This document shows, piece by piece, positions 1 to 36,100 of a DNA stretch of 36,100 nucleotides (positions within the stretch are counted from its first letter, which is position 1; every line of letters starts with the position of its first letter). The notes under the pieces are model-generated. The model was given only the letters and a program-made list of their open reading frames with translations. It ran no database searches and had not been told where the DNA came from. Both the position numbers and the translations under genes were made by a program. The DNA is from an uncultured Clostridia bacterium (GTDB lineage Bacteria > Bacillota > Clostridia > Christensenellales > CAG-917), in contig CAMVBZ010000004.1 in assembly GCA_947165815.1 (NCBI GenBank), forward strand, positions 1 through 36,100, given 5' to 3'.

Positions 1-1076
1 CTTGCTCCAGATATGCCAACAACATTAACTGTTACAACTGCTGAAGGAACACAAAAGTTCTACTCATCAGATGATGCAAACTATGAAGCAAATAAGAACT
101 ATAGCTTAGTATGGAGTTACTCTAAGTTCAGACCAAGCTATATGGGTGGTGTAGTATACATTAACGCATTGTTAACCGGACCAGATGGAAGCACACAAAC
201 ATATAGATTACCATTCGCAGTACAAAAGATGGTGGCTACAAACGTAACAAGCCAAGAACAACTGGGAACTATCCATACACAAGTGCTGTTAATGCATCTG
301 GTGTTGCAACTACAACATACACTATAGACCCATATGCTCCAATTTCACAATCATTGCCACAGAACTATAATGTAACATTCTCGAAGTCTAAGATTTCAAG
401 TATTACAATAGGAAGTGATGGTTATCCAACAAATGATTATACTTATACATCCGATGGAACAACTTCAATCAAGTTCGGTTATGCTAAAGTAAGTATGCCA
501 GCAACATTTGCATTAACAATAAATCCAAGCACTGGCGTAATCTCCGATGGATTAACAAGCAATGATGAGCGTGTAGCAACAATTTATCTTGGCTCACAAG
601 AACGTATAACAGTTAAGTTCACAACAACTACAGCTGCTGTAACAAATAGAAATACTGCTACAACATCTACAGGAAACAGCAAACTTGCAACATATAGATT
701 GCCATACAAGCAAACAAGTGGAACTGTTCAAGGAACAATCGTATGGGTTGGTACAGCAACACCTAAGTCATACAACTTACAATCCAATTCATATTCAGAT
801 AAGTTAGATGCTCCACAAATTGTTACATTTGCTGCTGGTACAGGTGGAATATCACTTCCAGATAAGGATAGAAGAGTAGTATACAAGTTGGTTGGTTTAG
901 TTGGTGCACTAGTAGATAAGAATGGAACACTCTTAGATACAGAAACATTAACAACTTCTAAGGTGATCGGTGGTATTACATTCCCAGCAGGAACAATACT
1001 TCCTAAGTACTATGGTGTAGGAACAACAACTTACACAATTACTGTAAACCAAGATGGTTCATTAACAGTAGCATAA
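1..1076 (+). pseudogene. C-terminal part of a Thr/Ser-rich extracellular/surface-type protein, truncated by the window edge and apparently frameshifted near 250-275
   Basis: Frame 1 is open from base 1 to 327. The frame used by ORF 354-1076 is open well upstream and reads TTGNYPYTSAVNASGVATTTYTIDPYAPISQSLPQNYNVTF, a natural continuation of the low-complexity protein. Ends TAA at 1076. Confidence 0.6.
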
Positions 1077-1103
1077 GTGAATAAACACTTATAAAACAAC
1101 AAT

Positions 1104-1135
1104 CCTCCCCGTGTAAAAGCGGGGAGGTTAACATT
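1104..1135 (+). terminator. Hairpin terminator-like structure (CCTCCCCG/CGGGGAGG, weak U-tract)
   Basis: Perfect 8-bp stem 1104-1111 / 1120-1127 between the upstream stop and the next gene; followed only by TTAACATT. Confidence 0.55.
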
Positions 1136-1140
1136 AAAGA

Positions 1141-2217
1141 ATGGATATAGGATTTTCAACAACTGCAATTAGTGTATTATTATTAGTGGCAATGGCTATT
1201 CCTGGCTTTATTATTGTTAAAGTCAAGATTATTAAGCCAGCTGCAATTTCGGCATTTGCTGCAGTTTTGTTATATATATCCCAGCCATTCTTATCTTTTA
1301 GATCCTTTTTACAGGTAGAGTACTCAAACGAATTGGCTCTAAACTTGCTTATAGTATTTGCAGCATCTTTGGTTTTTCAAGGTGTTTTGTTTTTGATTCT
1401 ATGGTTGATATTTAGAACCAAATTTGACAATGTAATAGAGACAGAAAAATTTAAAGCAAACGGATATTTTAATGGTGCGTCTGAAACCTTTATAAATTAC
1501 AAGGACATGCCAGACGATGTTAAGAAGAGTGCTAGAGGTAGGGCGTATCGTGTAATGGTTTTAACAAGCACTTTTGGCAATGTTGGATTCTTCGGCGTAC
1601 CTATTCTCCAAGTTATTTTCACGGACTCTACAATCGCTGCTACAGCCATTGCATACTCTGCTGTATACATTGTTTCAATGAACTTAATGTTCTGGACAAT
1701 AGGGGCATATACGCTCACAGGGGATAGAAAATATATTTCTATTAAAAAGGCTATTCTAAACCCACAAATGATAACTGTAATCATAGCATTGCCGTTCTTT
1801 TTCACTGGTGTTACCATGGGTGATATCACAGCTTCGCCAGTGCCACAAATTGCAAATGTTATAAACTATTTGGCAGATATGACAGCACCACTTTGTATGA
1901 TTATATTGGGTATGAGATTTGCACTTGCTCCAATTAAAGATTTATTTACAGATTGGAGAACTTATGTGTCTACAGTTATTAAGCTTATGGTATTCCCAAT
2001 AGTGGTATGGGCAATATTGCTTCCAATACCAATTGACCACTTAATGAAAGTAGTATTAATTATTCTTTCGTCAATGCCATCTGCATCATTCAATTTGAAT
2101 CTTTCAGAGATATTTAATGCGGACCAAAAAAGTGCCGCCAATGCTATTTTATTATCCACAATTTTCAGTATTTTAACCATTCCAGCAATAGTTGCTTTAA
2201 CAAATGTAACCCTATAA
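1141..2217 (+). CDS. AEC family (auxin efflux carrier-like) transporter
   Basis: 358 aa, multiple hydrophobic TM helices; PGFIIVKVKII...LYISQPFLSF and TFGNVGFFGVPIL motifs typical of AEC permeases. Confidence 0.75.
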   Translation: MDIGFSTTAISVLLLVAMAIPGFIIVKVKIIKPAAISAFAAVLLYISQPFLSFRSFLQVEYSNELALNLLIVFAASLVFQGVLFLILWLIFRTKFDNVIETEKFKANGYFNGASETFINYKDMPDDVKKSARGRAYRVMVLTSTFGNVGFFGVPILQVIFTDSTIAATAIAYSAVYIVSMNLMFWTIGAYTLTGDRKYISIKKAILNPQMITVIIALPFFFTGVTMGDITASPVPQIANVINYLADMTAPLCMIILGMRFALAPIKDLFTDWRTYVSTVIKLMVFPIVVWAILLPIPIDHLMKVVLIILSSMPSASFNLNLSEIFNADQKSAANAILLSTIFSILTIPAIVALTNVTL

Positions 2218-2228
2218 TAAATAAACAA

Positions 2229-2257
2229 TTGTGAAATTGTTTAGCAAGTGCTATAAT
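2229..2257 (+). promoter_or_regulatory. Sigma-A-type promoter upstream of the SPFH gene
   Basis: TTGTGA (2229-2234) - 17 nt - TATAAT (2252-2257). Confidence 0.6.
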
Positions 2258-2294
2258 ATATCCTGATAAATCATAAACAAGGAGAATATTATAA

Positions 2295-3425
2295 ATGGGT
2301 TTATTTTCAGGAATTAAAAAGCAATTATTAAAAGTTATTTCATGGGAAGATCAGACAACTAATACTTTAGTTTACAAATTCCAATGTGATGATCGTTATG
2401 CAATCATGAAGGGTTCACAACTTATAGTTAGACCATCTCAAGCAGCTATCTTTGTTTATCAAGGAAGTATCTGTGATGTATTTACAGAAGGCATTTATAA
2501 ATTAGATGAAGGTTCAACTCCTATTCTTACTAAACTTGCAAACTGGAAATATGCATTTGAAAATCCAAAGCAAATAGATGTTTATTATGTAAACCTCAGA
2601 AGATTTACACAAATGAAGTGGGGAACACCAAATCCTATCATGATGAGAGATAAGGACTTTGGAGTAATTCGTGTAAGTGGACATGGTGAATATTCATTCC
2701 ACGTATCCAATCCTGCTTTATTTATGAGAGAATGTTTTGGAACAATTAAGTCATTCAAGACAGAAGACATTCAAGAGCACTTAAAGAGCATAGTCCTTGC
2801 AGAATTAACAGACCTCATGGGCGAATGTCAAATCCCAGCATTAGACTTAGCTGCAAACTATACTGAACTTGGAGATACAGCAAAGGGAAATTGTTCACAT
2901 AGATTTATGGAATTAGGTTTAGATATTGATTCAATCTTAATTCGTAACCTCAAATTACCACAATCTGTTGAAGAAGCAATGGATAAGAGATCATCTCTTG
3001 GTGTCATGTCTCCAGTTGTTGACACATATGCAAAGATGGAAGCTGTTGCAGCAATGAGAGATGCAGCAAAGAATCCAGGAATGAGTGGTGGATTTGCAAA
3101 TATGGGAATTGGACTTGGAGTAGGACAAGCAGTTGGTCAAACATATAGAGAAGCAATGGCTCCAACACAAGCAAAGATAAAATGTCCAAAGTGTGGTGCA
3201 GAGATGAGCGATAAAGCTAAGTTCTGTCCAGAATGTGGAGAACCAGCACCAGCACCTGGTGGCGTAGCACAAGAAAAATGCCCACAATGTGGCCAAATGG
3301 TAAATGCGGGAGCAAAATTCTGTCCTAACTGTGGACAAGCAATGCAAGTTACATGTCCAAAATGTGGCAAGTCATTAAAAGCAGGAGTTAAATTCTGTCC
3401 TGAATGTGGAGCAAAGATTAAATAA
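2295..3425 (+). CDS. SPFH-domain protein with three C-terminal zinc-ribbon modules
   Basis: 376 aa; N-terminal SPFH/virion-core-like region (MGLFSGIKKQLLKVISWEDQ...), C-terminus with repeated CPKCGAEM..FCPECG, CPQCGQMV..FCPNCG, CPKCGKSL..FCPECG. Confidence 0.8.
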   Translation: MGLFSGIKKQLLKVISWEDQTTNTLVYKFQCDDRYAIMKGSQLIVRPSQAAIFVYQGSICDVFTEGIYKLDEGSTPILTKLANWKYAFENPKQIDVYYVNLRRFTQMKWGTPNPIMMRDKDFGVIRVSGHGEYSFHVSNPALFMRECFGTIKSFKTEDIQEHLKSIVLAELTDLMGECQIPALDLAANYTELGDTAKGNCSHRFMELGLDIDSILIRNLKLPQSVEEAMDKRSSLGVMSPVVDTYAKMEAVAAMRDAAKNPGMSGGFANMGIGLGVGQAVGQTYREAMAPTQAKIKCPKCGAEMSDKAKFCPECGEPAPAPGGVAQEKCPQCGQMVNAGAKFCPNCGQAMQVTCPKCGKSLKAGVKFCPECGAKIK

Positions 3426-3427
3426 TT

Positions 3428-4501
3428 ATGGAAGATTTCGAGGCAGAACAAGGTAAAACTTCGATTAGTAAATGTGTCAATTGTGGCGCAGATATGGTGT
3501 TCAGTCCTAAGAAGGGAGTATTAGTTTGTCCATTCTGTGATTCCGAATCATCAATTAGAGTAGGAAAGCCAAAGTTTAAGAGCTATATGGCAGATGTTTC
3601 TACAGGATATGTTAGTGGAGGAAAAGCAGGATATCGTTGTCCAAACTGTGATGGACTTGTTAAAGTTGAAGGTTTTTCAACATCTATGACTTGTCCATAT
3701 TGTGGCGCAACCAACGTTATTAATTTAAGTGAATTATCTGGTCTTAAGCCAGATGGAGTACTTCCTTTCAAGGTAACACAAGAAGAGGCAATAGAGCATG
3801 GAAGAAAATGGATAAAGAGAAAAGTTTTTGCTCCTAGAAAAGCAAAATTAATGTTTTCTCCAAAATCTATGAATGGATTATATGTTCCATCTTTCATCTT
3901 TAATGCAGACACAACATCCAAATACGAAGGACGTTTCGGAGAAGAATACCAAGTCCAAGTTAAGAAAGGCGACCAAGTAGTAACAGAAACAAGAGTTCGT
4001 TGGTACAATGTTTCAGGCACATGGAATAGAGACTTCTCAGACATAACGATAGAGGCATGTTCCCAAACAACACAAAGTCAAATGAATGGAGTACTTCCAT
4101 TTGATTTAGAGAATTCTGTTAGTTATGACAAAGCATTCTTAGCAGGTTTTAGTGCAGAAAGATACAGCACATCCCTAAAGGATTCTTGTGATGTTGCAAA
4201 AGATAAAATGCAACAAACAATTAGAAACGAAATTATTAGAAAATATAACCCAGATAGAGTAGATTATCTTAATGTTACAACCACATATTCTAATATCGAG
4301 TACGAGTATATTCTTTTGCCAATTTGGCAATCCGAGTATTCATACAAACAAAAGATATACGATTTCATAGTTAATGGAAGAACCGGCAAGTCTACAGGAA
4401 AGGCGCCAGTATCTGCATTAAGAGTATTATGGCTTGTATTAGGTATAGTTGCAGTTGTAGCTGGAATAATTGTGCTAGCATATTATTACGGAATGAATTA
4501 A
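3428..4501 (+). CDS. Zinc-ribbon (TFIIB-type-like) protein with C-terminal transmembrane helix
   Basis: 357 aa; CVNCGADMVFSPKKGVLVCPFCDS and CPNCDGLV...CPYCGATN; C-terminal hydrophobic WLVLGIVAVVAGIIVLAYYYG; starts 2 nt after the SPFH stop codon. Confidence 0.75.
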   Translation: MEDFEAEQGKTSISKCVNCGADMVFSPKKGVLVCPFCDSESSIRVGKPKFKSYMADVSTGYVSGGKAGYRCPNCDGLVKVEGFSTSMTCPYCGATNVINLSELSGLKPDGVLPFKVTQEEAIEHGRKWIKRKVFAPRKAKLMFSPKSMNGLYVPSFIFNADTTSKYEGRFGEEYQVQVKKGDQVVTETRVRWYNVSGTWNRDFSDITIEACSQTTQSQMNGVLPFDLENSVSYDKAFLAGFSAERYSTSLKDSCDVAKDKMQQTIRNEIIRKYNPDRVDYLNVTTTYSNIEYEYILLPIWQSEYSYKQKIYDFIVNGRTGKSTGKAPVSALRVLWLVLGIVAVVAGIIVLAYYYGMN

Positions 4502-4516
4502 AGAAGGAGGATACAT

Positions 4517-4711
4517 ATGATTACTAAAGATACGTTAATTATTGATGCATTAAAGATGGGAGACACACAACAACTCGCAGAAATTTTAATGGAAAGTGGT
4601 ATGGGATGCTTACATTGTGCTCTTGCACATGGTGAAACAATTGAAGAAGCATGCAAAGTACACGGAATCGATGCTGATGAATTAATCAAGAAAATGAATG
4701 CGGTATTATAA
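4517..4711 (+). CDS. DUF1858 / hybrid-cluster-associated redox disulfide domain protein
   Basis: 64 aa with GCLHCALAHGETIEEACKVHGID motif; SD AAGGAGG upstream. Confidence 0.8.
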   Translation: MITKDTLIIDALKMGDTQQLAEILMESGMGCLHCALAHGETIEEACKVHGIDADELIKKMNAVL

Positions 4712-4713
4712 AA

Positions 4714-5274
4714 ATGAAAGAAAACGACACATCAATAAAGGCAATATCTGAAAGATTAGTAGAACTAAGAACATTTTCAGATTATACAACCAAAGAAATG
4801 GCAGACTTGCTCAAAATTGAGGAGTCTGTTTATGTTAGATATGAAGAAGGAACAGATGAAGTTCCTATTAATATCATTTACAAAATTGCATCCTTATTAG
4901 AGACAGAGCCAAGTTACATTCTCAATGGACTCATGCCAGACAATGATGAGGCAGTACAAGTTTATGATGGAAAAGGATTATCTATAAAAAGATATGAAGG
5001 ATATGCTTTCTCATCATTAGCTGCTAATTTTAAGAACAAGGTTATGAATCCAATGCTTGTTACTATGTCTCCAACAGATTCCCCAGAACTCGTTGTTCAT
5101 GGTGGACAAGAATTCAATTATGTACTTGAAGGCGAATTAAGAGTTATAGTTGGTGGAAAGGATTATTATCTTAGAGCAGGAGATAGTTTATATTTCAATC
5201 CTGCGCTTCCACATGCACAACTTCCAATGAATAATAAGCCTGCAAAATTTTTAACAGTAATTACAGAATTATAA
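4714..5274 (+). CDS. XRE family transcriptional regulator with C-terminal cupin domain
   Basis: 186 aa; N-terminal HTH (TTKEMADLLKIEESVYVRYEEG), C-terminal cupin (EFNYVLEGELRVIVGGKDYYLRAGDSLYFNPALPHA). Confidence 0.85.
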   Translation: MKENDTSIKAISERLVELRTFSDYTTKEMADLLKIEESVYVRYEEGTDEVPINIIYKIASLLETEPSYILNGLMPDNDEAVQVYDGKGLSIKRYEGYAFSSLAANFKNKVMNPMLVTMSPTDSPELVVHGGQEFNYVLEGELRVIVGGKDYYLRAGDSLYFNPALPHAQLPMNNKPAKFLTVITEL

Positions 5275-5291
5275 GAGGAAAACCAAAATAT

Positions 5292-7256
5292 ATGGCAAAG
5301 AAGACATATTACATTACTACACCTATTTATTATGCAAGTGGTGATTTACATATAGGGCATTGTTATACAACAGTTATTTGTGATGCAATATCGCGTTTCA
5401 AGAGAATGAACGGATATGATGTATTCTACTTAACTGGAACAGATGAACATGGCCAAAAGGTAGAACAAAAAGCAATAAAAGCAGGAAAAACTCCAAAACA
5501 GTATGTAGATGATGTTGTTGATAAAATTAAAGATCTTTGGAAACTTTTAGATATAAAGTATGACAAGTTCATTAGAACAACAGATGAATACCATGAAAAG
5601 ACTGTTCAAAAGATTATGGAAAAGCTTCTTGCAAACGGAGACCTTTATAAAGATGCTTATGAAGGTTGGTATTGTACTCCATGTGAAAGTTTCTGGACAG
5701 AGTCTCAATTAAAAGATGGCAAGTGCCCAGATTGTGGAAGAGAAGTTAAGTTAATGAAAGAGGAGAGCTATTTCTTCCGTCTTTCAAAGTATCAAGACAG
5801 ACTTGTTAAATATTATGAAGAAAATCCAGAGTTCATTTCTCCAAAGAGCAGAATGAATGAAATGATTAATAATTTCATAAAGCCAGGACTTAAGGATTTA
5901 TGTGTATCTCGTACATCATTTAAATGGGGTATTCCATTAACATTCGATCCAAACCATGTAGTATATGTTTGGGTAGATGCTCTTTCAAACTATATAACAG
6001 CACTTGGATACTTACAAGAAAACGATGAAAACTTCAAAAAGTACTGGCCAGCAGATTTACATATGGTTGGAAAAGAGATTGTTAGATTCCATACAATTAT
6101 TTGGCCAGCAATCTTAATGGCATTAGATTTACCACTTCCAAAGCAAGTATATGGACATGGATGGTTATTGTTAGGCGGAGACAAAATGTCTAAGTCTAAA
6201 GCAAACGTTGTAGACCCACACTTCTTGGTTGAAAGATATGGAATAGATGCAATGAGATATTATCTCCTTAGAGAAATTCCATTTGGAAGTGATGGCACAT
6301 ATACAAACGAAATGCTCATTAAGAGAATTAATACAGACCTTGCAAATATCTATGGAAACTTAGTACATCGTACACTTGCAATGCTTGAAAAGTATTATGG
6401 TGGAGTTATTCCAGCACCTGGTCCAATGACAGAATTGGATGAGGAATGTAAAGCAATGTGCGAAAAGCTCTTAGATAAGTGTATTGAAGATATGGACAAA
6501 TTAGATGCACCAAGAGCATTAAGCAATATCATGGATGTATTAACAAGAGCAAATAAATACATAGACGAAACAGCACCTTGGGCATTAGACAAGAGTGGAG
6601 ACAAAGAAAGACTTGGAACAGTAATGTACAATCTTTGTGAAATGATAAGAGTAGCAAATGTAATGTTACAACCATATCTAACAGAATCTCCAAAGAAAGT
6701 CTTTGAAGCATTTGGAACACCTCAAGACAAGCAAACATTTGAGTCTGTTGAAAAGTTCGGTGGAACAATTCCAAATACACAAACAACAAAGATGCCTCCA
6801 TTATTTGTAAGAATAGATGAAGCAAAGGAAATTGAATATCTAAACAAGTATTCAGAAGAACTTGCAAAGAAAGAAGGAGAAAAGAAAGTGGCTGAACAAA
6901 AGAAAGAAACACCAGAAAATGTTGTAGACATTAATGAAATTACAATAGATCAATTCATGACAGTCAAACTTAAGGTTGGTGAAATCTTAACTGCAGAAAA
7001 AGTTGAGAATGCGGACAAGCTATTAAAATTCTCTGTAAAGGTTGGAGAAGAGACAAGAACAATAGTTAGTGGTATTGCAAAGTATTACAAACCAGAAGAA
7101 TTAATCGGACAACAAGTTGTAGTCGTTGCAAACCTCAAACCAGCCAAGTTGAGAGGAATTGAGAGCCAAGGAATGTTGCTTTGTGCATGCAATGATGAAG
7201 ATGTTGTTCTCGTTGCACCAATTAAAAGAGTAGCAGATGGCTCTGAGGTTAGATAA
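5292..7256 (+). CDS. metG: Methionyl-tRNA synthetase with C-terminal tRNA-binding domain
   Basis: 654 aa; TTPIYYASGDLHIGHCYTT, KMSKSKANVVDP, C-terminal VKLKVGEILTAEKVENADKLLKFSVKVG domain. Confidence 0.97.
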   Translation: MAKKTYYITTPIYYASGDLHIGHCYTTVICDAISRFKRMNGYDVFYLTGTDEHGQKVEQKAIKAGKTPKQYVDDVVDKIKDLWKLLDIKYDKFIRTTDEYHEKTVQKIMEKLLANGDLYKDAYEGWYCTPCESFWTESQLKDGKCPDCGREVKLMKEESYFFRLSKYQDRLVKYYEENPEFISPKSRMNEMINNFIKPGLKDLCVSRTSFKWGIPLTFDPNHVVYVWVDALSNYITALGYLQENDENFKKYWPADLHMVGKEIVRFHTIIWPAILMALDLPLPKQVYGHGWLLLGGDKMSKSKANVVDPHFLVERYGIDAMRYYLLREIPFGSDGTYTNEMLIKRINTDLANIYGNLVHRTLAMLEKYYGGVIPAPGPMTELDEECKAMCEKLLDKCIEDMDKLDAPRALSNIMDVLTRANKYIDETAPWALDKSGDKERLGTVMYNLCEMIRVANVMLQPYLTESPKKVFEAFGTPQDKQTFESVEKFGGTIPNTQTTKMPPLFVRIDEAKEIEYLNKYSEELAKKEGEKKVAEQKKETPENVVDINEITIDQFMTVKLKVGEILTAEKVENADKLLKFSVKVGEETRTIVSGIAKYYKPEELIGQQVVVVANLKPAKLRGIESQGMLLCACNDEDVVLVAPIKRVADGSEVR

Positions 7257-8044
7257 TGATAATAGACACACATTGTCATCTAAATGATGAAACGCTTATT
7301 CCAGAGGCTGAAAGAATAGTTTCTGAAATGAGAGAAAACGGAATCGAGGGCCTAATTAATGTGGCCTTTGATTTTGCTTCCTCAGTTAAGTCATTGGAGT
7401 TTGCAAAAACACATGAAGGAGTATATGCAACAGTTGGAATTCATCCAGATGCATCCTTTACAGATTGTGTTATGGAAAACTATGAAAAGATGGCAGATAT
7501 GGCTACAAACGAAAAAGTAGTTGCTTGGGGCGAAATAGGATTAGATTACTATAGATTAGATGATCCTAAAACCCCTGTAAAAGCTATACAAAAAGGTGCC
7601 TTTATAGAACAGATAGAACTTGCATCAATGTGTGGTTTGCCAATATCCATTCATATGAGAGATTCGATAGAGGATACAATGACAATTCTAAAAGAAAACG
7701 CAATGATGCTTAATAATGGTTTTGTACTTCATTGTTATTCTGGTCCTAAAGAACTTGTTAAAGAGTTTTCGGATTTAGGGGCATATTTCTCTTTTGGCGG
7801 AGCAATAACATTTAAGAATGCAAGAAGAAATATAGAATCATTATTAGAAGTTCCAATGGATAGACTTCTTTTAGAAACAGATTGTCCATACATGGCACCT
7901 GTCCCACATAGAGGAGAAACAAACGAACCAAAGTATATTTCTTTGGTGGCAGAAAAAGCAGCAGAAATAAAAGGAATACCTGTACAAGAATTAATAGATA
8001 CTACAACTAAGAATGCACGGGCTTTATTTACGAGGATAAAATAG
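7256..8044 (+). CDS. tatD: TatD family hydrolase
   Basis: 262 aa; IDTHCHLND, WGEIGLDYYR, HCYSG, LLLETDCPYMAP motifs; start codon overlaps the metG stop (TAATG). Confidence 0.92.
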   Translation: MIIDTHCHLNDETLIPEAERIVSEMRENGIEGLINVAFDFASSVKSLEFAKTHEGVYATVGIHPDASFTDCVMENYEKMADMATNEKVVAWGEIGLDYYRLDDPKTPVKAIQKGAFIEQIELASMCGLPISIHMRDSIEDTMTILKENAMMLNNGFVLHCYSGPKELVKEFSDLGAYFSFGGAITFKNARRNIESLLEVPMDRLLLETDCPYMAPVPHRGETNEPKYISLVAEKAAEIKGIPVQELIDTTTKNARALFTRIK

Positions 8045-8045
8045 T

Positions 8046-8657
8046 ATGAAAAATTTTGTGTATGAATTTGAAGGAAGCTTATATATCAATTTAACAAACA
8101 GATGTTCAAACAACTGTGAGTTTTGTATTAGAAACTTTAAGGACGGAGTTGGGGAAGATAATCTTTGGTTAGATTTGGAACCAACATACGAGCAAGTAAT
8201 AGAAGATTTATCTTTATTCCCATTAAAGAAATATAAAGATATAGTTTTTTGTGGTTTTGGTGAACCAACATTTAGATTGTCCATATTAGTTCAAGTTGCT
8301 AATTATTTAAAGAGAAAAGGCTTTAAGACAAGACTTAATACAAATGGGCAATGTGATCTAATTAACAAAAGAAATGATTCTGCAAAGATACTTGCAAAGT
8401 GTATAGACCATATTTCTATATCTTTGAATGCATCTAATAAAGAATTCTATGACGAAATATGTAGACCACTCCCACAATACAAAGATGAGGCATATGCAGC
8501 AGTTATACAGTTCATAAAAGACTGTGTGGCCGAAGGAATGTATGTTACTTGTTCTGTTGTAGACTTTATTGGGGAAGAGGAAGTTGAAGCTTGCAGACAA
8601 CTTACAGAAAGTCTAGGGGCTCATTTTAGAGCAAGGGAAACTATAAACGCAGATTAA
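8046..8657 (+). CDS. TatD-linked radical SAM protein
   Basis: 203 aa; LTNRCSNNCEFCIRN radical SAM CX3CX2C motif, FCGFGEPTFR; sits directly after tatD. Confidence 0.85.
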   Translation: MKNFVYEFEGSLYINLTNRCSNNCEFCIRNFKDGVGEDNLWLDLEPTYEQVIEDLSLFPLKKYKDIVFCGFGEPTFRLSILVQVANYLKRKGFKTRLNTNGQCDLINKRNDSAKILAKCIDHISISLNASNKEFYDEICRPLPQYKDEAYAAVIQFIKDCVAEGMYVTCSVVDFIGEEEVEACRQLTESLGAHFRARETINAD

Positions 8658-8658
8658 T

Positions 8659-9489
8659 ATGGATAAATTCAATCTCAGTGATGTACTACATCAAACATCT
8701 TTCTATACCAATAAAGCTTTAGGACAAAATTTTATTAGTGATACTAATTTGTTAAGTGCAATAGTATCAGATGCTGGAATAGAAAAAGAAGATACAGTAG
8801 TTGAGATTGGAACAGGAGCCGGAACTCTAACAAGAATAATTGCAGACAATGCAAAGAAAGTTTATTCATTTGAAGTGGATAGGAACCTTGAAAAGGTCTT
8901 AAATATTACTTTAAGTGGATATGAAAATATAGAAGTTATTTTTAAAGATATTCTTAGAATGAAAGATGATGCTCTTATAGAGATTATAGGGGATAGTAAT
9001 TTTAAGATGATTGGCAATTTGCCATATTATATTACAACACCATTACTTCTTAGATTTATAGAGTCTGATTTTAAAGTGGATTCCATAACAATCATGGTCC
9101 AAGAAGAGGTTGCAAGAAGGCTAATAGCAAAAGAGGGGACAGAAGATTATTCTTCCATTACTCTTGCGGTTGCTATGTGGGGAGATGCATCAATAACTAG
9201 AAAAGTTTCTAGAAATATGTTCTTCCCAACTCCAAATGTAGATAGTGCAGTTGTAACAATAAAGAGAAACGATTCCAAGATAGAAGGGTATGACAGAAAG
9301 AAGATTAATAAACTCGTAAGATCTGCTTTTGCTATGAGAAGAAAGACGCTTGCAAACAATCTTCAATCCGGATATCAAATAACAAAAGAAGAAGCAATAT
9401 CAAGAATTGAAAAAGCAGGTTTTGATAAAAATATTAGAGGAGAGAAGTTATCTCTAAAAGATTTCCTTAAGCTTAGCGAAGAATTTTAA
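8659..9489 (+). CDS. rsmA: 16S rRNA (adenine1518-N6/1519-N6)-dimethyltransferase RsmA/KsgA
   Basis: 276 aa; KALGQNFISDTNLL, VVEIGTGAGTLT, MIGNLPYYITTPLL, FFPTPNVDSAVV motifs. Confidence 0.95.
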   Translation: MDKFNLSDVLHQTSFYTNKALGQNFISDTNLLSAIVSDAGIEKEDTVVEIGTGAGTLTRIIADNAKKVYSFEVDRNLEKVLNITLSGYENIEVIFKDILRMKDDALIEIIGDSNFKMIGNLPYYITTPLLLRFIESDFKVDSITIMVQEEVARRLIAKEGTEDYSSITLAVAMWGDASITRKVSRNMFFPTPNVDSAVVTIKRNDSKIEGYDRKKINKLVRSAFAMRRKTLANNLQSGYQITKEEAISRIEKAGFDKNIRGEKLSLKDFLKLSEEF

Positions 9490-9618
9490 TCCTATTCCTT
9501 AATATAATATACGTGCGATATGCGTATGACACACGCGAGTACGTGTGCACTATATATTGTGTTTTTGTACCTACTAATAACTATTAATAAAATTATTTAT
9601 TTTTATATATAAATTCGT

Positions 9619-9647
9619 TTGACTTTAATTATATTAAACAGTAGAAT
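9619..9647 (+). promoter_or_regulatory. Promoter of the S10-spc-alpha operon
   Basis: TTGACT (9619-9624) - 17 nt - TAGAAT (9642-9647), about 100 nt upstream of the rpsJ ATG. Confidence 0.7.
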
Positions 9648-9655
9648 TGAGCCAC

Positions 9656-9700
9656 TGTGCTGTAAAAAGGCACAATTTCCGCTGCTTTGACAGCGGGAAA
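9656..9700 (+). promoter_or_regulatory. Structured 5' leader of the S10 operon (two consecutive hairpins)
   Basis: TGTGC (9656-9660)/GCACA (9670-9674) and TTTCCGCTG (9676-9684)/CAGCGGGAAA (9691-9700). Confidence 0.5.
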
Positions 9701-9749
9701 AAAATAGAAAGACACACACGGATAAGTGTTAAAACATAGGAGGCTATAT

Positions 9750-10058
9750 ATGGCTGGACAAAAAATCAGAATCAAGCTCAAAGCATATGATCACGATCTC
9801 ATCGATACTTCTGCAGAGAAGATAGTTGAAACTGTAAAAGCAACAGGTACAAGAGTATCTGGACCTATCCCTCTTCCAACAGAGAAAGAGATTATTACCA
9901 TATTAAGAGCAACACACAAGTACAAAGACTCTCGTGAACAATTCGAATTAAGAACACACAAGCGTCTCATTGACATCTTTAATCCTTCACAAAAGACAAT
10001 TGAAGCATTAACAAAGCTCGATTTGCCAGCAGGTGTAGATGTCTCAATCAAATTTTAA
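9750..10058 (+). CDS. rpsJ: 30S ribosomal protein S10
   Basis: [33 protein letters not shown] at 9750 preceded by TAGGAGG (the ORF-track start at 9726 is too early). Confidence 0.97.
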
Positions 10059-10094
10059 TTAGCAAATATTATTTAGTAGGAGGGTGAACTTTAC

Positions 10095-10724
10095 ATGGAT
10101 AAAGCAATCATCGGAAAGAAACTCGGAATGAGTCAAATCTTTGGAGATAACGGTATCGTAATACCTGTAACAGTTATTGAAGCAGGCCCATGCGTAGTTA
10201 CACAAGTTAAAACCAAAGAAAATGATGGATACGAAGCAATCCAAGTTGGATTTGAATCCATCAAAGAATCAAAGATCAACAAACCTCAAGCCGGTATATT
10301 TAAGAAAGCTGGTGTTGAGCCAAAGAAGTATCTTCGTGAATTTAGATTCGCTAACTGTGCTGACTATAAGCCAGGACAGGAACTAACCTGCGACATTTTT
10401 GCAGAAGGTAACAAAGTCGACGTAGTTGGAACAGCAAAAGGACATGGATTCAGCGGAACAATACAAAGATGGAATATGCATCGTGGACCAATGGCACACG
10501 GTTCAGGTTATCATCGTGGTGTAGGTTCTATGGGTTCTATCTCAGATCCAAGCAGAGTTTTCAAACTTAAACGTATGCCAGGACAATGGGGTGGCGAAAG
10601 AGTTACAATTCAAAACCTTACAGTTGTTCGCGTAGACAAAGCTCGCAATCTTCTTTTGATTAAAGGTGCAGTACCTGGAAAGGCAGGCAGCCTTGTTACA
10701 ATCAAAGAATCGGTTAAAGGTTAA
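10095..10724 (+). CDS. rplC: 50S ribosomal protein L3
   Basis: MDKAIIGKKLGMSQIFGDNG; MAHGSGYHRGVGSMG. Confidence 0.97.
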   Translation: MDKAIIGKKLGMSQIFGDNGIVIPVTVIEAGPCVVTQVKTKENDGYEAIQVGFESIKESKINKPQAGIFKKAGVEPKKYLREFRFANCADYKPGQELTCDIFAEGNKVDVVGTAKGHGFSGTIQRWNMHRGPMAHGSGYHRGVGSMGSISDPSRVFKLKRMPGQWGGERVTIQNLTVVRVDKARNLLLIKGAVPGKAGSLVTIKESVKG

Positions 10725-10738
10725 TCCGGAGGTTAGAT

Positions 10739-11362
10739 ATGGAACTTAAAGTCGTAAATATGGCCGGAAAGCAAACCGGAACAATTAAGTTAAGTGACGA
10801 GTTATTCAATCGTGAATATAATGATTCACTTATTCACCAAGTTGTAGTTTCTCAATTAGGAAACAAACGTCAAGGCACTTTCTCAGCAAAGACAAGAGCT
10901 GAAGTTAGTGGTGGTGGTATCAAACCTTTCCGTCAAAAGGGAACAGGTCATGCTCGTCAAGGATCAACAAGATCACCTAACCATGTACATGGTGGTATAG
11001 TCTTCGCAAAGAAGCCACGTAGCTTTACAACAAAGATTAATAAGGCAATGAAGGATCAAGCATTCCTTTCTGCATTATCACAAAAGATTCGTCAAAACGA
11101 AGTCGTTGTATTAGACAAGTTCGAACTTGCAGAAGCAAAGACAAAGTTAGTAGCAAATTGTGTAGATGCATTAAAGTTAGAAGGAAGCGCAAGATTTGTA
11201 TTAGCAGGATATGATGCAACAGCAGTTCTTGCTACAAGAAATATGCCAACAGTTGCAGTTACTGAAATGCGTACATTAAGCGTATATGAAGTGGTTTCTA
11301 CAAAAACACTTGTTATCGAACAAGACGCTCTTAAGCAAATAGAGGAGGGTTCAAATGACTAA
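10739..11362 (+). CDS. rplD: 50S ribosomal protein L4
   Basis: GGGIKPFRQKGTGHARQGSTRSP motif; position in operon. Confidence 0.97.
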   Translation: MELKVVNMAGKQTGTIKLSDELFNREYNDSLIHQVVVSQLGNKRQGTFSAKTRAEVSGGGIKPFRQKGTGHARQGSTRSPNHVHGGIVFAKKPRSFTTKINKAMKDQAFLSALSQKIRQNEVVVLDKFELAEAKTKLVANCVDALKLEGSARFVLAGYDATAVLATRNMPTVAVTEMRTLSVYEVVSTKTLVIEQDALKQIEEGSND

Positions 11363-11645
11363 TTATGATGTTATTTTAGCACCTGTACTTTCCGAAAAGA
11401 GCTATGACGGAATTCCAAGCAAGAAATATACTTTCAAGGTAGCCGTCAACGCAACAAAAGGACAGATTAAAGACGCAGTAGAAAAAATCTTCGGTGTCAA
11501 GGTTGCAAAAGTCAATACACTTCGTTATGACGGAAAGAAAAAGAGAATGGGCCGTTACGAAGGAAAGACAGCACAATTCAAGAAAGCAGTAGTTACACTT
11601 ACAGAAAATTCAAAAGCAATTGAATTCTTTGAAAGTTTAGCATAA
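11355..11645 (+). CDS. rplW: 50S ribosomal protein L23
   Basis: DVILAPVLSEKSYDG; KYTFKVAVNATKGQIKDAVEKIFGVKV. Confidence 0.97.
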   Translation: MTNYDVILAPVLSEKSYDGIPSKKYTFKVAVNATKGQIKDAVEKIFGVKVAKVNTLRYDGKKKRMGRYEGKTAQFKKAVVTLTENSKAIEFFESLA

Positions 11646-11660
11646 TAGGAGGACATAAAA

Positions 11661-12488
11661 ATGGCAGTTAAGAAATATAAACCAACATCTCCAGCACGCC
11701 GTTTTATGAGTGTGTCTGACTATGCAGAAATCACAGGTGACGTACGTGAACGTTCCTTAATAGTTTCAATGCCACATTCTGGTGGAAGAAACGCACAAGG
11801 TAAGATCACAGTTCGTCATATCGGTGGCGGAAACAAAACAAAGTATCGTGTTATAGATTTCAAACGTAATAAAGATGGTATTCCTGCAAAAGTTGCAGCT
11901 ATCGAATACGATCCAAATCGTTCAGCAAACATCGCATTATTATATTATGCAGATGGTGAAAAGAGATACATTATTGCACCTCTTGGATTAACAGCAGGCG
12001 ATACAGTAGTTAGCGGTGAAGATGCAGATATCAAGATTGGTAATGCACTTCCATTAAGCAAAATACCAGATGGAACAATTATTCATAACATCGAGTTCGA
12101 ACCAGGACGTGGTGGAAAGATTGCTCGTACAGCAGGTGGTTATGCTCAATTAATGGCAAAAGAAGGCAAATATGCAACACTTCGTATGCCAAGTGGAGAA
12201 ATGAGATATGTTCTTCTCACATGTAAAGCAACTATCGGCCAAGTAGGTAACTTAGACCATGAAATCATTAGCCTTGGTAAAGCTGGAAAGACAAGACACT
12301 TAGGTGTTCGTCCAACAGTTAGAGGTGTTGTAATGAACCCATGTGATCACCCACACGGTGGTGGTGAAGGTAAATCTCCAATCGGACATGCATCTCCACT
12401 TACTCCTTGGGGTAAACCAGCACTTGGATATAAGACTCGTAAACAAAAGAAGAATTCTTCCAAGTTATTAATTAAGCGTGTAAACTGA
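11661..12488 (+). CDS. rplB: 50S ribosomal protein L2
   Basis: [36 protein letters not shown]. Confidence 0.98.
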
Positions 12489-12496
12489 GGTGAATT

Positions 12497-12775
12497 ATGA
12501 GTAGAAGTATTAAGAAAGGCCCATATGTAGAAGAAAGGCTATTAAAGAGAATCGAAGAAATGAATGAAACAGGCAAGAAAGTCGCAGTTAAGACATGGTC
12601 CCGTTCATCAACAATCTTCCCACAAATGGTTGGACATACAATCGCAGTCCACAATGGAAAGAGATTCATTTCTGTTTATGTCACCGAAGATATGGTCGGA
12701 TGTAAACTTGGAGAATTTGCTCCAACACGTACATTCACAGGACATAGTGGCGACAAGACCACAGTAGGAAAATAA
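12497..12775 (+). CDS. rpsS: 30S ribosomal protein S19
   Basis: [42 protein letters not shown]. Confidence 0.98.
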
Positions 12776-12788
12776 TTAGGAGGGTAAT

Positions 12789-13178
12789 ATGGCTACAAGA
12801 AGCAGAGAAAAATCAAAGGCACGTCAAGCAGCAGCTGACAAACGCCCATATGCTATCGCAAAGTACATCAGAATCTCTCCATTCAAGGTACGTGTAGTAC
12901 TCGACAATATCAGAGGAAAGGACTTAAACGAAGCAATCGGTATATTAGAAGCAACACCAAAGGCAGCTTGCGAACCAATCTTAAAGGTTGTTAACAGCGC
13001 AGCAGCTAATGCAGAAAACAATATGAATTTGGCAAGAGGCGATTTATATGTTGCAGAATGTTTTGCAGACGATGGCCCAACACTCAAGAGAGTTAGACCA
13101 ATGTCCAAAGGTAGAGCATATCGTATCAATAAACGCACATGTCATATAACAGTCATTCTTGACGTGAAAAATGCATAA
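12789..13178 (+). CDS. rplV: 50S ribosomal protein L22
   Basis: [50 protein letters not shown]. Confidence 0.97.
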
Positions 13179-13189
13179 GGAGATATAGT

Positions 13190-13861
13190 ATGGGACAAAA
13201 AGTCAATCCACATGGACTAAGAGTCGGTATCAACAAGGGATGGAATGCAAATTGGTATGCAGATAAATCCAAGTTCGCAGATTTCATCGTTGAAGATGAC
13301 AAAATCCGTAAGTTCATTAAAACAAAATACTACGAAAATGCAATTTCAAAGATCGTTATCGAGAGAAATATTGACAATTTAACAGTAAATATCTATTCTG
13401 GCCAATCCGGTATCCTTATTGGAAAAGCTGGTGCAGGTGTAAATCAAATCATCGAAGAAGTCAAGAGTCTCATCAAAGATGACCATCGTAATGTAAGAGT
13501 AAACATCTACGAAGTAAAACATGTAGATAGTGACGCACAACTCGTAGCAGAATCAATAGCAAAACAATTAGAAAATAGAGCATCATTCCGTAGGGCAATG
13601 AAACAAGCTCAATCAAGAGCAATGAAAGCCGGAGTAAAAGGAATCAAGACAAAAGTTAGTGGTCGTTTAGATGGTGCAGAAATTGCAAGATCTGAAAGTT
13701 ATCATGAAGGTTCAATTCCTCTTCAAACACTCAGAGCAGATATCGATTACGGTGTAGCAACAGCTCACACAACATTCGGTGCAATCGGTGTAAAGGTTTG
13801 GATTTATAAAGGCGAAAAGAGAACAATAAAAGAAGGAGGTACCGCAAATGTTAATGCCTAA
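13190..13861 (+). CDS. rpsC: 30S ribosomal protein S3
   Basis: [28 protein letters not shown] domain region. Confidence 0.98.
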
Positions 13862-14279
13862 ACGTGTCAAAAGACGTAAACAACAAAGAGGCAGAATGAA
13901 GGGTATTGCTACAAAAGGTAATTACGTAGCATATGGCGAGTATGGACTTCAAGCTCAAGAGCCATGCTGGATCACAGCAAACCAAATAGAGGCAGCCCGT
14001 GTAGCCATGACAAGATTTATTCGCCGTGGCGGTCAAGTATGGGTTGATATATTCCCTCACAAGCCAGTAACAAAGAAGCCACTTGGAACTCGTATGGGTA
14101 GTGGTAAAGGATCTCCAGAATTCTGGGTAGCAGTAGTAAAGCCAGGTCGCGTAATGTTTGAAATAGCAGGAGTTGACGAGGCAACAGCAAAAGAGGCACT
14201 TCGTCTCGCAGGATCAAAACTTCCAATTAAGTGTAAGGTTATCGCAGCAGAAAAGAAGGCCGAAGGTGGTGAACAATGA
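13848..14279 (+). CDS. rplP: 50S ribosomal protein L16
   Basis: [19 protein letters not shown]; overlaps the rpsC 3' end by 14 nt. Confidence 0.97.
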
Positions 14280-14485
14280 AAGGTAAACAAGTAAACGAAA
14301 TGACAGATAAAGAGCTTGCAGCAAAGCTTGACGAACTCAAATCTGAGTTGTTCTTCCTACGCTTAAAGCATGCTACAAATCAACTAGACAACCCAATGGT
14401 TTTAGTTGAAACAAGACGTGACATTGCTCGCGTTAAGACAGTTATTCGCCAAAGAGAAATCGCAAAGGCGAAAGAAGCAAAGTAA
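14276..14485 (+). CDS. rpmC: 50S ribosomal protein L29
   Basis: [33 protein letters not shown]. Confidence 0.95.
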
Positions 14486-14501
14486 TACGGAGGATAGATA
14501 A

Positions 14502-14762
14502 ATGGAAGAAAAAAGAAACCTTCGCAAGGAAAGAGTAGGAATAGTTGTATCAAACAAAATGGATAAGACCATAACAGTTCAAATCACAGAAAGATATAAA
14601 CATCCTTTATATAAGAAGATTTTGAAACGTTCAAAGAAATTCTTGGCACATGATGAGAAGAATGAAGCTGAAATCGGAGATAAAGTCCTAATCGCTGAAA
14701 CTCGTCCTCTCTCCAAGAACAAACATTTCCGTCTCGTTGAAATCATCGAGAAGGCTAAATAA
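14502..14762 (+). CDS. rpsQ: 30S ribosomal protein S17
   Basis: [21 protein letters not shown]...[14 protein letters not shown]. Confidence 0.97.
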
Positions 14763-14777
14763 TGGGGAGGCAGTATT

Positions 14778-15146
14778 ATGGTACAACCACAGACAAGACT
14801 TAAAGTTGCCGACAATAGCGGCGCAAAAGAAATTATGTGTATCAGAGTTCTTGGCGGTTCATTCCGTAGATCAGGTGGTATTGGTGATATTATCGTTGCA
14901 AGCGTTAAATCAGCAATCTCTGGTGGAAAAGTCAAGAAAGGTGATGTAGTAAAAGCAGTTATAGTTCGTACGCATTTCCCAGTACGTAGAAACGATGGTA
15001 GCACAGTAGTATTTGATGATAACGCAGCAGTTATTATTGATGAACAAAAGCAACCAGTTGGAACACGTATCTTTGGGCCTATTGCAAGAGAACTAAGAGA
15101 TAAAGACTTCGGCAAGATTATATCTCTTGCACCAGAAGTATTATAA
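14778..15146 (+). CDS. rplN: 50S ribosomal protein L14
   Basis: [27 protein letters not shown]. Confidence 0.98.
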
Positions 15147-15158
15147 GAGGAGGGTATT

Positions 15159-15566
15159 ATGAAATTAAGTGTTAAAAAAGGTGACACCGTAATGGTAATA
15201 TCCGGTAAAGACAAAGGCAAAACTGGAAAAATCTTAGCAGTTGATACAAAGACTGGAAGAATTTATGTTGAAGGAATCAACATAGTTGCAAAGAGCAAGA
15301 AACCTCGTAGTGCACAAGATAAAGGTGGAATCATTAAGCAAGAAGGCAAGATCGATGCATCTAACGTTATGGTCGTTTGCCCACAATGTGGTGAAGTCAT
15401 CAGAGTTGCACACAAAGAGCAAGAAGGAAAAGATGGAAAGAAAAAATTCGTCCGTGTTTGTCCTAAGTGCGGTGTTGTATTAGAGGAAAAGAAAGTTACA
15501 GCAAAGAAAGCTGCAAAGAAAGCTGCAAAAAAGAAAGTAGAAAAGAAAGCAGCAGATGAAGAATAA
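15159..15566 (+). CDS. rplX: 50S ribosomal protein L24 with zinc-ribbon cysteines and Lys/Ala-rich C-terminal tail
   Basis: [33 protein letters not shown]...[38 protein letters not shown]. Confidence 0.95.
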
Positions 15567-15580
15567 TCGTGGAGGACAAA

Positions 15581-16183
15581 ATGGCGGAGAAAAAGAATAC
15601 TCAGGTTGCTAAGGCACCTGCAACCGATATTAATGTCGCTGAAAGATACAGACTTAAGACAATGTATAAGAATGAAGTCGTTCCAGCACTTATTAAGCGT
15701 TTTGGATATACAAACGTTAATCAAGTACCAAAGATTGACAAAATCGTTCTCAACATGGGTCTTGGTGATGTAAAAGACAACACAAAGAGCTTACAACTCG
15801 CAGTAGAAGAGTTGAAAGTAATCGCTGGACAAAAGCCAGTTATTACAAAAGCTAAGAAGAGCGTTGCAAACTTCAAAGTAAGAGAAAACCAAGATGTCGG
15901 TGCAAAGGTTACACTTCGTGGAAACCAAATGTACGACTTCTTTGATAAACTCGTTTCTATAGCTCTCCCAAGAGTTAGAGACTTTAGAGGTGTATCAACA
16001 AAATCATTTGACGGAAGAGGAAACTATGCTCTTGGTATCAAAGAACAATTAATCTTCCCAGAAATCGAATTCGACAAGATCGAAAAGATTCGTGGTTTTG
16101 ATGTTTGCATCGTAACAACAGCAGTTAACGATGAAGAGGCACGTGAGTTATTAAAACTCATGGGAATGCCTTTTGCAAAATAA
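15581..16183 (+). CDS. rplE: 50S ribosomal protein L5 with N-terminal extension
   Basis: [43 protein letters not shown] at 15581 with SD GGAGG at 15571 (the ORF-track GTG at 15569 overlaps the SD). Confidence 0.95.
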
Positions 16184-16197
16184 TGGAGGACTGAATT

Positions 16198-16383
16198 ATG
16201 GCAAGAACAGCATTAAAGAATAAACAAGCCAAAAAGCAAAAGTTCAGCACACGTGAATATACACGTTGCAAGATTTGTGGTCGTCCACATGCAGTTTTAA
16301 GAAAGTATGGTATTTGTCGTGTTTGCTTCAGAGATTTAGCTTACAAAGGTGAAATCCCTGGTGTAAAGAAGGCAAGTTGGTAA
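16198..16383 (+). CDS. rpsN: 30S ribosomal protein S14, zinc-binding type
   Basis: 61 aa; [38 protein letters not shown]. Confidence 0.97.
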
Positions 16384-16398
16384 GAGGAGGAAGATAAA

Positions 16399-16794
16399 AT
16401 GACAGATCCTATTGCAGATATGCTTACAAGAATTCGTAACGCATTAACAGTAAAGAAAGAAAAGGTCGAAATACCTGCCTCTAAACTTAAAATAGACATT
16501 GCTAACATCCTCGTAAAAGAAGGATATATTCAAGCATGTGAGGTAATTGAAGCAAAACCACAAAATTCTATCGTACTTACACTTAAGTATGCACAAAATA
16601 AGAATTTGAAAGTTATCACTGGACTCGAAAGAGTATCAAAGCCAGGACTTCGTGTTTATGCAGACGTAAACAATATACCAAAGGTATATAATGGACTCGG
16701 TATCGCAATCTTATCTACATCAAAGGGAATCCTTTCAGATAAGGAAGCAAGAGCAATGAACGTTGGTGGCGAAGTATTAGCAAAGATTTGGTAA
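16399..16794 (+). CDS. rpsH: 30S ribosomal protein S8
   Basis: [42 protein letters not shown]. Confidence 0.98.
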
Positions 16795-16807
16795 GGAGGA
16801 AGTAAAA

Positions 16808-17350
16808 ATGTCAAGAATAGGTAGAGAACCAATTAAGCTTCCAAGCAATGTTAAGTTTGAAAACAAAGACAACCTTATCACAATTTCTGGTCCACTTGGA
16901 ACATTAACACAAGAAGTTGCAAAATCAATCACAGTTGAATGTGAAGATGGTGTTATCCATGTAAAACGTAGCTCAGATGTTAAAGAACAAAGAGCATTAC
17001 ACGGATTATATCGTGCTTTACTCAACAACATGGTAATTGGAGTATCAAAAGGCTTCGAAAAGACAGTTGTTGCACAAGGTGTTGGTTTTAAGATTTCACT
17101 TCAAGGTAGCAACAAGCTAGTCATGGACATCGGATTCTCTCATCCAGTAGAATTCGTTGCACCAGCAGGAATTAAGTTTGAATTACGTCAACCTTTAGAA
17201 ATCACAGTAATCGGTGCAGATAGACAAGTAGTTGGACAAACAGCAGCATCTATCAAAGCAATCAAGAAGATTGAACCATATCATGGATATGGATTCCATT
17301 ACAAAGATGAAAAAGTCGTACTCAAACCAGGTAAGACAACCGGTAAATAA
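16808..17350 (+). CDS. rplF: 50S ribosomal protein L6
   Basis: MSRIGREPIKLPSNV; IKKIEPYHGYGFHYKDEKVVLKPGKTTGK. Confidence 0.98.
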   Translation: MSRIGREPIKLPSNVKFENKDNLITISGPLGTLTQEVAKSITVECEDGVIHVKRSSDVKEQRALHGLYRALLNNMVIGVSKGFEKTVVAQGVGFKISLQGSNKLVMDIGFSHPVEFVAPAGIKFELRQPLEITVIGADRQVVGQTAASIKAIKKIEPYHGYGFHYKDEKVVLKPGKTTGK

Positions 17351-17364
17351 TGTGAGGTAGAATT

Positions 17365-17733
17365 ATGATTAGCAAGAAAAATAAAAATTCAGAAAGATTA
17401 ATACGTCATAAGAGAGTGCGTACAAAGATCAGCGGAACAGCAGCAAGACCACGTCTCGCAGTATACCGCAGCACAAATCATATCTATGCACAAGTTATAG
17501 ATGACGTTGCTCAAAAGACTCTCTGTGCAGCAAGCACAGTAGAAAAAGAAGTTGCAGCTAAAGTCAAAGACTTAAACAAAACAGATGCAGCTAAAGTTGT
17601 CGGTGCAGCAGTTGCAAAGAAAGCTTTAGAATTAAACATCAGTGAAGTAGTATTTGACAGAGGTGGCTATGTCTATACTGGAAGAGTACAAGCTCTTGCA
17701 GAAGGTGCCAGAGAAGCTGGACTAAAATTCTAA
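17365..17733 (+). CDS. rplR: 50S ribosomal protein L18
   Basis: [34 protein letters not shown]. Confidence 0.97.
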
Positions 17734-17743
17734 GGAGGATACT

Positions 17744-18253
17744 ATGGCAAAACGTGACGAAAGAAAAGATAGAAGAGAACAAGAAGAAGAACTCATCAAG
17801 ACAACTATTGCTGTAAATCGTGTTACAAAGGTTGTTAAAGGTGGTCGTAATATGCGTTTCGCAGTCCTCGCAGTAGTTGGAGACGGAAAAGGATCAGTAG
17901 GTATTGGTCTTGGAAAGTCTGCAGAAGTTCCAGAAGCAATTGAGAAAGCATATGCAGCAGCAAAGCGTGATATGGCTCCAATCGCATTAAAGGGAAGCAC
18001 AATTCCACACAAGACAATAGGCAAATTCGAAACAGCAAAAGTTCTTTTATTGCCAGCAGAAGAAGGTACTGGAGTTATCGCTGGTGGTCCAGTTCGTGCA
18101 GTACTTGAAGCAGCAGGTGTAAAAGACATTCGTACAAAAGCACACGGTTCACGTAATTCAAACAACTGTGCAAAAGCAACACTTCAAGGATTACGTTCAC
18201 TCCGTACAGCAGAGCAAATCGCTCAACTCCGTGGAGTTGAAGTAGAGGGCTAA
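17744..18253 (+). CDS. rpsE: 30S ribosomal protein S5
   Basis: TIAVNRVTKVVKGGRNMRFAVLAVVGDGKGSVGIGLGKS. Confidence 0.98.
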   Translation: MAKRDERKDRREQEEELIKTTIAVNRVTKVVKGGRNMRFAVLAVVGDGKGSVGIGLGKSAEVPEAIEKAYAAAKRDMAPIALKGSTIPHKTIGKFETAKVLLLPAEEGTGVIAGGPVRAVLEAAGVKDIRTKAHGSRNSNNCAKATLQGLRSLRTAEQIAQLRGVEVEG

Positions 18254-18263
18254 GGAGGAAGTT

Positions 18264-18464
18264 ATGGTTAAGAAAGCAGAACAAGTGAAAATGATTAAAG
18301 TCACACTCGTAAAGTCAACAATAGCTTGCCTTAAGAATCAAAAAGCCAATGCAGCTGCACTTGGACTTCACAAAGTTGGAGATTCCAATGTTGTAGCAGA
18401 TAATGCTGCAATTAGAGGCAAAATAAACAAGATTTCACACCTTGTAAAAGTTGAGGAAATCTAA
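18264..18464 (+). CDS. rpmD: 50S ribosomal protein L30
   Basis: 66 aa; [34 protein letters not shown]. Confidence 0.93.
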
Positions 18465-18477
18465 GAGGAGGAGTATA

Positions 18478-18927
18478 ATGTATATTCAAGAATTAAAGAA
18501 TGCAGAAAACGAGAAAAAATCCTCCAAGAGAGTAGGACGTGGTATTGGCTCTGGAATGGGCAAAACATCTACCCGCGGACACAAAGGTCAATGGGCAAGA
18601 ACAGGTGGTGGAGTACGTCCAAACTTCGAAGGTGGCCAAATGCCATTAACAAGACGTGTACCAAAGCGTGGATTCAATAATGCACAATTTGCACATGTTT
18701 ATTCCGAAGTTAATGTAGGATCACTCGAAATATTCGAAAATGGTGAAGTAGTAGATGCAGCAGCATTACTCGAAAGAAGAATTCTTTCAAAGATTCAACC
18801 ATATGGTATCAAAATTTTAGGTAACGGAGAACTCACAAAGTCTTTAACAGTTAAGGCAGAAAAGTTCACAGGATCTGCAAAAGAAAAAATCGAAAAAGCA
18901 GGCGGTAAAGTAGAGGAAGTTAAATAA
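18478..18927 (+). CDS. rplO: 50S ribosomal protein L15
   Basis: [53 protein letters not shown] 18478 preceded by AGGAGGAG. Confidence 0.96.
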
Positions 18928-18929
18928 TT

Positions 18930-20258
18930 ATGTTTGAGACGTTGCGAAATGCATTAAAAGATAGAGATATAAGACTTAAGATCTTATACACCGTTCTCTT
19001 GATTATAGTCTACAGAATAGGATGTTATATTCCTGTCCCTGGACTTGATCCAACAACGGTACAAAGTACAATAGCAAGCAGTGAATTCTTAGGAATTCTA
19101 TCAACAATTACTGGTGGTTCATTACAAAACGCCACATTGTTCTCTCTTGGTATTTTACCATTCATTAATGCATTCATCATTATGCAACTCTTGACTCTAG
19201 TTATCCCTGCACTTTCTAGATTAAGTAAAGAAGGCGAAGACGGAAGAAAGAAACTCACACAAATCACAAGATACTTTGCAGTTGTACTCGCAATAGTACA
19301 AGCAATTGGTATTGTTGTAGGTTGGAAGAGTGCAATTACATCTGTATTCTCATTTGAAGCTGGATGGGCAAACCCATATGTAACTATGGCATGTATTATC
19401 CTCATTCTTTGTGGTGGTAGTATCATGGTTATGTGGCTCGCAGAAAGAATCACAGAATACGGAATTAGCAACGGTTCTTCATTAATCATCTTCGTTGGTA
19501 TTATCGCAGGTGGCGGCACAACAATAGCTGGAGCAATCAAGACTATCGTTGACGGTTCACTTTGGACATATATTTGGTACTTAATCGGATATGTTGTAGT
19601 AATCGTATTGATTTTTGCTCTCATCGTCTTCACAGACTTATCAGAGCGTAGAATTAAAGTTCAATATGCAAAGCAAGTAAAAGGAAACAAGATGTATGGT
19701 GGACAATCAACATATATTCCTATCAGAATTAATGCTGGTGGAGTTATGCCAATCATTTTCGCATCATCACTTTGTATGTTCCCACAAATGATATTTGCTT
19801 TGTTTGCACCAACATCTGATGCATATATTTGGTATGCACAACACATGGGTTCAGGAACATGGGTTTACTATGTATTCCTTACATTGTTAATATTCTTCTT
19901 CTCATTCTTCTATGCACAAATTCAATTCAATCCAGAAGATGTAGCAAAGAACATTCAACAATATGGTGGATTTATCCCAGGAATTAGAGCAGGTAAGCCA
20001 ACAAGTGACTTCTTAAAGCGTATTTCAAATAGAATTACATTGTTTGGAGCATTCTTCCTTGCAATTATTGCATTGATTCCAACATTCATATTCAATTTGT
20101 TATCTGGTTCAGGAAGCCCAGTAGTAAATGGACCTCTCCAATTAGGTGGTGCATTCTCAGCAACAGGATTATTAATCGTAGTTTCTGTAGCACTTGAACT
20201 TAACAAGCAACTAGAATCTCAAATAATGATGAAGCATTACAAAGGTTTCTTAAAATAA
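18930..20258 (+). CDS. secY: Preprotein translocase subunit SecY
   Basis: 442 aa, about 10 TM; RIGCYIPVPGLDP, SLGILPFINAFIIMQLL, GGFIPGIRAGKPTSDFL. Confidence 0.98.
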   Translation: MFETLRNALKDRDIRLKILYTVLLIIVYRIGCYIPVPGLDPTTVQSTIASSEFLGILSTITGGSLQNATLFSLGILPFINAFIIMQLLTLVIPALSRLSKEGEDGRKKLTQITRYFAVVLAIVQAIGIVVGWKSAITSVFSFEAGWANPYVTMACIILILCGGSIMVMWLAERITEYGISNGSSLIIFVGIIAGGGTTIAGAIKTIVDGSLWTYIWYLIGYVVVIVLIFALIVFTDLSERRIKVQYAKQVKGNKMYGGQSTYIPIRINAGGVMPIIFASSLCMFPQMIFALFAPTSDAYIWYAQHMGSGTWVYYVFLTLLIFFFSFFYAQIQFNPEDVAKNIQQYGGFIPGIRAGKPTSDFLKRISNRITLFGAFFLAIIALIPTFIFNLLSGSGSPVVNGPLQLGGAFSATGLLIVVSVALELNKQLESQIMMKHYKGFLK

Positions 20259-20271
20259 TTAGGAGAGAAAA

Positions 20272-20892
20272 ATGAAAAGAAATATCGTATTACTTGGAGC
20301 ACCAGGATCTGGAAAAGGAACACAAGCAGCTTTCATAGCTAAAGAGTATGGAATTCCACATATTTCTACAGGAGATATCTTCCGTAAGAATATTAGTGAA
20401 CATACAGCTTTAGGTGATTTAGCAAAATCATATATGGATAAAGGTTTATTAGTACCTGATGAAGTAGTTATTGGTTTAGTTGAATCAAGATTAAAAGAAG
20501 CAGATTGTGCAAACGGATATATTCTAGATGGTTTCCCACGTACAATAGCACAAGCAGAAGCACTTGAGAAAGTTGCATCTCTTGATGTTGCATTAAATTT
20601 CTATGTACCATTCGATGTTATTATAGAAAGATTGTCTGATAGAAGAGTATGTGTTTGTGGAGCAACATATTCCGCAAAGATGCTCAACGGAGAGACAAAG
20701 TGCAGCAAGTGTGGAAAAGAGGTGTTCCAACGTGATGATGATAAAGCAGAGACAGTTAAAGCTCGTTTGGAAGTTTATCAAAACCAAACAGAGCCTTTAA
20801 TTGGTTTCTATAAGTCAAAAGGAATTCTTAGTGATATTACAGTATCTACTATTGAAGGTACTTTTGAGAATGTAAAGAAGGTTTTAGGTTAA
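20272..20892 (+). CDS. adk: Adenylate kinase (zinc-binding lid type)
   Basis: LLGAPGSGKGTQAAFIAKEYGIPHISTGDIFR; ILDGFPRTIAQA; lid cysteines CVCGATY...CSKCG. Confidence 0.97.
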   Translation: MKRNIVLLGAPGSGKGTQAAFIAKEYGIPHISTGDIFRKNISEHTALGDLAKSYMDKGLLVPDEVVIGLVESRLKEADCANGYILDGFPRTIAQAEALEKVASLDVALNFYVPFDVIIERLSDRRVCVCGATYSAKMLNGETKCSKCGKEVFQRDDDKAETVKARLEVYQNQTEPLIGFYKSKGILSDITVSTIEGTFENVKKVLG

Positions 20893-21635
20893 TGATAAAC
20901 ATCAAAACACCTTCCGAAATAGAAAAGATGCGTCGTGCAGGCGACATTGTAAAAGGCATTTGGGATATGCTTGAAAAAGAAGTAAAACCAGGTGTCACTA
21001 CAAAGAAACTTGACAGATTAGTGGAAGATTATATAATATCACACGGCGCAACATCAAATTTCAAAGGATATGGTGGTTTCCCTGGAACAATATGTGCCTC
21101 TATAGATGAAGTGGTTGTCCACGGATTCCCAAGCGAAAGAAAGCTTAAGGAAGGCGAGATAATCGGAATTGATTTAGGTTGCATATTAGATGGATGGCAT
21201 TCAGATTCAGCAAGAACATTCCTTGTTGGAGAGTGCTCAAAAGAGAAGCAAGAACTTGTAAAAGTTACAAGAGAAAGTTTCTTTAAAGGTGTAGAACAAT
21301 TTAAAGCCGGAAACAGAATAGGTGACATAGGCAATGCCGTTCAAACATATTGCGAAAGCAGAGGATATGGTGTTGTAAGAGCGATGGTTGGACATGGAAT
21401 AGGTAGATCCTTACATGAAGATCCAAACGTTCCTAACTATGGAAGACCTGGACATGGTGCCCTACTTCAAACTGGAATGGTACTTGCCATAGAACCAATG
21501 ATAAATATGGGCACATATGAAGTAGAAATATTGAGTGATGGTTGGACATGCGTAACAAAGGATAGAAAACCATCTGCACATTATGAAAACACGGTGGCAC
21601 TAACCGAAAAAGGTGTTGAAATTCTTACGTTATGA
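20892..21635 (+). CDS. map: Type I methionyl aminopeptidase
   Basis: INIKTPSEIEKMRRAGDIV; GYGGFPGTICASIDEVVVHGFP; overlaps adk stop (TAATG). Confidence 0.97.
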   Translation: MINIKTPSEIEKMRRAGDIVKGIWDMLEKEVKPGVTTKKLDRLVEDYIISHGATSNFKGYGGFPGTICASIDEVVVHGFPSERKLKEGEIIGIDLGCILDGWHSDSARTFLVGECSKEKQELVKVTRESFFKGVEQFKAGNRIGDIGNAVQTYCESRGYGVVRAMVGHGIGRSLHEDPNVPNYGRPGHGALLQTGMVLAIEPMINMGTYEVEILSDGWTCVTKDRKPSAHYENTVALTEKGVEILTL

Positions 21636-21901
21636 AACTAGGTGAAATAGTATTCTCAGTAGCTGGAAGAGACAAAGACAGATATTATGTCGTAGTCGCA
21701 GAAGAAGAGGATAAGAAAGTAAGAGTAGCAGACGGGGAATTCAAGAGTATCAAAAATGCAAAGCTCAAGAATGTTAAACACGTAAAAAGTAGTGGAGTAA
21801 TTCTTGAAAAGATCGCACAAAAACTTATAGATGGAGATCAAGTTTTTGACACGGAGATAAGAAGTGCGTTAAGAAGTTATAATGAAGGAGTAAAAAACTA
21901 G
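21632..21901 (+). CDS. KOW domain-containing RNA-binding protein (L14e-like)
   Basis: 89 aa; MKLGEIVFSVAGRDKDRYYVVVAEEEDKKVRVADGEFKSIKNAKLKNVKHVK; ATGA overlap with map. Confidence 0.75.
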   Translation: MKLGEIVFSVAGRDKDRYYVVVAEEEDKKVRVADGEFKSIKNAKLKNVKHVKSSGVILEKIAQKLIDGDQVFDTEIRSALRSYNEGVKN

Positions 21902-21907
21902 TATTTT

Positions 21908-22129
21908 ATGTCTAAAGCAGATGTAATTGAGACAGAAGGAAAAGTAGTTGAAGTATTACCAGGAACAAAGTTCAAGGTACAACTAGAAAATGGAATAGTT
22001 ATATTAGCATATCTAGCTGGAAAAGTTCGTGAGAATAACATTAAGGTACTTGAGGGAGATAGTGTAAAAGTAGAAATGTCACCATACGACCTCACAAAAG
22101 GTAGAATAACCTGGAGAAACAAAAATTAA
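21908..22129 (+). CDS. infA: Translation initiation factor IF-1
   Basis: [66 protein letters not shown]. Confidence 0.97.
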
Positions 22130-22140
22130 AGGAGTTCATT

Positions 22141-22257
22141 ATGAAAGTCAGACCAAGTGTAAAACCAATGTGTGATAACTGCAAAGTTATTAAAAGAAAC
22201 GGAAGAATTATGGTTATATGTTCAAAATATCCAAACCATAAACAACGTCAAGGTTAA
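22141..22257 (+). CDS. rpmJ: 50S ribosomal protein L36, zinc type (absent from the ORF track because of length)
   Basis: Own translation: [38 protein letters not shown], 38 aa; SD AAAGGAG upstream. Confidence 0.97.
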
Positions 22258-22260
22258 TTA

Positions 22261-22363
22261 GGAAACAACAAAGTACGAGGGGCGGCTGGATCACCTCATT
22301 CCAAATACAGGTGGTTTCCCAAGTATAGCAACATATAGTTCAATTTTATTATTTATTTGGAGG
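22261..22363 (+). promoter_or_regulatory. Candidate structured regulatory leader of rpsM containing a copy of the 16S rRNA 3'-terminal sequence
   Basis: GCGGCTGGATCACCTC at 22282-22297; complementary segments GGAAAC/GTTTCC (22261-22266/22314-22319), GAGG/CCTC (22277-22280/22294-22297), CACCT/AGGTG (22292-22296/22309-22313), CCAAAT/ATTTGG (22301-22306/22355-22360, overlapping the rpsM SD). Confidence 0.45.
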
Positions 22364-22370
22364 ACAAAGT

Positions 22371-22748
22371 ATGGCACGTATTGCCGGTGTGGATTTACCA
22401 CGCGAAAAGAGAATTGAAATAGGTCTAACATACATTTATGGTATTGGCCTAACAACATCAAAGAAGATACTCGCTGAAACAGGTGTTAACCCAGATGTTA
22501 GAGTTAAAGACTTAAGCGAGAACGATGTAACACTCATAAGAGATTACATTGAAAAGAATTTACACGTCGAAGGTGATCTTAAGAGAGAAGTTTCGATGAA
22601 TATCAAACGTTTAGTAGAAATTGGCTGCTACAGAGGAATTCGTCATAGAAAGCACCTCCCAGTAAGAGGCCAAAGTTCAAAGCGCAATGCTCGTACAGTT
22701 AAAGGAAAGAAGAAGACTGTATCTAAGGGCAAGAAAGCAGGCAAATAA
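22371..22748 (+). CDS. rpsM: 30S ribosomal protein S13
   Basis: [41 protein letters not shown] at 22359-22363. Confidence 0.98.
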
Positions 22749-22762
22749 GGAGACTTTAAATT

Positions 22763-23137
22763 ATGGCAGAAGTTAAGAAGAGTACTAGAAAAGTTGAAAG
22801 AGGAATTGCACACGTACATTCTTCATTCAATAACACAATAGTAACAATCACAGATACAAATGGTAATGCAGTATCATGGTCATCAGCAGGTAAGTTAAAG
22901 TTACGTGGTAGCCGTAAAGCTACACCATTTGCAGCACAAAGCGTAGCAGAAGAAGCAGCAAAGGTTGCATACGATAAAGGAATGCGTTTCGTTGAAGTTT
23001 ATATCAAGGGACCAGGCCAAGGTCGTGAATCAGCAATCAGAGGCTTAGCAAATATGGGATTAGAAGTTACACTCATTAGAGACGTATCACCAATTCCACA
23101 CAATGGATGCCGTCCACCAAAGCGTAGACGTTTGTAA
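22763..23137 (+). CDS. rpsK: 30S ribosomal protein S11
   Basis: [44 protein letters not shown]. Confidence 0.98.
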
Positions 23138-23155
23138 TAATCGGAGGAAAAAGAT

Positions 23156-23779
23156 ATGAAATATACAGGACCAGATTGTCGTCAATGCAGACGTGAAGGA
23201 TGCAAGTTATATTTAAAAGGTGCTCGTTGTAATTCAGAAAACTGTTCATTCGATCGTAAGAAGAGTGCTCCAGGACAACACGGAAAGGGAAGAAAGAAGC
23301 AATCAGGATATTCCCTCCAATTACGTGAAAAACAAAAAGCAAAGCGTATCTATGGCTTAACAGAAAAGCAATTTGAGCTTTACTACAGAAAAGCTACAGA
23401 AATGAAAGGTGTTACTGGTGAATTAATGCTCGAATTACTCGAAAGACGTTTAGATAATGTTGTATATCGTCTTGGATTAGGTGCATCAAGAGCAATGTCC
23501 CGTCAAATCGTAACACACGGACACATCACAGTTAATGGAAAGTTAGTTAACATTCCATCATACCTTGTAAAGAAAGGTGATGTAATTGCAGTTAAAGAAG
23601 CACACAAAGAATTCAAAATGTTCGATGAAATTAAGAAGGAAAAACAATTATCTCTCAAATCTTGGTTATCATTTGATAATGCAACATTAACAGGAACAGT
23701 TGTTGAACTTCCTACAAGAGCAGATATCGAAGATGTCGAAATCAAGGAACATCTTATTGTCGAGTTATATTCAAAATAA
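23156..23779 (+). CDS. rpsD: 30S ribosomal protein S4, cysteine-containing (zinc) type
   Basis: MKYTGPDCRQCRREGCKLYLKGARC...; RLDNVVYRLGLGASRAMSRQIVTHGHITVNG. Confidence 0.97.
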   Translation: MKYTGPDCRQCRREGCKLYLKGARCNSENCSFDRKKSAPGQHGKGRKKQSGYSLQLREKQKAKRIYGLTEKQFELYYRKATEMKGVTGELMLELLERRLDNVVYRLGLGASRAMSRQIVTHGHITVNGKLVNIPSYLVKKGDVIAVKEAHKEFKMFDEIKKEKQLSLKSWLSFDNATLTGTVVELPTRADIEDVEIKEHLIVELYSK

Positions 23780-23799
23780 TGTGAGGGAGGATAAGGACT

Positions 23800-24756
23800 A
23801 TGATGGAACTCAAAAGACCAGAAATCAGATTAGAAGAAAGCGAAGACAAGAGTCAAGCAAAGTTTATTGTAGAACCATTAGAACGTGGCTTTGGTATTAC
23901 ATTAGGAAACAGCTTAAGACGTATCTTATTAGCATCATTACCAGGTGCAGCAGCTGTTGGTGTAAAAATTTCTGGTGTAGACCACGAATTCTCATCAATT
24001 AAGGGAATCAAAGAAGAAGTCACAGAAATCATCCTTAATCTCAAAGAAGTACGTTTCAAGGTATTAGGTGACACAGACAATTTCAAGAGAGCAGAATGTC
24101 ATTTATCATCCAACAAAGTTGGTGAAGTATATGCAAGCGACATTCAACTTGCTCCTGGAATCCAAGTTCTCACACCAGACAAGCTTATTTGCACAATAGA
24201 CGATGGTGGAAAGATTGATATGACTATTTATGTAGATTGTGGACGTGGCTGGGTACCAGCTGAAAGAAACAAGACTGCAAAAGATCCAGTTGGATACATT
24301 TCAATGGATAGTTTATTCACACCAGTCGTAAAAGCAAACTTCAACGTTGAGCCAACACGTGTTGATAAGAGTATTGACTATGATAAGCTCACAATCGAAG
24401 TAACAACAGACGGAACAATTTCTGCAAAAGAAATCATTTCATTAGCAGCAAAAGTTATGAGTGATCACGTAAAACTCTTTGTAGAATTAGACGAGAATAT
24501 GTCAAATGGAAACGTCTTTGTAAAGAAGCAAGAAAGTGAAGAGACAAAGGCACTTGAGATATCAATAGACGATTTAGAGCTTGGTGTTCGTGCATACAAC
24601 TGCTTAAAGAAAGCAGGTATCCACAAAGTATCTGAACTCATTAAGATGTCCGAAGATGATATCATGAAGTTACCAAACCTCGGAAAGAGATCATTAGATG
24701 AAATTATTAATAAATTAGCTGAATTAGGACTTTCATTGAAGTCCTCAGAGGACTAA
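23800..24756 (+). CDS. rpoA: DNA-directed RNA polymerase subunit alpha
   Basis: FIVEPLERGFGITLGNSLRRILLASLPGAA; alpha-CTD LELGVRAYNCLKKAGIHKVSEL. Start may be 23803 (ATGATG). Confidence 0.98.
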   Translation: MMELKRPEIRLEESEDKSQAKFIVEPLERGFGITLGNSLRRILLASLPGAAAVGVKISGVDHEFSSIKGIKEEVTEIILNLKEVRFKVLGDTDNFKRAECHLSSNKVGEVYASDIQLAPGIQVLTPDKLICTIDDGGKIDMTIYVDCGRGWVPAERNKTAKDPVGYISMDSLFTPVVKANFNVEPTRVDKSIDYDKLTIEVTTDGTISAKEIISLAAKVMSDHVKLFVELDENMSNGNVFVKKQESEETKALEISIDDLELGVRAYNCLKKAGIHKVSELIKMSEDDIMKLPNLGKRSLDEIINKLAELGLSLKSSED

Positions 24757-24769
24757 TTGGGAGGCAAAT

Positions 24770-25276
24770 ATGAATAAGAAATTAGGTAGACCTACAGACC
24801 AAAGAATGGCTGTTATACGTAACCAAACATCTGAGCTCTTATGGTATGGCCGTATTGAAACAACACGTGCACGTGCTAAATCAGTAAGAAGCGAAGCTGA
24901 AAAGATAATTACACTTGCAATCAAGACATATCAAGACGAAATTAAAGTTAAGAAGACAAAGACAGATGCAAAGGGTAATAAGAGCGAAGTTGAATTCACA
25001 AACGATGGAGCAAAGAAACTTGCAGCACGTCGTAGAATTATGGCTACATTAGTAGATATTCCTGAAATTAAGAAGGAAAAAGAAAGCAAAAAGAATTTTG
25101 TTGCACGTATCAAGGATATCAAGAATCCATTAGTAGAGAAGATCTTTACAGAATACGCACCAAAGTATGACAAACGTGCACAAGATAAAGGTATCGGCGG
25201 TGGTTATACACGTATCATCAATAAAGATGTAAGACGTGGCGATGCAGCTGAAATCGTAATCTTAGAATTAATCTAA
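24770..25276 (+). CDS. rplQ: 50S ribosomal protein L17 with internal Lys-rich insertion(s)
   Basis: MNKKLGRPTDQRMAVIRNQTSELL...GRIETTRARAKSVRSEAEKIITLA...GGYTRIINKDVRRGDAAEIVILELI; 168 aa. Confidence 0.95.
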   Translation: MNKKLGRPTDQRMAVIRNQTSELLWYGRIETTRARAKSVRSEAEKIITLAIKTYQDEIKVKKTKTDAKGNKSEVEFTNDGAKKLAARRRIMATLVDIPEIKKEKESKKNFVARIKDIKNPLVEKIFTEYAPKYDKRAQDKGIGGGYTRIINKDVRRGDAAEIVILELI

Positions 25277-25299
25277 TAATTCAAAACTATTAATAAAAT

Positions 25300-25331
25300 C
25301 ATCCCGAGTTAAATCGGGATGTTTTTTATTT
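25300..25331 (+). terminator. Rho-independent terminator of the S10-spc-alpha operon (likely bidirectional)
   Basis: CATCCCGA-GTTAAA-TCGGGATG followed by TTTTTTATTT. Confidence 0.9.
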
Positions 25332-26063
25332 CTTCCAAAGGTTAGTTCTATCTGGATTATATATAGCACCAAGAATATTATCTTTTGCTCCAGGCACTTC
25401 CTTATCTAAATTGTGAATAAATTCTTTTGCCCATTGCCTTTGTGAATGTTTATTTGCAGGGCAGTGATTTGTAACAATAGGCAACTCGAGTTTGTTAACA
25501 GCATATACAATATCTTTTTCTTTTATATATACAAAAGGTCTTATCATAGTAACTTTTGCTCTAGTCATATATGCTTTAGGTTCAAAGCAATTTAATCTTC
25601 CCTCATAAACGAGTGACATTATAAATGTTTCGGCCACGTCATCTGCGTTGTGAGCGAGTGCGAGCTTGCCTCCGCCTAATTCATTGATTTTGTCGTTAAG
25701 TGCGCCCCTGCGCATTTTAGCGCACAATGAACAAGGGTTGGACTCGTTTCTTACGTCAAAAACGATTTCAGCAATGTCTGTATTTACAATATGAAGGTCT
25801 ACATTGATTGATTCACAGTATTTTTGGGTCTTTTCTAGTTCGTCTTTATCTAAGAATTGGCCTGGATTAATTGTGATGGCATGTAGAGAGAATTTTTCAG
25901 GAGAGAAGAGTCTATATGTTGAGAGTGCGGTTAGAAGTAGTATGCTGTCTTTTCCTCCAGACAATCCGACGAAAATATTATCCCCATCTTCAATCATATT
26001 GAAGTCTTGAATTGCTCTACGCATTGGACTTAGGATTTTTTGAAGTATTTGTTTGCTTTCCAT
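25326..26063 (-). CDS. TtcA-family PP-loop ATPase (tRNA 2-thiocytidine biosynthesis-like)
   Basis: 245 aa; FVGLSGGKDSILLL PP-loop, NPCSLCAKMRRG, ALAHNADDVAETFIMSL. Confidence 0.8.
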   Translation of the reverse strand: MESKQILQKILSPMRRAIQDFNMIEDGDNIFVGLSGGKDSILLLTALSTYRLFSPEKFSLHAITINPGQFLDKDELEKTQKYCESINVDLHIVNTDIAEIVFDVRNESNPCSLCAKMRRGALNDKINELGGGKLALAHNADDVAETFIMSLVYEGRLNCFEPKAYMTRAKVTMIRPFVYIKEKDIVYAVNKLELPIVTNHCPANKHSQRQWAKEFIHNLDKEVPGAKDNILGAIYNPDRTNLWKK

Positions 26064-26094
26064 GTCTTGAATTATAAATTAAATGGTGTATTTC

Positions 26095-26130
26095 TTCAAC
26101 AAAAAATATGACCCCATTTCTGAGGTCATA
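26095..26130 (-). terminator. Rho-independent terminator of fba
   Basis: Minus strand TATGACC-10 nt-GGTCATA followed by TTTTTTGTT. Confidence 0.8.
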
Positions 26131-26152
26131 CCATATTATGTTTAATTATGTA

Positions 26153-27088
26153 TTAGATAAATGCCTTGCCGTTGCATCCTAAAACGTCAACGAGCTTATG
26201 TTTTACAACTTGTTTTACTGCTTCTCTTGCTGGCCCGAGATATTGTCTTGGATCGAAGTGTGATGGATTGAGTGCCATATGTTCTCTTACTGCAGCTGTA
26301 ACAGCTAAACGTAAGTCTGAGTCAATGTTAATCTTACATACTGCCATACTTGCAGCCTTTCTTAACATATCTTCTGGTACACCTTGTGCGCCTGGAAGAG
26401 CACCACCATATTGGTTGACGATCTTAACGAGTTCTTGTGGAACACTTGAAGCACCGTGAAGAACGATAGGGAATCCTGGTAAACGTTTGCTTACTTCTTC
26501 AAGGATGTCGAAACGGAGTCTTGGTTGTCCCTTGAATTTGAATGCACCATGAGATGTTCCAATAGCAATAGCTAAGCTATCTACACCAGTCTTTGTTACG
26601 AATTCTTCAACTTGATCTGGATCTGTATAGTTAGCATCTTTTGCTGATACCTTAACATCATCTTCGATACCTGCAAGTTTTCCAAGTTCGGCTTCTACAA
26701 CAACACCGTGGTCGTGTGCATATTCTACAACTTGTTTTGTGATATCAATATTTTCTTGGAAAGGATGTGCACTTGCATCAATCATAACAGATGTGAAACC
26801 ACTATCTACACAGTCTTTACAAATAGCAAATGAATCACCATGATCTAAGTGTAAACAAATTGGAAGGCCAGATGTAATTATAGCTGCCTCTACCATCTTT
26901 GTTAAATATGTTGTGTTAGCATATTTTCTTGCACCTGCGGATACTTGAAGAATTAAAGGTGCTTGTTCTTCTGTTGCTGCTTCAACGATACCTTGGATAA
27001 TTTCCATATTGTTTACGTTGAATGCTCCAATTGCGTAGCCACCATTATAGGCTTTTTCAAACATGTCTTTTGTTGTTACTAATGGCAT
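26153..27088 (-). CDS. fba: Class II fructose-1,6-bisphosphate aldolase
   Basis: 311 aa; MPLVTTKDMFEKAYNGGYAIGAFNVNNMEIIQGIVEAA; PICLHLDHGDSFAICKDCVDSGFTSVMIDAS; VLHGASSVP. Confidence 0.96.
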   Translation of the reverse strand: MPLVTTKDMFEKAYNGGYAIGAFNVNNMEIIQGIVEAATEEQAPLILQVSAGARKYANTTYLTKMVEAAIITSGLPICLHLDHGDSFAICKDCVDSGFTSVMIDASAHPFQENIDITKQVVEYAHDHGVVVEAELGKLAGIEDDVKVSAKDANYTDPDQVEEFVTKTGVDSLAIAIGTSHGAFKFKGQPRLRFDILEEVSKRLPGFPIVLHGASSVPQELVKIVNQYGGALPGAQGVPEDMLRKAASMAVCKINIDSDLRLAVTAAVREHMALNPSHFDPRQYLGPAREAVKQVVKHKLVDVLGCNGKAFI

Positions 27089-27211
27089 AATAAATACTCC
27101 TTAGGTTTTAATTTAGTAAATATTATAATGCATTGGGAAGCAAAAATACAAGCAAAAGCAAAGATATTTCCAAAATCATATTTTTGGAAAAGAGGGTGAG
27201 AATTTAAGTTA

Positions 27212-27240
27212 ATGACAAAACCACAACAAACGCATATAAT
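27212..27240 (+). promoter_or_regulatory. Promoter of M29 aminopeptidase gene
   Basis: ATGACA (27212-27217) - 17 nt - TATAAT (27235-27240). Confidence 0.65.
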
Positions 27241-27270
27241 TAAACGTAGTATATTTTTAGAGGTGCTTTT

Positions 27271-28389
27271 ATGATTAGTGATGAAAGACAGAAGAAATTA
27301 GCAAATGTTTTAGTAGACTTTTCCGTTGGATGTAAAGAAGGGGACAAAGTGTGGATTGATGGAATAGGTTGTGATTACCAACTTATAGCTCACATTATTC
27401 GTGAAGTATATGCACATGGAGGCATGCCATTCGTAAACATTCTAGATAACAAGATTACTAGAGAATTAGTAAAAGGTGCTTCAGATGAAATGCTAAAAAC
27501 ATGGGCAAAGAGAGATGCAGACTTTATGAATCAATGTCAATGTTATATTGGTATTAGAGGTGGGGATAATAGTTATGAACTAAGTGATATCCCTGCAGAT
27601 AGAATGCAAGCATATGGCAAATACTATACAAAAGAAGTGCATCATAACATTAGGGTTTGCAAGACTCGTTGGGTAGTTTTAAGATATCCAACACAAGGTA
27701 TGGCACAGCTTGCAAGTATGTCTACAGAAGCTTTCGAAGACTACTATTTTGATGTTTGTACATTGGATTATAGAAAGATGGCTAATGCTATGAATCCACT
27801 AGTTAAATTAATGGAAAAGACAGATAAAGTGCGTATTGTGGCAAAAGATACAGATTTGTCATTCTCTATAAAAGGGATCCCTGCGGTTAAATGTTCAGGG
27901 CACAGAAACATCCCGGATGGTGAAGTTTATACCGCTCCGGTAAGGGATAGTGTTAATGGAGTAATACACTATAATATTCCAACAGTTTTTGGTGGAAACA
28001 AGTATGAAAATATAAGATTAGTTTTTAAGAAAGGAAAGATAGTAGAGGCTACTTCAAGTAATACTGAGGAAATGAATAAGGTCTTCGATACAGACGAAGG
28101 ATCCAGATACGTTGGGGAGTTCTCATTTGGATTAAATCCATATATAACAAAAGGTATAGGAGACATTCTATTTGATGAAAAAATCTCCGGTTCAATACAT
28201 TTTACACCAGGTTCTTGTTATGATGAGGCATGGAATGGAAATGAAAGTGCAATACACTGGGACCTTGTATTATGTCAAAGACCAGAATATGGTGGTGGAG
28301 AGATTTGGATGGATGATGTTCTAGTAAGAAAAGATGGCAGATTTATATTGCCAGAACTAGAGAGTCTTAACCCAGAAAATCTAATGTAA
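27271..28389 (+). CDS. Aminopeptidase, peptidase family M29
   Basis: 372 aa; QKKLANVLVDFSVGCKEGDKVWIDG, IPDGEVYTAPVRDSVNG, SSNTEEMNKVFDTDEGSRYVGEFSFGLNPYIT, GSIHFTPGSCYDEAWNGNESAIHWDLVL. Confidence 0.88.
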   Translation: MISDERQKKLANVLVDFSVGCKEGDKVWIDGIGCDYQLIAHIIREVYAHGGMPFVNILDNKITRELVKGASDEMLKTWAKRDADFMNQCQCYIGIRGGDNSYELSDIPADRMQAYGKYYTKEVHHNIRVCKTRWVVLRYPTQGMAQLASMSTEAFEDYYFDVCTLDYRKMANAMNPLVKLMEKTDKVRIVAKDTDLSFSIKGIPAVKCSGHRNIPDGEVYTAPVRDSVNGVIHYNIPTVFGGNKYENIRLVFKKGKIVEATSSNTEEMNKVFDTDEGSRYVGEFSFGLNPYITKGIGDILFDEKISGSIHFTPGSCYDEAWNGNESAIHWDLVLCQRPEYGGGEIWMDDVLVRKDGRFILPELESLNPENLM

Positions 28390-28407
28390 AAAAGTATATA
28401 AAAATAG

Positions 28408-28436
28408 TTGTTATTTTTATGCTCAATGTGTAAAAT
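28408..28436 (+). promoter_or_regulatory. Promoter of gap
   Basis: TTGTTA (28408-28413) - 17 nt - TAAAAT (28431-28436). Confidence 0.55.
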
Positions 28437-28501
28437 ATACGCAAACAAAAGAATACTTTTGAAACAATAATAAAAAATATATTTCGGAGGACGAAAAAAT
28501 T

Positions 28502-29566
28502 ATGGCAAAAAACGTCAGAGTCGCAATTAATGGATTTGGAAGAATCGGTCGTTTGGCATTCCGTCAAATGTTCGGTGCAGATGGCTATGAAGTAGTAGCA
28601 ATCAATGATTTAACATCACCAAAGATGCTCGCACACTTATTAAAGTATGATTCAACACAAGGCAACTATGCAAATTCACACAAAGTTGAAAGTGCAGAAG
28701 CAGTTCTCAATGAAGATGGATCAATTAAAGAAGACGGATATATCGTAGTAGATGGAAAGAGAATTACAATCTATGCAATCAAAGATGCAAAAGACCTTCC
28801 ATGGAAAGCTCTCGATGTTGATGTAGTTCTTGAATGTACAGGTTTCTATACATCTAAAGCAAAAGCAGAAGCACACATCGTTGCAGGTGCAAAGAAAGTT
28901 GTTATTTCTGCTCCAGCAGGAAATGACCTTCCAACAGTCGTTTACAATGTTAACCATGACATTCTTAAGGCAAGTGACACAATCATTTCAGCAGCATCTT
29001 GTACAACAAACTGCTTAGCTCCAATGGCTTACTTCCTTAACAAATTAGCACCAATTCAAAGCGGTATTATGACAACAATTCACTCTTATACAGGTGACCA
29101 AATGGTATTAGATGGACCACAAAGAAAGGGTGACTTACGTCGTTCAAGAGCAGCAGCTTGCAATATCGTTCCAAACAGCACAGGTGCAGCAAAAGCAATC
29201 GGTCTTGTAATTCCAGAATTAAATGGAAAATTAATTGGTGCAGCACAACGTGTTCCAACACCAACAGGATCAACAACAATCTTAATCGCAGTATGTAAAG
29301 GAAACGTAACAGTTGAGGCTATCAACGCAGCAATGAAAGCAGCAGCAGAAGGCAACGACTCTTATGGATATACAGAAGACCAAATCGTATCAAGCGATAT
29401 TATCGGTATGACATACGGTTCAATGTTCGATGCAACACAAACAATGTGCAAGTACATGGCAGATTTAGACTGCACAACAGTACAAGTTGTTGCATGGTAT
29501 GACAACGAAAACAGTTATACAAGCCAAATGGTTCGTACAATTAAGTATTTCGCAGAACTTAAATAA
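28502..29566 (+). CDS. gap: Type I glyceraldehyde-3-phosphate dehydrogenase
   Basis: 354 aa; [46 protein letters not shown]. Confidence 0.97.
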
Positions 29567-29589
29567 TTATTATTTAAATTTAATCAAAG

Positions 29590-29620
29590 ATGGGGTAGAT
29601 TATTCTATCCCATTTTTATT
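29590..29620 (+). terminator. Rho-independent terminator of gap
   Basis: ATGGGGTAGA-TTAT-TCTATCCCAT followed by TTTTATTTT. Confidence 0.8.
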
Positions 29621-29627
29621 TTGGGTA

Positions 29628-29656
29628 TAGACTTTTTAAGTTGGACAACTTAAAAT
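29628..29656 (+). promoter_or_regulatory. Candidate promoter with a perfect inverted repeat filling the spacer
   Basis: TAGACT (29628-29633) - 17 nt - TAAAAT (29651-29656); TTTTAAGTT-GGAC-AACTTAAAA at 29634-29655. Confidence 0.45.
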
Positions 29657-29662
29657 ATAAAT

Positions 29663-29959
29663 ATGGCAGAAGAAAATAATGAAATAAAACAAGAAGAGGT
29701 TGTTGAAGAAAAGGAAGAGCCTCAAAAAGAAGCAAAAGCTCCAAAGCCTAAAAAAGAGAAAAAGCATGGAGACAATACGGTATTATTTCCAGAGCTTGCA
29801 GACGAGAAGAAGATAGCCGAAAAAACTAAGGCTTTAGAAAAAGAGTACAAGATTCACAAACCAAGTGTCACAAAAATCATTTGTTGGGTTATGGCGGGGC
29901 TTGTATCATTAGGAGTTATTATTGCTATAGTTGTATTAGCAGCAACAGATAAAATGTAA
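29663..29959 (+). CDS. Small Lys/Glu-rich single-pass membrane protein of unknown function
   Basis: 98 aa; charged N-terminus (EENNEIKQEEVVEEKEEPQKEAKAPKPKKEKKHG), C-terminal helix ICWVMAGLVSLGVIIAIVVLAA. Confidence 0.7.
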   Translation: MAEENNEIKQEEVVEEKEEPQKEAKAPKPKKEKKHGDNTVLFPELADEKKIAEKTKALEKEYKIHKPSVTKIICWVMAGLVSLGVIIAIVVLAATDKM

Positions 29960-29986
29960 AAATATCTAGATTTAGGGAGGGAAATT

Positions 29987-31228
29987 ATGGGAGTTAATCT
30001 TTTTTATAAAGCGTTTTGTAGATGTTATCAAAAGATAATGTATGTGGCAGTTTTTTTCTTGCCATGGAATCAAAATAAAGGAACATTGTCTGGAGCAGGA
30101 AGCATAAAGGAGTTGCCACAGTTCTTAAAGGATAAGGGATTTGAAAACATTTTAATAGTTACAGATAATTTCCTATTTGAACATGGAATGGCAGATCCAA
30201 TTGCTAAAAAGTGTGAAGAATTAGGAATGAAGAGTGTAATATTCCACGGAGTAGTTCCAAATCCAACAATTCAAAACATTGAAGATGGTCTTCAAATGTA
30301 TAAAGATAATGGTTGCGATTGTATCGTTGCTTTAGGTGGTGGTTCATCAATGGACTGTGCAAAAGGTATTGCTGCAAGGGTAGCATGCCCAAAGAAATCT
30401 GTTCCACAAATGAAAGGACTTATTAAAATTTTACTTTCTGGAAAAGGAAAGAAGATGCCACCATTGGTTGCTATTCCAACAACATCAGGAACAGGAAGTG
30501 AAGCAACAGTTGCTGCGGTTATTTCTAATCCAGAGAAGAAAGAAAAATATCCACTTAATGATCCATATCTTATTCCAAAATATGTTGTTATGGATCCAGA
30601 ACTTACGATTGGTCTTCCGAAACCTGTAACATCCACAACTGGTGTAGATGCTTTAACACATGCTGTTGAAGGATATATTGGAAGTGAGAATACAAAGCAG
30701 ACAAAGAAAGATTCAATTGAAGCTGTTCAATTAATTCATAAATACTTAAAGAGAGCATATGATGATGGAACCGACCTTGAGGCAAGAAATCAAATGCAAC
30801 AAGCAGCATTCTTGGCGGGTCGTGCATTCACTCGTTCTTATGTTGGATATGTACATGCTGTTGCACACTCATTAGGAGGTATGTACGGAGTGCCACATGG
30901 ACTTGCAAATGCAGTAATTCTTCCATACGTATTAGATGCATATGGAAAGAGTGCATATAAGAAACTTGCTCAACTTGCAGATTGTATTGATATCAAAGGT
31001 GCAAATAATGAGGAAAAAGCAAAGGCATTTATCCAATGGATAAGAGATCTTAATGCATCAATGGAAATTCCAGATAAGATTAGAGCAAAAGATGGTTCTC
31101 AATTAATAAAAGAGGAAGATCTTCCTCTAATGATAGATCATGCTTATTCAGAAGCAAATCCACTTTATCCATGCCCACAAGTATGGAGCAAAGCAGACCT
31201 TGAAAAGATCTATCGTATCATTATGTAA
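29987..31228 (+). CDS. Iron-containing alcohol dehydrogenase
   Basis: 413 aa; GGGSSMDCAKGIAARV, PTTSGTGSEATVAAVIS, DALTHAVEGYIG, AHSLGGMYGVPHGLANAVILP; SD GGGAGGG. Confidence 0.93.
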   Translation: MGVNLFYKAFCRCYQKIMYVAVFFLPWNQNKGTLSGAGSIKELPQFLKDKGFENILIVTDNFLFEHGMADPIAKKCEELGMKSVIFHGVVPNPTIQNIEDGLQMYKDNGCDCIVALGGGSSMDCAKGIAARVACPKKSVPQMKGLIKILLSGKGKKMPPLVAIPTTSGTGSEATVAAVISNPEKKEKYPLNDPYLIPKYVVMDPELTIGLPKPVTSTTGVDALTHAVEGYIGSENTKQTKKDSIEAVQLIHKYLKRAYDDGTDLEARNQMQQAAFLAGRAFTRSYVGYVHAVAHSLGGMYGVPHGLANAVILPYVLDAYGKSAYKKLAQLADCIDIKGANNEEKAKAFIQWIRDLNASMEIPDKIRAKDGSQLIKEEDLPLMIDHAYSEANPLYPCPQVWSKADLEKIYRIIM

Positions 31229-31248
31229 TTAATTATTTCTTAAATAAT

Positions 31249-31279
31249 AAAACCCCAAGCGATTTGCCTGGGGTTTTTT
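31249..31279. terminator. Bidirectional Rho-independent terminator between convergent genes
   Basis: AAAACCCCA ... TGGGGTTTTTT. Confidence 0.85.
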
Positions 31280-31297
31280 ATGCCTATGATATAATAA

Positions 31298-32176
31298 TTA
31301 TCTGTACATCTTAAGTTCTTTATGAACGCATTCCATATCCATTTCTTTCATTTCAACTGGTTGTACTTCTCCGTCAAATTGGAATTGGCTATCATCTAAA
31401 ACTTTAATATGTAATTTATCTGTTACAAATTCTTCGGTGAAGTCGCAAGCAAGGTGTTTTCCAGATAAGAATTTTGGAAGTTTAGCAATAATCTTTGATT
31501 TTTTAATTTCGTTGATAATAACAACTTCAAGTTTTCCATCGTCAATAACAGCATTTGGACAAACTTTTAGTCCGCCACCGATGAATTGACCATTTCCAAT
31601 ACCAATCATAAATACGCTTCTTTCTAAAGGTTCGCCACCATTAATTGTGATTTCCATATGATGGAATTTTGCGTGTGCGAGTGTATAGAATAGGGAATAG
31701 TAGTAAGCTGCTTTCCCTTTTAATTTTTTAACTGTTGCATACTTTGTTAGAACATCAACATCCATTCCGGCTCCTGCTACATTTAAGCAACGTTTGTTTC
31801 CAACTTTAATGTAGTCAACATATGATGTGCTTCCTTGAAGTATTACATCCATTGCTTCTTTATATTTCTTTGGATGTCCTGAAGCCTTTATGAAGTCATT
31901 TCCACTTCCACAGGGGATAATACCCATTGTAACTTTAGATAAGTCTGTTAAACCATTTAACACTTCGTTAAATGTTCCATCTCCGCCTAAAACAATAAGT
32001 TTTAAATCATCAGATGACTCGTTTAATTCTTTTGCTAATTGAATAGCATGTCCTGCATATTCTGTTTTATGTATAGTGTAGTCTTGGTTTGCATCTTTTA
32101 AACATTGCTCAACAACTTTGAGAGCCTTTAAACTTGCGCCGTGTCCACCATTTGGATTTAATATAATATCAAACAT
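31298..32176 (-). CDS. Diacylglycerol kinase-family lipid kinase (YegS/BmrU-like)
   Basis: 292 aa; ILNPNGGHGASLKALKVV, VLGGDGTFNEVLNGL, GIIPCGSGNDFIKAS. Confidence 0.9.
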   Translation of the reverse strand: MFDIILNPNGGHGASLKALKVVEQCLKDANQDYTIHKTEYAGHAIQLAKELNESSDDLKLIVLGGDGTFNEVLNGLTDLSKVTMGIIPCGSGNDFIKASGHPKKYKEAMDVILQGSTSYVDYIKVGNKRCLNVAGAGMDVDVLTKYATVKKLKGKAAYYYSLFYTLAHAKFHHMEITINGGEPLERSVFMIGIGNGQFIGGGLKVCPNAVIDDGKLEVVIINEIKKSKIIAKLPKFLSGKHLACDFTEEFVTDKLHIKVLDDSQFQFDGEVQPVEMKEMDMECVHKELKMYR

Positions 32177-32306
32177 AATTCGCCTCTTTTATATTTTTAT
32201 GTTAAGGGAATTTTACTATCTGTAAGTCAAATAGTCAATAAAAAATGAACAGTTTTTTATTTTCTGTTCATCTTTTGATTAATTTTAGATTTTTGTATTA
32301 AAAATA

Positions 32307-32909
32307 TTAATGAACAGGGAATTTTTCTGAAATGGCCATTACCATAGCATAAACTGCTTCTACAGCTTTATCTATTCCCATACCAGTATTGACAACTATG
32401 TCATATGAGTGAGGATCTCCCCATTTTGTATTTGAATAGTGTTCATGGTATTTCGCTCTTTGTTTGTCGCTATGTTTAATAATTTTAAGAGCTTCTTTGT
32501 CTGAAATATGGTGCATACTCGTTACACGTTCAATTCTGTTTTCAATAGGTGCAGTAACAAATATATTAATTAATCCAGGTGTTCCTTTAAGAATATAGTC
32601 AGAACATCTACCAATAATTATGCAAGGGTGCTCTGCAATCTTTTTTATAATTTTTGATTGCGCAGCGAATAATTCGTCATTAATTGGGGAGAATTTTCCA
32701 GATGAATATGTTCCATAGTCAAAGTTTTTCGGAGTTCTATCTTGAAAGTCATCAATAACTTCAGGTTTTATGCCTGTTTCAACAGCTGTAAGTTCACTAA
32801 CTGATTTGTCATAAAACTTAACTACAAGTTTTGCTGCTAATTTTCTGCCGACCTCGCGACCACCTGATGCATATTCTCGGCTAATTGTAATAACGCCATT
32901 AAATGCCAT
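32307..32909 (-). CDS. Cytidylate kinase-like family protein
   Basis: MAFNGVITISREYASGGREVGRKLAAKL; start reassigned to the ATG at 32909, preceded by a GAGGGGG SD on the minus strand. Confidence 0.8.
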   Translation of the reverse strand: MAFNGVITISREYASGGREVGRKLAAKLVVKFYDKSVSELTAVETGIKPEVIDDFQDRTPKNFDYGTYSSGKFSPINDELFAAQSKIIKKIAEHPCIIIGRCSDYILKGTPGLINIFVTAPIENRIERVTSMHHISDKEALKIIKHSDKQRAKYHEHYSNTKWGDPHSYDIVVNTGMGIDKAVEAVYAMVMAISEKFPVH

Positions 32910-32931
32910 AATAAAATCCCCCTCATTTTTT

Positions 32932-32960
32932 ATTGTAAATAGTTGAGAAAAAAATGTAAA
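32932..32960 (-). promoter_or_regulatory. Promoter of the cytidylate kinase-like gene
   Basis: Minus strand TTTACA (32960-32955) - 17 nt - TACAAT (32937-32932). Confidence 0.5.
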
Positions 32961-32993
32961 TAGTGAATTTTTAATAATTTTAAAATAAAAAAA

Positions 32994-33070
32994 TGGTGTA
33001 CACGAGTGGAATCGAACCACCAGCCTTCAGAATCGGAATCTGAAACTCTATCCAATTGAGCTACGTGTAC
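32994..33070 (-). tRNA. tRNA-Arg (anticodon CCG), CCA encoded
   Basis: Minus strand GTACACGTAGCTCAATTGGATAGAGTTTCAGATTCCGATTCTGAAGGCTGGTGGTTCGATTCCACTCGTGTACACCA: 7-bp acceptor stem, TCAGA/TCTGA anticodon stem with TTCCGAT loop, TTCGATT T-loop. Confidence 0.93.
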
Positions 33071-33081
33071 ATCGCAAAAAT

Positions 33082-33110
33082 AATTTACCATAAAACAAAA
33101 AATTTTTCAA
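33082..33110 (-). promoter_or_regulatory. tRNA-Arg promoter
   Basis: Minus strand TTGAAA (33110-33105) - 17 nt - TAAATT (33087-33082), just upstream of the tRNA. Confidence 0.6.
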
Positions 33111-33118
33111 AAAAATAG

Positions 33119-33146
33119 TTGACAAATATACTAAACATGTTACAAT
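33119..33146 (+). promoter_or_regulatory. hsp20 promoter
   Basis: TTGACA (33119-33124) - 16 nt - TACAAT (33141-33146). Confidence 0.7.
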
Positions 33147-33147
33147 A

Positions 33148-33174
33148 TTAGCAGAAGCAATATGAGAGTGCTAA
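33148..33174 (+). promoter_or_regulatory. CIRCE (HrcA operator) element, left arm degenerate
   Basis: TTAGCAGAA-N9-GAGTGCTAA versus consensus TTAGCACTC-N9-GAGTGCTAA, immediately downstream of the -10 of a small heat shock gene. Confidence 0.85.
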
Positions 33175-33245
33175 CAAATAATAAAAAAGATTGCTAACAA
33201 ACAAATCGAAATATTGCTAAATAAATATCAAAAGGAGATAATACT

Positions 33246-33659
33246 ATGAAAAACTATATGATGAGAAATGTAAACGATAGTCCGGATGCAATGTTCCAAA
33301 ATGTCTATGATAAAATTTTTAGTCCTATCTTCTATGATGAAAATCGTTCATGGATGAAGACAGATGTTAAAGAAACAGATGATCAATACATTATGGAAAT
33401 AGAACTTCCAGGATTCAAAAAGGAAAATATTGCAATAGACTATGAAGATGGTTATGTAACAATTAATGCAAGTAGAGAATCTAAGGATTCAAATGACAAA
33501 TTTATTTGCAAAGAAAGATGTGTAAAATGCTCTAGAAGTTATTATGTAGGCTACATAGATTCTAGTGAGATTAAAGCTTCATATGAAGATGGAATATTGA
33601 AACTTGAAGTCCCAAAAGAAAACCCTAACAGTAATAAGAAGGGTATTCAAATAAACTAA
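33246..33659 (+). CDS. Hsp20/alpha-crystallin family small heat shock protein
   Basis: 137 aa; MKTDVKETDDQYIMEIELPGFKKENIAIDYEDGYVTINASRE...SYEDGILKLEVPK. Confidence 0.94.
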   Translation: MKNYMMRNVNDSPDAMFQNVYDKIFSPIFYDENRSWMKTDVKETDDQYIMEIELPGFKKENIAIDYEDGYVTINASRESKDSNDKFICKERCVKCSRSYYVGYIDSSEIKASYEDGILKLEVPKENPNSNKKGIQIN

Positions 33660-33702
33660 TCTAGGTCTTCATAATTCTCCCTTAAATAAGACCATTTTGT
33701 TT

Positions 33703-33737
33703 GGCACCGGCAGCGATTTGTCGGTGTCTTTCTTTTA
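33703..33737 (+). terminator. Rho-independent terminator downstream of hsp20
   Basis: GGCACCGGCA-GCGATT-TGTCGGTGTC (two G-U pairs) followed by TTTCTTTTA. Confidence 0.7.
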
Positions 33738-33803
33738 TAGACAAAAGCACTTTAAAAATATATAATCAATATGTTAAGTATTTATTGTGTAAAAAGGAAT
33801 GAT

Positions 33804-34880
33804 ATGAGTAAGACAGTTGTAGTTGGCATGAGTGGTGGAGTAGATAGCGCAGTTGCAGCATCACTTTTAAAGAACCAAGGATATGATGTGATTGGTTTAT
33901 ACATGTCAAATTGGAAAGAAACATCAGAAAATGGTGTGTGTACTGGAGAGGATGATTGGGCAGATGTTAAAAGGGTTTGCACATCCCTGGATATACCATA
34001 TTATTCCGTAGATTTTTCCAAAGAGTATTGGAACAATGTCTTTATGCATTTTGTGGAAGAATACAAAAAAGGAAGAACACCAAATCCAGATGTTCTATGC
34101 AATAGAGAGATTAAATTCGGACCATTTAAAAAATACGCAGAAGAACTCGGAGCAGACTATGTCGCAACAGGTCATTATTGTTCTATAAAGCATGAAAATG
34201 GAATCCATTATTTAATGAGAGCCAAAGATGAAAATAAAGATCAAACTTATTTTTTAAATCAGGTAAAAGAAGACCAATTATCTAATGTAATGTTTCCTCT
34301 TTCAGACATGATTAAAAACTCTGTTAGAGATTATGCAAGAGAAAATAATATCCCAGTCTCCGAAAAAAAAGATAGCACAGGTATTTGTTTTATAGGAGAA
34401 AGAGATTTTAGAGGATTCCTTGCTCAGTATATTCCAATGAAGGAAGGGGACATTGTAACAGAGGATGGCAAAGTTGTAGGAAGACACAAAGGGGTATATT
34501 TCTATACAGAAGGTCAAAGAAGAGGATTAGGGATTGGTGGAATTAAAGATGGAAATGAATCCAGATGGTTTGTTTTAAAGAAAGATGTTGAGAATAATTT
34601 ATTAATAGTTTCTCAAGGAGAAGAAGATATATTATATTCAAATACGCTTTTAACAGGTGAATTCAATTTTATTCCTAATGAACCGTCAGAGAAGGAATTT
34701 AGGTGCCTTGCGAGAATAAGACATCGCCAACCACTTCAAGAAGCAACAGCATATATTGAGAATGGTTCAGTTAGGGTGGTTTTTGACAATAAACAAAGAG
34801 CAATTGTTGAGGGTCAATACTGTGTTTTATATAAAGATCAATACTGTCTTGGTGGCGGTGTAATTGAAAAAAATCACTAA
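33804..34880 (+). CDS. mnmA: tRNA-specific 2-thiouridylase MnmA
   Basis: MSKTVVVGMSGGVDSAVAASLLKNQGYDVIGLYM; NPDVLCNREIKFGPF; STGICFIGERDFRGFL. ATG 33804 preferred over the ORF-track start 33771. Confidence 0.96.
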   Translation: MSKTVVVGMSGGVDSAVAASLLKNQGYDVIGLYMSNWKETSENGVCTGEDDWADVKRVCTSLDIPYYSVDFSKEYWNNVFMHFVEEYKKGRTPNPDVLCNREIKFGPFKKYAEELGADYVATGHYCSIKHENGIHYLMRAKDENKDQTYFLNQVKEDQLSNVMFPLSDMIKNSVRDYARENNIPVSEKKDSTGICFIGERDFRGFLAQYIPMKEGDIVTEDGKVVGRHKGVYFYTEGQRRGLGIGGIKDGNESRWFVLKKDVENNLLIVSQGEEDILYSNTLLTGEFNFIPNEPSEKEFRCLARIRHRQPLQEATAYIENGSVRVVFDNKQRAIVEGQYCVLYKDQYCLGGGVIEKNH

Positions 34881-34944
34881 TTTTAAAATTTTTCAAAAAT
34901 TTTTTTAAAATTTATTTTTTTACTCTATATAATATATTAAATTG

Positions 34945-34967
34945 ACGCGCGCACGCGCATATGCGTA
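34945..34967. other. 23-bp uninterrupted alternating purine-pyrimidine tract (potential Z-DNA)
   Basis: ACGCGCGCACGCGCATATGCGTA in otherwise AT-rich intergenic DNA. Confidence 0.8.
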
Positions 34968-35046
34968 GTTAAACCACAATATCTAGCTATAATTTTTATA
35001 AGAAATGAACAAGATATAAAAAACTTTAATTTTTTACATTTTTCAC

Positions 35047-35075
35047 TTTACACATATAAAACATAGTGATATAAT
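35047..35075 (+). promoter_or_regulatory. rRNA operon promoter P1
   Basis: TTTACA (35047-35052) - 17 nt - TATAAT (35070-35075). Confidence 0.75.
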
Positions 35076-35159
35076 TTCGTCCGGTCAGCTGTATTAGGCA
35101 GACTTGAAAATTGCATAATTCATAACTATAAAAATTGTTAAAAAAGCTGAAAAAACTAT

Positions 35160-35188
35160 TTGACAAAAAAATTAGGTTATAGTATTAT
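35160..35188 (+). promoter_or_regulatory. rRNA operon promoter P2
   Basis: TTGACA (35160-35165) - 17 nt - TATTAT (35183-35188). Confidence 0.75.
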
Positions 35189-35313
35189 GTGAGAGCTGTC
35201 CCTCAAAGGATGGCAGTGAACCTTGAAAATTGAACAATTTTGAAAAGCGATTTTAATGTGAATTAAATCTATATTCAAATGCGTCAAAACCTTTGATAGC
35301 ATTAGTCAAGATT

Positions 35314-36100
<787 letters not shown>

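Follow-up and report, generated by a model that had tools for sequence, protein, structure and literature searches.

A conserved bulged hairpin was found in the spacer between rpmJ and rpsM of the window, a stretch of 36,100 nucleotides from an uncultured Clostridia bacterium, and sequence comparison indicates that a hairpin of this kind before a ribosomal-protein operon is a real feature of many Clostridia. Comparison of related genomes showed that the hairpin is conserved and covaries, that it stands before rpsM and that it is linked to the position of the S4 gene. From these we infer S4 binding and translational repression: the spacer is probably an r-leader of the alpha operon (rpsM-rpsK-rpsD-rpoA-rplQ), in which free S4 would bind the bulged hairpin and repress translation. 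The original prediction had read the spacer, which lies before S13, S11 and S4, as a copy of the 16S rRNA 3′ end and thus as a new rRNA-mimicking autoregulatory leader, an anti-SD decoy or a fossil rRNA insertion. As a candidate leader it stands; as a mimic of the 16S 3′ end it does not.

A covarying hairpin before rpsM

As originally noted, the rpmJ-rpsM gap was 113 nt (22258–22370) and unusually long for the operon, the neighbouring gaps being 11–20 nt. The parts of the leader and the genes concerned are as follows.

22267–22338, +, entire conserved element of the leader (R1 covariance-model match)
22273–22281, +, P1 5′ strand, GTAC-GA-GGG (fold; covariation in 16 sequences)
22282–22288, +, invariant bulge GCGGCTG, the conserved core and 5′ half of the apparent 16S identity (conservation in family and class)
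22289–22296, +, P2 5′ strand GATCACCT, a variable covarying stem and 3′ half of the apparent 16S identity (relatives' alignment)
22297–22308, +, apical loop CATTCCAAATAC (alignment and order-wide model matches)
22309–22316, +, P2 3′ strand AGGTGGTT (fold; covariation)
22318–22326, +, P1 3′ strand, CCC-AA-GTAT (fold; covariation)
22355–22363, +, rpsM Shine-Dalgarno (SD) region ATTTGGAGG (candidate pairing with the apical loop at 22355–22362)
22371–22748, +, rpsM (S13), first gene of the alpha operon (gene reading)
22763–23137, +, rpsK (S11) (gene reading)
23156–23779, +, rpsD (S4), third operon gene, encoding the most likely ligand (gene order; ligand comparisons)
23800–24756, +, rpoA (gene reading)
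24770–25276, +, rplQ (L17) (gene reading)
35314–36100, 16S rRNA gene, truncated at the contig end (rRNA search of the assembly)

The leader is a long single hairpin in the order P1, GCGGCU(G) bulge, P2, loop, P2′ and P1′. It is interrupted on the 5′ side at the invariant bulge, and its 3′ strand is near-continuous. When 27 rpmJ-rpsM spacers of relatives were compared, the common part was GCGGCTG; CATTCC, which lies in the apical loop, was shared as well in the window's family and in much of the order. The stretch between the two motifs is variable and base-pairs with a later strand. It had been considered that relatives might carry unrelated, unconserved spacers here; a conserved core with covarying helices was found instead.

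The covariance model proposed in the original prediction was built from 16 sequences (R1), and its alignment contained two 7-bp helices. The bulge GCGGCTG was unchanged in 16/16 family sequences, and compensatory changes on both sides were observed at 14/14 pairs. Paired cells amounted to 87.8% vs 32–47% with the partner strand slid by 1–3 columns, and the covariation score was 0.71 vs 0.34 for shuffled alignments. An independent RNAalifold prediction returned 12 of the same pairs. The fold of the window leader itself was no more stable than its shuffles, with z of 0.08 for the spacer and −0.83 for the hairpin. R1 matched 22267–22338 with 61.5 bits (E 8e-17) as the sole match in the window's genome, the window leader being one of the 16 sequences from which the model was built.

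In the order, R1 matched 44/297 genomes, with rarely more than one match per genome and almost all matches before rpsM; the structure is thus conserved, covarying and consistently upstream of ribosomal-protein genes. At class level this order-specific model fades. A class-wide covariance model was set aside because MAFFT misaligned the 3′ strands, and a two-helix hairpin descriptor scored against shuffles was used in its place. GCGGCTG was found upstream of rpsM in 48/85 Clostridia genomes (0.4 expected), as frequent in these regions as the commonest rpmJ-coding heptamers, and the hairpin was better than shuffled flanks (p ∼0.05 or less) in 41 of these 48 leaders. The bulge, the near-continuous 3′ strand and P2 recur throughout the class; the sequences of P1, P2 and the loop change, and the distance from the hairpin to the rpsM start ranges from about 20 to nearly 300 nt. 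Among class genomes whose operon includes rpsD, ∼40% are without the element. A separate element, ATATA[AGT]A, was observed 5–25 nt 3′ of P1 in order- and class-level rpsM leaders (15/46 class leaders, 3.1 expected).

Resemblance to the 16S rRNA 3′ end

The 16-mer GCGGCTGGATCACCTC was located exactly at 22282–22297 (+) as predicted, and no other match to it was found in the window even with 3 mismatches allowed (0.04 expected). Its claimed 16/16 identity to the 16S 3′ end was confirmed in the complete 16S genes of four other Clostridia/Bacilli genomes, the window genome's own 16S being cut at the contig end and its assembly being without any 16S 3′ end; the identity holds because all four genes share the 3′ end TGCGGCTGGATCACCTCCTTTCTA. 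An assembly artefact, which had been named as a possible ground for dismissing the 16-mer, was excluded because a sister species (G001) carries the same leader, with one change within the 16-mer, C to T.

Relatives largely refute the reading of this match as a 16S mimic or fossil. What ∼45 relatives have kept of it is no more than GCGGCTG (class-wide) or GCGGCTGG (in most of the family). The half reading ATCACCTC forms the 5′ strand of P2; it is unconserved beyond the genus, covaries with its partner AGGTGGTT, and is replaced within the family by GTTGCATC, GCCGCG, GTCGTCT and others, with the partner strand changing too. Because both strands are replaced together across the family, this half is part of a stem rather than a copy of rRNA. 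The likeness to 16S had been suggested to extend upstream (AACAAAGTACGAGGGG vs 16S AACAAGGTAACCGTAGGGG), but this part was unconserved even in close relatives beyond the genus.

What speaks for a 16S 3′-end mimic, an anti-SD decoy or a fossil rRNA insertion is the 16/16 identity in the window genome, together with the core GCGGCTG itself, found once and exact in the 16S 3′ end of 4/4 genomes checked. Against this, chance predicts ∼0.09 occurrences of any given heptamer in one 16S; the structural contexts are unlike, GCGGCTG being in the paired 3′ strand of h45 in 16S and in an unpaired 5′ bulge in the leader; among relatives only GCGGCTG(G) is kept and the remainder is a covarying stem swapped freely with its partner; and the rpsD leaders of Bacilli carry the same element without the extra 16S match. 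The three readings are therefore highly improbable, and the 16S 3′-end match is a coincidence built on the conserved bulge, with eight conserved bases and eight matching by chance.

S4 binds the 5′ domain of 16S rRNA and not its 3′ end. Mimicry of the S4 site in h18 (CGGCUAAC in a 5′ bulge) was also considered, and is kept only as a lead because the likeness to Bacilli loops was in most cases no better than that of shuffled sequences (fractions 0.05–0.54). Overall, rRNA mimicry by the leader is unsupported.

Candidate ligand and mode of action

In the window and in 89/91 class-level loci, rpsD is the third gene of the operon, and the leader lies in the 5′ UTR of an S4-encoding mRNA. Gene order alone cannot pick the ligand, because nearly all class genomes have the order rpsM-rpsK-rpsD-rpoA. 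Lineages that differ in the place of rpsD were compared; the counts below are not independent and are inflated, because the Clostridia and Bacilli samples hold related genomes and the independent lineages are few (the clostridial family f56, Alicyclobacillales, Paenibacillus, Brevibacillus and Hydrogenibacillus).

In f56, the GCGGCTG leader was found in 6/7 genomes with rpsD in the operon. Among the five genomes whose rpsD lies outside it, the element was lost or decayed in four: two had lost it, and two (G678 and G686) had GCGGCTG on P1 with P2 missing. The fifth (G327) had a complete but weak hairpin, with a shuffle fraction of 0.17. Movement of the element to a stand-alone rpsD within f56 was considered and rejected; the lone GCGGCTG before rpsD in G684 was left uncounted because no hairpin forms there and the sister genome has GCGGTTG instead. 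Two f56 genomes, G679 (L236, L246) and G680 (L235, L247), have an operon rpsD plus a divergent stand-alone rpsD of 42–45% identity, and are possible intermediates of S4 relocation.

Alicyclobacillales are Bacilli whose alpha operon includes rpsD; here the hairpin was found at rpsM in 22/30 genomes. In the ten Bacilli with a separate rpsD, the element was found before rpsM in 0/10 and GCGGCTG in the rpsD leader in 9/10; in 7 of these 9 the helix that carries it outscored shuffles (p < 0.05). The one rpsD leader without it was that of Thermoflavimicrobium dichotomicum (L393). The Paenibacillus rpsD leaders (L385–L391) share, besides the GCGGCTG hairpin, TGGGCGTA(A)C ... GTGTCACCCTC. No element was found before rpsM in either of the two mycobacteria scanned (0/2). 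The only gene common to the rpsM and rpsD contexts of the element is that of S4, and in B. subtilis the rpsD leader mediates repression of rpsD by S4 itself (PMC10931766). By these comparisons, S4 is the most likely ligand.

A genuine r-leader might instead answer to S13, S11 or an S13:S11 complex, rpsM and rpsK being the genes nearest to it; 3/5 f56 operons without rpsD also retain GCGGCTG on a helix before rpsM. But 2 of these 3 remnants have lost P2, and Bacilli keep rpsM-rpsK together with the element there in 0/10 and on the stand-alone rpsD leader in 9/10, which makes S13 or S11 an unlikely choice.

With S4 as the ligand, S4 in excess over 16S rRNA would bind the bulged hairpin as free protein, and rpsM and the downstream genes would be translationally repressed. 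Repression might be achieved by blocking the rpsM SD region, possibly through base pairs between the apical UUCC loop and GGAG; SD blocking is our leading idea for the route but a guess. The loop TTCCAAAT (22299–22306) can pair with the SD at 22355–22362, with 8 pairs in the window's genus and a duplex of −9.4 kcal/mol in the window genome. The own-vs-swapped test of this pairing was not significant (p = 0.07 in the order, 0.14 in the class), and the loop-SD pseudoknot is put forward as a candidate. No intrinsic terminator was found in the window leader.

The location at the rpmJ/rpsM operon boundary would also suit a hairpin for processing or stability, dividing a long ribosomal-protein transcript into two parts and having no ribosomal-protein ligand; with a hairpin-rpsM spacing that varies from about 20 to nearly 300 nt, direct action on the SD is not required. 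Such a hairpin, however, would have no need of an invariant unpaired heptamer, and it would leave the element in stand-alone rpsD leaders unexplained. Furthermore, a predicted promoter (TTGnnn/TATAAT, extended −10) was found between rpmJ and the hairpin in 16/38 long spacers of the order (8.5 expected); given this promoter just upstream, the element would head a separate transcript in many order members and therefore be a 5′ UTR element. We regard a stability hairpin as distinctly improbable, and an S4-responsive leader remains our preferred reading.

Comparison with known S4 leaders

An S4 r-leader of rpsD in Firmicutes (Bacilli) was reportedly described by Grundy and Henkin and by Deiorio-Haggar et al. 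in 2013. The window element resembles it in that the GCGGCUG hairpin occurs in 9/10 Bacilli rpsD leaders read, B. subtilis itself not being among these ten. It differs in standing before rpsM rather than rpsD, and in having a full P2 beyond the bulge, whereas the Bacilli leaders have P1 and a GCGGCUGA loop with little or no P2. The rRNA-like conserved part of the Firmicutes S4 leader has been reported as GUAA (PMC7247131); no GTAA was found in the window leader (22258–22370). According to this 2020 survey, which cites earlier work on the point, Clostridia lack the Firmicutes S4 leader; the S4 leaders that it found there were only of the RF03140 type (PMC7247131).

RF03140, the S4-Clostridia r-leader of Eckert and Weinberg 2020 (PMC7779021, PMC7247131), likewise stands before rpsM-rpsK-rpsD-rpoA-rplQ and has the same predicted ligand. 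In contrast to the window element, it consists of two adjacent hairpins, GAAAG...CUGGGU...ACCCCAAU, without GCGGCUG. It was above cut-off in 1/118 class genomes, the model matching G329, and gave no match in the window or in 78 further relatives' loci, mostly rpsM/rpsD leaders, at E up to 0.5–5. Other rpsM leaders were also observed. In family f48 (L122 in G428, L123 in G379, L136 in G353 and L153 in G319) a different conserved leader, GGAGCAGGGTCAGGC ... GGGTGAAATTCTGCTCC, without an RF03140 or GCGGCTG match, is possibly another r-leader. In family f34 (L087 in G305 and L146 in G398), CCTGTCTATATCACnCC ... GnGTGACGGAAGATAGGAG was found just before the SD, and the 3′ strand of its conserved hairpin runs into the ribosome-binding site.

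In E. coli, the alpha operon is under repression by S4 acting at the rpsM leader (RF00140, Alpha_RBS). The window leader would share S4 control of this operon at the same place, and a ribosome-binding-site pseudoknot is conceivable in it too. RF00140 was below its gathering cut-off in every locus scanned (best 35.2 vs 38 bits), and in its best alignments the match is largely to the SD and the rpsM start. No Rfam 15 family matched the element at cut-off, which is weak evidence of novelty because the Bacilli S4 leader is likewise absent from Rfam. The open-access literature searched held no description of the hairpin; an earlier one in Deiorio-Haggar 2013, Meyer 2018 or Yao 2007 is possible.

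According to a 2024 review, rpsD lies within the alpha operon in Clostridia and outside it in Bacilli, for reasons unknown. We tentatively suggest, as a possibility short of a preferred view, that the GCGGCUG hairpin may be an ancestral Firmicutes S4 operator, located before rpsM in Clostridia and Alicyclobacillales or before the relocated rpsD in other Bacilli; in the window's order, UUCC loop-SD pairing upon S4 binding might bring about entrapment like that in E. coli, though by an unrelated RNA. If so, a single RNA module would have followed the S4 gene through the Firmicutes, a large share of Clostridia would gain a concrete, testable operator for control of the alpha operon, and the element would supply a missing Rfam family. 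Compared with these known systems, the element is ordinary in kind, an r-leader of the S4 type, and new in its variant and distribution.
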